Positions 1 to 39,166 of a stretch of DNA of 39,166 nucleotides are shown one piece after another. The notes under the pieces are model-generated. The model made no database searches. It had not been told where the DNA came from and saw only the letters and a program-made list of their open reading frames with translations. A program made the translations under genes and the position numbers. This DNA comes from a virus: IMG/VR virus record IMGVR_UViG_3300046457_000108, positions 1 to 39,166 of that record; one strand, written 5' to 3'. Every line of letters begins with the position of its first letter. The first letter of the stretch is position 1.

Positions 1-127
1 CGAGCGACGCCCACGAGCCCGTGCAGGGGCTGTGGTTCGCGTCGATCCCTTTGTGCAAGGACTGCCACCAAGGCGAGCACAACGGATGGCACGGACGCCG
101 CGCCATTTGGAATGTGCTCAAGCTGGA
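1..127. repeat. Terminal direct repeat, copy 1 (circle-closing overlap)
   Basis: These 127 bases are identical to 39040-39166. The next base after copy 1 is the C that continues the reading frame interrupted at the right end of the window, so joining the copies restores one 91-codon gene. A length of exactly 127 is a common maximum assembly k-mer, so I read it as an overlap of a circular or circularly permuted molecule, not a biological direct terminal repeat. Confidence 0.95.
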
Positions 128-179
128 CGAAATGCGGGTGCTGGCCGCGACCGTGCAGCGCCTGATGGCGGGACGATGA
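1..179 (+). CDS. HNH/Ref-like zinc-binding protein, C-terminal part (gene crosses the circle join)
   Basis: This is the 3' part of the gene that begins at 38943; frame 3 of the window reads into it and stops at TGA 177-179. Joined at the 127-bp overlap, the protein has 91 residues. It contains a CGVC pair (Cys25, Cys28), His37, and a C-terminal cluster CKDCHQGEHNGWHG (Cys51, Cys54, His55, His59, His63). This Cys/His arrangement resembles small phage HNH proteins related to the P1 Ref recombination nuclease. It lies between the Gp157 and NinB genes, so a role in phage recombination fits. Catalysis is inferred from the motif only; it could be a structural zinc protein. The stop overlaps the ninB start (ATGA at 176-179). 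Confidence 0.6.
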   Translation, partial: SDAHEPVQGLWFASIPLCKDCHQGEHNGWHGRRAIWNVLKLDEMRVLAATVQRLMAGR

Positions 180-583
180 AGCAAACATTCCACCTGCAGC
201 ACGACACCGCGCGCCGCCGCGCCATGGCCGCAGTCGTGGACGCGCCCGCCGGGCATGTCGTCACCGTGTCCGAGCCGAACCGCAACCTGTCGCAGAACGC
301 CGCGCAGTGGCCGATCCTGGCCGCGTTCAGCGCGCAACAGCTGTGGCCGGTCAACGGGCGCATGGTGCGCATGGAGCCGGCCGAATGGAAAGATGTGTTG
401 AGTGCCGCCTTCCGCGGCGAGCAGGCCCGCTTGGCAATGGGCCTGGCCGGCGGCGTCGTGATGCTGGGCCAGCGCACGCGGGAATTCAGCAAGCGGGAGT
501 TCAGCGATTGGCTGGAGTTTCTGTACGCCACTGCTGCCGCGCGCGGCGTGGAGTTGGACGACGCGGCGACGCTGGGCGGCTGA
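176..583 (+). CDS. ninB: NinB-type recombination protein
   Basis: 135 residues. The protein opens MKQTFHL, then has the NinB-typical segments SEPNRNLSQNAAQWP (about residues 36-50), PAEWKDVLSAAF, VVMLGQRTREFSK and a final YATAAARGVELDD. Lambda NinB (Orf) binds single-stranded DNA and SSB and helps load annealases, replacing RecFOR. Here it ends a recombination cluster of ERF, Gp157 and HNH/Ref-like genes. The start is the ATG overlapping the upstream TGA (ATGA), which implies translational coupling. A longer in-frame extension from position 32 only reads the upstream gene in another frame and was rejected. Confidence 0.8.
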   Translation: MKQTFHLQHDTARRRAMAAVVDAPAGHVVTVSEPNRNLSQNAAQWPILAAFSAQQLWPVNGRMVRMEPAEWKDVLSAAFRGEQARLAMGLAGGVVMLGQRTREFSKREFSDWLEFLYATAAARGVELDDAATLGG

Positions 584-601
584 GAACAACAGGGAGGACA
601 C

Positions 602-1348
602 ATGATTCATTACCACGGCACCCCGATTGGCGGCACACGGCAGGACGTGGCGCGCTTTCTCACCGGCCGGCATGCGCTGATCCCGTTCCCGCGTCAGGAC
701 GACACCGGCGCTGTGCTGGAGTTCTGCCAGTCCTTTTGCCTGGACAACGGAGCGTTCACGACCTGGAAGCAGGGAAAGCCGCTGGACGTGCCGGGCTTCA
801 CCGCCTGGGCCGAGAGCATGCACCGGCACCCGGCTATGGATTGGGCGCTGATCCCCGACAGCATCGAGGGCGACGAGGCCGACAACGACGCGCTGCTGCG
901 CGACTGGCCGGCGCATCTGCGCGCGGTCGGCGTGCCGGTGTGGCACTTGCACGAGAGCATCGGTCGGCTGCAGCGCCTGTGCCGCGAGTGGCGCACGGTT
1001 GCGCTCGGATCGTCCGGCCGCTGGGCCACGCCAGGCACGGCCGGCTGGTGGGGGCGCATGACCGAGGCCATGAACGCCATCTGCGATGAGCACGGCCGGC
1101 CCACGGCGCGACTGCACGGCCTGCGCATGCTCGACCCGCAGATATTCACGCGCTTGCCGCTGGCGTCCGCCGACAGCACCAACGCCGCCGTGAACTGCGG
1201 CAGCCTGGACCGCTTCGGCATCTACACCCCCCCGACCGCAGCTCAGCGCGCAGCAGTGATTGCCGAGCGCATTGAGCAGCACAACAGCGCCGCCACATGG
1301 CAGGTGCTTCCCGAGCAACAGGACATCTTCGGCTTGGAGGCCGCATGA
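602..1348 (+). CDS. DpdA/TGT-like protein, candidate 7-deazaguanine DNA transglycosylase
   Basis: 248 residues, preceded by a strong ribosome binding site (AGGGAGGACAC). The sequence reads like an alternating alpha/beta barrel with short conserved turns: HYHGTPI at residue 3, DNGAFTTW at 48-55, WALIPDSIEG at 81-90, VWHLHES at 113-119, VALGSSGRW at 133-141, LHGLRML at 171-177 and ASADST at 188-193. The D-(S/N)-GAF, P-V-W/F-H, GSSG and S-(V/A)-DST signatures recall the phage DpdA branch of the tRNA-guanine transglycosylase superfamily, which swaps guanine in DNA for a 7-deazaguanine base. The CxCxxC zinc site of true tRNA enzymes is absent, as expected for DpdA-like proteins. A VUT-family transporter gene 246 bp downstream supports this reading. 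The assignment is from motif memory, without a search; another TIM-barrel function is possible. Confidence 0.5.
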   Translation: MIHYHGTPIGGTRQDVARFLTGRHALIPFPRQDDTGAVLEFCQSFCLDNGAFTTWKQGKPLDVPGFTAWAESMHRHPAMDWALIPDSIEGDEADNDALLRDWPAHLRAVGVPVWHLHESIGRLQRLCREWRTVALGSSGRWATPGTAGWWGRMTEAMNAICDEHGRPTARLHGLRMLDPQIFTRLPLASADSTNAAVNCGSLDRFGIYTPPTAAQRAAVIAERIEQHNSAATWQVLPEQQDIFGLEAA

Positions 1349-1593
1349 GCAACCAGAACCATTACCGATTCACCTTCTACGCGCGCTGCCCCAGCGACGG
1401 CGCACGCATCGAATACGCCGTGTCCATCCTCATCAAGCTGACGCTGCCCGTCGAGGAACTGCGCGCGTTCTGCGCCCAGCAAGACGGCAAGTTCCAGGAG
1501 TCCATCGCCGACGCCATGCACGAGCAGTTCGGCGGCCGGCAAGTCATCACCGCCACGCACCAGGGCGTGCAAATCACCACCGAAAGAGGCTGA
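1345..1593 (+). CDS. Small conserved-looking protein of unknown function
   Basis: 82 residues, starting at an ATG that overlaps the DpdA-like stop (ATGA). It has no signal peptide or membrane segment. The N-terminal half looks beta-rich (YRFTFYARC, IEYAVSILIKLTL), followed by a helix and a final strand ending QGVQITTERG. I do not recognise the family. Its position between the DpdA-like and transporter genes, coupled to the former and one base from the latter, makes it a candidate third component of that cassette. Confidence 0.7.
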   Translation: MSNQNHYRFTFYARCPSDGARIEYAVSILIKLTLPVEELRAFCAQQDGKFQESIADAMHEQFGGRQVITATHQGVQITTERG

Positions 1594-1594
1594 C

Positions 1595-2077
1595 ATGCTC
1601 ATCATCGCCATCACTGCCTATGCCATCGCCATGACGCTGGCGAACCTGTCCATCGCCCACTTCGGGCCGGCAAGCATCCCCTTCAACGCATTCGCCCTGA
1701 TCGGCCTGGACCTGGCGCTGCGCGACTGGCTGCATGTCCGGCTCGCGCGCTGGCAGATGCTTGCGCTGATCGCGGCATCGGGCCTGCTGACCTGGGTGCT
1801 CAACCCCGCCGCCGGCCACATCGCCGCCGCCAGCGCTGCCGCGTTCATGGCTGCGGCCCTGGCCGACTGGCTGGCGTTCACGGCGTTGCCGGGCTCCTGG
1901 CTCGCGCGCTCCGCAGGCTCCAACGTGGCCGGCGCGGCGGTCGATTCGCTGGTGTTCCCGTTGCTGGCCTTCGGCGTGATCGCGTGGCCGGTGGTGCTGC
2001 CGATGTTCGGCGCCAAGGTCGCGGGCGGTCTGCTGTGGGCGCTGCTGCTGTCGCGCACAAGCAGAGCTGTCGCATAA
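1595..2077 (+). CDS. VUT/YhhQ-family membrane protein, candidate 7-deazaguanine (preQ0) transporter
   Basis: 160 residues, very hydrophobic, with about five or six membrane segments (roughly 1-20, 27-42, 52-68, 74-95, 108-130, 135-155). Conserved-looking cytoplasmic and intramembrane features are SIPFNAFALIGLDLALRD (28-45), NPAAGHIAAAS and GSNVAGAAVDSLVFPLLAFG, the pattern of short phage members of the VUT family. YhhQ, the E. coli VUT member, imports the queuosine precursors preQ0 and preQ1. In an operon with a DpdA-like gene but no queC/D/E/folE homologues, the likely job is to raise the cell's supply of 7-deazaguanine base. It begins one base after the upstream stop. Family assignment is fairly firm; the substrate is inferred. 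Confidence 0.7.
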   Translation: MLIIAITAYAIAMTLANLSIAHFGPASIPFNAFALIGLDLALRDWLHVRLARWQMLALIAASGLLTWVLNPAAGHIAAASAAAFMAAALADWLAFTALPGSWLARSAGSNVAGAAVDSLVFPLLAFGVIAWPVVLPMFGAKVAGGLLWALLLSRTSRAVA

Positions 2078-2095
2078 CGCGTTGCGCAACGCGTT
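2076..2095. promoter_or_regulatory. 20-bp perfect palindrome, candidate operator
   Basis: AACGCGTTGCGCAACGCGTT is its own reverse complement and covers the TAA stop of the transporter gene. It lies 21 bp before the ATG of a small basic protein with a ribbon-helix-helix look (2117-2314). Such proteins usually bind palindromes and often regulate themselves, so this may be their operator. There is no T-tract, so a terminator is unlikely. Confidence 0.5.
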
Positions 2096-2116
2096 GCAAT
2101 GCCGCATAATGTCGCC

Positions 2117-2314
2117 ATGGCAACCACCAAACACCTGACACCCGCAGAGCGCATGGCCGCCACGCGGGCGCGGCGCAAAGAGGCCGGCATTGCCGAGGTA
2201 CGCGGCATCCACGCGCACACCGCGGACCACGACACGGTGCGCACCGAAGCAAACAAGCACGCGGCCAAGCTGGCACGCAAGCGCGCCAAAAAGGCGCAGG
2301 GAGAGAACAAATGA
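2117..2314 (+). CDS. Small basic, ribbon-helix-helix-like DNA-binding protein
   Basis: 65 residues from ATG 2117; an ATG at 2099 would add six residues but lies close to the palindrome, so I prefer 2117. The N-terminus LTPAERMAATRARRKEAG is a helix common in small phage/plasmid regulators. It is followed by a short strand (EVRGIHAH) and two predicted helices rich in Lys/Arg. This order (strand, helix, helix) and the charge suggest an RHH-type DNA binder. The 20-bp palindrome immediately upstream would be its natural site. Function is otherwise unknown. Confidence 0.55.
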   Translation: MATTKHLTPAERMAATRARRKEAGIAEVRGIHAHTADHDTVRTEANKHAAKLARKRAKKAQGENK

Positions 2315-2445
2315 GCTTGGACGTGAAGCCCGGCGACAAGCTGGCAATTCGCGTCTCACGCGGCTGGGGCCGCGTGCAGCGATGGCAAGAGATGACGGTG
2401 GAGCGGCTGGCCGCGGAGCAGGCGCAGCAGCGCGGCAAGGACTGA
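2311..2445 (+). CDS. Small hypothetical protein (44 aa)
   Basis: The ATG at 2311 overlaps the preceding TGA (ATGA). The upstream gene's last codons contain GGGAGAG, a good ribosome binding site. The protein begins MSLDVKPGDKLAIRVSRGWG and ends in a charged, Gln-rich helix. The short beta-rich start resembles an SH3-like barrel strand pair, but I recognise no family. Confidence 0.5.
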   Translation: MSLDVKPGDKLAIRVSRGWGRVQRWQEMTVERLAAEQAQQRGKD

Positions 2446-2525
2446 CGCGGGCGCCACCCCGGCGACTTGTCGCCGAAATCGCTTATCAAAGATTAGCCCA
2501 CAAAACTTTGGGAGCAATCACAAAC

Positions 2526-2810
2526 ATGGATACCAAAGACACCGGGCGATTCAAGGCCCTCAAGGCTGATGAATTCGGCCTGCACTTTTCCCGTCAGGAC
2601 GAGCCCACCTGCCCGCACTGCGGCATTCCGCTCGACATTGAGGAGGCCGGCGCCTGGCACCTGTACGACCCGCACGAAGGCACGCATGACGTGACATGCC
2701 CGAACTGTGGCGAGGACTACGAAGTCAGCGTGTGCGTGTCCTACTCGTTCAGCACGAACGAACAGAGCGCCATGGACGACGAGGCCATCGCCCAGGCCAC
2801 GGGAGGCTGA
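2526..2810 (+). CDS. Small zinc-ribbon protein
   Basis: 94 residues with two CxxC pairs, CPHCG (about 29-33) and CPNCG (about 59-63), separated by about 27 residues, a standard zinc ribbon. An acidic tail ends in AIAQATGG. Zinc ribbons of this size in phage early operons are usually unassigned. The upstream 80 bases hold an operator-like sequence (2477-2498) resembling the immunity operator. The last codons (GCC ACG GGA GGC) double as the ribosome binding site of the next gene. Confidence 0.65.
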   Translation: MDTKDTGRFKALKADEFGLHFSRQDEPTCPHCGIPLDIEEAGAWHLYDPHEGTHDVTCPNCGEDYEVSVCVSYSFSTNEQSAMDDEAIAQATGG

Positions 2811-2811
2811 C

Positions 2812-3366
2812 ATGGACCGAGCACGAATCAAGGAAATCTTTCTGGCCCACGGCTTCAAGGAGAAGCTGCAAGAGCGAGGGTTGCTGACCTCAATGTGGGA
2901 CTTGAACCCCTACGTATACGAAGCGGCCGAGGCGCTGCTGAAAGAGGCCGCCGCCCCGGTCGATCAGCCGCACCCCGACGCCGCGCGCCTGGACTGGCTC
3001 ACGGACTACGCCATCGTGCAGATGCCCAAGCAGCCGCAGCAGGGACACACGCTGCGCGAGGCCATCGACGCCGCGATGAAGGCCAAGCTGTCAAAAACCA
3101 AGGAGTCAAGCATGGACATCTTCGACGACGAGCCCCTGGTGCCACTGACTAACACGCTGCCCACCACGCCGATCCGTGGGGCCAAGCGAGAGTTCATTGA
3201 GCACGCTTTGGCGATCGGCGGCATCAAGACATTTCGCATCCCGCGCACCGACGAACTGGCCGTTGCCAAGAGCGACATCGAGGAAGCGCGGGCCATCCTC
3301 AGCGACGTGCTGCACCTGCCGGACGACGATCCGGCGTTTGGCGCCCAGGCCACGGGAGGCGCGTGA
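2812..3366 (+). CDS. Hypothetical early protein (184 aa)
   Basis: The start ATG lies one base after the previous TGA, with GGGAGG inside the previous coding end as its ribosome binding site. The N-terminal half is helical (KEIFLAHGFKEKLQERG, YEAAEALLKEA) and carries a RLDWLTDYAIVQMP segment seen in many modular phage early proteins. The second half reads like a separate small domain beginning at MDIFDDEPLVP (codon 3112), so the gene may be a fusion, or an internal start may be used. It ends AQATGGA, sharing its last 18 coding bases with the upstream gene. Function unknown. Confidence 0.6.
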   Translation: MDRARIKEIFLAHGFKEKLQERGLLTSMWDLNPYVYEAAEALLKEAAAPVDQPHPDAARLDWLTDYAIVQMPKQPQQGHTLREAIDAAMKAKLSKTKESSMDIFDDEPLVPLTNTLPTTPIRGAKREFIEHALAIGGIKTFRIPRTDELAVAKSDIEEARAILSDVLHLPDDDPAFGAQATGGA

Positions 3367-3599
3367 TGGCAACCCGCACCGGGTCGGACCGACTCTATGG
3401 CGTGCGCTACGACAGCCTGGGCAGCCCGTGTCACCCGACTGCGATGGTGCGTGACGCGGACCTGGGTGCGCTGGACGCCCCCGAACTGATCGCCGCCGGC
3501 TCGCATGTCCACGCGGGCATGTTCGGCGTCTGTGTGCTGGCCGCGTTCCGCAGCGATGGCGACCGCTTCGCCGTGACGCTGCGAGAACTGGCGAACTGA
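3366..3599 (+). CDS. Hypothetical protein (77 aa)
   Basis: The ATG at 3366 overlaps the preceding stop (TGATG), with GGGAGG 12 bases upstream. The protein is a small mixed alpha/beta sequence with no motif I recognise. It has a central Ala/Gly-rich strand-like piece (HVHAGMFGVCVLAAF) and a final strand-helix (RFAVTLRELAN). Confidence 0.55.
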   Translation: MATRTGSDRLYGVRYDSLGSPCHPTAMVRDADLGALDAPELIAAGSHVHAGMFGVCVLAAFRSDGDRFAVTLRELAN

Positions 3600-3656
3600 A
3601 GAATCGACCGCCAAATAGCACCCTAAGCTAATCGCCGTTATACGAGGGAGAGATTG

Positions 3657-4094
3657 ATGACGAACGAAGAAGCCGCCGAATTCGGCGCGGAACGCAAGGC
3701 GTTTGAGGAATGGGCCGACAAGCTCTGGCCTGGCGCGATCCCGTCGCAGCTCATGTGGCGCGGGTGGAAGGCTCGCGCAGCCCTGGCCCAGCAGCCGGAT
3801 GGCGCGGCGCCGTCCCTGACGGACGCACTGAAGGTCTGCATGGGCGTGCTGGACCGGATGGGCAATTGCAAGCCCGAGGTCGCGTATGCCCAGGCAGCCC
3901 TGGCCGGCGCCCAGGCGGCGCAGCCCGCGGCAAAGCCGGTGGTGGAATCCAAGCCGGTGCCCGTCCCGTACGTGCTGCTGGAGCAGTGGTGCAAGACGAT
4001 GGGCGACGCGGGCAGCAATGCGAAACGCGGCTCTTCCCTGGAGCGTCGGTGCTTTGAGGCCGTGGCCGAGATTGATGCGCTGATGGCCGCCTGA
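3657..4094 (+). CDS. Modular phage early protein with FEEW...W..W.AR motif
   Basis: 145 residues; the start is preceded by GAGGGAGAG. The N-terminus (FEEWADKLWPGAIPSQLMWRGWKARAAL, about 14-41) is a helix-turn-helix-like module often seen at one end of mosaic phage early proteins of unknown function. An Ala/Pro-rich linker (AAQPAAKPV) follows, then a C-terminal helical domain (EQWCKTMGDAGSNAKRGSS...AEIDALMAA). The architecture suggests swapped modules. Activity unknown. Confidence 0.6.
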   Translation: MTNEEAAEFGAERKAFEEWADKLWPGAIPSQLMWRGWKARAALAQQPDGAAPSLTDALKVCMGVLDRMGNCKPEVAYAQAALAGAQAAQPAAKPVVESKPVPVPYVLLEQWCKTMGDAGSNAKRGSSLERRCFEAVAEIDALMAA

Positions 4095-4112
4095 CGGCCG
4101 GTCGGAGAGAGT

Positions 4113-4142
4113 TTGGCGAAAAAACAACGCTGTTGCAATAAC
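4113..4142 (+). promoter_or_regulatory. Possible internal early promoter
   Basis: TTGGCG (4113-4118), an 18-base spacer and AATAAC (4137-4142) make a moderate sigma70-like match in one of the few intergenic gaps of the + strand operon (4095-4184). The spacer contains a short inverted repeat CAACGCTGTTG, and ATAAC/GTTAT arms lie just downstream. Visual match only. Confidence 0.25.
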
Positions 4143-4184
4143 GGGCAGTTATCTCGATAGCACCCCCACGAATCTGGAGCACCT

Positions 4185-4631
4185 ATGACCCTCAAGACCA
4201 CGCCCTACCGCGCGCTGGCGTACATCAAGACCGACGACGAGCTGCGCCAGTACGTGCAGATGCACGTCGATGCAGCCATGGCCGGCGCGGCGCAACCCGA
4301 CCCCGGCCAGAAATGGAAATGCGGCGCCGAGTTTCTGCCATTCCATCCCCAGGCCTCGCACGTCCCGCCCGACTACCGCGACGGCTGGAACCACTGCTAC
4401 GACGCGGCCAAGAAGCAGGCGGCGCAGCCAGAGCCCAACGTCAAACACGCGCTGGGCGAGGCCGTGGCCGCGCTGTACTTCGACGACAGAAGCGACTACG
4501 AGACGGCGCTGTGGCAGATCGTGAGCGGCCTGGGAGGCGAGGAAGCGACCGACCTGTTGCGGCAGGACGCCCCAGCGGCATACCACCGCTACGCCGCAGA
4601 TCGCAACGCCAGCCCGGCCACTGGAGGCTGA
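4185..4631 (+). CDS. Hypothetical modular early protein (148 aa)
   Basis: The start is preceded by CTGGAGCACCT. The N-terminal 40 residues are helical. A cysteine/tryptophan-containing middle (WKCGAEFLPFHP...DGWNHCYDAAKKQAAQPEP) resembles the modular 'W..C..A' domains of other phage early proteins. The C-terminal domain (HALGEAVAALYFDDRSDYETALWQIVSGLGG) is helical. The end NASPATGG again encodes GGAGG just before the next start. Function unknown. Confidence 0.6.
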   Translation: MTLKTTPYRALAYIKTDDELRQYVQMHVDAAMAGAAQPDPGQKWKCGAEFLPFHPQASHVPPDYRDGWNHCYDAAKKQAAQPEPNVKHALGEAVAALYFDDRSDYETALWQIVSGLGGEEATDLLRQDAPAAYHRYAADRNASPATGG

Positions 4632-4633
4632 CC

Positions 4634-4993
4634 ATGGACAATCCAATCAAGGCAACGCCTGTGGAGCCCGGTAGCGAGCGGCATCTGACGCTGCTCATGG
4701 CGCCGTACCACCTCAACCTTGTGACCGGCCAGGACCGCCAGCACCTGCTGGCCTGGGGAAGCGACGTCTGGAACGCCGCGATTCGGTACGCAACCGGGTT
4801 CGCCAAGGAACTCGTGGCCAGCGCCCAGGCGGGGCAACCCACGGTGGCTTGGGCCATCGTCAACGCCAAGGGCGAACTCATAAACACCAGCGAAGTGCGG
4901 GAGCTTCTGGCAACGCCAGAAGAATGCGACCGTGTGTACCCGGCCAACGCGCCGCACCGGGTCAGGGAGCTGGTATTCAAGGACGCAGCGTGA
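4634..4993 (+). CDS. Hypothetical protein (119 aa)
   Basis: Begins two bases after the previous stop, with CTGGAGG as ribosome binding site. The sequence is mixed alpha/beta with a central helical part (HLLAWGSDVWNAAIRYATGFAKELVASAQ) and strands at QPTVAWAIVNAKGELIN. No motif recognised. It is translationally coupled to the next gene (GTGA overlap). Confidence 0.55.
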   Translation: MDNPIKATPVEPGSERHLTLLMAPYHLNLVTGQDRQHLLAWGSDVWNAAIRYATGFAKELVASAQAGQPTVAWAIVNAKGELINTSEVRELLATPEECDRVYPANAPHRVRELVFKDAA

Positions 4994-5262
4994 GCAAGGC
5001 CACCCAGCACGGCGCGCACTTCCTCTCGCGCACGGGCAGCTACAGCACGCATGGCCGCGCCAATGGCCGCGTGGATGTGCTGCCGCCCCACGCGCAGGAG
5101 CCCGAATGGTCCGGACTGAAGGACCAGCTCAAGGCGCTGCGCAAGCAGTTGGACAAGGCGAAGACCTTTGAGGAACGGCAGGCGATTCGGGCGCGCAAGC
5201 GCGAGTTGCGCCAGGAGTGCCGCAAGGTCGCGGCGGCGGTCACCTCGGGGGCGCAGCCATGA
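4990..5262 (+). CDS. Small basic coiled-coil protein (90 aa)
   Basis: The likely start is GTG 4990 overlapping the previous TGA. The protein has a flexible Gly/Ser/His-rich N-terminus, then a strongly predicted charged coiled coil (LKDQLKALRKQLDKAKTFEERQAIRARKRELRQECRK, printed here in pieces: LKDQLKALRKQLDKAKTFEE, then RQAIRARKRELRQECRK). Net positive charge suggests nucleic-acid or partner binding. It ends in ATGA, the start of the gene broken by the IS element. Confidence 0.55.
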   Translation: MSKATQHGAHFLSRTGSYSTHGRANGRVDVLPPHAQEPEWSGLKDQLKALRKQLDKAKTFEERQAIRARKRELRQECRKVAAAVTSGAQP

Positions 5263-5288
5263 GCCGCGTCATCAATAGCTCCGAGAAA

Positions 5289-5337
5289 CCCCGCCGTTCA
5301 GGGCGGGGAGGGATAGGAGTGCGGCCGACAGGCCGCA
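5289..5337 (+). repeat. Left-end hairpins of the IS element
   Basis: Hairpin 1 is CCCCGCC (5289-5295), loop GTTCAG, GGCGGGG (5302-5308). Hairpin 2 is TGCGGCC (5320-5326), loop GACA, GGCCGCA (5331-5337). Imperfect or perfect subterminal hairpins are what TnpA recognises in IS200/IS605 elements. They lie within 70 bases of the left boundary and before tnpB. Confidence 0.6.
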
Positions 5338-5385
5338 GTATTTCAGGTGTGGCATCAACGGTTCTTCTCGTGTAGGCTGTATGGA

Positions 5386-6462
5386 ATGACAGTTCGCGTC
5401 CTTCGCCTGCGTATCAAGGACCGCCATGCCAAGTGGCTGTCCGAGCGTGCGCGCGAGGTCAACACGATCTGGAACTACTGCAACGAACTCAGCCGCAAGG
5501 TATGGGAGCGCGAGCGTCGCTTCTTGAGCGGCTTCGACTTCTGGCCCTTCCTCAAGGGCGTCACCAAGGAAGGCATCAACCTGCCGGTGCAGACCGTGCA
5601 GGAGGTGGCCGAGCAGTACGCCGTGAAGCGCCGCACCGCGAAGAAAACACGGCTGGCGTGGCGCAAGTCGGGCGGCGCACGGCGCAGCCTGGGTTGGCTG
5701 CCGTTCAAGGTCCGCACCATCCGCTACGCGCACGGGCAGGTCTGCTACGCCGGGCAGTGGCTGTCGCTGTGGGACAGCTACGGCCTGGGCGCCTTTGAGC
5801 TGCGCGCCGGCAGCATCAGTGAGGACGCACGCGGGCGTTGGTACTTGAACGTCTGCGTCAACGAAGCAGACTTCGTTGGCCCCATGCCTGTGCCCGCCGA
5901 GAGCGAGTGCGTCGGCATCGACCTGGGGTTGAAGGAACTTGCGGCGCTGTCCAGCGGGGAGACGGTCGCCGCGCAGCAGTTCTACCGGGACATGGAGCCG
6001 GCGCTTGCCACCGCGCAGCGCGCCGGCAAGAAGGATCGCGCCAAGGCCATTCACGCCAAGATTGCCAACCGGCGCCGCGACCATCTTCAAAAGCTTTCCA
6101 CCAGCCTTGTGCGCGAGCACCGGGCCATCTTCGTCGGCAACGTCAACGCCAAGGCCCTCGCCAAGACACGCCTCGCCAAGAGCGTGCTGGACGCGGGCTG
6201 GAGCACGTTGCGAACCATGCTGCAGTACAAGTGCGACCGCGCAGGCGTGTGGTTCAGAGAAGTCAACGAAGCGTTTTCCACCCAAACCTGTTCTGCGTGC
6301 GGGAGCCTCCCGCCGCAGCGGCCGAAAGGTATCGCAGGGCTTGGAATAAGAGAATGGACGTGCAGCAGTTGCCACACGACGCATGATCGTGATGTCAACG
6401 CAGCTCGGAACATTCTTGCGGTCGGACATGGCCGTCTAGTAGTAGGAATCCCCGGCCTTTAG
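5386..6462 (+). CDS. tnpB: TnpB (IS605 OrfB) RNA-guided nuclease, variant RuvC-II site
   Basis: 358 residues from ATG 5386; an in-frame GTG at 5347 would add 13 unlikely residues. The N-terminal RNA/DNA-binding half is basic. RuvC-I is GIDLGLKEL (Asp179). The RuvC-II position reads FVGNVNAKAL (249-258), so Gly251 stands where the catalytic Glu of typical TnpB (xVxENLNxK) is expected. Downstream are KSVLDAGWSTL, REVNEAFSTQTC (Glu292, Glu295), a zinc finger (Cys302, Cys305, Cys326, Cys329) and RuvC-III THDRDVNAARN (Asp334, Asp336). Some TnpB clades have a relocated catalytic glutamate; Glu292 or Glu295 are candidates here. TnpB uses a right-end omega-RNA to cut empty target sites, favouring element retention. 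The stop codon lies inside the right-end hairpin. Confidence 0.85.
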   Translation: MTVRVLRLRIKDRHAKWLSERAREVNTIWNYCNELSRKVWERERRFLSGFDFWPFLKGVTKEGINLPVQTVQEVAEQYAVKRRTAKKTRLAWRKSGGARRSLGWLPFKVRTIRYAHGQVCYAGQWLSLWDSYGLGAFELRAGSISEDARGRWYLNVCVNEADFVGPMPVPAESECVGIDLGLKELAALSSGETVAAQQFYRDMEPALATAQRAGKKDRAKAIHAKIANRRRDHLQKLSTSLVREHRAIFVGNVNAKALAKTRLAKSVLDAGWSTLRTMLQYKCDRAGVWFREVNEAFSTQTCSACGSLPPQRPKGIAGLGIREWTCSSCHTTHDRDVNAARNILAVGHGRLVVGIPGL

Positions 6463-6470
6463 GCCGGGGA
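6449..6470 (+). repeat. Right-end hairpin of the IS element / presumed omega-RNA 3' structure
   Basis: TCCCCGGCCT (6449-6458), two bases, AGGCCGGGGA (6461-6470) form a 10-bp stem containing the tnpB TAG stop (6460-6462). The omega-RNA of TnpB systems overlaps the tnpB 3' end and reads out into the flank, so its guide would start at 6480 (TCGTTGGGATGG...). The RNA extent is inferred. Confidence 0.6.
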
Positions 6471-6576
6471 GGATGTCAATCGTTGGGATGGCCTCGTGGA
6501 CGGTCGTCGGCATGCTGGTGGGCATTTCCCTGGCAGTGCGAGACGCCATCCGGGCACAGCAACAGAAAGGCACGCC

Positions 6577-6747
6577 ATGAGCGAACCCGACTGCACGCAT
6601 CCGCTCGTGCGCGGCTGGCGGTTCGAAGACGGCCAGGCCGCGCCGATGTGGTCGTGTGCCGATTGCGGGCGCAGATTTGAGCCGGTGGCGCCGCAGCAGA
6701 GGCACAATCCCGAGCCTCAGCCACTACCGACCCAGGACACGAAGTAG
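6577..6747 (+). CDS. Small zinc-binding hypothetical protein (56 aa)
   Basis: The ATG overlaps the stop of the interrupted gene (ATGA). The sequence contains Cys6-His8 and a CADC pair (about 27-30) after W, the pattern of small phage zinc proteins. The tail is Pro/Gln-rich and disordered (QQRHNPEPQPLPTQDTK). It is the last gene of the + strand early operon; a terminator-like hairpin follows. Confidence 0.6.
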   Translation: MSEPDCTHPLVRGWRFEDGQAAPMWSCADCGRRFEPVAPQQRHNPEPQPLPTQDTK

Positions 6748-6765
6748 CCGCCTGAAAAGAGAAAA

Positions 6766-6788
6766 GCCACGGCGGGAACCGTGGCCTT
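6766..6788 (+). terminator. Terminator candidate closing the + strand early operon
   Basis: GCCACGG (6766-6772), loop CGGGAA, CCGTGGC (6779-6785), then CTTTCC. The stem is strong and an A-run precedes it (GAAAA), but the T-tract is short, so termination may be partial or favour the opposite strand. Confidence 0.5.
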
Positions 6789-6867
6789 TCCGTGTTTCGC
6801 ATCCCGCTTGCGCGGCAATCCGTAGCACTAACAGCACGGATTCTGCCGGCAAAGCCAGGGCAGCGCA

Positions 6868-7635
6868 ATGCGTGGGCGCGCTCGTCCCTACGCCATGCCA
6901 TCCCAATCAGATCGGCTGCCAGCACCGATATGGGCCGCGCTCGCAGAGTGCGCCCTGCTGCCCATCAAGCCCGCCCACGCCCGAACGCTCGCCGAGCTGC
7001 TGCGTTGCACTCCCGCCACAGACCCCGCCCGGCGCTTTCGCGTCACGGTCGGCCACCTGTGCGATCGGCTGGACAAATCCGACTCCACCGTAGACCGCTA
7101 CCTCGCCGCGCTGCGCGCTGACGGCTGGATCGAGCGGGAGCAGTCCACCACGCAGGCCAGGCGCCATGGCTGGCGCGCGGCATGGACCTGGCTCACGGCC
7201 AAAGCCCTGGATGCCCTCGGGCTCCAGCGTGGCTCATTTCCGGCCCACGATACGAAGCCTTGTTCCAAGGGAGAAGCCGCCTGGCGTCGGGTTCGACGGA
7301 TTCCGCAAGACCTGGCCGCCCTGGCCGACAAGATCGGCGCGGCGCGGGTGTGCTGGCTCATGGCTGAAGCCCGGCGCGTGGGCCGGCGCGTGCAGGACGT
7401 GATGGCCGGCGCTCTGCAGGCGGACAGCCCGGCGGGGTTCATCCTGCGAGCGCTGCGCGGGAAAGCTGGCTCTGCGCACGCTCCAGCGCCAGGGCAAGGC
7501 GGCGCTGGGCCCGCTCCAGAGTCGCGGCAGGACGCCAGGGCATACCTCGACGCGCACGAAAAAGCCGGCACTCGCACTGCTGCGGGCCGGCTGGCGGGGC
7601 TGGAGATGCTGCGGGCGCGCTTCAGTCGTCCTTGA
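6868..7635 (+). CDS. Candidate plasmid-type replication initiator (winged-helix/HTH)
   Basis: 255 residues from ATG 6868; ATG 6898 (MPSQS) is an alternative, and neither has a strong ribosome binding site. Residues about 30-110 form an HTH/winged-helix unit (RTLAELLRCTP, FRVTVGHLCDRLDKSDSTVDRYLAALRADGWIERE), followed by QARRHGWRAAWTWLTAKALDALGL, the organisation of replication initiators of small betaproteobacterial plasmids and phage-plasmids. The C-terminal half is a helical domain and a Gly/Ala/Pro-rich linker. It converges on the ParA/ParB-like operon; Rep beside Par is the classic plasmid-maintenance pairing. The phage has a separate O-like lytic initiator, so this gene probably serves prophage (plasmid) replication. 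No obvious iterons were seen in the 120 bases upstream. It could also be a transcription factor. Confidence 0.5.
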   Translation: MRGRARPYAMPSQSDRLPAPIWAALAECALLPIKPAHARTLAELLRCTPATDPARRFRVTVGHLCDRLDKSDSTVDRYLAALRADGWIEREQSTTQARRHGWRAAWTWLTAKALDALGLQRGSFPAHDTKPCSKGEAAWRRVRRIPQDLAALADKIGAARVCWLMAEARRVGRRVQDVMAGALQADSPAGFILRALRGKAGSAHAPAPGQGGAGPAPESRQDARAYLDAHEKAGTRTAAGRLAGLEMLRARFSRP

Positions 7636-7966
7636 CGCCGTGCAGGCGCAGCAGGCGCTCAGCCTCTGCTCTGATGCCAACCATCATGATCCTGGCAATA
7701 GACCCGCGCCCGTGATCCGACAGCCAAGCCAGCTTGGCGTGCAGCGGCTCGTCTAGCTTGACGTTGTACTGCTTGACGATGCGAGGATTCGCCTCGGTCC
7801 ATGGGTATGGTTGGGTGTGGTGTGGTGCGGTTGGGTGTGGTGTGGTCGGGTTTGGTGGGGTGTGCCGCGTGACGGCGCCGTCCATGAACTTCTGCACCTC
7901 TGCGGGGTCCGGCAGATCGTCGCCAAGATTGAACCCGCCGCCAGTCTTGAGCTTCTTCGTGCTCAT
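7622..7966 (-). CDS. ParB-like partition partner (C-terminal RHH-like)
   Basis: 114 residues; the ATG at 7966 overlaps the parA stop (ATGA), with GAGGTG as ribosome binding site. The N-terminus ([20 protein letters not shown]) is basic and flexible, suitable for stimulating the ParA ATPase. The middle is a low-complexity Pro/His/Thr linker ([20 protein letters not shown]) encoded by tandem 20-bp DNA repeats. The C-terminus ([21 protein letters not shown]...[16 protein letters not shown]) has the strand-helix-helix order of ribbon-helix-helix DNA binders. Small RHH proteins serve as ParB in type Ib partition. Its 3' end overlaps the Rep gene 3' end by 14 bases on the opposite strand. Confidence 0.6.
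7809..7866. repeat. Tandem G/T-rich repeats inside the parB-like gene
   Basis: GGTTGGGTGTGGTGTGGT occurs exactly at 7809-7826 and 7829-7846 (20-bp period), with a degenerate third unit from 7849. The same 18-mer stands upstream of parA at 8644-8661. Repetition at both ends of the par operon is what a partition centromere/operator looks like. Confidence 0.7.
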
Positions 7967-8607
7967 GCCCACACCTCCTGCGCGACAGCATCCATCTCGG
8001 TCTGCGCCTTCCTGTCGTCCAAGTCGTAGACGCTCGCGCCGAGCTTGGCGCAGTGGCGGAATGCCGTGCGCGTGCAGAGCTTTCCAGGCAGCAGTTCCAG
8101 GCTTGCCAGCGGCTGCAGCGCCGCGCGGGCCTCTGCCGCTTCTTTGTCGTGCGGATGCGCGCTGGCCGAGTTGAGCACTACCAGCGCCTTGAGCTTGCGA
8201 TTCATGGCGCGCGACAGCCGGATCAGTTCGTCCAACTTGCGCATGGTGCTCAAGTCGAAGCCGGACACGATGCACGGCACGATGGCGCGGTCTGCGTAGG
8301 GCAGGGCTGCGCGCAGCTCCTCGCTGTCGGCGCCACCAACGTCCACGATCACATCGTCGTATGGCTGCTCGCTGCAAACCTGCTGGATGCTGTCGATCAG
8401 CGTGTTGCCGTACAGGCAGACGCAGGTGATGCGCGGCTCAAGCCCGGCACGCAGGCGCAGGCCAGACCACATGCTCGCACTCTTGCTGTTGGGGTCCGCG
8501 TCCACAAGCAGCACGCGCCGGCCGCGCGCCGCGCGCCACGCAGCCAGGTTGACGGCAATAGTGGACTTGCCTGGGCCGCCCTTCTGCCCCGCTGTCGTAA
8601 TCAGCAT
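7963..8607 (-). CDS. parA: ParA partition ATPase
   Basis: 214 residues. The deviant Walker A is at residues 7-16, [10 protein letters not shown], with signature Lys9 and P-loop Lys14. Walker A' is VLLVDADP (Asp38/Asp40), and the Walker B-like segment is DDVIVDVGG. Length and the lack of an N-terminal HTH place it with small (type Ib) ParA proteins, which position plasmids on the nucleoid together with a small DNA-binding partner. The ribosome binding site is GGGAGAGCGAC before ATG. It is the first gene of a two-gene operon with the RHH-like protein and is divergent from the lysis end of the late genes. A chromosomal-style MinD function is unlikely because there is no membrane-targeting tail. 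Confidence 0.88.
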
Positions 8608-8643
8608 GTCGCTCTCCCGTTATGAGGACGACAGGCTAAACAA

Positions 8644-8688
8644 GGTTGGGTGTGGTGTGGTTGGGATAGGTTGAACCACACCCAACCC
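8644..8688. promoter_or_regulatory. Repeat cluster upstream of parA, candidate centromere/operator (parS-like)
   Basis: The 18-mer GGTTGGGTGTGGTGTGGT (8644-8661) is followed by a partial direct copy GGTTGGGATAGG (8659-8670) and an inverted copy ACCACACCCAACC (8676-8688, reverse complement of GGTTGGGTGTGGT). RHH partition proteins bind arrays of short direct and inverted repeats that also act as the par operon operator. This cluster lies 37 bases upstream of the parA start, where such a site would be expected. Confidence 0.65.
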
Positions 8689-8742
8689 ATGTGGCGAGGC
8701 TGCTACACTGCGGGTTCTCCCGGCTTCCGAGTGGAAGCATTC

Positions 8743-8768
8743 AGCCCGCCGCGTGCGGGCTTATTTTT
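8743..8768 (+). terminator. Rho-independent terminator, + strand orientation
   Basis: AGCCCGC (8743-8749), loop CGCGT, GCGGGCT (8755-8761), then TATTTTT. The T-tract is on the + strand, so it stops rightward transcripts before they enter the late genes from behind. No + strand gene ends here. It may catch rep read-through or end a short RNA starting in 8608-8742. The stem may also act weakly on late - transcripts. Confidence 0.75.
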
Positions 8769-8769
8769 G

Positions 8770-9228
8770 TCAACCGATCCCGCGCGTGTACGTGACATGC
8801 CCGCCGCTGAAATGCGCCGTCAGCAGTTCGCCGCGCGCAGCAGTCGGCGAGAACGAGACGTGAACCCAGTTCCCTTCGGCGATAAGTTGGTCTGCCCGGA
8901 TGTCCGCCATGCGGCTCGCCAGGTACTTCGCCACCGTGCGCGCCGTGCCGAATTGAGGCGCGATGAAGTCCGCCGCCAGGCCGTCTAGGTGCTGCGAGTT
9001 GCGCGCGCCGCCGACGATGGCATTGAGCGCCGGACTGCGGTAGCCGCTCGTGATGAGCACCGGCACGCCCAGCGCCTCGCGGATGCGCTGCATGCCCGGG
9101 CCCAATACTGAGCGGATGTTCTGCAGCGCTTGGCCGGGCGGCATGTTGTCGATGCCGCGGCGCACCGCGGTGTCGCTGCGCACGAACTCGCTCAGCCAGA
9201 ATGAGCCACCGACGCGCTCGTCAGCCAT
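8770..9228 (-). CDS. Peptidase M15-family endolysin (L,D-/D,D-peptidase)
   Basis: 152 residues from ATG 9228; the longer frame to 9315 reads the holin gene out of frame. The sequence carries the M15_3 landmarks: FWLSEFVRSDTAVRRGIDN (10-28), ITSGYRSPALNAIVGGARNS (59-78), zinc ligands in SQHLDGLAADF (His80, Asp87) and WVHVS (His123). M15 enzymes cleave peptidoglycan stem peptides. As the last late gene, overlapping a holin-like gene, it fits the lysis endolysin. Similar M15_3 domains also occur in virion proteins, but the position favours lysis. It has no signal peptide, so export would depend on the holin. Confidence 0.8.
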   Translation of the reverse strand: MADERVGGSFWLSEFVRSDTAVRRGIDNMPPGQALQNIRSVLGPGMQRIREALGVPVLITSGYRSPALNAIVGGARNSQHLDGLAADFIAPQFGTARTVAKYLASRMADIRADQLIAEGNWVHVSFSPTAARGELLTAHFSGGHVTYTRGIG

Positions 9229-9397
9229 TGGCGCTCCGCTTTTCGTGGATGCTCCACGCCAGCGCCGCGCCGCCGCAGATGACGGCAGACAGCGCATCAA
9301 GCAAGTCCGGCTCAACGGACACGCCGTAGCGCGTGCCCAGCACGCCCGCGGCGACCGTCAGGCCGTGCCGCACGATGGTTGCGATGATCGGATTCAA
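9221..9397 (-). CDS. Holin-like small membrane protein (TTG start)
   Basis: 58 residues, MNPIIATIVRHGLTVAAGVL..., with two membrane segments (about 4-22 and 34-50) and a charged tail WSIHEKRSANG. Length and pattern resemble the Pam3-gp28-type putative holins, which pair with M15 endolysins. The start is TTG 9397, overlapping the preceding TGA (TTGA), with GGGAGGCAG 8-9 bases upstream; no ATG is available in frame. The 3' end overlaps the endolysin start by 8 bases. Confidence 0.65.
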   Translation of the reverse strand: MNPIIATIVRHGLTVAAGVLGTRYGVSVEPDLLDALSAVICGGAALAWSIHEKRSANG

Positions 9398-9654
9398 GTT
9401 CTGCCTCCCTTGCTGTTCATGGTCCGCGCCAGGTCATCAACCGAGCGCCGCACGTCTTTCATGTCGCCGCGGAGGTCGGTCAACACTTCTTTCGTCCTGG
9501 CCTCCGTCTCCTGCAGCCGCTGCTCAATGCTCGGGATACGCGTCTCATTCACCGTGAGGCGCTTGTCCAGCGTCGAATAAGCCGCGAACCCGCTGGCAAT
9601 GAAGCCGGCGAAAGTCAGGACGTGACCGAGGTTGATGGTGTTGTCGAAGCGCAT
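9394..9654 (-). CDS. Membrane-anchored coiled-coil protein, lysis-cassette associated
   Basis: 86 residues from ATG 9654, which overlaps the tail-fibre stop. One N-terminal membrane segment (about 9-27, LGHVLTFAGFIASGFAAYS) is followed by a charged coiled coil to the end (NETRIPSIEQRLQETEARTK...). This topology matches i-spanin-like or accessory lysis proteins. No overlapping lipoprotein (o-spanin) frame was seen, so I call it lysis-associated, not spanin. Confidence 0.5.
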   Translation of the reverse strand: MRFDNTINLGHVLTFAGFIASGFAAYSTLDKRLTVNETRIPSIEQRLQETEARTKEVLTDLRGDMKDVRRSVDDLARTMNSKGGRT

Positions 9655-10592
9655 CACGCGCCCTCAAGCGCGGCCACGCGGCGCCGCAGCGACTGCAGCT
9701 CGGCAACGATGTTCGCCATCACCTCTGGCGACGATGCCTGCATGGACTGGTACACCGGGCGCCCATCCGCGTCTACGGCGTCTTTCTCGCCGGTCACGCT
9801 GCTTGGGCTCACAGCCTGGACCTCATGCGCGATGAATCCAGCGCCAGGCGTGCCGTCGCGCCACGTCCAGGTCTTCGGCTGCAGAGCGTCAACGAACGCG
9901 CCACTGCCGGCCAGCGGGCGCGGATCGCGCTTCAGCCGGTAGTCCGACGTTGTGTTGTAGGACGTGCCGGTAGATGAGTGCGCGACGTTGCCAATCCCCG
10001 TGCCGGCTGCATTTGCGAAATACAGCGAGATTTGGTTGTCGCCTGACGGGCGGAAGCCGAGCCCATACGTCACCCCGGCACCCTGGTATGCAATCGTGAA
10101 CTGGCAGTCCGCGCCGGATGCAGTGCTCGAAGTGGTGTTCAGCGTCAGCCTGCCGCTGGCGTTGATCCTCATGCGCTCGGTGCTGTTTGTCAGCAACCGG
10201 AAGTCGTCGCTCGTAAGCGTCCCCGCGTAGGCCCCAGAACTGCTGTCAGAGCCCAGAACGGCTTTCACCAGCCCACTTTGAGACGCTACGATTTGCGCGA
10301 CGGTGGAATGGCGCACATCGAGTCTGTGGGCGGGCGAACCGGTGCCGATGCCGATGTTGCCAGACGCGTCCCGCACGAAATCCGCCGCGCTGGCGTAATT
10401 GCCGCTCGCATCGAAGAACGGGATGCGGTAGGCAGCAGACCACGAGGCCTTCGTGGTGCCGTCGTGAAGCTGCCGGATGAATGCTGCGTGCGCGCGCTGG
10501 ATGTCGTCTAGCACGCTCGGGGAGTCGGTGCCGGCCGGGGAGTTGCTGGCCGCGGTAGCGCTCAGATCGGTGATTGCTGACGGGACGGGCAT
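9654..10592 (-). CDS. Tail fibre with C-terminal S74 intramolecular chaperone
   Basis: 312 residues. N-terminal 50 residues: virion-attachment-like helix. Middle: beta-rich repeats including ASGNIGIGTGSPAHRLDV (77-94) and ERMRINASGRLTL, typical of phage fibre shafts. C-terminus: peptidase S74 domain with the self-cleavage site TSDYRLKRD (Ser216 likely nucleophile), GFIAHEVQAVSP (252-263) and a final coiled coil (MANIVAELQSLRRRVAALEG). S74 domains trimerise the fibre, then cut themselves off. It is the second fibre-type gene of the phage and sits next to the lysis genes, a common place for receptor-binding cassettes. Confidence 0.82.
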   Translation of the reverse strand: MPVPSAITDLSATAASNSPAGTDSPSVLDDIQRAHAAFIRQLHDGTTKASWSAAYRIPFFDASGNYASAADFVRDASGNIGIGTGSPAHRLDVRHSTVAQIVASQSGLVKAVLGSDSSSGAYAGTLTSDDFRLLTNSTERMRINASGRLTLNTTSSTASGADCQFTIAYQGAGVTYGLGFRPSGDNQISLYFANAAGTGIGNVAHSSTGTSYNTTSDYRLKRDPRPLAGSGAFVDALQPKTWTWRDGTPGAGFIAHEVQAVSPSSVTGEKDAVDADGRPVYQSMQASSPEVMANIVAELQSLRRRVAALEGA

Positions 10593-10607
10593 TGGTGCTC
10601 CAGAATT

Positions 10608-10631
10608 GGAAAAGCCCGCACGGGGCGGGCT
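10608..10631 (-). terminator. Rho-independent terminator in the late operon
   Basis: Read on the - strand: AGCCCGC, loop CCCGT, GCGGGCT, then TTTTCC. It lies between the 593-residue internal protein gene (ends 10751) and the tail-fibre gene (starts 10592), so it may reduce fibre and lysis expression relative to upstream genes. It uses the same stem as other terminators here. Confidence 0.65.
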
Positions 10632-10642
10632 TCAGGAGAGGT

Positions 10643-10831
10643 ATGAGCGAAAACGAATTTGCGCGCGCCGTGGGCACGGCCCTGGCGGTCGGCGTGATCG
10701 GTCCGTTGTTCTGGCTGGGGGTTGGTGTGCTGCGGGTTCGCCTGCTGGCGTCATTCAACCGGCTGCGCGAGCGCCGACGTGCTCGTCATGCCCAGCGCGC
10801 CACCGCTGCGGATAGCCGTTTGCTCCAGTAG
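10643..10831 (+). CDS. Small + strand membrane protein inside the late region
   Basis: 62 residues. It has a strong ribosome binding site AGGAGAGG six bases before ATG, one membrane segment (about 9-32, VGTALAVGVIGPLFWLGVGV) and a very basic tail (RLRERRRARHAQRATA). Its 3' part overlaps the 3' end of the opposite-strand internal protein gene by 81 bases. It is the only + strand candidate in the 21-kb late block and follows the terminator hairpin, so it may be a lysogenic-state (moron-like) gene. No promoter is obvious; a chance frame is possible. Confidence 0.4.
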   Translation: MSENEFARAVGTALAVGVIGPLFWLGVGVLRVRLLASFNRLRERRRARHAQRATAADSRLLQ

Positions 10832-12532
10832 CTGGCGCACCCGCGGGTTGTCCTGAAGCCACTTGCGATCCGCCCGCTGCATGAGCGCTGCGGCCTTCGC
10901 AGGGTCAAGCAGTGCGTCAGCCAGCAGGCTCTGCATCTTCTGGTCCGTCTCGCGGTAGGCCCAGGACACAGCGCGCGACAGGCCGGGCATGTCCAGCAGT
11001 CCGCCGACGAGCCGCGGCATGCCGGACTGCGCCGCAACGTTCTGCATGCTCAGCTTCTGCACGGTGTCGGAGCCGACGCCGCGGCCTAAGTCCTGGGCGT
11101 TGGCCTTGCGCGCCAGATCCTGGCCGACAGCATCCAGCGTCTGCATCTGGCCGGGCGTCATGATGTCAGCCAGCCCCTTGCCGTTCATGCCGGTGGCAGC
11201 CTTGGCCGTCTGGTCGGCGTTGCGCAGCGCCTGGGCGTACCGCGCGCCCGTCTCGCGCCCAAGCGCTCCGAAGTCGGAAAGCGCGGGCGTGAGTTGGTCA
11301 ACGAGTCGTTGGCCGATCTGCATCTGGTTGACGGGCTTGGAGTTGGCTGCGTAGCGCTCCATGGCCTGCTTGTATCCGGGCGACAGGTCTTCCATCACAG
11401 ACAGCAAGTCCTGCTTCGTCTGCACCAGGGCGCGCTTTTCGTTGGCTCCGATGCCGCGCTCACCGGCCTTCTCGATCATGTCGTCCAGCGACAGCTTGAT
11501 GTAGTGCAGCCCCTGCACAGACCCTGCGGCGTCATTGAGGTTGAGCCCCGTTTCCTTGGCAAGCCGGGTCGCGTTCATCTGCGCCTTCTTGATGGATGGG
11601 CGCGACAGCAAGTCCTTGATCTGCGGCTGCAGCATGTCTGCGGCATCCTGGTCAACGCCAGCAGCGAAGGCGCGGCCGTAGTCCTGCCTTGCAACGGCGT
11701 CGCGCGTCGCTTCTGCGGACGCAAGTGCAGCGTCGTCCTTGGCGATGCCGCGAAGCGCATTCAGGCGGGCAGAGGACTGCTCCATGCCGCGCTGGGTGTA
11801 TGCCTCGGGGTTGGCCGCAGACGCCCAGCGCTGCAGCGCCGCGATGCCGCCGCTTTCCGCGACTTCTGCCGCGGTCGGCAGCGAGCCTTGCACCAACTGC
11901 GGCGCCGCGCCCATGCGGGCAGCCACGGCCGGCGCGTTCTCGCCTGCGGCGCGGTTCAGCGTGCGGCCTGCAATGGCCTGGCGCCCGCGATCAAACAGCG
12001 GCTCAGCAACGGAATAGGCCGACTTGACGGCGGCGCCTGCAATCGGCATGGCCGCAGAAGCCACGCCATTGACCGCGCCGCGCTGCAGACGCTCGCCCGC
12101 CGTGCCGTATTCCAGCATGGACGGAATGGCGCCAGCCAGGAACATGCGGCCGGCGTTGCCCAGCAGCGTTGCAGAACCGCCGACAGGGATTGCCATGCCC
12201 GGCAGCGCTTCACCGATGCCGGTAGCCCAGGGGTGAGCCTCCTGCAGCGGCTTGTAAGCCTCATCCTTGACGCCGACGTTTTCCTTGAGCCCCTTCAGCG
12301 CGGAGTCCTCGCCGCGGGCACCAAGGTACATCTGGGTCAGGCCATCCAGCACACGATCCACTGTGCGGCCGGCGCCGATGGCAACCGACTTGAGCACGCC
12401 AGGATCGTCCACGAGCTGCGCTTTTGGCTGCTTCATGGGCAGGTTGCGGATCGCCTTCACGATGTCCGCATCCGACATGCCATCAGGGAATTCAATCTGC
12501 CCGTACTTGGGCACGTCAATGACCTGCGGCAT
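10751..12532 (-). CDS. Internal virion / DNA-ejection protein (593 aa)
   Basis: 593 residues, largely helical. The N-terminus VPKYGQIEFPDGMSDADIVKAI (about 7-28) is the small module seen at the start of many large podovirus internal proteins. Weakly hydrophobic stretches follow at about 118-165 (GMAIPVGGSATLLGNAG..., AVNGVASAAMPIAGAAVKSA). The rest is long amphipathic helix. Three such large genes in series after the tail genes (this, 12532-13740, 13745-14932) match ejectosome proteins that leave the head and bridge the envelope. A transglycosylase motif was not recognised. Confidence 0.65.
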   Translation of the reverse strand: MPQVIDVPKYGQIEFPDGMSDADIVKAIRNLPMKQPKAQLVDDPGVLKSVAIGAGRTVDRVLDGLTQMYLGARGEDSALKGLKENVGVKDEAYKPLQEAHPWATGIGEALPGMAIPVGGSATLLGNAGRMFLAGAIPSMLEYGTAGERLQRGAVNGVASAAMPIAGAAVKSAYSVAEPLFDRGRQAIAGRTLNRAAGENAPAVAARMGAAPQLVQGSLPTAAEVAESGGIAALQRWASAANPEAYTQRGMEQSSARLNALRGIAKDDAALASAEATRDAVARQDYGRAFAAGVDQDAADMLQPQIKDLLSRPSIKKAQMNATRLAKETGLNLNDAAGSVQGLHYIKLSLDDMIEKAGERGIGANEKRALVQTKQDLLSVMEDLSPGYKQAMERYAANSKPVNQMQIGQRLVDQLTPALSDFGALGRETGARYAQALRNADQTAKAATGMNGKGLADIMTPGQMQTLDAVGQDLARKANAQDLGRGVGSDTVQKLSMQNVAAQSGMPRLVGGLLDMPGLSRAVSWAYRETDQKMQSLLADALLDPAKAAALMQRADRKWLQDNPRVRQLLEQTAIRSGGALGMTSTSALAQPVE

Positions 12533-13740
12533 CAGTCCTCCAGCTTCCCGGTAGCGGGGTTGAAGCGGCGCACCTTGCCGCCAGCAGCGGGAGCCGCTGC
12601 GGCTTTGGCGGCCGACGCCTGGCCGATGGACGCGCCGCTGTTGAGTTCCTGCTGCATGGCCGCGTATTCGTCGCGGAACAGCCGCAGCTTCTTCTTGACC
12701 GTACCGGCGTCATCCGTGGCCGCGGGGATGTACGGCTTCAGGCGCGCGGACTCGCCCACGCTCACAGCGGCGCCGCTGCGGTCGTGAATCTTCTGGCCGC
12801 CGATGTCCGCAACCAGCGCGCGAGCCTCAACGCCGCTCGGATCGGTGCGCTGCGTGACAGCATCAGGGAGCACGTTCTGTAGGCCGAACGAGCCGGGCTG
12901 CTGGTCAACCAGCCCTAGCGCGCGGTCGATCTTCGACAGCGTGACGCTGTTCTGAGCCAGCTTCTCGCGCGTGGCTGCCGGCACCTCGCGCGGGGGAGGC
13001 GCCACGCCAGGGATGATGGCCGGCTTGCCGCCGGTCTTGTCGGGCTGGAAAAACACCGGGTTGTTGTTGGCGTCCACGCCGGCCACCGGGGCGCCATAGG
13101 TCACGCTCACACCCGGGGAGTGCGTGGACTGCTTCTGTAGCCAGTTACGCAGCAGCCCCTGCCCTTGCGGCGTGGCCGGATCAATGCCAGCGGCGCGCAT
13201 GGCCTTCACGAACTCGTTTTCCTTCGGGTCTTTCGCGTTCTCCGCGAGAACCCGCCCATCGCGAGTCACCAGCTTGCCGCCATCGGCCAGCGCAATCGGC
13301 GTGTCGTCCTTCTGCGTGAGTTGGCGCAGCTTCAGACCCATCTCAAGGCCGCCAGGGGCAGCCATGTATGCCTGAGTCAGTCCGGGCAAATCCAGCGTCT
13401 GAGCGGGCACAGGCGCTTCTCCCGGCTGCCCCACGTCGCGGTTGTCCATGTACTCAGGCTTGCCGCCGGTTCGCATGAACTGCGCCGGCAGGGCGTCAAG
13501 CCTCGTCTGCCGCTCGGCATCCCTGCGCGCATGCTCAAGCTGCACCTGTGCAAGTTGCTGCTGAATATCCTGCATGCCCTTGAGCCGCTGCTGCTCGCGC
13601 GCTTGCTGCATCACGCCCATGGCCTGCTGCCCGGCCTGGCCGAGCCCTTGCCCGAAAGTGCCGCGGCTGTTGAGCAGGCCCAGGCCCAGCGCCAAGAGCC
13701 CCTGCTGCCGCGGGTCGTCAAAGAGTGCATCCATCGCCAT
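12532..13740 (-). CDS. Internal virion / ejection protein (402 aa)
   Basis: 402 residues; MAMDALF start with MDALF (13734) as alternative. N-terminus: Gly-rich hydrophobic segment (LLALGLGLLNSRG) and a Gln-rich coiled coil (about 40-80). The middle has DGGKLVTRDGRVLAEN-type strands. The C-terminus ends in an Ala-rich linker and KVRRFNPATGKLED, a short tail frequently found at the end of podovirus internal proteins. It is coupled to the downstream gene by a one-base stop/start overlap. Role inferred from position. Confidence 0.6.
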   Translation of the reverse strand: MAMDALFDDPRQQGLLALGLGLLNSRGTFGQGLGQAGQQAMGVMQQAREQQRLKGMQDIQQQLAQVQLEHARRDAERQTRLDALPAQFMRTGGKPEYMDNRDVGQPGEAPVPAQTLDLPGLTQAYMAAPGGLEMGLKLRQLTQKDDTPIALADGGKLVTRDGRVLAENAKDPKENEFVKAMRAAGIDPATPQGQGLLRNWLQKQSTHSPGVSVTYGAPVAGVDANNNPVFFQPDKTGGKPAIIPGVAPPPREVPAATREKLAQNSVTLSKIDRALGLVDQQPGSFGLQNVLPDAVTQRTDPSGVEARALVADIGGQKIHDRSGAAVSVGESARLKPYIPAATDDAGTVKKKLRLFRDEYAAMQQELNSGASIGQASAAKAAAAPAAGGKVRRFNPATGKLED

Positions 13741-13744
13741 GTGC

Positions 13745-14932
13745 TTACCTCACCCAGCGCGATGCGCCGTTGATGCCGAGTTGCCCCGCAAGCGAGGTCG
13801 GCAGGGATACCTGTTTCGGAGCCGAGTACAACCCCTTTTGCAGCGCGCTCGTCCACTGCTGCGGCGGGCCGTAGGACTCGGGCGCCGCGGCGCTGCTGCC
13901 GCCGCCGCTGTTGCCAGCGCTGGACAGCGCGGACGTGATGCCACTGAAAAGCAGCTTGCCGAGCGTCGGGTTGTCCTTGAGCCAGCCGGCGGCATCGGTG
14001 ATGCCCAGGCTGTCGCCCAGGCTGCTCAGCAGGCCCGTGCCCTTGCCTGCGGCTGCCGCGAGGTCTGTGCTGCCGGTGGCGCTCAGTACGTTGTTGTACG
14101 CGCTGTTTTGCAGGCCGGTCATGCCCTCGCCGTACCCGTCCTTGCCGTAGATCGCGGCCTTGTCGGCGCTGCTCATGCCCGACGATGCCGGCTGGCCGGT
14201 CGGCGCCGCAGCGCTCGCGGCATCGCCCCAGCCGTTGAGCACCGTGTCGCTCAGCGTGGAGTCACCCAAGCCTGACAGCGACGCGCCCAGCGTGCCGCCA
14301 AGGCTCGAAGTCGCGCCGCCGCTCACGCCGCCCAGCGACAGACCGGACCCGCCGGATGCGCCAAGCGATTCACCGAGCGCGGAGCCGCCCATCGACAGGC
14401 CAGAACCGCCAGCGGCACCCATGGATTCGCCAGCAGTCATCGCGCCAGTGCCGCCCAGCGTGAGCCCGGAGCCGCCAGCAATGCCGCCGCCGGCTTCAGC
14501 AGCGCCCGCAGCCGCGGCGCCAGCACCAGCGGAACCGGCGCCCGCTGCACTGGCCGCAGCCATGGACGTGCCAACGGCGCTTCCCAGGACCGGGAGCATC
14601 ATCGCAAACGGCGTGATGGACTCCATCGCCGTCTCATCCTGGCGGAAAAACGGGTTGCTTGCGGTGTAGCCGCCGCCCGGCCCCTGCGTGATCGAGTTGA
14701 TCCACTCTCCGCCGTCTCCGGCGTTGTGAATCTCGTACTGCCAGCCTCCCTCGCCGTTGTCGCCGTTGCCGAGGTACTGCCGCGCGCCCAGGGCGCCGTA
14801 GGGCGTATCCAGCCGGAAATAGTCGGGCAGCGTCGCCGAATCCTGGCCTTGCAGCCCGCCCAGGTACGCCTGCTGCGCCTGGCCGATGATGGCTTGATTC
14901 GCAGCCAGCCAATCGTTGAGTGACTGTGCCAT
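13745..14932 (-). CDS. Gly/Ala/Ser-rich internal virion protein (395 aa)
   Basis: 395 residues. The N-terminal ordered part includes WQYEIHNAGDGGEWINSITQ (about 64-83). A low-complexity region of about 120 residues (from SMAAASAAGAGSAGAG onward) has repeats like GGSGLSLGG and GESLGASGGSG. The C-terminal helical part ends INGASRWVR. Such Gly/Ala/Ser-rich proteins next to podovirus tail genes are usually ejected with the DNA. The low-complexity repeats are coded by near-repeats of GCC-GGC-rich DNA and may vary in copy number. Confidence 0.55.
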   Translation of the reverse strand: MAQSLNDWLAANQAIIGQAQQAYLGGLQGQDSATLPDYFRLDTPYGALGARQYLGNGDNGEGGWQYEIHNAGDGGEWINSITQGPGGGYTASNPFFRQDETAMESITPFAMMLPVLGSAVGTSMAAASAAGAGSAGAGAAAAGAAEAGGGIAGGSGLTLGGTGAMTAGESMGAAGGSGLSMGGSALGESLGASGGSGLSLGGVSGGATSSLGGTLGASLSGLGDSTLSDTVLNGWGDAASAAAPTGQPASSGMSSADKAAIYGKDGYGEGMTGLQNSAYNNVLSATGSTDLAAAAGKGTGLLSSLGDSLGITDAAGWLKDNPTLGKLLFSGITSALSSAGNSGGGSSAAAPESYGPPQQWTSALQKGLYSAPKQVSLPTSLAGQLGINGASRWVR

Positions 14933-14933
14933 G

Positions 14934-15884
14934 TCAGCTGAAAAGCAGTTTGTAGAGCTGCGCGCCGGTCAGTGCGCCGCCGATGGCGCTCGCCGCGGTG
15001 CTCGTGCCGGGCTGCGTCTGCGTGGTGTTGCTGCCGAAGTTGACGCCGCCCAGGGCATTGCGCATCACATCGAGTTGGCCCTTGTTGAAGTCGCGGCTTT
15101 CGGTGAAGCGGTTGTATGCGTCATCGAGGTAGCGCTGATTCTGCGTCTGCAGCCCCTGGCCGGCGGTCAACATCGCGTTCAGGTCGGTGTAGTCCTGATT
15201 CGCATACGTCGGCGCCATGCCCAGCCCTTGCAGCGCGCGTGACTGCGCGGTGTTCCAGGCGCTGTCGGCGCGGTTGGCGTAGGACTCGCCAAGGCTGGCG
15301 TTCGTGGTCTGCGCCTGCAGGCCGCGGTTGAGCGCGCTCTCGCCGAGTTGCTGCTGCTGCGTGTAGTCCTGCATGCGCATGCCGCTGGCGATGTTGCCCA
15401 GGTTGCGCTGCAGGTCCGACTGCTGGAGCGCCTGCACTTGCTGCAAGCCGCTGTTGCCGAAGCTGCCCGAACGCTGCATGGCGGTGTCGGTCTGCGGCTT
15501 CGTGGTCATGTTGTAGTTGCGCACCACATCCTGCGACGCGGCGTCAATCTGCTGCTGCAGGTACGGATTGCTGCCGGCGTAGGGGTTGCTGCCGGCGCTG
15601 ACCGTGCCGTATGGGTTCGCCGTGGCCTGCCGGTAGCCGCCGCCCTGCACCATGCCCTGCAGCGCGGTGTTGGCTGCACCCATGGTCGGGCTGCCTTGCA
15701 TGGCACGCTGGTACATGCCGCCGTATGCCTGGGTCTGGTACGGGTTCAGGTCTGCGACCCGCGCGCCGTCGTATGCCTGATACGGCATGTCCGCAACGGA
15801 CTGCGCGCGCTGTAGATAGCCGGCGGCATAGGGCTGCACGAACCCCGGCATTTGCGTGCTGCTGGTCGTGGTGTAGTCTGCCAT
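14934..15884 (-). CDS. Gln-rich virion protein, ejection-associated (316 aa)
   Basis: 316 residues rich in Gln, Asn, Tyr and Ala. It has a MPGFVQPYAAGYLQRAQSVA start, a repeated NPYGTVSAGSNPYAGSNPYL segment (about 90-110), and long Gln-rich helices (LQQVQALQQSDLQRNLGNI). A hydrophobic end (AIGGALTGAQLYKLLFS) follows. This composition is typical of small podovirus internal/tail-tip proteins upstream of ejection genes. Function inferred. Confidence 0.55.
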   Translation of the reverse strand: MADYTTTSSTQMPGFVQPYAAGYLQRAQSVADMPYQAYDGARVADLNPYQTQAYGGMYQRAMQGSPTMGAANTALQGMVQGGGYRQATANPYGTVSAGSNPYAGSNPYLQQQIDAASQDVVRNYNMTTKPQTDTAMQRSGSFGNSGLQQVQALQQSDLQRNLGNIASGMRMQDYTQQQQLGESALNRGLQAQTTNASLGESYANRADSAWNTAQSRALQGLGMAPTYANQDYTDLNAMLTAGQGLQTQNQRYLDDAYNRFTESRDFNKGQLDVMRNALGGVNFGSNTTQTQPGTSTAASAIGGALTGAQLYKLLFS

Positions 15885-15885
15885 T

Positions 15886-16176
15886 TCAGTTTCCAGTCAA
15901 GACGCGCATCTCGCGCCAGGTTCCCGGCGAGCCGCCGGCAGTGCATATCCAGCCCGTGAGGACGTACTTCGAGCCGGCCGCGCCAAGCTCTACAGGCGCG
16001 GCGTTGCGCACCTCGTCGCCTTGCGCCCATGTGCCCGTCGTCGGCGCAGCAGTGAGCGCACCGTCTCGCGCGGAGACAGCGCCAGATGCCAGCCCGTTGA
16101 TCTTGCGGGCGACAGCGCCCAGGAATCGGAGGATGTGATCCGGGGCGCCGCTGGTGTGCTGTTCAGGGAGCTTCAT
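15886..16176 (-). CDS. Small tail-associated protein (96 aa)
   Basis: The start ATG at 16176 overlaps the upstream TGA. The C-terminal half GTWAQGDEVRNAAPVELG...YVLTGWICTAGGSPGTWRE is a short module found at the ends of many phage fibre and spike proteins; here it is a stand-alone gene with a helical N-terminus (HILRFLGAVARKINGLASG). It may cap or anchor the tail. Function uncertain. Confidence 0.6.
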   Translation of the reverse strand: MKLPEQHTSGAPDHILRFLGAVARKINGLASGAVSARDGALTAAPTTGTWAQGDEVRNAAPVELGAAGSKYVLTGWICTAGGSPGTWREMRVLTGN

Positions 16177-17633
16177 TCCAGCCCGTCCGGCACGATGTCG
16201 AGGCGCAGGGCGTTGAGTTCGCAATCGCCCGTCATGTCCAGTCGCACGCTATGCCAGCGCGCCGACTGCATCACATCCCAGCGGGAACCCGTCATGGACA
16301 TGGCTCCGCCAGCGGCTGGATTTTCGCCTGAATTCGCCTTGTTGAAAACCCGTCCGGCGCCGCTCGCAGGCGCTCGCAGGAACCGCGCACGCACCCCGCG
16401 CAGCGTCGAATACTGCGTGTCGTCGCCCGTGTCGCCAGTCGTGATCGAGCAGCCGGACGACGGCCCGATCAGCGCCTGAAGCTGCCCGCCGACGAACACG
16501 GACAGCGCCCGCCCGCCGGCCAGCCAATACTGCGAATCGAACGGGACCGAGATGCCGTCGATGGTCGCGCCCACGGCGGGCAGGCCGTCGATGGTGTAGC
16601 CCGGGAAAACGTAGCTCATCGCGGCCTGGATGGACAGCGAGACATGCCCCCATTGCTGGGTTTCCATGTGGTAGACGAGAGCGGCATCGGGGCTCGCGCT
16701 GTTGCGCGAGGCGTAGAAAATCCACACGCGATTGGCCTGCCTATCGAATTGGCAGATGGTCCGGTGCCGATAGGCTGGGCTGCTGTTCTCAGCGAACCAC
16801 TTGCGCACCTTGCCGTTGGCGATGGACGCCGCCTGCACGCCGTTGAACATGTAGACGTTGGCATCGCTGCCGACGAATACATGCGCCGCAGGAGCGCCGG
16901 CCAAGCGCACATCACACACCGCGTCCGGACCCGCGCAGCCCTGATCGCCTGGCACCTGATCCCACTGCCACACCACCGGAGCGCCGACGTAGTTGCCCAG
17001 GTACATGCCCTGGCTCTTGTACGCCACCACGCTGGAGCCAAACGGCAGCGCGGCAACAATCTCGCCCGGCACCGACACAAGCCGGCCAGTCGTGCATTGC
17101 GTGCTGACATCCGGCGTCCAGTCGGATGCGTCCAGCAGCGCAGAGCACCACCAGCGGTCTTGCGACACCCCGAATCCGGCATCGCTCGTGTTGAACGCAA
17201 GCAGGAAGTTGTTGCTCGTGCAGATGATCCGTGCCACTGGAGCGCCGCTGATGTCGGCAAACGCGCCGCTGCTGCTGATCTGGAGCGGCGCCACGCCATC
17301 GGACGCGATGGTGTCGTTTCCGAACTGCCAGAACTGCCACACCGACTCGGCCGCTCCCGTGTAGCCGCCGCCGCGCGATACGTCCGCCCAGGTCGTTCCG
17401 CTCAGTTCGCGCAGCGACGCAGCAGTGCCAGCGAGCACCCGCCGCGTGCCGTCCAGCCGCGAGACAGTCACAGCACCGCGGCAGGCCGCAGGCAGCGCGC
17501 CGACACCCGCGGGCGCGACACCGGACGGCGCAGCGGCAATGCCGCGCTCGGTCGGCACGATGTCGCTGCACGCGACGATGGCGCCAGGCGCCGTCGGGTC
17601 AGCGTCAGGGGTGAATCCAAGCAAAGGCGTCAT
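16173..17633 (-). CDS. Putative tail nozzle / DNA-stabilising protein (486 aa)
   Basis: 486 residues of repeating beta-strand segments (for example GGYTGAAESVWQFWQFGND, SVPGEIVAALPFGSSVVAYK, HVFVGSDANVYMFNGV, VWIFYASRNSASPDAALVYH), suggesting a beta-propeller. Proteins of this size following the adaptor gene in P22/SU10-type phages form the tail nozzle that plugs and stabilises packaged DNA. It overlaps both neighbours by ATGA. I recognise the general type, not a specific family. Confidence 0.55.
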   Translation of the reverse strand: MTPLLGFTPDADPTAPGAIVACSDIVPTERGIAAAPSGVAPAGVGALPAACRGAVTVSRLDGTRRVLAGTAASLRELSGTTWADVSRGGGYTGAAESVWQFWQFGNDTIASDGVAPLQISSSGAFADISGAPVARIICTSNNFLLAFNTSDAGFGVSQDRWWCSALLDASDWTPDVSTQCTTGRLVSVPGEIVAALPFGSSVVAYKSQGMYLGNYVGAPVVWQWDQVPGDQGCAGPDAVCDVRLAGAPAAHVFVGSDANVYMFNGVQAASIANGKVRKWFAENSSPAYRHRTICQFDRQANRVWIFYASRNSASPDAALVYHMETQQWGHVSLSIQAAMSYVFPGYTIDGLPAVGATIDGISVPFDSQYWLAGGRALSVFVGGQLQALIGPSSGCSITTGDTGDDTQYSTLRGVRARFLRAPASGAGRVFNKANSGENPAAGGAMSMTGSRWDVMQSARWHSVRLDMTGDCELNALRLDIVPDGLE

Positions 17634-18238
17634 CGTGCCCTCGCCACCAGCCGGCCGGCGAATCTGTCACGCTGGTCGGTGCTGTTCAGTTCATCGACCA
17701 GCGCATCAGCACGCTGCTGCCACATTGCCGCGCGTGCCTCGTCCTTGATGAACAGCAGCGCCTCGGCCAGCGTCTCAGCGATGTAGAGGTCGGGCGCGAG
17801 CGTAAGCAGCCAGCTCGTCGTGGTCGCCTCGGAAAGCGTCGGCACCGCGGCGTAATAGACGCCAGTGACGGAGCCCGAGCCGTTGATGCGCAGCGCGTCA
17901 AGCTGAACGGCGTACATCGTCGGCAGGCCATAAGCGCCGGCAGCCACGACCGTCTCCAGAGACTGCGAACTGAGCGGCGTGCGCTCATAGCCCGGCACCC
18001 ACAGCGTTTTTGCCGCGGCAAAGTCAAACGGCAGCGCCACCTCGTTGGCGTCGCTCGCCGTCAACGGGAATATCGCCTCCTGCTGACGCAGCCGCAGCCG
18101 GCGACTCATCTTCGCCTCGGCAAGCTGGATGAACCCCGGGATTGCCGACGCGAGGTCCGTGCGGTGCACCCACGACTGCACCGCGGCCTGCAGATCAGAG
18201 TACGTCTGCGGGACGATGCTGGGAACGAGTACCGTCAT
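17630..18238 (-). CDS. Head-tail adaptor protein (phage SU10-type)
   Basis: 202 residues with the adaptor pattern: N-terminal YSDLQAAVQSWVHRTDLASA (about 13-32), IPGFIQLAEAKMSRRLRLRQQE (33-54), then a beta-rich middle (ALPFDFAAAKTLWVPG, TMYAVQLDALRINGSGSVTGVYYA) and C-terminal helices (APDLYIAETLAEALLFIKDE, ending in a basic tail). Adaptors attach below the portal and receive the nozzle. The neighbours agree: fibre and capsid genes upstream, nozzle-like gene coupled downstream. Confidence 0.72.
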   Translation of the reverse strand: MTVLVPSIVPQTYSDLQAAVQSWVHRTDLASAIPGFIQLAEAKMSRRLRLRQQEAIFPLTASDANEVALPFDFAAAKTLWVPGYERTPLSSQSLETVVAAGAYGLPTMYAVQLDALRINGSGSVTGVYYAAVPTLSEATTTSWLLTLAPDLYIAETLAEALLFIKDEARAAMWQQRADALVDELNSTDQRDRFAGRLVARAR

Positions 18239-18245
18239 GTGTGCC

Positions 18246-20087
18246 TCACTTCGGCGCCCAGCCCGTAGAGCCAGAGCCGCTTTCCTTCACGTACAGCGTC
18301 GAACCGGCGCCGCCATCAGTGCGCGTGAACATCGAGCCCACCGCGGCAGTGACGTTGCCCTCGGGCGATCCTGCGCCAGAGGTCCATGTCACCGTGCCGT
18401 TGCCGGGGCGCAGGTTGGTGATGTAGCCGGTAGCCCATCGCTGCGCGGCCTGCCCAAGCGACTGCGCGTTGTCGGCGTTCGGGCGCATCACGGCATACAC
18501 GTCCACGCTCGCCGCAGCGCGCAGCCGCATCGTGCCGGCGTACACCTCAAGCAGCCCGTTTCCTGCAGACGCGGTGCCGCCGGATGCGATCAGGCGCACG
18601 TCATAGTCAACCGGGTTGCCGCTGGAGTTGAAGTCAATGAACGGCGTGCCAACGGTGGCCGCGTCGCCGACAGTCTCTGAGGCCACCTGTGCGGTGGATG
18701 CAACAAAGCTCTGAGCCGTCACGCTGGCCGTCGTGGTGACGGAGCCGTCAGAGTTGACGGAAAACTTGCGCACGCCGCCGGGCGTGAAGTCGAACGGGCG
18801 CCCCGTGGTTGCCTCGCTGACAAATCCACCCTGCGGGTTATTGGCCCCGGCGTCGATGACCACAAAGCCGTATTGCGTTGCGCCGTTGCACTGGAAGCCG
18901 CGGAAGAATCGAGCAGAGCCAGGGCGCGCGATGAATGCGATGGCGCCCTCATAGGTGCCCAGGTTTACCGCGTCGAAGCCCCAGATGTAGTTTTCCTGAT
19001 TGCCGAAATCCAGCGCGCCGCGGTTGTTCACGACGCCAAGCTCGAAGCCGGTTGCGCGCTTCGCAACAGACGTAGCCGTCAGGTAAACATTGGCATTGTG
19101 CGCCCACGCCTTGGTAAAGCCGTTGACCGTGCAGCCGGTCGTGCCGGTAGGCGTTGACGCAGCGCCGCCGCCACCCCACTGATACCAGCCGGTGACCGTG
19201 AGCACGGAACCGTCCGTGCTCCACGAATCGACCACGCCGCTCCAGGGCGTGCCGTGCTTCGTGTCCACGATCATGCCGCGACGGTAGCGGCGCAGCACGG
19301 TGGCGCTCGGGGCTGCCACGGTCACCGTGGTGCTGGTGTAGCTGGCTGTTGCGGCATCCACCAGCGCGGCAGGCGCGGCGTTGTCCACGTACAGGCCCAC
19401 AGTGTCGCGGTCGGTGTACGTCGCAAGCTGGGTCGGCGACGTGACGCCCAGCACTTCGGCGCCGTCTTCCAGATCGGTGTTGGCGCGGATCGAGTAGCCG
19501 CAGGCGTAATCCGTGGTTCCGTGGTGCGAGTCGTTCTGCCGCTGCCCCTCGCGCACGATCTTGCCGTTGAGGTACTGATACCCGGAGACGACAGCGGCCT
19601 GATCGAGTACCCAGACCACTTCACGCCCGCCAGTGTCAACCTCGGCAGTCAGCGTGTAGGAGCCTGCCGGAACAGTCACGCGGCACATCAGCGCCCGCGG
19701 CATGCCAGAACCTTCGGCGCCGACGATGTTGACGGCAGCCGGCACGCTGCGAGCAGCCAGGCCGAATGCCGCGGTGTCGTCGCCGCCATGCCCGGCACCG
19801 TAGGCCTCGACTGTGAGCAGGCCAGAGTCGGCGGGATCAAACAGCGGGCCAATCTCGCTCGCATCGCCCGTGTACCCGCCCGCGGAGGTCGTCACCATGT
19901 AGCGGCCATTCGCGGCGCAGAACGAGTATTCGCCATCTGCGCCCGTGGTCAGCGGGTTCGCCAGCGGCGTCACGCCGTTGTCGCTGTAGAGCGTCGCCAG
20001 CGCACCGGACGAATCGCGCACCGTCACGGTCGCATTGCGGATGCCGCGGCCGTCGCGCGTGCGGACTTGATCGGAGTAGCGTTCCAT
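18246..20087 (-). CDS. Tail spike / fibre protein (613 aa)
   Basis: 613 residues. N-terminal module MERYSDQVRTRDGRGIRNATV...YSDNGVTPLANPLTTGADGE (first about 75 residues, split here) is a virion-binding head with a carboxypeptidase-regulatory-like fold, common in phage spikes. DGEYSFCAANGRY follows, then a long beta-rich region likely forming a beta-helix, then a repeat-rich shaft. The C-terminus (NVTAAVGSMFTRTDGGAGST, LYVKESGSGSTGWAPK) is a small tip module used in many tail proteins. Host recognition or depolymerase activity is plausible, but no catalytic motif was identified. Starts at ATG overlapping the previous stop. Confidence 0.72.
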   Translation of the reverse strand: MERYSDQVRTRDGRGIRNATVTVRDSSGALATLYSDNGVTPLANPLTTGADGEYSFCAANGRYMVTTSAGGYTGDASEIGPLFDPADSGLLTVEAYGAGHGGDDTAAFGLAARSVPAAVNIVGAEGSGMPRALMCRVTVPAGSYTLTAEVDTGGREVVWVLDQAAVVSGYQYLNGKIVREGQRQNDSHHGTTDYACGYSIRANTDLEDGAEVLGVTSPTQLATYTDRDTVGLYVDNAAPAALVDAATASYTSTTVTVAAPSATVLRRYRRGMIVDTKHGTPWSGVVDSWSTDGSVLTVTGWYQWGGGGAASTPTGTTGCTVNGFTKAWAHNANVYLTATSVAKRATGFELGVVNNRGALDFGNQENYIWGFDAVNLGTYEGAIAFIARPGSARFFRGFQCNGATQYGFVVIDAGANNPQGGFVSEATTGRPFDFTPGGVRKFSVNSDGSVTTTASVTAQSFVASTAQVASETVGDAATVGTPFIDFNSSGNPVDYDVRLIASGGTASAGNGLLEVYAGTMRLRAAASVDVYAVMRPNADNAQSLGQAAQRWATGYITNLRPGNGTVTWTSGAGSPEGNVTAAVGSMFTRTDGGAGSTLYVKESGSGSTGWAPK

Positions 20088-20392
20088 CAGCGAAGCACCT
20101 TGCTGAACGTGGCGAGGGCCGGGTTGGCCTTCAGGTAGGCAAGCACCCGGGCGCGGTCAAATCCGCCGTCCTGGCGCATCATCTTGCCCAGCTCGGCGAC
20201 GGGGATGAATCCGACGTGGCGCATCTCGCCCCAGCGCTCACCCTCGGTCGCGGCGCGCATCTCGGCCGCGGCTTGCACCAGCGGCGCGGCGTCGTACTGC
20301 TTTTCGATGACCACCCGGCCGCTGTCGGCGATGTCGTGGACTCGGGTGCTGATGCCGGTCTTGGAGTCGTGTTCGGTGTAGACGATGGACAT
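20087..20392 (-). CDS. Small conserved phage protein after the capsid gene (101 aa)
   Basis: Begins MSIVYTEHDSKTGISTRVHD, a beta hairpin, then helices (PLVQAAAEMRAATEGERWGE) and a C-terminal helical pair (FDRARVLAYLKANPALATFSKV). Proteins of this form follow the capsid gene in several podoviruses, with unknown function. It lies between the capsid-gene terminator and the spike gene. Confidence 0.6.
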   Translation of the reverse strand: MSIVYTEHDSKTGISTRVHDIADSGRVVIEKQYDAAPLVQAAAEMRAATEGERWGEMRHVGFIPVAELGKMMRQDGGFDRARVLAYLKANPALATFSKVLR

Positions 20393-20406
20393 GGAGAAGC
20401 AGGCGT

Positions 20407-20431
20407 AAAAAAGGGCGCCGAAGCGCCCTTT
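20407..20431 (-). terminator. Strong terminator after the major capsid gene
   Basis: Read on the - strand: AAAGGGCGC, loop TTCG, GCGCCCTTT, then TTTACG. This is a 9-bp stem with an extra-stable UUCG tetraloop and a run of six T. It lies 18 bases after the capsid stop, so it probably sets high capsid levels over the downstream tail genes by partial termination and 3'-end protection. Confidence 0.85.
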
Positions 20432-20449
20432 GGTTGCAGGATGGACCGT

Positions 20450-21421
20450 TTAGGCCGTGAGGTTCGCGATCTTCGAGTTCGCCTTCTCGGCGGTCACGAC
20501 GGTCGTCGCCTCCACGAAGCACAGCTGCTTCTCGGTGTGGCCGGTCTTTGCGAGCGGCGTGCTGTCGAAGCCCTGCAGGTAGCCCACGCCGTAGGTGTCC
20601 GGGTTCAGGATGTACACGTCGTTGGGGGCCGCGGTCGTCTGCACGTAGTTCGGGACGATGGTCAGTTCGCCGAAGTCGCTCATGTACACGTCCGCGCCGC
20701 CGACGATGACGCCTTGCTTGCCCTTGGCGACCTGATAGCGGTTCACGGCGATGCCGCTGAAGCCGCTGAACGTGCCCTTGTGGCTCGGCGTCATGCTGAT
20801 GAACGACGGCATTTCGCCGCTGTTCGTGTACACCGACTGCATGGCCGACTTGATCAACGCCTCGGTGAACGTGCGGTTCGTGCCGGCGGTCACCGCAGTG
20901 GTCGGAGCGCCCGAGGTGTGCGCGGTGGTGGCGCCCGCGCCGTTGTGCAGCGCGTTCGAGTACAGCATCACGCCCAGGCCACCCAGCTTGCGGGCGGTGG
21001 ACGAGTTGCCGGCCACGGCAGCGTTGTTGGAGATGAGCGCGGCTTCGAGGTCGCGCTTCAGCTCGGTCATCGCCTTGGCCTTCTGGTAGGCCATCTCCGA
21101 GGAACGGCCGGCGCTCTTGACCTTCTCTTGCGTGGACGTGACCACGGCAACTTTGTCGAAAAGCTGCACGTAGTTGCCGACGCGATCGGTGGCGGTCAGC
21201 GCGGTGCCGGTGCGGTCGTCACCTTCGATGATGGCGTTGTCTTTGTTCGGCGTCGCCAGCGAGTCGCGTTGCCACTCGTGGAACTTGCTGCTCACGGTGA
21301 AGCGGCGGCCGGCGGACAGCACAGGCGTGCTCTCGGGCGACACCTGATAGATCTTGTCCTGCAGGTCTTCGCGGTTGCCCTTGGCGGTGTAGCTGTCGTA
21401 TGCGTTCGTAGGCTGGCTCAT
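20450..21421 (-). CDS. Major capsid protein (DUF5309-type)
   Basis: 323 residues. The N-terminus MSQPTNAYDSYTAKGNREDL is the hallmark of the DUF5309 capsid group, followed by IYQVSPESTPVLSAG and KFHEWQRDSLATP. Later parts contain AMTELKRDLEAALISN (spine-helix-like), MSDFGELTIVPN and VYILNPDTYGVGYLQG, as expected of an HK97-fold shell protein. Upstream is a scaffold-like gene; downstream is a strong terminator. The ribosome binding site is GAGAGGACTC before ATG. Confidence 0.82.
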   Translation of the reverse strand: MSQPTNAYDSYTAKGNREDLQDKIYQVSPESTPVLSAGRRFTVSSKFHEWQRDSLATPNKDNAIIEGDDRTGTALTATDRVGNYVQLFDKVAVVTSTQEKVKSAGRSSEMAYQKAKAMTELKRDLEAALISNNAAVAGNSSTARKLGGLGVMLYSNALHNGAGATTAHTSGAPTTAVTAGTNRTFTEALIKSAMQSVYTNSGEMPSFISMTPSHKGTFSGFSGIAVNRYQVAKGKQGVIVGGADVYMSDFGELTIVPNYVQTTAAPNDVYILNPDTYGVGYLQGFDSTPLAKTGHTEKQLCFVEATTVVTAEKANSKIANLTA

Positions 21422-21444
21422 GGTTGAGTCCTCTCAGAAATTGA

Positions 21445-22380
21445 TCACAGGAATGCCGCGAGGTCTTCAACGCGCCCGCTGCGCTTGAGACGATCCGACG
21501 CGGCCTGATTGGTCTTGTGGGGCTGCGGCGCGGCGGGCTTGATGACCCGCGGTGCTTCCGCAACCTTCTTCATTGCCTGCGGCTTTGCGGCCTGCAGCTT
21601 GCGCCACTGCGCGCCTTCGTGGAGCCCCAGCAGCAGCTTGCCCAGCGTGTCGGCCGGCAGACCGCTCTTGGCGATTGCCTGGGCCACGTCGCGCAAGTGC
21701 TCGCGGCGGATGCCGTAGTCTTTGTCCACCACGCCGATCAGGTCCGTCACCGTGCTGTCGGTGAAGCCCTTGACCGATTTCGACAGCACTTCCTCGGACT
21801 GCTTGAGAGCTTGGTCCAGTCGCGCCTGTTCGGTCTTGGTCAGTTCGGCCTGGTGGGCTTGCTTGCGCTGCTCCAGCGCTTGCAAGGTGGCGTTGAGCTG
21901 CTGTTGCTTGGCCTGCAGCGCGACGTACTGCGCGGGGTCTTCCTGCGCGAGCCGTTGCCAGTCCACGCGCATCAGCTCGGGGGCGGCCTGCTCCAGCGCG
22001 AGAGCCTGCAGGCGGTTGAGTTGGTCCACTGCCGCTTCGTGGACCTTCGAGACGCGCTCTGCGGCCTCTTGTTCCACGCGCTGCGCGGCCTGCTGCTGCT
22101 TGCGGGTGTAGTCCGCGGTTCGCATGTAGCCGGCTGCCAGCTCTTCCAGCGACAGGTCTTCGTCCTTCTCGGAACCGTCCTCGCCGCGCACCTTCACGCG
22201 GAACGTCTGAGGCTGGTCACCCTTGGCCTCGTCTTGCTCCGGTTCTTCGGTCTGCTCGTCGGTGGTGTCCGAGCCGGTTTGCTGTTCTTCCTCGTCCTCG
22301 TGCTGCTCGGGCTCCCCGAGCGCGTTGACAAGGTTGTCCAGCGGATCAGCGGATTCGACTGCTTGTGCTTGGTCGTCCAT
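21445..22380 (-). CDS. Scaffolding protein
   Basis: 311 residues. Very acidic N-terminal third (EPEQHEDEEEQQTGSDTTDE), then a short conserved-looking block (KDEDLSLEELAAGYMRTADY), a long Gln/Ala/Lys coiled coil (about 90-200), and a helical C-terminus ending SGRVEDLAAFL. Size, coiled coil, charge and place directly before the capsid gene identify a scaffold. The basic segment before the C-terminus (KPQAMKKVAEAPRVIKPAAP) could be the coat-binding part. Confidence 0.75.
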   Translation of the reverse strand: MDDQAQAVESADPLDNLVNALGEPEQHEDEEEQQTGSDTTDEQTEEPEQDEAKGDQPQTFRVKVRGEDGSEKDEDLSLEELAAGYMRTADYTRKQQQAAQRVEQEAAERVSKVHEAAVDQLNRLQALALEQAAPELMRVDWQRLAQEDPAQYVALQAKQQQLNATLQALEQRKQAHQAELTKTEQARLDQALKQSEEVLSKSVKGFTDSTVTDLIGVVDKDYGIRREHLRDVAQAIAKSGLPADTLGKLLLGLHEGAQWRKLQAAKPQAMKKVAEAPRVIKPAAPQPHKTNQAASDRLKRSGRVEDLAAFL

Positions 22381-22386
22381 AGTCGT

Positions 22387-22410
22387 GAAAAAGCCCGCTC
22401 GCGGCGGGCT
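22387..22410 (-). terminator. Terminator between scaffold-upstream genes and scaffold
   Basis: On the - strand: AGCCCGC, loop CGCGA, GCGGGCT, then TTTTTC. It lies just before the scaffold start (22380), so an additional promoter for scaffold and capsid would be expected or the terminator is leaky/antiterminated. A Q-like protein upstream could account for read-through. Confidence 0.7.
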
Positions 22411-22430
22411 GGGTTGGTGATTTGGTCAGG

Positions 22431-22739
22431 TCAGGCGCGGCGCAGGATGTCCCGCAGGCCGCGCTTTTCCTCGTAGCGCTTGAGGTTCAGGGTGGCGAGC
22501 TTGCCGGCCTCGATGTGGCCGGTCAGCAGCCCGCGGAACTTGTCGGCGGTCTTCATCAACTGCCACAGCGCCTCTTTGCCTTCAGCATCGCGCGCCGGGC
22601 ATGCCTTCCATTGGCCGATCACCTCGGCTTCGATGGCCTCCAGCGCATCGCGCAGCAACGGGTGCTCCAGCAGTTCGGCAGCGCGGCGCCCGCGCTCCTG
22701 TTCCTCGTGCAGCGTGCTCATGCGTTCGGTGTCGTTCAT
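22431..22739 (-). CDS. Small helical phage protein (102 aa)
   Basis: Mostly helical and charged: HEEQERGRRAAELLEHPLLRDALEAIEAEV, given as HEEQERGRRAAELLEHPLLR then DALEAIEAEVIGQWKACP. It continues KEALWQLMKTADKFRGLLTGHIEAGKL. Proteins of this pattern occur in many tailed-phage morphogenesis operons with unknown role, perhaps as an assembly factor. ATGA overlap with the upstream gene. Confidence 0.6.
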   Translation of the reverse strand: MNDTERMSTLHEEQERGRRAAELLEHPLLRDALEAIEAEVIGQWKACPARDAEGKEALWQLMKTADKFRGLLTGHIEAGKLATLNLKRYEEKRGLRDILRRA

Positions 22740-23536
22740 GCCAGCAGCAGCAGCAAAGCCGCGTCCTCGTCCTCTTGCGCCGCAAGCATCTCAGCCGCGG
22801 CGCGTTGTTGATCTTCCAGCGCGCGTGCGTACATGCGCTGGTACAGGGCTTGCCAGTCCACGCCAGGCACGGCCGGCAGGATCGGCGCCACATTCGCGCG
22901 CACCTCGGCAACCTGGGCCGGCGCGGGCTTCTTGGCTTCGCTCGCCGGCTCGTTGGCAGCTTCCTCGGCGTGCTGCTTCGCCAGGTCAATCACGACCTCG
23001 CGCAGCAACTCCTTCGCCTTCTTGCGCGTGACCGGCACCTCAGGCACCGCTGGCGCGTCCTTGCGCTTCTGCCACCACAGCCGCGGCGCGGTGTCGGTGA
23101 TCTCGAAGCCGCCAAACCGGCTCTCTGTCGCCGCAGGCGTGTTGCCGATGGCCGCCGTGTCCTGGCCCGTCTCCGATGCCGCCATGGCGCCAGAGACGCG
23201 CACAGCACCGGCAATCGCGGCAGTGTCAGCGCTTTCCGATGCGCTCAGCGTGCCAGTGATGTCGCCAGGCGTGCCGCCACCGGCAATGCTCGCCGTGTCA
23301 GATCCGGTTTCGCTCGCATCCAGCACACCCGAGACGCGGACGACGCCAGAGACAGCGGCCGAATCAGCGCCGGACTCGCTCGCAGCCAGTGCGCCAGCAA
23401 CGATGACCGCGCCAGCAATGGCCGCGGTGTCGGCGCCGGACTCGGACGCGGCAAGCGTGCCCGTGACGGAAGCCGCGGGCAGATCTCCGCCCAGGCCAAC
23501 CGAGAGCAGGCCGACGCTATCGAGTCCGACGCTCAT
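22736..23536 (-). CDS. Virion-region protein with about six tandem ~20-residue repeats
   Basis: 266 residues from ATG 23536, one base after the upstream stop; the longer frame to 23638 reads the upstream gene. Residues about 24-130 are repeats of the form G(T/A/V)LAASE(S/T)G.DTAAI.G.V.V.G. The C-terminal half switches to a charged helical domain (TRKKAKELLREVVIDLAKQH, then DWQALYQRMYARALEDQQRA) ending AALLLLLA. The repeat half resembles beta-rich surface repeats seen in phage structural proteins. Function unknown; repeat number may vary among relatives. Confidence 0.6.
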   Translation of the reverse strand: MSVGLDSVGLLSVGLGGDLPAASVTGTLAASESGADTAAIAGAVIVAGALAASESGADSAAVSGVVRVSGVLDASETGSDTASIAGGGTPGDITGTLSASESADTAAIAGAVRVSGAMAASETGQDTAAIGNTPAATESRFGGFEITDTAPRLWWQKRKDAPAVPEVPVTRKKAKELLREVVIDLAKQHAEEAANEPASEAKKPAPAQVAEVRANVAPILPAVPGVDWQALYQRMYARALEDQQRAAAEMLAAQEDEDAALLLLLA

Positions 23537-23537
23537 T

Positions 23538-24044
23538 TCACGGAGCCGGCCAGCCGGCCGCGATGTTGTACGAGGCCACGGCGGCGAACGAATCCAGCGC
23601 CATGATGGCGTCGCGGTGCTTGCCGTCGATGCCGGCAATCGTGGCCTCCAGCGCGCTGAATGCCTGTGCGTTGGCGTTGACCTTCGCCACCAGTGTGGAT
23701 AGCGTCACACCACGCGCCTGGGCCTCGATTGCAAGCATGGGCACTTGGGAAGCATCACCACTCGCGGTGTAGGTCACAGCCTGCGCCACCTTCAGCGGCC
23801 ACGACGCCATTTCTGCCGCCGACTTGCCGGCCATGAAACGGTCGCGCACCACGCCCGAATACAGCGAAACCTCGGCGCATCGCGCCGCCTTGGCCTGGGC
23901 CAGCGTGAACGTGTCGATCACAGCCTGCGCCGCGGCCTCGTCGGTCGCAACCAGCGCACCATCCATGACGTGCACCGGGCACCCGGCAGCAGTCAGTGCG
24001 TCGAACAGCGCCGCGCAGGCGCCCTTGCCCTTCAGGTCCAGCAT
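23538..24044 (-). CDS. DUF4376-like tail-assembly-type protein (168 aa)
   Basis: The start is ATG 24044, overlapping the upstream stop (TGATG); GTG 24047 is an alternative. The central segment EVSLYSGVVRDRFMAGKSAA...WPLKVAQAVTY matches the general pattern of DUF4376-type phage proteins (short helices around S..R...A). Residues 1-50 form a small alpha/beta domain. It is within the portal-capsid interval, so it may be a minor virion protein. Confidence 0.45.
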   Translation of the reverse strand: MLDLKGKGACAALFDALTAAGCPVHVMDGALVATDEAAAQAVIDTFTLAQAKAARCAEVSLYSGVVRDRFMAGKSAAEMASWPLKVAQAVTYTASGDASQVPMLAIEAQARGVTLSTLVAKVNANAQAFSALEATIAGIDGKHRDAIMALDSFAAVASYNIAAGWPAP

Positions 24045-24937
24045 CACACACCTCCCCAGACTGCCGGGACAGTCACGCCCGCACCCGTCTGCAGCGTAGT
24101 CGGCGCCGGCAGTGGGTCAGGCAGCCCAGAGCTGAACGTCCGCGAGCCGGAGCCGTAGCCCGCTGACGCAGACGTAGAGCTGATGGTCCACCCCAGCGCG
24201 CCAGGGTCGTTCGGCACGAACCCCCGCACCGTGATAGCCGCGTCAGCCATGACGCCGACCCAACAGCCGTGCGCCGCCGGGCGGATTTCCGTGACAGAGG
24301 CGCCGACCAGGGTGGTAGACGCACCCGACAGCGATCCGCTGTCAGCGAGCAACCTGCCGCGCCCGCCGTCGTGCCGCATCGCCCACACGCCGATGCGCAG
24401 ATTGGTGCCCGCGGTCGTCACTGCGGCATAGAGCCGCTTGAGCGTATCCATGCACGACCACCGGCTGGGCCACTGGTACAGGACGTTTGCCGACAGCGCC
24501 ACCGTGCCGCCGCCCAGGACTGCGCCAGCGCCCGGGCCGAGCAGCAGGCGCTTTGAATCTGCCGCCCCGGCGATGTCGCCGATGATCGTCGGCCAGGCGC
24601 CCAGCATCGCGCCAGCCTCCATGACCGGATAGACGTAGTAGTCCACACCCGATGCAAGCGCGATTGCTGACGGGCTGGTGTCGTCCTCTGCGCTGCCGTC
24701 CCACGTCGTCAGCGTGCGATCAATCACCAGCGTCGTGGAGTCCGACAGGTGACCGATGCCAGAGAACAGGAACGCGCCGCTGTCCTTGCGCTTGACCGCA
24801 AACAGGATCGAGTCCCCATTGCTGCCAGTGCTGAACTTTGCCGCGAACGTGGGCATGCCGGACACCGCGGACAGCGTGAGGTTTGCCCCCGCGCTGCCGG
24901 TGCCGACCGTGGTTTGAATGATGCCGTTGGCGAGCAT
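24044..24937 (-). CDS. Hypothetical structural protein (297 aa)
   Basis: 297 residues, beta-rich, with Gly/Ser/Thr-rich strands (MLANGIIQTTVGTGSAGANL, SGVDYYVYPVMEAGAMLGAW, ALSANVLYQWPSRWSCMDTL) and an aromatic-rich middle. It resembles phage minor capsid or decoration proteins with stacked beta domains. No recognised family. It starts two bases after the peptidase-like gene. Confidence 0.55.
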   Translation of the reverse strand: MLANGIIQTTVGTGSAGANLTLSAVSGMPTFAAKFSTGSNGDSILFAVKRKDSGAFLFSGIGHLSDSTTLVIDRTLTTWDGSAEDDTSPSAIALASGVDYYVYPVMEAGAMLGAWPTIIGDIAGAADSKRLLLGPGAGAVLGGGTVALSANVLYQWPSRWSCMDTLKRLYAAVTTAGTNLRIGVWAMRHDGGRGRLLADSGSLSGASTTLVGASVTEIRPAAHGCWVGVMADAAITVRGFVPNDPGALGWTISSTSASAGYGSGSRTFSSGLPDPLPAPTTLQTGAGVTVPAVWGGV

Positions 24938-24938
24938 G

Positions 24939-25367
24939 TCAGATCACCATGAAAGATTGCTGCGGCGTAATGCGGCTGGGACGCACACGGAAGCGCTGCC
25001 GGCCGCCGGCCAGCAATGCGGCCTCGACCAGTTCGCAGCACTCCCAGCGCGTGCGGTCCTCGTCATCAGTGCGCGCGATGAACCCGATATACGCGAGGTA
25101 GTCGTACCCCTTGCCGATCTGCGAGCGGGCAAACGTCAGCGCCGCGGCAGCGTCAGGACACGCAATCTGTACGTGCTCGACAGCGCTGCAGCGCGCCAGG
25201 AAATCGGCCATTGGCGTGCGCACGACGCCATGCCCGGCGCGAGCTTCAATCACGCCGTCGCCGTCTACGATTGCCGCGTGTGACCACGGCGCCCACCACT
25301 GAGCCGCGCGGATCAGCAGCGAGCCAATCGCGCTGGTGCGGCTGTAGACGACGGGCAGGGCGTTCAT
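24939..25367 (-). CDS. Permuted NlpC/P60 (YiiX-like) cysteine peptidase-fold protein
   Basis: 142 residues. The expected order for circularly permuted papain-fold (YiiX/YaeF-like) proteins is visible: WSHAAIVDGDGVIEARAGHG with His30 and Glu41, a spacer SQIGKGYDYLAYIGF (81-96), and RWECCELVEAAL with Cys111 (or Cys110). Members cut peptides or amides, often in cell-wall contexts. Its place among head genes suggests a virion-carried enzyme or structural domain, not a lysis enzyme. The start overlaps the upstream stop. Fold assignment is fairly good; activity is inferred. Confidence 0.65.
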   Translation of the reverse strand: MNALPVVYSRTSAIGSLLIRAAQWWAPWSHAAIVDGDGVIEARAGHGVVRTPMADFLARCSAVEHVQIACPDAAAALTFARSQIGKGYDYLAYIGFIARTDDEDRTRWECCELVEAALLAGGRQRFRVRPSRITPQQSFMVI

Positions 25368-25744
25368 CAGGCGTGCGTGATGGTTGCGCTGTTGATGGTC
25401 ACGGTCTGACCGGCCGTGATGCTCGTGCTATCCAGCACGATGTCGGTGCCGCTCGTGCCCACCGTCAGGCCGGTGATGACATCGGTGCCGGCGCTGTCAC
25501 GGATGCGAGCCGCGGCAGCGGTGCCGGTGGCGTCCGCACTGGTGTCGGAGTGCGGCATGCCGGACAGCGTGAGCACGGCGCCCGACACGGTGCCGCTCGG
25601 GTCGCTCAGCGTGACCGTGGCGAGCACGGTGCCCATGCCGGTTGTTCCGATTTCGAGCACGCCCGCGCCGGAACCGCCATCAATGGCGTCGCGCACTGCG
25701 GTCATGCGCGCGGTTTTCACCGCGGTGGTGTAGGTCACAGCCAT
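25367..25744 (-). CDS. Small structural protein (125 aa)
   Basis: N-terminal MAVTYTTAVKTARMTAVRDAI (21 residues, written as MAVTYTTAVKTARMTAVRDA plus I) followed by DGGSGAGVLEIGTTGMG is a common opening of small phage head-completion or decoration proteins. The rest is Thr/Ser/Gly-rich beta sequence (GTVSGAVLTLSGMPHS, DIVLDSTSITAGQTVTINSA). It directly follows the portal gene. Likely virion component; exact role unknown. Confidence 0.6.
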   Translation of the reverse strand: MAVTYTTAVKTARMTAVRDAIDGGSGAGVLEIGTTGMGTVLATVTLSDPSGTVSGAVLTLSGMPHSDTSADATGTAAAARIRDSAGTDVITGLTVGTSGTDIVLDSTSITAGQTVTINSATITHA

Positions 25745-25751
25745 GTAGTCC

Positions 25752-27968
25752 TCACTGAATGCTCACGTCGCGCGTGGTGCCGTCCGCGTATGCGATACGG
25801 CCACCGATGACCCGGCCATCGGGTCCGCGCAGCTTTTCGATGCCTGCGGTCTTGCCGCCTTCGATGCGGCCGTGCAGCTCTTGCAGCGCCTGCGCCACTT
25901 CCTGGGCCAGCGTCTGCATCTGCTGGGCCAGCGGCTGCAGCATCTGCTGCAAGTCCGGCTGCTGCGCGCTGTCCATGTCGGCCTGCTTGCTGGCGTACTG
26001 GAACTGCAGCTTTGCCATTTCGATGCGCTCTTTCGACTCGCGGTCAAGCTGGGCCTGCTGCGCGTCGAAGGCGAGTTGCGCTTGGAACTTCTGCGCGTCC
26101 GTCTGCATCGTCGCCTGCGTCTTCTGCGCGTCAGCCTGCAGCGTCATCTGCGTCTTGACGATGGTCGGATCAGGCGGCGGCGGCATCTGCGGCGGCTCGC
26201 TCGTTGCTGGGTCTTTCCAGAACTCACCCGGGTTCTTGAAGCCGGCGTTCTCACAAATTCGCGCCTGGGTTGCATGAAGCGTCTGCGCGTCCACCAGTTG
26301 CGCACCCACCGGGGTCTGCATCACAGCAAATTGCGCCGCGGCAATCTGCTGGAGCATGGCCGCTTGCTGCTGCACGTCACCAGTGCCGATGCCGACGTTC
26401 ACAGTCATGTCGAATTGGTCGCGCCACTCCTGCGGGTCATAGCTGACGAAGGAGCCATTGAGCCTGAAGCTCAACTTTTCCATGCAGTAGTCGCTGAGCG
26501 TCTTGAAGATGCCCCGGAACATCGGCGCCACCATAGCTTCAGCCGCGATGCGGCACATCAGCTTCTGGCGCTTCTGCGAGGCATTCATGATCTGCTGAAT
26601 GCCGTGCGCGGTTTTGTTCAGGCTGGAGCCGTCCATCCCCTGGCTGTATCGCGTCCAGCCTGTGCGGTTCTCCTTGGACGACTGCAGCAGCTCAACCATG
26701 GGCATCGCTTCGATGCCTTGCCAGCGCTCCACGTAGGGACGCACCGCGCCTTGCACCTGCTCGCGGATGATGCCGCCCGGCCGGCGGTTGAGCAAGTCAT
26801 CAATGTTCGCCAGCGGGGCGCCCTGCGCGTTCGTGGTCACAACCGTCTCTTGGTTGTTCGCCAACTGCAGGTTGTCCAACTGCGCGCGCCAGATTTCAGT
26901 GCTGACGCGCTGGAATTCCTCGACCAGATCGGCCACGCTCACGCCGTGGAATCGGTGCGTGAGGATGTACGGCGTCCAGCAGGCCAGCGGCACATGCGAG
27001 AACTCGGTGTTCTCCAGTACCTTTTCCCCCAGGCGCATGACCTTGCGGCGCTCGGCGATGCCGTCGCCGTCGTAGTCGCACAGGACGTATTCCTCACGCA
27101 GCCATCCACGGGTCTGCGCAGGGTCTTTGCTGTCATCGTCGCGCAACCAGCCGGGGCGCCTTGACACCTCGTCCTCGGTCGCGCGGTCGTGGCGGGCCGC
27201 CTTCACGTCGTCCTCGTCCACGTCATAGCCCATCTGCCGCAGATCGGACAGCGTGACCTCGCGCACATGGGCCACGTAAGGGCATTCGTCCAGCATCACG
27301 GAGTTGTGCCGGCGGGAAACCTGCAGTTCATGCGGAGGCACAGGCACCACACGCACCCGACCGCGCTGCTTCACCGTCTTGATCTTGACCGTGAAGCGCG
27401 GCGGCATCTGCGCGCCCATGGCCGCAGCCTGCTGCTGTTCCTCTGGCGTCGGCTCGTATTCCTCTTGCTCGGTCACTTCGGCATCGGGATTCGCTGCCAG
27501 GTGCGCCGCAAGCTGGATCTCATCAACGCCGCGGTACGTGGCGAAGTCAGGCGTGCGCTTGACCTCCCAGAACCATTTCACGCCGCCATTGCGCAGCAGG
27601 AGCGCGTCCTTCAGCGCGCTGTAGAGCACCAAGAAGCCGCTGTTCTGGCGGTAGAACACGTAATTACACGCATTCGTCGCCTGCTTCGCGGCCTCTACGT
27701 CCTCGGCGTTCTGCGGGTCGAACACCACCGCCTTGTCACTGCTCACAAACGTCTCGACCAGATCAGGCAGCATGCCCTCTACAGTGTCGAAAACGTCGCT
27801 GGCAACGACGGCCGACCGGCCTTCTTCCTCGTTGCCGTAGGGCTCGCGCAGGTACGCGCGCATGGCCTGCTCACGCGCAGACGCAAGCGCGCCGTCCGAG
27901 AATTCCCACGCGGCATCCTGCTCTGCGCGCAGGAACTGCAGCAGGTCATCCTCGGACATCTTGCTCAT
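25752..27968 (-). CDS. Portal protein (P22-type, 738 aa)
   Basis: 738 residues from ATG 27968, which overlaps the terL stop (ATGA); the longer frame to 28070 reads terL out of frame. Characteristic stretches are EDDLLQFLRAEQDAAWEFSD, REPYGNEEEGRSAVVASDVF, DTVEGMLPDLVETF and GGIIREQVQGAVRP, the pattern of large portals with P22-like clip/wing domains. The C-terminal ~130 residues are a Gln-rich coiled coil (KTQMTLQADAQKTQATMQTD, then AQKFQAQLAFDAQQAQLDRE), comparable to the P22 barrel helices. It ends in a small beta module (GRVIGGRIAYADGTTRDVS). It forms the dodecameric DNA channel. Confidence 0.85.
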   Translation of the reverse strand: MSKMSEDDLLQFLRAEQDAAWEFSDGALASAREQAMRAYLREPYGNEEEGRSAVVASDVFDTVEGMLPDLVETFVSSDKAVVFDPQNAEDVEAAKQATNACNYVFYRQNSGFLVLYSALKDALLLRNGGVKWFWEVKRTPDFATYRGVDEIQLAAHLAANPDAEVTEQEEYEPTPEEQQQAAAMGAQMPPRFTVKIKTVKQRGRVRVVPVPPHELQVSRRHNSVMLDECPYVAHVREVTLSDLRQMGYDVDEDDVKAARHDRATEDEVSRRPGWLRDDDSKDPAQTRGWLREEYVLCDYDGDGIAERRKVMRLGEKVLENTEFSHVPLACWTPYILTHRFHGVSVADLVEEFQRVSTEIWRAQLDNLQLANNQETVVTTNAQGAPLANIDDLLNRRPGGIIREQVQGAVRPYVERWQGIEAMPMVELLQSSKENRTGWTRYSQGMDGSSLNKTAHGIQQIMNASQKRQKLMCRIAAEAMVAPMFRGIFKTLSDYCMEKLSFRLNGSFVSYDPQEWRDQFDMTVNVGIGTGDVQQQAAMLQQIAAAQFAVMQTPVGAQLVDAQTLHATQARICENAGFKNPGEFWKDPATSEPPQMPPPPDPTIVKTQMTLQADAQKTQATMQTDAQKFQAQLAFDAQQAQLDRESKERIEMAKLQFQYASKQADMDSAQQPDLQQMLQPLAQQMQTLAQEVAQALQELHGRIEGGKTAGIEKLRGPDGRVIGGRIAYADGTTRDVSIQ

Positions 27969-29272
27969 GCTATGCGTCTGTTTCGGTAGTTGATCTGCAC
28001 TGGCTGGTTTGCCGGCGCTTCGTAGGCCACGGCCATCAGGCCGAATGCGTCGGCAGCGTGGCTTGACCAATCATGGTCAGGGCCAAGGCCGATGTTCCGC
28101 TTCTCGTCGCGCTTCTCGTGATACCAGCCCAGGGCATCAATCCCTGCCTGGGTCGTTGCTTCGTTGAACCAGATGGACGGGAACAGCCGCCGGCCCGCTT
28201 CGATGCGAGCAGCAGCAGCGCCCTTGCCCTGGTTCGGGATGACCGTGACCGCATAGCCCGCCTGTTGCAGCGCGCTTTGGTAGCTCACGTCATGCACCTT
28301 GTCTTGCGTGGCGCCGTCGTGCGGCAGCCAGAACTGCACCTTCTCCGGGCCGTAGCCCCTGCTGCGCATCCAGGCCAGGTGCGCGGCCAGCGGCTGCCCG
28401 ACTGCCTCGTAGTAGTCCAGCACGCGGACTTCCCTGCCCACGAACTGCGCAATCCACAGCGAGAACGCATCAGCCTTCGCGCCAGTGCCGCCGATGTCCA
28501 CGAACGCGCGCAGCGCCATGAGCGGGTCAGCAGCAACGCGCCCCACCCGCCCCTGCGCCTTTGCCTCGGTCAGCGCAGCGGCGTAATAGGCGCCGGTCAC
28601 GATGGTCTGGTACTCGCCTTCCCAAATCCACCCGTATTGATCCGGCTGCATGCGCAAGCAGTCCTGGCGCTCCTGCTCAAGCTCGTCGGTGAACCACGGG
28701 TTGTCGCGCCAATTGGCCTTCACCACGATGGCGCCGGTCGGGATCTCCGGACCGCGCAACATCACGTCTATCGGGTCCGTCTTGCGCCGCGGGTTCCACG
28801 AAAACCACAGCTGAGAGCCCGCCGCGCGCAGCGTGGGCCGAAGCAGATCAAGCGAATGCTGCGTTGCCGTCTGCGCCTCTTCCCACCACGCGCGCTTGAA
28901 GCCTTCCAGCGACTTGATCGACTCCGCATTGAAGTCGTTCATGCCCTTGAAGATCATCAGCCCGTCACCGGGCAGCGAAATCACGTCCCGGTACACCTTG
29001 AAGCCGTCAGCATCGCCGAGCGCCATGGACTTCATCTTGGCCTCGACCAGCGCCTTGGACGACTGCGCCAAATCCTGCTGCACCTCACGGATGCAGATAG
29101 ACCGCATACCCTCGCCGCCGGACTCGCCCGGCGCAGCCAGGCAGTCCTCAATCAGCATCTCAGCGAAGTTGTGCGACTTGCCAGAGCCTCGGCCGCCCCA
29201 TGCGCCCTTGTAGCGCGCGGGCTCCAGCAGCGGCACGAAAGCGCGCGCCGTCTGCAGCTCCAGCGTCCTCAC
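27965..29272 (-). CDS. terL: Terminase large subunit
   Basis: 435 residues from GTG 29272, which overlaps the terS TGA. Walker A is GGRGSGKS (26-33). Walker B region is GFKRAWWEEAQT (124-135) with the acidic pair Glu131/Glu132. The coupling-like segment SWNPRRKTDP follows. The nuclease domain begins RAFVDIGGTGAKADAF with an Asp cluster, and DHDWSSHAADAFG carries a conserved C-terminal Asp. This is the ATP-driven packaging motor and nuclease. The pattern is that of PBSX/Terminase_3-type enzymes, many of which use headful packaging, consistent with a circularly permuted assembly. Confidence 0.92.
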   Translation of the reverse strand: MRTLELQTARAFVPLLEPARYKGAWGGRGSGKSHNFAEMLIEDCLAAPGESGGEGMRSICIREVQQDLAQSSKALVEAKMKSMALGDADGFKVYRDVISLPGDGLMIFKGMNDFNAESIKSLEGFKRAWWEEAQTATQHSLDLLRPTLRAAGSQLWFSWNPRRKTDPIDVMLRGPEIPTGAIVVKANWRDNPWFTDELEQERQDCLRMQPDQYGWIWEGEYQTIVTGAYYAAALTEAKAQGRVGRVAADPLMALRAFVDIGGTGAKADAFSLWIAQFVGREVRVLDYYEAVGQPLAAHLAWMRSRGYGPEKVQFWLPHDGATQDKVHDVSYQSALQQAGYAVTVIPNQGKGAAAARIEAGRRLFPSIWFNEATTQAGIDALGWYHEKRDEKRNIGLGPDHDWSSHAADAFGLMAVAYEAPANQPVQINYRNRRIA

Positions 29273-29709
29273 TTCGCCGCCGGGTCAACGATGGTGCGCC
29301 GAACGTGCGAAACCTTGACCTCGCCCGAGTGCTGCGTCTCAACCTTGTCGCGCCACACATCCGGCCGGCGGTTCTTCAGCCAGAAGATGCAAGCCGTCGT
29401 GTCGGGCGGGTAGTGCTCGGTGTACTCGACAACGTGCTCTTCCTTGGTCTTGGCGTCCGCCACGATCTTTACTGCCGGGTGGCTGTAGCCCGTAGCCCGC
29501 TTGAACAGCTTGTCGGCCACTTCAGCGTCAGCCAAGCCCTTGCCCTCTTTTAGGGCCTCCGAAAACTCCGGGTGAGCCTGCTTCCACAGGTTCAGTGTGG
29601 ACTCGACCACACCGAAGAAATCGGCCATGTCCTTGTCAGTCGCGCCAAGGCGGCACAGCTTCAGCGCCTGCTCGGCGTACTCGGGTTGGAACTTGGTAGG
29701 GCGGGCCAT
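29269..29709 (-). CDS. terS: Terminase small subunit
   Basis: 146 residues. N-terminal HTH: ARPTKFQPEYAEQALKLCRL, then ATDKDMADFFGVVESTLNLW (about 23-42). The middle is an oligomerisation region (HPEFSEALKEGKGLADAEVA), and the C-terminus contains WLKNRRPDVWRDKVE, a widespread terS ending. It recognises the packaging site and recruits TerL. It is directly upstream of terL with a 4-base overlap. The packaging site often lies in or near terS. Confidence 0.85.
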   Translation of the reverse strand: MARPTKFQPEYAEQALKLCRLGATDKDMADFFGVVESTLNLWKQAHPEFSEALKEGKGLADAEVADKLFKRATGYSHPAVKIVADAKTKEEHVVEYTEHYPPDTTACIFWLKNRRPDVWRDKVETQHSGEVKVSHVRRTIVDPAAK

Positions 29710-29746
29710 AGCATCGTGACTCCCTGGGGTTGGTCACACGGCAAAT

Positions 29747-29779
29747 GAAAAAGCCCGCCGGGATTGCTCCGGGCGGGCT
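29747..29779 (-). terminator. Terminator ahead of the late (terminase) operon
   Basis: On the - strand: AGCCCGCC, 12-base loop (with inner GGA/TCC pairing), GGCGGGCT, then TTTTTC. It lies between the Q-like gene (ends 29822) and terS (start 29709). In lambda the Q protein acts at a promoter-proximal pause and reads through such a terminator to turn on late genes; the position is equivalent. Confidence 0.75.
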
Positions 29780-29821
29780 CTTGGAAATTCTGGACACGCT
29801 TACGCGTGGCCCCCACATTTT

Positions 29822-30244
29822 CTACATCACGCCTGCTCTAGTCAAGCGTCGAATGAGCATCCCGCGCGCTTCGTGAACGACAGCGCGGCGCTCCTTCGGG
29901 TCACGCGGCAGCCTGGGCGATGACCACACATCCAACCCTGTTGCCAGGTTGCGAGCGTGCGCAATCACTGCCGAGCGGTACGGGTCGGGCAGTTCCATGA
30001 TTTCATGATCCACCTGCTGCATGACGCTGTGCTCCACGTCCTCATCCATGGCGCCATTCTCGAAATCGTACTGGCGTGATGTCCTGTAGCCGCCACAGCC
30101 CGGCGCGGTGCTGCCGTAGCCCCGGCCAACGCTCACAGAGCGAGCCCAGGCGTTCCAGCGGGTCAGCAGATCGTCCAGCGTCGCTGCCGCGGTGGCGGCG
30201 TCGTGGGCTTGCAGCGCGTCGCGCGGGTTCTCGGTCACGATCAT
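29822..30244 (-). CDS. Q-like putative late antiterminator
   Basis: 140 residues from ATG 30244 with GGAGAGGAA just upstream; the longer frame to 30445 is a shadow of other genes. The sequence is helical: DDLLTRWNAWARSVSVGRGY, then DEDVEHSVMQQVDHEIMELP and PYRSAVIAHARN. These are features shared with small phage Q/antitermination proteins (a W..W motif, then an acidic helix with a V..L..P Y/R..A pattern). Its place, last gene before a terminator and terS, is that of Q. The assignment rests on position and general pattern. Confidence 0.5.
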   Translation of the reverse strand: MIVTENPRDALQAHDAATAAATLDDLLTRWNAWARSVSVGRGYGSTAPGCGGYRTSRQYDFENGAMDEDVEHSVMQQVDHEIMELPDPYRSAVIAHARNLATGLDVWSSPRLPRDPKERRAVVHEARGMLIRRLTRAGVM

Positions 30245-30408
30245 TTCCTCTCCTGTTTTGCTGCGCGGATCAGGTCGCCCGCGCGCTTGATGTGCTCTCT
30301 GAACTGCGGCGCGAGCCGTGCGAACACAACGAGCACCGGCCCGTGGCGGCCTGGGGCAACCCTGTACCACGCAACGATTGACGCGGGGTCGGTCAGGTCC
30401 AGCGTCAT
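30241..30408 (-). CDS. Small conserved nin-region protein (55 aa)
   Basis: Starts MTLDLTDPASIVAWYRVAPG with GGGAGGCGCG before the ATG and a basic helical end (EHIKRAGDLIRAAKQERK). The D-P-A-x-I-x-x-W pattern occurs in many betaproteobacterial phage proteins of unknown function. ATGA overlaps at both ends: with the zinc-knuckle gene upstream and the Q-like gene downstream. Confidence 0.65.
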   Translation of the reverse strand: MTLDLTDPASIVAWYRVAPGRHGPVLVVFARLAPQFREHIKRAGDLIRAAKQERK

Positions 30409-30497
30409 CGCGCCTCCCTGTACTGCACCGGCCACGGGCACGCATGCGACCTGTGCCCCTGGCGCCCGCAGCGCACGCATACCCTCACGGCTGGCAT
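30405..30497 (-). CDS. 30-residue CCHC zinc-knuckle protein
   Basis: MPAVRVCVRCGRQGHRSHAC (first 20 residues) contains a perfect C-x2-C-x4-H-x4-C zinc knuckle at Cys7, Cys10, His15 and Cys20, then PWPVQYREAR. GGAGG lies 4 bases before the ATG, the 5' end overlaps the nuclease gene by 13 bases, and the stop overlaps the next start (ATGA). Zinc knuckles bind single-stranded nucleic acid. In this context (nuclease, Q-like neighbours) a role in RNA or ssDNA binding is plausible but unproven. Confidence 0.6.
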   Translation of the reverse strand: MPAVRVCVRCGRQGHRSHACPWPVQYREAR

Positions 30498-30889
30498 ACA
30501 GCCTCCACAGCGCGCGATTGCGCCTCTGGCGATGCCTGGGTAGCCGCGGCAGCCGCAAGCGCTTCCTTGATCCACGACGCCGCGATCCCGTATTTGACAT
30601 GGGCGCTGCCCGCGCGGATGACGCGCCAGCCATCCAGCGCAGCGCGGTTGTACTTCTCCAGGTCGGCCAGGAACCCGGCGCCGCGGGTATGCCGCCCACC
30701 GGTCCACGCGCCACCCTCGACCTCCAGCGCGACACGCTGAGCCGGCCACGCGAAATCGAAGCGCCATCGCCGGCCCTGCGCAAAGCGGTGCTCGCGCTCC
30801 ATGCCGTCAGTGAGCCGCCATGCGCGCAGTTGCAGGGCCATGTCGGCCTCCAGAGCGCTGCCGGCGCGCTTCGTTGCATCCGCGCTCAT
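30485..30889 (-). CDS. PD-(D/E)XK-type nuclease, candidate junction resolvase
   Basis: 134 residues. Motif core RWRFDFAWPAQRVALEVEGG (41-60) supplies Asp45, Glu56 and Glu58 for a D...ExE active site, followed by GAFxxD-like GAGFLADLEKYNRAALDGWR and strand VIRAG. N-terminal helix SALEADMALQ adds a possible Glu. The compact size and position in the nin region, where lambdoid phages carry RusA/Rap, suggest branched-DNA processing before packaging. Other VRR/DUF559-like endonuclease roles are possible. Confidence 0.65.
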   Translation of the reverse strand: MSADATKRAGSALEADMALQLRAWRLTDGMEREHRFAQGRRWRFDFAWPAQRVALEVEGGAWTGGRHTRGAGFLADLEKYNRAALDGWRVIRAGSAHVKYGIAASWIKEALAAAAATQASPEAQSRAVEAVCQP

Positions 30890-31050
30890 ACCTCAGCCTC
30901 CCCGCGGCGCTTGTCCGCGCCGATCTTGTCCGCAGCCGCGGCCATCCGGCCCCAGGCTCCCAACATCGCAGCGACAGCGCGCACGCAGATGCCCTCCCAA
31001 GCCTGCCACCAGCCCCAGATGGGGCCGGCGCTCTTGTCCGGCCCCTGCAT
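30886..31050 (-). CDS. Small Trp/Ala-rich protein (54 aa)
   Basis: Begins MQGPDKSAGPIWGWWQAWEG with an amphipathic helix, then VRAVAAMLGAWGRMAAAADK and a charged tail. It overlaps neighbours by one codon or less at each end, as expected for a real nin-region gene. Weakly membrane-active look, but no clear membrane segment. Function unknown. Confidence 0.5.
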   Translation of the reverse strand: MQGPDKSAGPIWGWWQAWEGICVRAVAAMLGAWGRMAAAADKIGADKRRGEAEV

Positions 31051-31181
31051 CACGCCACCCTCCGCACCAGCTCGGCAATCGCCGGCCACAACGCCCACAG
31101 CCCAATGCTGGCCATGGAGACGCCCAGCACGATCAGCACGATGTCGTACAGGTCCAGAAAATCGGATTCTTCGTAGTCCAT
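31050..31181 (-). CDS. Single-pass small membrane protein (43 aa)
   Basis: The start ATG 31181 is preceded by GGAGGACGCA; longer in-frame starts lie within the previous gene. MDYEESDFLDLYD is an acidic N-terminus, followed by one membrane segment (IVLIVLGVSMASIGLWALW, about 14-32) and a short basic tail. Possible superinfection or membrane modulation function; unknown. Confidence 0.55.
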   Translation of the reverse strand: MDYEESDFLDLYDIVLIVLGVSMASIGLWALWPAIAELVRRVA

Positions 31182-31192
31182 TGCGTCCTCCC

Positions 31193-31699
31193 TCATGCCC
31201 ACGGGCCTTTGACAACGCGGGTGCCGGCCGGCGGGTTGCCGCGGCACGCGCGCTGGTAGCTGGCTTGCACGCGCTCGCTGGCCTGGAAAAGCTCCCGGCA
31301 GCTCACCACCGCCAGCACGTCAGCCCACAGCGACTGCAGATCGCGCAGCAGCGTGACCTCCTCGGCGTACAGCGTGCTGGAACCGGTTTCCCTGACGCGA
31401 TCCATCACGTCGGCTACCGTGTCCTGGGTGCGGCTGATGAAATCGTCTGCGCCGCGGATAGGAGCGCCCGGGAGGTCACCCAGCGCGGCCAGGATGTTGA
31501 CCACGCTGAACACCTTCTGCCATTCCTCGGCGGTGCCGCTGCCGGCGGCGATGGTGTCCACCGCACCGCGCAGCATCTCGGCGCGCGTCACCTGCTCTGT
31601 CACGTCCAGCTTCTGCGCGCCAGCCATGCCGAGTTGGTAGGCCAGCGGGTTCACGTGGCGCGGAACGTAGCGCTTGCGGGGGCGTTTCGTGCCGGCCAT
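31193..31699 (-). CDS. Hypothetical helical protein (168 aa)
   Basis: Start ATG 31699 overlaps the upstream stop. Basic N-terminus GTKRPRKRYVPRHVNPLAYQ, then helices (VTRAEMLRGAVDTIAAGSGT, ADVMDRVRETGSSTLYAEEV, LFQASERVQASYQRAC). The opening (KRPRKRYVPR) and length recall a family of unknown-function proteins common in betaproteobacterial phages. No catalytic motif seen. Confidence 0.6.
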   Translation of the reverse strand: MAGTKRPRKRYVPRHVNPLAYQLGMAGAQKLDVTEQVTRAEMLRGAVDTIAAGSGTAEEWQKVFSVVNILAALGDLPGAPIRGADDFISRTQDTVADVMDRVRETGSSTLYAEEVTLLRDLQSLWADVLAVVSCRELFQASERVQASYQRACRGNPPAGTRVVKGPWA

Positions 31700-31896
31700 C
31701 ACTTGACCTCCAGCAGCTTGCGCACCAGCGCGTACAGCGCGCGCGTCGTGCCCATGTCGTTGCCCTGGTCCAGCCGGTGCGGGTCGATTTCGTCCAGCAG
31801 CCGCTCAATGCGCGCGTCCATCGGATCGCCGCCACGCTGCTCCGGCGGCAGGGATGCCAGCAGGTCCGCCAGCGGGATGTAGTCGTTCGTTGCCAT
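31699..31896 (-). CDS. Small helical protein (65 aa)
   Basis: MATNDYIPLADLLASLPPEQ starts after GGATGGAG; then MDARIERLLDEIDPHRLDQG and a final helix RALYALVRKLLEVK. It is helical and acidic, of unknown function. Coupled to the next gene. Confidence 0.55.
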   Translation of the reverse strand: MATNDYIPLADLLASLPPEQRGGDPMDARIERLLDEIDPHRLDQGNDMGTTRALYALVRKLLEVK

Positions 31897-31898
31897 GG

Positions 31899-32306
31899 TC
31901 AGGCTCCATCCCTCTCGTAGATCGCGCCCCGCAGGTACACCACGAGGTCCATTGCTTCTTCCAGTGCGTCGCGCAGCATGTCGCGGCCGTTGTGCGGCTG
32001 CAGGCGCACGCCATAGCGGCGCAGGCCCAGCGCATCGCGCTCCATGAACTCGCTCATCACCAGATCCCACACCGCCGGGAAGCGGTTGGAGACCGGCGCC
32101 GGCTGCTCTGCCGTGGCCGCGCGAATCTCAATGACGCGGGACTCGCCGACCATCGCAGCCGACACGGCATGCATAGACACCGGTGCCGCAACCCCTTTCG
32201 GGGTCCAGCGGCTCAGCGCCGAATTGCAGTCGTTGCACGGGGGCTCCGTGAGCCGCGCCGACTGGTGCGCGCACGTGCTGCAGTCAAATTCGACTGGCTT
32301 GCTCAT
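31899..32306 (-). CDS. MazG-like protein with N-terminal zinc site (135 aa)
   Basis: N-terminus MSKPVEFDCSTCAHQSARLT...CNDCNS has two CxxC pairs (zinc finger). The C-terminal half (FPAVWDLVMSEFMERDALGL, then QPHNGRDMLRDALEEAMDLV, VYLRGAIYERDG) matches phage proteins of the all-alpha NTP pyrophosphohydrolase (MazG-like) type, with metal-binding acids in RDALEEAMD. These enzymes hydrolyse (d)NTPs. Whether this one is active is not evident because only one ExxD-like motif is clear. Confidence 0.5.
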   Translation of the reverse strand: MSKPVEFDCSTCAHQSARLTEPPCNDCNSALSRWTPKGVAAPVSMHAVSAAMVGESRVIEIRAATAEQPAPVSNRFPAVWDLVMSEFMERDALGLRRYGVRLQPHNGRDMLRDALEEAMDLVVYLRGAIYERDGA

Positions 32307-32854
32307 GCTGCGGGCCTCCACGAGAACACAGACGCATTCGGAGCCGTCTCGCGCCACAGTTCGCCAGCCCCGATCTTTTGAGCGCCGCTTAGGCTGATTC
32401 CCATGCGGCCAGCGATGACCTCATACGTCAGACCCTGCGCACGCATCGCGCGGAGTTCGCGTGCCCTCTCCAGGCTGAAGCTGGCTTTGGCGCGATTCGT
32501 CGCCACGCGCTTTGCCTGCGCCGTCGTGGTGCCGTACTTGCCCTGCTCGAACTGCAGGCCGATGCGCCCAGCTTGCGTCATCTCGCGCAGGCACGACATG
32601 CACGCGGGGTCGCCGCACACGGGGACGATCTGGTGCCCGGGCTTGATGTTTCGGCCATGGAGCGCCGAGAACACCATGCGCCTGATGTTGAGCGCCTTTT
32701 CCTGAAACACGGTGGTGCGCGGCTTGCCGTCGCGCGTCATCGCCAGTTGCCACAGCGCATGAGCGCCGGCCTTCTCGGTGCGCTCATCCAGCCACACCTC
32801 AACCCACGCCTTGCGGGCCTGAATGTGCGCATCGAACTTGACGGGCTTGGTCAT
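32303..32854 (-). CDS. Zinc/HNH-like protein with C-terminal helix-turn-helix (183 aa)
   Basis: Start ATG 32854. Middle: IKPGHQIVPVCGDPACMSCL (70-89) with Cys80, Cys85, Cys88, an HNH- or NinG-like zinc cluster. C-terminus: ELRAMRAQGLTYEVIAGRMG followed by ISLSGAQKIGAG, a clear HTH (about 138-165). Nuclease plus HTH is seen in phage homing or regulatory proteins. It could equally be a transcription regulator with a structural zinc. ATGA overlaps both neighbours. Confidence 0.55.
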   Translation of the reverse strand: MTKPVKFDAHIQARKAWVEVWLDERTEKAGAHALWQLAMTRDGKPRTTVFQEKALNIRRMVFSALHGRNIKPGHQIVPVCGDPACMSCLREMTQAGRIGLQFEQGKYGTTTAQAKRVATNRAKASFSLERARELRAMRAQGLTYEVIAGRMGISLSGAQKIGAGELWRETAPNASVFSWRPAA

Positions 32855-33114
32855 GCCGCCACCCCGCGCAGTTGGTTCCACTCGGCCAGGAACCCGCCCG
32901 GCGTGGCCTGGCGCACGGGCGCGGGCGCGGACGCGGGCACCACAGGAGCGGGCTCGGCGATCTGCACCGGAGCGCCCAACTGGCGGTAATGGTCCTCGCC
33001 CTGCTTGCACAGACGCTCAGCGGGCTCCTGGCGGGACTGCGGGCACACGTAGCGCACGCAGCTCGTGCGGCGCGGGCAGAACCCGCCTAAGCACGCTTGT
33101 TGTTCGGTGTTCAT
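32851..33114 (-). CDS. Cys-rich small protein (87 aa)
   Basis: The start is ATG 33114 (GAGAGACAG upstream); GTG 33132, which overlaps the preceding stop (GTGA), is an alternative adding six residues. MNTEQQACLGGFCPRRTSCV carries Cys pairs, with more in RYVCPQSRQEPAERLCKQG, suggesting a small metal site. A Pro/Ala-rich linker (AEPAPVVPASAPAPV) leads to GGFLAEWNQLRG. Function unknown. Confidence 0.5.
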   Translation of the reverse strand: MNTEQQACLGGFCPRRTSCVRYVCPQSRQEPAERLCKQGEDHYRQLGAPVQIAEPAPVVPASAPAPVRQATPGGFLAEWNQLRGVAA

Positions 33115-33128
33115 GTTCTGTCTCTCAC

Positions 33129-33350
33129 TCACGCCTTACTGCCGTCCGCTCGCGTCCGGTTCACGAGGTTCTGGGCGACCTTCTGAAACCTGCGCAGGTA
33201 CTTTTCTTGGCCTATTTCCAAGATCACGCGGTCATGCGACCGGTCCTCGCCGAACGCGCTCCTGTTGGCATCCAATTCGGCCTCAAGCTCAACGACTTCC
33301 ACCAAGTGCTGAGACTTGCTCCACACCAGCGCCCATTGCTTTTCGTCCAT
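33129..33350 (-). CDS. Small charged helical protein (73 aa)
   Basis: MDEKQWALVWSKSQHLVEVV... then EKYLRRFQKVAQNLVNRTRA; a two-helix protein without known motif. RBS AAGGAGCAAACC before the ATG. It lies directly downstream of the putative helicase-loader gene. Confidence 0.55.
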   Translation of the reverse strand: MDEKQWALVWSKSQHLVEVVELEAELDANRSAFGEDRSHDRVILEIGQEKYLRRFQKVAQNLVNRTRADGSKA

Positions 33351-33363
33351 GGTTTGCTCCTTG

Positions 33364-34107
33364 TCAGGTGGCTTGCGCAGCCACCAGGGCCGCGGCCTGC
33401 GCCTTCAGTTCGTCGGTGCGGGCCTTTTCGGCGGCATCAGTGCTCGGCGCTTCCGCCTTGCGACCCAGCGACTCGCGCAGGCGGCGCAGCGCGGCCCGGG
33501 CGTCATCGGGGATGCCGGTGGCGTGCTCAAGGGCCAGCAGCGGCTGGGCGGACGGCGCAGGCAGCGCGAGCGGCATTTCGGATACGGGCAGCCGGCCGGC
33601 AACCACGGCGGCGCCAATGGCGGCATTGCGGCGCTGCGGGTCATGGCCCAGCGACACAGACCACACAGCAGGCATGTGCGCGCGACGAGCTTCGCTCGAC
33701 ATGCGCCCGTATGTCTCTTTGAAAGCCATGCGGGCGCCGACCTCATCAGGCAGCACGACTCGCGCAACTTCCCAGGCTTCCGCCATCTCGACGGTCCAGA
33801 CGATGGTTTCCGCCTCATCCTGGCCGCGCAGGACCAGCGCCCACGCTTCCTCGACGCCCGGGCGGCCGTCCTGCTCCTCGACCATGCCCTCAATCTGCGC
33901 GAACACGTCGGCCGGCAACGGGAAGAAGCGGCCACGGTCCTTGTCGCGCATGTGAGCGAACAGCGCCTTTTCGACGGCGCGCAGAGGCAGCTCCTGCACG
34001 ACCTTAAAGAACAGCGCAGCCTGCTTTGCCTCAGGCGCGGGCTTCTGCATCAGTCCGGCGATGCTGTCCAGCAACGCGGCGAACTGCGGGAATTCAGCCT
34101 TATCCAT
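33364..34107 (-). CDS. Putative phage helicase loader (P-like)
   Basis: 247 residues. The N-terminal ~75 residues (FPQFAALLDSIAGLMQKPAP, then LFFKVVQELPLRAVEKALFA, HMRDKDRGRFFPLPADVFAQ) have the helical pattern of G39P/lambda-P-like loader N-domains, in which a short helix bundle ends in a F-F-P-x-x-(A/E)-(D/E) turn. The C-terminal two thirds are helical and end in a Lys/Ala-rich tail. It follows the O-like initiator gene, overlapping by 8 bases, the same order as lambda O-P. No Walker motifs, so it is not a DnaC-type ATPase. Role inferred. Confidence 0.5.
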   Translation of the reverse strand: MDKAEFPQFAALLDSIAGLMQKPAPEAKQAALFFKVVQELPLRAVEKALFAHMRDKDRGRFFPLPADVFAQIEGMVEEQDGRPGVEEAWALVLRGQDEAETIVWTVEMAEAWEVARVVLPDEVGARMAFKETYGRMSSEARRAHMPAVWSVSLGHDPQRRNAAIGAAVVAGRLPVSEMPLALPAPSAQPLLALEHATGIPDDARAALRRLRESLGRKAEAPSTDAAEKARTDELKAQAAALVAAQAT

Positions 34108-34855
34108 CGATCACATCCTCATAGTCGAACAAGGGGCGAGCAGGCTCGCCACCAATGAGGCGCAGGGCCTCGGCATCTCGCGCGGCCGCGTTGGCGGTCG
34201 TCTGCTGCTGCACCAGCCGGCGTCCAGTGGCGCGCTCCTTGCGCACCCAGTTGCGCCACGTGGCCGCCCAGTCCAGACGAGCACCTTCCTTGCCACCAAT
34301 GGAAATCCAGTAGTCCCGGAACGTGTCAGCGGTCCTATCGATGTCCAGGTCTGGGCGCTCGCCTTCAGCCCATTGCCGCCAGTCAGAAGGCAGGGCCCAG
34401 TCAGCAGGCAAGCGAGTAGCGCGCCTCAGTCCTTGCTTCCCATTCAGTTCTTGCTTTGAGTCAGTTCTTACTAGTGGGGGATTAGCCGGCGCCGGCTTTT
34501 CCGGCGCCGGCCCATCCGGCGCCGGCTTTTCCGTCGCCGGTGTGATGCATGTCTCGGAAACCTCGTAGTCGTAGCCGCCCAGCTTCCCGCCATCGGCGCG
34601 AGCCAGCACGCGGCGCAGGTAGCCGGCCTGGATCAGCTCTTGCAGCACAGCGCGCACGCCGTCTCGCGACAGCGGGCGCAGGCTCTCGGCCGTCTCGTTG
34701 ATGAGGTGCTGAGTGCTGACGATCCAGTGATCCGGCTTGCCGAGCAGGAAAACCAGCATGCCGCGGGCAGCCCACGACAGCCGCTTGTCCTCGCTGATGC
34801 GCTTGTCCAGCAGATAGAAATTGCTCTGCGGACGAGGCGCGCGAATGATGCTCAT
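34100..34855 (-). CDS. O-like phage replication initiator, contains origin iterons in its gene
   Basis: 251 residues. N-terminal HTH/winged-helix domain (about 10-98; DKRLSWAARGMLVFLLGKPD, LSRDGVRAVLQELIQAGYLR). A Pro/Ala linker with the repeated pentamer EKPAP/DGPAP (109-123) is encoded by 15-bp DNA direct repeats. The C-terminal domain (TFRDYWISIGGKEGARLDWA, ATWRNWVRKE) has the F..YW..G...DW..TW.NW pattern of DnaT-like/phage replication proteins. As in lambda O, the iterons lie in the gene's middle and a loader gene follows. It would initiate lytic replication, distinct from the plasmid-type Rep at 6868. Confidence 0.7.
   Translation of the reverse strand: MSIIRAPRPQSNFYLLDKRISEDKRLSWAARGMLVFLLGKPDHWIVSTQHLINETAESLRPLSRDGVRAVLQELIQAGYLRRVLARADGGKLGGYDYEVSETCITPATEKPAPDGPAPEKPAPANPPLVRTDSKQELNGKQGLRRATRLPADWALPSDWRQWAEGERPDLDIDRTADTFRDYWISIGGKEGARLDWAATWRNWVRKERATGRRLVQQQTTANAAARDAEALRLIGGEPARPLFDYEDVIDG
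34488..34547. other. Iteron array, candidate phage replication origin
   Basis: Four 15-bp direct repeats: GGCGCCGGCTTTTCC (34488-34502), GGCGCCGGCCCATCC (34503-34517), GGCGCCGGCTTTTCC (34518-34532) and degenerate GTCGCCGGTGTGATG (34533-34547). Beside them, 34441-34486 is clearly richer in A and T and holds a second direct repeat (TCAGTTCTT at 34444 and 34461). Iterons next to an AT-rich segment inside the initiator gene is the lambda ori design. Confidence 0.6.
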
Positions 34856-35103
34856 GCGGCCTCCGAAACAGGCTCATCGGCGTGGAGGCAGTCAGCGCAC
34901 GTGAACCACCGCTGCGGACCACGCTTGATGCTCTTGCCGCCTGCAGTTGCCTTGTGGACATGGCATTTGCAGCACCACAGCGACACGCCGCGGCCCGTGA
35001 ACATTTGATTGCCCTGATATATGGCGCCCGTGGTCAGCCGAGCCGGCACCGGAGGCAACTCTTTCAAGCACTCCGGGATGACGAGGCGGGAAAAACGGCT
35101 CAC
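34852..35103 (-). CDS. Small zinc-ribbon protein (83 aa)
   Basis: Contains CCKCHVHKAT (about 44-53) and CADCLHADEP (about 69-78): two Cys pairs about 22 residues apart, a zinc ribbon. GPQRWFTC precedes the second pair. It lies between the CII-like and O-like genes, coupled to both (ATGA overlaps). Small zinc-ribbon genes in this slot are common but unassigned. Confidence 0.6.
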   Translation of the reverse strand: MSRFSRLVIPECLKELPPVPARLTTGAIYQGNQMFTGRGVSLWCCKCHVHKATAGGKSIKRGPQRWFTCADCLHADEPVSEAA

Positions 35104-35393
35104 CTGGCGCCCTTCCGCATGTCCAGCTTTGCGCGGGCAATGCCTTCGAGCGACGTGACATATCCCTCGTCAAAGTCGGGCGCGTGCAGGTCTTTCACGC
35201 GCAGTTCGAGCACGGCCAGCAGTTCGCAGGCGCGGTCCAGGCCGGCGTCGCTGGTCAGCCAGCGCGAGAACGTGCCGGGGTCAATGCCAAGCGCGCGAGC
35301 GGTCTTGTCCTGCGTGCGCTCGTTGATAAGTCGCAGCAAGTGCGCGCGGATATTGCGTGATCTTGCGCAGGCCTCGGCAGATAGTTCAGTCAT
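35100..35393 (-). CDS. CII-like transcription activator
   Basis: 97 residues with a CII-type HTH: RNIRAHLLRLINERTQDKTA, then RALGIDPGTFSRWLTSD (about 14-50). Lambda CII has the same layout (helix, Q-x-x-x-A-x-x-L-G-x-D/S, S-R-W). It lies second in the early right operon after cro, exactly the cII slot. CII activates repressor and integration promoters at lysogenic decision. Here, with no integrase, its targets would be the repressor and possibly the rep/par module. An unrelated HTH regulator is possible. Confidence 0.6.
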   Translation of the reverse strand: MTELSAEACARSRNIRAHLLRLINERTQDKTARALGIDPGTFSRWLTSDAGLDRACELLAVLELRVKDLHAPDFDEGYVTSLEGIARAKLDMRKGAR

Positions 35394-35553
35394 GAGTTCT
35401 AATAAGCGTTGTGACAGGGAACGTCGGGATGACGTTGAAAAGGCCTGGCAGCAGTTGCAGCTGCTGCTTAGCCGCTTGATCGCGCAGGCCGCTCGTATGC
35501 GCGAGCAGCAGGCGCGAGAACTTCGCGCAGCCCTTACGGAGCGGCACCAATGA
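35392..35553 (+). CDS. Possible small antisense-oriented coiled-coil ORF (53 aa)
   Basis: The open frame starts at ATG 35392 directly overlapping (CATG) the divergent start of the CII-like gene and codes for a helical, charged peptide (RERRDDVEKAWQQLQLLLSR, then LIAQAARMREQQARELRAAL). No ribosome binding site is visible, so it may not be translated. Transcription from this strand would still oppose the early right operon, as oop RNA does in lambda. Confidence 0.25.
   Translation: MSSNKRCDRERRDDVEKAWQQLQLLLSRLIAQAARMREQQARELRAALTERHQ
35448..35467. other. Hairpin in the cro-cII interval
   Basis: GCAGCAG (35448-35454), loop TTGCAG, CTGCTGC (35461-35467), a perfect 7-bp stem inside the 165-bp stretch 35394-35558 that otherwise holds no convincing gene on the - strand. 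On the - strand it is followed by CAGGCCTTTTC. In lambda this interval holds nutR and the terminator tR1. Function inferred from position only. Confidence 0.35.
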
Positions 35554-35558
35554 ACGCC

Positions 35559-35822
35559 TCAGCCAGCGCTACGCTGGGTGGAGGCCGCAACGTCATGACA
35601 CGGGCGGCCACCGGGATGGGGCCAAGCCGGGTCGGGGAAGCGCTGCCAGATCACGTCGTCTCCGGCTTGCTCGACCGAGAAGCGGGGATAAACCTTTCGC
35701 TCCAGTTCGACGCGACGATCAATGGGGATGCGACCACTCCAGCCGATCACGGAGGGCGCCTTGATGTCCAAGAGGCGGGCAATCGCCGTTGGGCCGCCGA
35801 GTGCGTTGATGACTGTGTGCAT
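35559..35822 (-). CDS. Cro-like repressor
   Basis: 87 residues. HTH in the first 30: MHTVINALGGPTAIARLLDI, then KAPSVIGWSGRIPIDRRVEL, the pattern of Cro/YdaS-type regulators (A-x-A-R-L-L-x-I-x-x-x-S-V-x-x-W). Basic and Pro/His-rich tail. It is divergent from the CI-like gene across a 78-bp control region and leads the - strand early operon. The first base of the start codon is within about 8 bases of the likely -10 box, so it may be translated from a leaderless mRNA. Confidence 0.75.
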   Translation of the reverse strand: MHTVINALGGPTAIARLLDIKAPSVIGWSGRIPIDRRVELERKVYPRFSVEQAGDDVIWQRFPDPAWPHPGGRPCHDVAASTQRSAG

Positions 35823-35829
35823 GGGGCGA

Positions 35830-35859
35830 ATAATAAGCCATTGACTAATCGCTTGGCAA
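35830..35859 (-). promoter_or_regulatory. Putative cro promoter (PR-like), leaderless
   Basis: On the - strand: TTGCCA (35859-35854), 18-base spacer, TATTAT (35835-35830). Only 7 bases separate the -10 box from the ATG at 35822, so transcription should start at or one base before the start codon. The -35 box lies inside the 19-bp operator, so repressor binding would block it. Confidence 0.6.
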
Positions 35860-35865
35860 GTGATT
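35847..35865. promoter_or_regulatory. 19-bp immunity operator between cI and cro
   Basis: AATCGCTTGGCAAGTGATT is a dyad with an unpaired centre: left arm AATCGCTTG, right arm (complement) AATCACTTG, one mismatch. It overlaps the cro -35 box and abuts a TTGACT -35-like box (35841-35846) pointing toward the repressor gene with a weak -10. This is the expected place for CI/Cro control. A related sequence stands at 2477-2498. Confidence 0.6.
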
Positions 35866-35900
35866 GCCTAACGATGTTCGCTGCCGGCTCAATCCGGCTC

Positions 35901-36365
35901 ATGCTTACAGGCACGGAACTCGGGCGCGCAATCGAAGCCGCCCGCATCAAAAAAGGCGTCTCCAAGAAGGAGATGGCCGACCACTTCGGCGTCAAGCCGC
36001 CATCTATCCAGGGATGGGTTTCCGCCGGGACGATTGGCAAGGACAAGTTGCCGGCGCTATGGGCCTACTTCTCCGACGTAGTGGGGCCAGAGCACTGGGG
36101 GCTGCGGTCGTATCCCGGGGGCGACCAGCCTCTTTCGCCTCAACCGGCCCCGGTGCCGGCCATTGAGCAATGGCGCGTAGCTGCGGACCACCTGGCATCT
36201 CACATCTCGCGCAAAGGCATCGAGATGGACCCCGAGCTGTTCCTGATGTTTGTGGACGCAGCCATGGCCGATATGCATGAGCGGGCCAACGAGGCCCAGG
36301 CTGCAGCCATCTTTGAACGCTTGTGGCCGCTAATAAAGCGTGGTCAACGTCACGTTAATTCGTGA
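35901..36365 (+). CDS. CI-like prophage repressor without peptidase domain
   Basis: 154 residues from ATG 35901; ATG 35874 (nine more residues) is an alternative and falls just after the operator. HTH at about 17-42: KKGVSKKEMADHFGVKPPSI, QGWVSAGTIGKDKL. A Pro-rich linker (QPLSPQPAPVPAIEQ) follows, then a helical C-terminal domain (DPELFLMFVDAAMADMHERA). There is no S24/LexA peptidase domain, so induction should not depend on RecA-stimulated self-cleavage. Divergent from the Cro-like gene. Confidence 0.7.
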   Translation: MLTGTELGRAIEAARIKKGVSKKEMADHFGVKPPSIQGWVSAGTIGKDKLPALWAYFSDVVGPEHWGLRSYPGGDQPLSPQPAPVPAIEQWRVAADHLASHISRKGIEMDPELFLMFVDAAMADMHERANEAQAAAIFERLWPLIKRGQRHVNS

Positions 36366-36366
36366 T

Positions 36367-36684
36367 ATGAGATTAGGGATTCCCTACATACTTGCGACGG
36401 GGGCGCTGGCTTTTTTCACAGGCCGCGCCATACGAGCAACCGCAGTACGTAGACGAGAAATGATCCCCGCAGAACACCAAGCCGCGAAAGAAGCCGCCAA
36501 CCGATTCATGGACAAGATCACGTCAAAGATGGAAGAGGCCGAGCGGCGAACCAACAACGGCCAGGTGCAGCCGATCTACGTGATGGGCGGGACGAATGTG
36601 ATCTGCTGCGGCGGCACTCACAACCACCACAATCACAACGGCAACCAAGCCGCGTGCGCATGCCCCAGCGAGGGCGCCGCGTGA
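36367..36684 (+). CDS. Membrane-anchored small protein with His/Asn/Cys-rich tail (105 aa)
   Basis: Start ATG 36367, one base after the repressor stop; a GTG at 36340 is an alternative. One N-terminal membrane segment (LGIPYILATGALAFFTGRAI, 3-22), a charged helix (KEAANRFMDKITSKMEEAER), then a tail rich in Cys, His and Asn (VICCGGTHNHHNHNGNQAAC, ACPSEGAA) that looks metal-binding. Co-transcribed with the repressor, so probably expressed in lysogens, as with exclusion proteins (Rex-like position). No family recognised. Confidence 0.55.
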   Translation: MRLGIPYILATGALAFFTGRAIRATAVRRREMIPAEHQAAKEAANRFMDKITSKMEEAERRTNNGQVQPIYVMGGTNVICCGGTHNHHNHNGNQAACACPSEGAA

Positions 36685-36965
36685 TCGTAGAAGTTGCGGC
36701 CGGCATCCTGCTGGCCTGCGCCATATGGGCGGCGCGCGCGTACATCCTTGCCGGCTTGATGCTCGCGCTGCCAATCCTCACCATGGCTGCTGCCGGAATG
36801 GTCTTGGTCTTTCTGCTGATCCTGTTCGGCAAAGACCCATGGGAGGCCATGCAAGGCGTCGCAACGCTCTTTGGGATCGCGCTCGCATTCGGCGCCGCAG
36901 CCGCGCTCCTCGGCAGCAATGAAAGTAGCCGGCGGCGTAGCAAGCAGGGCAGCGATCAGAAGTAA
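36681..36965 (+). CDS. Polytopic small membrane protein expressed with the repressor (94 aa)
   Basis: Start GTG 36681 overlapping the previous TGA (GTGA), with GAGGG upstream; ATG 36654 is an alternative. Three membrane segments (about 3-19, 22-46, 58-80). Basic, Ser-rich tail (NESSRRRSKQGSDQK). With the upstream gene it forms a two-gene membrane pair behind cI, ending at a strong terminator. This is the classic location for superinfection-exclusion genes. Function inferred from position. Confidence 0.6.
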   Translation: MIVEVAAGILLACAIWAARAYILAGLMLALPILTMAAAGMVLVFLLILFGKDPWEAMQGVATLFGIALAFGAAAALLGSNESSRRRSKQGSDQK

Positions 36966-36984
36966 GGCTCGTTCCGCCTTTAGG

Positions 36985-37007
36985 AGCCCGCCCTGCGCGG
37001 GCTTTTT
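36985..37007 (+). terminator. Terminator closing the repressor operon
   Basis: AGCCCGC (36985-36991), loop CCTGC, GCGGGCT (36997-37003), then TTTTACC. It isolates lysogenic (cI-exclusion) transcription from the early + operon that begins at about 37050. Confidence 0.85.
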
Positions 37008-37052
37008 ACCGCCTCGGTAATGAGGCGATGACGAATTTTTAGCCACTGCCTA

Positions 37053-37082
37053 TTGACGGGCAGATAAGGCATTAGCTAATAT
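37053..37082 (+). promoter_or_regulatory. Early rightward promoter (PL-like) with overlapping dyads
   Basis: TTGACG (37053-37058), 18-base spacer, TAATAT (37077-37082): a good sigma70 match 34 bases before the first gene of the recombination operon. Inverted repeats overlap it: CTGCC/GGCAG (37046-37050, 37059-37063) around the -35 box and perfect ATTAGCTAAT (37071-37080) over the -10 box. The arms may bind CI or Cro, although they only partly resemble the 35847 operator. Confidence 0.65.
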
Positions 37083-37115
37083 TCAGTCCATCAACACACC
37101 GCCGGGAGGCGAAAG

Positions 37116-37475
37116 ATGGACACCACCACCAGCGCCGGGGCGGCGCAGGCGCCGGGCTCGCAGCTCTGCGCGGCGCGCATGGCCGGGCACCCGGTCAGCG
37201 TGGAGTACACGACAGGCAGCGATGACGGGCAGCCGTTCGTCAACGTGCTGGCGGTGCACATCGCTGGCCGGCGCATCCCGGCGCACTGGTTCGCCGAGGA
37301 CGCCATTGCCGACTTCGAGCGCGAGTGCGAAGCCGCAGAGATGGCGTGCGCTGACGACGGCACGTTCTCGCTGAGCTTCGATGAGTTCGTGGACGCCGCC
37401 GACGCCGCCAGCCGCGCCGAGGACCAGTTCATCGCCCAGCGCGACCACGCGCACTACAGCCGGGCCGCCGCATGA
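37116..37475 (+). CDS. Hypothetical early protein (119 aa)
   Basis: First gene after the PL-like promoter; GGGAGGCGAAAG precedes the ATG. Ala/Gly-rich start, then VSVEYTTGSDDGQPFVNVLA (strands) and an acidic helical C-terminus (EDAIADFERECEAAEMACAD, FDEFVDAADAASRAEDQFIA). Acidic and small, the kind of protein that might mimic DNA or inhibit host factors, but no family recognised. Confidence 0.6.
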   Translation: MDTTTSAGAAQAPGSQLCAARMAGHPVSVEYTTGSDDGQPFVNVLAVHIAGRRIPAHWFAEDAIADFERECEAAEMACADDGTFSLSFDEFVDAADAASRAEDQFIAQRDHAHYSRAAA

Positions 37476-37570
37476 GCCGCAACACCCGCCACGCGCTGGC
37501 GTATCTCGTCGCCAGCCTCGCCCTCGTCGCCGCCTGCGCGACGCCCGCAATCCTGCTCCCGGGGTTCTGA
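37472..37570 (+). CDS. Tiny hydrophobic protein (32 aa)
   Basis: ATG overlaps the previous TGA (ATGA). MSRNTRHALAYLVASLALVA then ACATPAILLPGF: short basic start and one membrane segment. LVAAC resembles a lipobox but the protein is too short to judge. A coupled start is the main evidence. Confidence 0.4.
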   Translation: MSRNTRHALAYLVASLALVAACATPAILLPGF

Positions 37571-37572
37571 CC

Positions 37573-37674
37573 ATGCGCCACGCCATCACCACATTCCGCC
37601 TGTACCGCCGCGCCAAGCTGCCGATGCTCCTGGCCCTGCGCCGTGCCGCTGCGTCACTCTGGAGCCGCGCATGA
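37573..37674 (+). CDS. Tiny basic protein (33 aa)
   Basis: ATG two bases after the previous stop, no clear ribosome binding site. MRHAITTFRLYRRAKLPMLL then ALRRAAASLWSRA: amphipathic, Arg-rich helix. It ends in ATGA shared with the next ORF. Real only if translation is coupled. Confidence 0.35.
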   Translation: MRHAITTFRLYRRAKLPMLLALRRAAASLWSRA

Positions 37675-37796
37675 GCCGCACCGCACTCGCACGCTGGCTG
37701 CGCCTGCTGTACCGCAGCCACCGCTCCCAGGGCGCCACGCCCGCCGCCGCCCGCGCCGCCGCGTTGGCCGAGTTCAACGCACCAGCACCGTTCTGA
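37671..37796 (+). CDS. Tiny basic Arg/Ala-rich protein (41 aa)
   Basis: ATG overlaps the previous TGA (ATGA). MSRTALARWLRLLYRSHRSQ then GATPAAARAAALAEFNAPAPF (21 residues, split as GATPAAARAAALAEF and NAPAPF). The form 'R-x-LYR..S.......A...A' followed by EFNAPAPF recurs in small early-phage peptides. Function unknown. Confidence 0.4.
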   Translation: MSRTALARWLRLLYRSHRSQGATPAAARAAALAEFNAPAPF

Positions 37797-37798
37797 CC

Positions 37799-38440
37799 AT
37801 GACCACCACCATGAACCAAGCCGCCGCGGCGTTCGTGAAGGCGCAAGCCGCCTTCGCCCCCGCGCTCAAGTCCAGCAGCAATCCGCACTTCAAGACCAAG
37901 TACGCCGACCTGGCCGCATGCGTCGAGGCGGTTGTGGACGCGCTCAACAGCAATGGGCTCGCCGTGATGCAGCGCCCGGCGCCCAGCGAGCGCGGCGTGA
38001 AGGTCCGCACCGTGTTCCTGCACGAGTCCGGCGCGGAGCTGGACGGCGGGGAAATCGAGGTGCCCGCGGCCAAGCAAGACCCGCAGGGCTACGGGTCGGC
38101 GCTGACCTACGCGCGCCGCTACGGGCTCATGGCCGCCTGCGGCATCGCCCCGGAGGATGACGACGCCAACGCCGGCACTCAGGCCGTGCGCGACCGCCAG
38201 CAGCAGCGCCCCGCCGCGCGCCAGCAGCCGCAGCAGGACAAGGGCGGGCAGACCATGGCGCAGCAGGTGCATCGCATCGTCACCGACGTGAAGGCCGGCA
38301 ACGCCAAGCAGCCGGCCGAGTGGCTCGCGTCGCTGGACGAGGCGGCACTGAATGCGATCTGGAAGCACATCCCCGCCGAGACGCAGGACGAGCTCACCGC
38401 GGTGTGGCCCGAAGCCGCCACCGAAGGGGCCGCAGCATGA
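37799..38440 (+). CDS. erf: ERF-family single-strand annealing protein
   Basis: 213 residues from ATG 37799. ERF core: AAAAFVKAQAAFAPALKSSS then NPHFKTKYADLAACVEAVVD (about 8-50), beta segment VKVRTVFLHESGAELDGGEI, and the conserved KQDPQGYGSALTYARRYGLM followed by AACGIAPEDDDAN. A Gln-rich linker and a small helical C-terminal domain (IVTDVKAGNAKQPAEWLASL) follow. ERF anneals single strands for phage recombination and genome circularisation. Operon partners Gp157, the HNH/Ref-like protein and NinB agree. Confidence 0.88.
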   Translation: MTTTMNQAAAAFVKAQAAFAPALKSSSNPHFKTKYADLAACVEAVVDALNSNGLAVMQRPAPSERGVKVRTVFLHESGAELDGGEIEVPAAKQDPQGYGSALTYARRYGLMAACGIAPEDDDANAGTQAVRDRQQQRPAARQQPQQDKGGQTMAQQVHRIVTDVKAGNAKQPAEWLASLDEAALNAIWKHIPAETQDELTAVWPEAATEGAAA

Positions 38441-38940
38441 GCGGGCTGACGCTGTACCAACTGGCCGCGGAGCACCGCGCGCTGGCCGACCGGCTGCAGG
38501 ACATGGAGCTTGCGCCGGAAGTGATTGCCGACACCCTGGAAGGCGAGGCCGGCGAGCTGGAAAAGAAGGCCGTGGGCGTGGTCATGGTTGCGCGCAACAT
38601 GGAAGCGAGCGCCGACGCCATCGAAGCCGCAGCCAAGGACATGATGGCCCGGGCCAAGGCCCAGCGCGCCCGCGCCGGCTGGCTGCGCGAGTACGTGCGC
38701 GGCGCGATGGAGCACACGGGCATCAAGCAGATCGAGTGCCCGCATTTCCGTGTGAGCCTGCGCGCGAATCCCGAGAGCGTGGACGTGTTCGACGCCGCCC
38801 AGGTGCCGGCGCAGTACCTCAAGACGCCCGAGCCGCCGCCGCCCGCCGTGGACAAGACCGCCGTGAAAGCCGCGCTCAAGCTGGGCCAGGACGTGCCCGG
38901 CGCGCGGCTGGTTCGCGGATCGCGGCTCGACGTGAAGTAG
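38437..38940 (+). CDS. Gp157-family phage protein
   Basis: 167 residues, ATG overlapping the erf stop (ATGA). MSGLTLYQLAAEHRALADRL starts a long helix; LEGEAGELEKKAVGVVMVAR, DAIEAAAKDMMARAKAQRAR and AGWLREYVRGAMEHTGIKQI continue it. Then come the beta segment HFRVSLRANPESVDVFD and final VDKTAVKAALKLGQDVPGAR. This is the siphovirus Gp157 pattern: coiled coil plus small C-terminal domain. It is routinely next to annealases (ERF, RecT) and was first noted with phage resistance in Streptococcus; its mechanism is unclear. Confidence 0.82.
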   Translation: MSGLTLYQLAAEHRALADRLQDMELAPEVIADTLEGEAGELEKKAVGVVMVARNMEASADAIEAAAKDMMARAKAQRARAGWLREYVRGAMEHTGIKQIECPHFRVSLRANPESVDVFDAAQVPAQYLKTPEPPPPAVDKTAVKAALKLGQDVPGARLVRGSRLDVK

Positions 38941-38942
38941 CC

Positions 38943-39166
38943 ATGTGGAGCAAGAACAAGAAGGCGCCGACCACCGCGGAGAAGCGCCATATCGAGAAAA
39001 TCAAGGGCATGCGCTGCGGGGTGTGCGACGCCCCGCCGCCGAGCGACGCCCACGAGCCCGTGCAGGGGCTGTGGTTCGCGTCGATCCCTTTGTGCAAGGA
39101 CTGCCACCAAGGCGAGCACAACGGATGGCACGGACGCCGCGCCATTTGGAATGTGCTCAAGCTGGA
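38943..39166 (+). CDS. HNH/Ref-like zinc-binding protein, N-terminal part (continues at 1)
   Basis: Starts MWSKNKKAPTTAEKRHIEKI two bases after the Gp157 stop and is open to the end of the window. The last 127 bases are the repeat copy, so the gene really continues from 39039 into 1-179. The zinc cluster (Cys25, Cys28; Cys51, Cys54, His55, His59, His63) is within the part visible here. See the entry at 1-179 for function. Confidence 0.6.
   Translation, partial: MWSKNKKAPTTAEKRHIEKIKGMRCGVCDAPPPSDAHEPVQGLWFASIPLCKDCHQGEHNGWHGRRAIWNVLKL
39040..39166. repeat. Terminal direct repeat, copy 2
   Basis: Exact copy of 1-127. Removing one copy leaves a 39,039-bp circle and an intact 91-codon gene. 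Confidence 0.95.

What the first reader, a model, noticed from the sequence alone, without database searches (positions are those of the whole stretch)
602..2077. Candidate minimal 7-deazaguanine salvage-and-DNA-modification cassette (DpdA/TGT-like protein + VUT transporter)
Seen: a 248-residue protein with DNGAFTTW, VWHLHE, GSSGRW and SADST signatures, and 246 bp downstream a 160-residue polytopic protein with the VUT-family pattern (NAFALIGLDLALRD, GSNVAGAAVDSL). Known: DpdA-type transglycosylases put preQ0 or related bases into DNA, and YhhQ (VUT) imports preQ0/preQ1. Inference: this phage imports or concentrates a 7-deazaguanine base and inserts it into its own DNA without any biosynthesis genes, protecting against restriction. 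The unknown 82-residue gene between them may complete the cassette (for example a modifier or specificity factor). I know of DpdA phages that carry biosynthesis genes; a transporter-only version in a phage-plasmid would be a distinct strategy.
Basis: partly seen in the sequence, partly recalled or inferred. Interest (0 to 1): 0.9.

Follow-up and report, generated by a model that had tools for sequence, protein, structure and literature searches.

The report
Phage base-import and DNA-modification cassette
This phage carries a compact three-gene operon that appears to import a ready-made guanine look-alike base and swap it into DNA, and relatives of the operon recur in over a hundred other phages, which suggests a way to disguise DNA without making the base.

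Summary
Protein A (602-1348) is a singleton phage DpdA: a family profile built without phage 9g finds the experimentally validated 9g DpdA (48.8 bits) but not tRNA TGTs. D48, H115, H172 and D191 are invariant, H172 matching 9g's hallmark His196; the model has the TGT fold (Z about 15). Protein B (1595-2077) is a short six-helix VUT/COG1738 transporter with an ECF S-component fold. With an 82-aa gene between them they form a tight operon.

All 220 IMG/VR loci fetched for this VUT (125 distinct VUT sequences) have DpdA next door; so do all 79 newly fetched loci of the 82-aa gene. A second VUT subfamily pairs with other DpdA lineages in rhizobial, cyanobacterial and actinobacterial phages. In cells the same short VUT often lies beside queC, the preQ0 synthase. 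QueC is absent here and in nearly all relatives.

Best reading: a precursor-salvage DNA-modification cassette. Phage preQ0 import (Vid5, 2018) and DpdA-only phages (2019) were known, but the 2019 survey saw no transporter correlation. Substrate, DNA modification and anti-restriction effect are inferred, untested. The 82-aa gene may be QueF-like (weak).

The parts
602..1348 (+). DpdA-like guanine transglycosylase, 248 aa (singleton phage DpdA; invariant D48, H115, H172, D191)
   Evidence: phrog_887 E 8e-66; profile A1 vs validated 9g DpdA hhalign E 7.8e-10 and HMM 48.8 bits, tRNA TGTs not matched; AlphaFold model pLDDT 89, TGT fold Z about 15, DpdA crystal structure 7ui4 in the Foldseek list
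1345..1593 (+). 82-aa conserved partner gene (phrog_37496, function unknown; possible QueF-like T-fold)
   Evidence: 4-bp overlap with DpdA; 79 of 79 newly fetched viral homologue loci have DpdA nearby, most within a few bp; weak profile match to QueF, P 0.0015, just above 200 scrambled controls
1595..2077 (+). Short VUT/COG1738-family transporter, 160 aa, six transmembrane helices
   Evidence: Vut_1 1.1e-6, phrog_4899 7e-29; model pLDDT 93, six helices, ECF S-component fold Z up to 11.6; cellular homologues beside queC
591..598 (+). Shine-Dalgarno (AGGGAGGA) ahead of the operon
   Evidence: sequence
176..583 (+). NinB recombination mediator, gene directly upstream (context)
   Evidence: Pfam NinB 2.9e-23

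Best explanation
The operon is a salvage-type 7-deazaguanine DNA-modification cassette. The VUT protein sits in the host inner membrane and imports a ready-made 7-deazaguanine base (most likely preQ0, possibly preQ1 or a relative). The DpdA-like enzyme exchanges guanine in DNA for that base by the TGT base-exchange mechanism (D48 and D191 as the catalytic aspartates), masking phage DNA from restriction enzymes. The 82-aa gene is a DpdA accessory: it may bind or convert the salvaged base, or set specificity. The phage makes no precursor itself and lives on host and environmental pools; the transporter tops up a supply that host synthesis, scaled for tRNA, cannot meet. Shown here: gene identities, fold, conserved catalytic residues, operon structure, linkage across phages, link of the same transporter type to queC in cells. 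Inferred: substrate, direction of transport, DNA as acceptor, anti-restriction benefit, role of the 82-aa protein.
For: DpdA identity. VUT identity and fold. Linkage: 220/220 viral VUT loci with DpdA on the same strand, median gap 9 nt, 125 distinct VUT sequences in about 104 clusters; adjacent DpdA also at 8 inspected GenBank phage loci. Repeated gain or loss: at least 16 changes of the VUT label on the DpdA tree, 8 forced by well-supported branches. Convergence: a different VUT subfamily beside DpdA-type genes in Pam5, RHph_X2_30, RHph_N3_2, phiLM21, StevieRay, Aoka, ReqiPine5 and QueT beside DpdA in Dp-1. Precursor link: short VUT 61-224 bp from queC in 8 cellular loci; viral DpdA-QueC-VUT operon in L343. 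No QueC or QueD in the window. Published precedent that DpdA inserts preQ0 into DNA: PMC6884629.
Against: No biochemical or mass-spectrometric data. The related singleton DpdA phage Salmonella 7-11 had only trace dADG (about 0.02% of G) and Orion none (PMC6884629), so singleton DpdAs may have diverged or modify little. Hosts of the cassette prophages tested have QueC and TGT, so import is not strictly needed there. Most DpdA relatives lack a VUT. The viral VUT loci fetched are the best-matching ones of each scan, not a random sample. Rhizobium phage RHph_N17 carries a VUT without an adjacent DpdA, though that phage encodes QueC.
Confidence: 0.72

Rival explanations
1. The transglycosylase acts on tRNA (or another RNA): the phage imports a queuosine precursor to raise queuosine-type modification of host or phage tRNA and improve late translation.
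For: The fold is that of tRNA TGTs and databases name the family 'queuine tRNA-ribosyltransferase'. VUT transporters normally serve tRNA queuosine. Hutinet 2019 proposes tRNA boosting for phages that carry precursor genes without DpdA.
Against: The family profile matches the validated DNA enzymes of 9g and Dp-1 and does not match the two tRNA TGTs tested. Hosts tested already have their own TGT. The protein is 248 aa against about 385-415 aa for those TGTs, with no visible CxCxxC zinc motif.
Confidence: 0.13
2. The enzyme-transporter pair serves counter-defence or signalling by modifying a protein or small molecule with a deazaguanine, as type IV CBASS does (Cap9/Cap10), rather than bulk DNA.
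For: The closest structural neighbours include Cap10 (9ntn, Z 15.4, tied with TGTs). Singleton relatives show little or no DNA modification (PMC6884629).
Against: Sequence-level kinship is to DpdA. Neighbouring genes in several relatives are DNA-modification or recombination genes, e.g. a cytosine methylase after DpdA in Epa33 and DNA methylases near the pair in StevieRay.
Confidence: 0.08
3. The two or three genes are independent passengers in a variable phage region, and adjacency reflects shared ancestry of one locus rather than joint function.
For: Many loci in the VUT set are related contigs; the genes lie in a region of small variable genes.
Against: Gene order varies (192 DpdA-VUT, 28 VUT-DpdA, some with the 82-aa gene between), the VUT label changes at least 16 times on the DpdA tree, and unrelated transporter and DpdA lineages pair up elsewhere.
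Confidence: 0.05

Closest known systems
Singleton (DpdA-only) phages, group 3 of Hutinet et al. 2019 (PMC6884629), e.g. Salmonella phage 7-11
   Same: Same DpdA family (31% identity to 7-11 DpdA, E 3e-32), no precursor genes
   Different: Here DpdA is operonic with a transporter and an 82-aa partner; that survey reported YhhQ homologues in some phages but no correlation with any group
Pantoea phage vB_PagS_Vid5 (PMC6266253)
   Same: VUT-family preQ0/preQ1 transporter and a transglycosylase, preQ0 salvage proposed
   Different: Vid5 carries a cluster of other precursor biosynthesis genes; none was found beside the present cassette
Streptococcus phage Dp-1 (NC_015274)
   Same: Transporter gene directly next to DpdA
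   Different: The transporter is QueT, and FolE, QueD, QueE, QueC and a QueF-type gene are present
Pectobacterium phage PEAT2 (NC_044940), Acinetobacter phage AB3P2, Pseudanabaena phage Pam5
   Same: DpdA and VUT adjacent (one small gene between them in Pam5), no QueC found; GenBank names both genes in PEAT2 and Pam5
   Different: Gene order differs; no 82-aa homologue seen next to these; I found no paper describing the pair as a system
Enterobacteria phage 9g DpdA (validated dPreQ0/dG+ insertion)
   Same: Homologous core, shared D, H, H, D residues
   Different: 9g DpdA is 317 aa and comes with a full dG+ pathway

Membership tests
DpdA (phage DNA 7-deazaguanine transglycosylase, 9g/DpdA1-like) | Profile-level homology to validated DpdA and not just to tRNA TGT | tested here: met
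   A1-only HMM: 9g DpdA 48.8 bits, Dp-1 DpdA 33.4 bits, two bacterial TGTs not reported; hhalign to 9g E 7.8e-10
DpdA (phage DNA 7-deazaguanine transglycosylase, 9g/DpdA1-like) | Two catalytic aspartates and the conserved His196 (absent in DpdA2) | tested here: met
   D48, D191 and H172 (aligned with 9g His196) conserved in all 113 representatives, which include 9g and Dp-1
DpdA (phage DNA 7-deazaguanine transglycosylase, 9g/DpdA1-like) | TGT-type TIM-barrel fold | tested here: met
   VIA-align Z 15.4 to archaeosine TGT, 15.0 to Z. mobilis TGT; DpdA 7ui4 at Foldseek rank 18, prob 0.97
DpdA (phage DNA 7-deazaguanine transglycosylase, 9g/DpdA1-like) | Inserts a 7-deazaguanine into DNA | not testable with these tools
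   needs LC-MS or an in vitro assay
VUT / COG1738 (YhhQ, queuosine precursor transporter) | Curated Pfam family match | tested here: met
   Pfam Vut_1 29.6 bits, cut-off 27.2
VUT / COG1738 (YhhQ, queuosine precursor transporter) | NCBIfam equivalog TIGR00697 'queuosine precursor transporter' above its cut-off | tested here: not met
   16 bits against a cut-off of 50.95; the protein is a short, divergent member of the superfamily, so its substrate is not settled by family name
VUT / COG1738 (YhhQ, queuosine precursor transporter) | Six transmembrane helices | tested here: met
   Six helices 2-23, 25-47, 52-69, 71-97, 102-126, 131-159 in the model
VUT / COG1738 (YhhQ, queuosine precursor transporter) | Transports preQ0/preQ1 | not testable with these tools
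   context only: next to queC in 8 cellular loci
QueF / QueF-like (for the 82-aa protein) | Significant profile similarity | tested here: inconclusive
   hhalign probability 16%, P 0.0015, score 22.1 vs best of 200 scrambled controls 20.3; no Pfam or PDB match
QueF / QueF-like (for the 82-aa protein) | Catalytic Cys, general-acid Asp of the GQPD motif, HE pair | tested here: not met
   Cys and Glu invariant and the His of the HE pair common, but the GQPD Asp is absent; so not filed as QueF

The most novel reading that the evidence does not exclude
A widespread three-part phage system (DpdA, VUT transporter and an 82-aa QueF-like or otherwise base-handling protein) that modifies DNA with a salvaged 7-deazaguanine, making restriction resistance depend on precursor released by host or neighbouring microbes; in mycobacteriophages such as StevieRay, whose host lineage lacks the pathway, modification would be possible only with external precursor.
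Probability: 0.35. Interest if true: 0.85.

Novelty: new variant of a known kind. Interest (0 to 1): 0.68.

Why it matters
DpdA-only phages are an open puzzle: it is unclear where the base comes from or whether they modify DNA at all. A transporter that is almost never found in these phages without a DpdA beside it gives a concrete, testable answer and would make a phage's DNA disguise depend on a community nutrient. It could explain why tests in precursor-poor conditions miss the modification, and it gives two unannotated small families (phrog_4899, phrog_37496) a pathway.

Tried and rejected
1) Another TIM-barrel family: Foldseek's top rows are generic aldolases, but structural re-alignment ranks TGTs first and sequence profiles match DpdA. 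2) VUT compensates for a host lacking preQ0: the genomes that hold five cassette-bearing prophages or contigs all have QueC, QueF and TGT; rejected as a general explanation. 3) DpdA linkage as a generic feature of this VUT gene wherever it occurs: in cells only 5 of 46 short-VUT loci have DpdA. My first reading of the cell loci missed queC because I chose wrong frames, corrected. 4) The 82-aa gene as a bona fide QueF: not established. 5) Profile comparison of the wide DpdA alignment with 9g and Dp-1 is circular, as both were in that alignment; not used. 6) The LHE71 VUT as query found nothing in IMG/VR. 7) No DNA-level relative of the first 12 kb among GenBank phages. 8) DpdA 7ui4 is not among the 50 rows shown by VIA-align, though Foldseek lists it.

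Full report
What is there. Three genes lie head to tail on the + strand: 602-1348 (248 aa), 1345-1593 (82 aa) and 1595-2077 (160 aa). The first two overlap in ATGA and the last two are 1 bp apart; a strong Shine-Dalgarno precedes the first. The record is an IMG/VR virus contig of 39,166 bases with a 127-bp exact end repeat, 66% G+C. It encodes terminase, portal, SU10-type capsid, Erf, a Gp157/Gam-like protein, a CII-like regulator, a replication protein and a ParA-like protein. The closest terminase is that of EBPR podovirus 2 (62%).

Protein A. It matches phrog_887 'queuine tRNA-ribosyltransferase' (8e-66) and no Pfam family. An alignment of 34 relatives shows invariant D48-N-G-A-F, P85-D86, P-V-W-H115, H172-G, S-A-D191-S. 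Profile comparison with the experimentally validated 9g DpdA gives E 7.8e-10 and aligns D48 with the D of DSGAF, H172 with 9g H196 (the histidine that Hutinet et al. use to separate DpdA from DpdA2) and D191 with the D of SCDSSS (for the paper). An HMM from the same alignment finds 9g and Dp-1 DpdA (48.8 and 33.4 bits) and not two bacterial tRNA TGTs. The AlphaFold model (pLDDT 89) aligns best with TGTs and Cap10 (Z about 15); the DpdA crystal structure 7ui4 appears in the Foldseek list. Salmonella phage 7-11 DpdA is 31% identical. So A is a singleton DpdA. That DNA is its acceptor is inferred from kinship.

Protein B. It passes the Pfam Vut_1 cut-off, but not the cut-off of the NCBIfam model 'queuosine precursor transporter'. 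The model has six long helices (pLDDT 93) and the ECF S-component fold (5edl Z 11.6, RibU about 10.8). Helical bundles can reach such values without kinship, but the top 14 rows are S-components or related uptake proteins.

Linkage in viruses. Two IMG/VR scans with B and its alignment, and one with a divergent alignment, gave 220 loci with VUT (125 distinct VUT DNA sequences, about 104 clusters; some contigs were fetched twice). All 220 have a DpdA homologue on the same strand, 192 upstream and 28 downstream, median gap 9 nt. GenBank phages PEAT2, Tbat1_6, Opt-719, Phc, AB3P2, RCIP0319, LHE71 and ECO111 5-P show the same, several with DpdA annotated only as hypothetical. Starting from DpdA the relation is asymmetric: of the 80 closest DpdA loci 8 have VUT and 55 have the 82-aa gene. 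That asymmetry fits a transporter that depends on the transglycosylase and not the reverse. On a DpdA tree of 113 representatives the VUT label changes at least 16 times, 8 forced by well-supported branches; one pair of near-identical DpdAs (L090, L094) differs in having VUT or the 82-aa gene. Missing labels can be due to contig ends, so the count is approximate.

Independent pairings. A second VUT subfamily lies beside DpdA-family genes in Pseudanabaena phage Pam5 and Rhizobium phages RHph_X2_30 and RHph_N3_2 (DpdA HMM E 3e-74 to 7e-80). In Sinorhizobium phage phiLM21, Mycobacterium phage StevieRay, Arthrobacter phage Aoka and Rhodococcus phage ReqiPine5 it lies next to or one gene away from other, divergent transglycosylase-like genes. 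These are annotated 'DpdA-like' in StevieRay and Aoka; in phiLM21 and ReqiPine5 the assignment is my motif reading only. RHph_X2_30 has VUT, a small gene, the 82-aa gene and DpdA in a row. Dp-1 has QueT beside DpdA in a full pathway. One exception: RHph_N17 has VUT without adjacent DpdA, but encodes QueC elsewhere.

Link to preQ0. In bacterial genomes 46 short-VUT loci were found; 5 have DpdA (prophage or contig) and 8, in betaproteobacteria and Chloroflexi, have queC within 61-224 bp. In viral contig L343 a QueC homologue sits between DpdA and VUT. Otherwise QueC was absent from 48 of 49 cassette-bearing virus records and from 11 of 12 GenBank records with a VUT; the window has neither QueC nor QueD. 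Many virus records may be fragments. All 11 bacterial genomes tested have QueC, TGT and QueF, so the hosts could supply some precursor.

The 82-aa protein. It matches phrog_37496 of unknown function. All 79 newly fetched viral loci found with its alignment have DpdA, 70 downstream and 9 upstream; Microcystis phage Mae-JY30 and RHph_X2_30 agree. Its apparent beta-beta-alpha-alpha-beta-beta pattern (my reading, no structure was predicted) and invariant Cys and Glu recall the QueF T-fold. Profile comparison gives P 0.0015 and 16% probability, just above 200 scrambled controls; the GQPD aspartate is missing. I treat this as a lead, not membership.

Comparison with the literature. Vid5 was proposed in 2018 to salvage preQ0 through a VUT protein (PMC6266253). 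Hutinet et al. 2019 list 76 DpdA-only phages, mention host or environmental precursor as possible sources, and state that YhhQ homologues show no correlation with any group (PMC6884629). The tight and repeated linkage found here differs from that statement. Two relevant later papers (NAR 2023 on new phage deazaguanines, MMBR 2024 review) were not readable here, so I cannot exclude that they note the pairing.

Verdict. A real, widespread and repeatedly assembled gene partnership whose most likely job is salvage-based 7-deazaguanine modification of phage DNA. New variant of a known kind, interest 0.68; mechanism confidence 0.72.

Noticed in passing
window 5347-6462 +: TnpB/OrfB_IS605-type protein (Pfam Cas12f1-like_TNB 1.2e-24, OrfB_IS605 1.7e-10) carried by the phage; transposon ends and guide RNA not examined.
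   Followed up: partly
window 7963-8607 -: ParA-like partition protein (phrog_164 7e-37) in a genome without a detected tyrosine integrase, compatible with a plasmid-like prophage.
   Followed up: partly
window 2076-2095: Perfect 20-bp palindrome AACGCGTTGCGCAACGCGTT overlapping the VUT stop codon, possibly an operator or terminator element.
   Followed up: no
L343 935-2666: Viral contig with DpdA, a 179-aa QueC homologue and VUT in one operon.
   Followed up: partly
L174, L179, L180, L181, L190, L194, L196, L197: Short VUT genes 61-224 bp from queC in betaproteobacterial and Chloroflexi genomes: candidate cellular queuosine-precursor transporters of an unusually short kind.
   Followed up: partly
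L454 3745-3990 and L489 2178-2438: A further small protein family (about 81-86 aa, ERADGxPIDPSRRY) shared by RHph_X2_30 and Pam5, lying between VUT and the DpdA side of the cassette.
   Followed up: no
L170 4740-6830 (Pseudomonas phage Epa33): A cytosine-C5 DNA methylase gene directly follows DpdA and the 82-aa gene homologue.
   Followed up: no
OR850331.1 (Staphylococcus phage SA 1298 Kay, 1719 bases): Short record with a DpdA resembling the Salmonella phage type; possibly a mislabelled contig.
   Followed up: no
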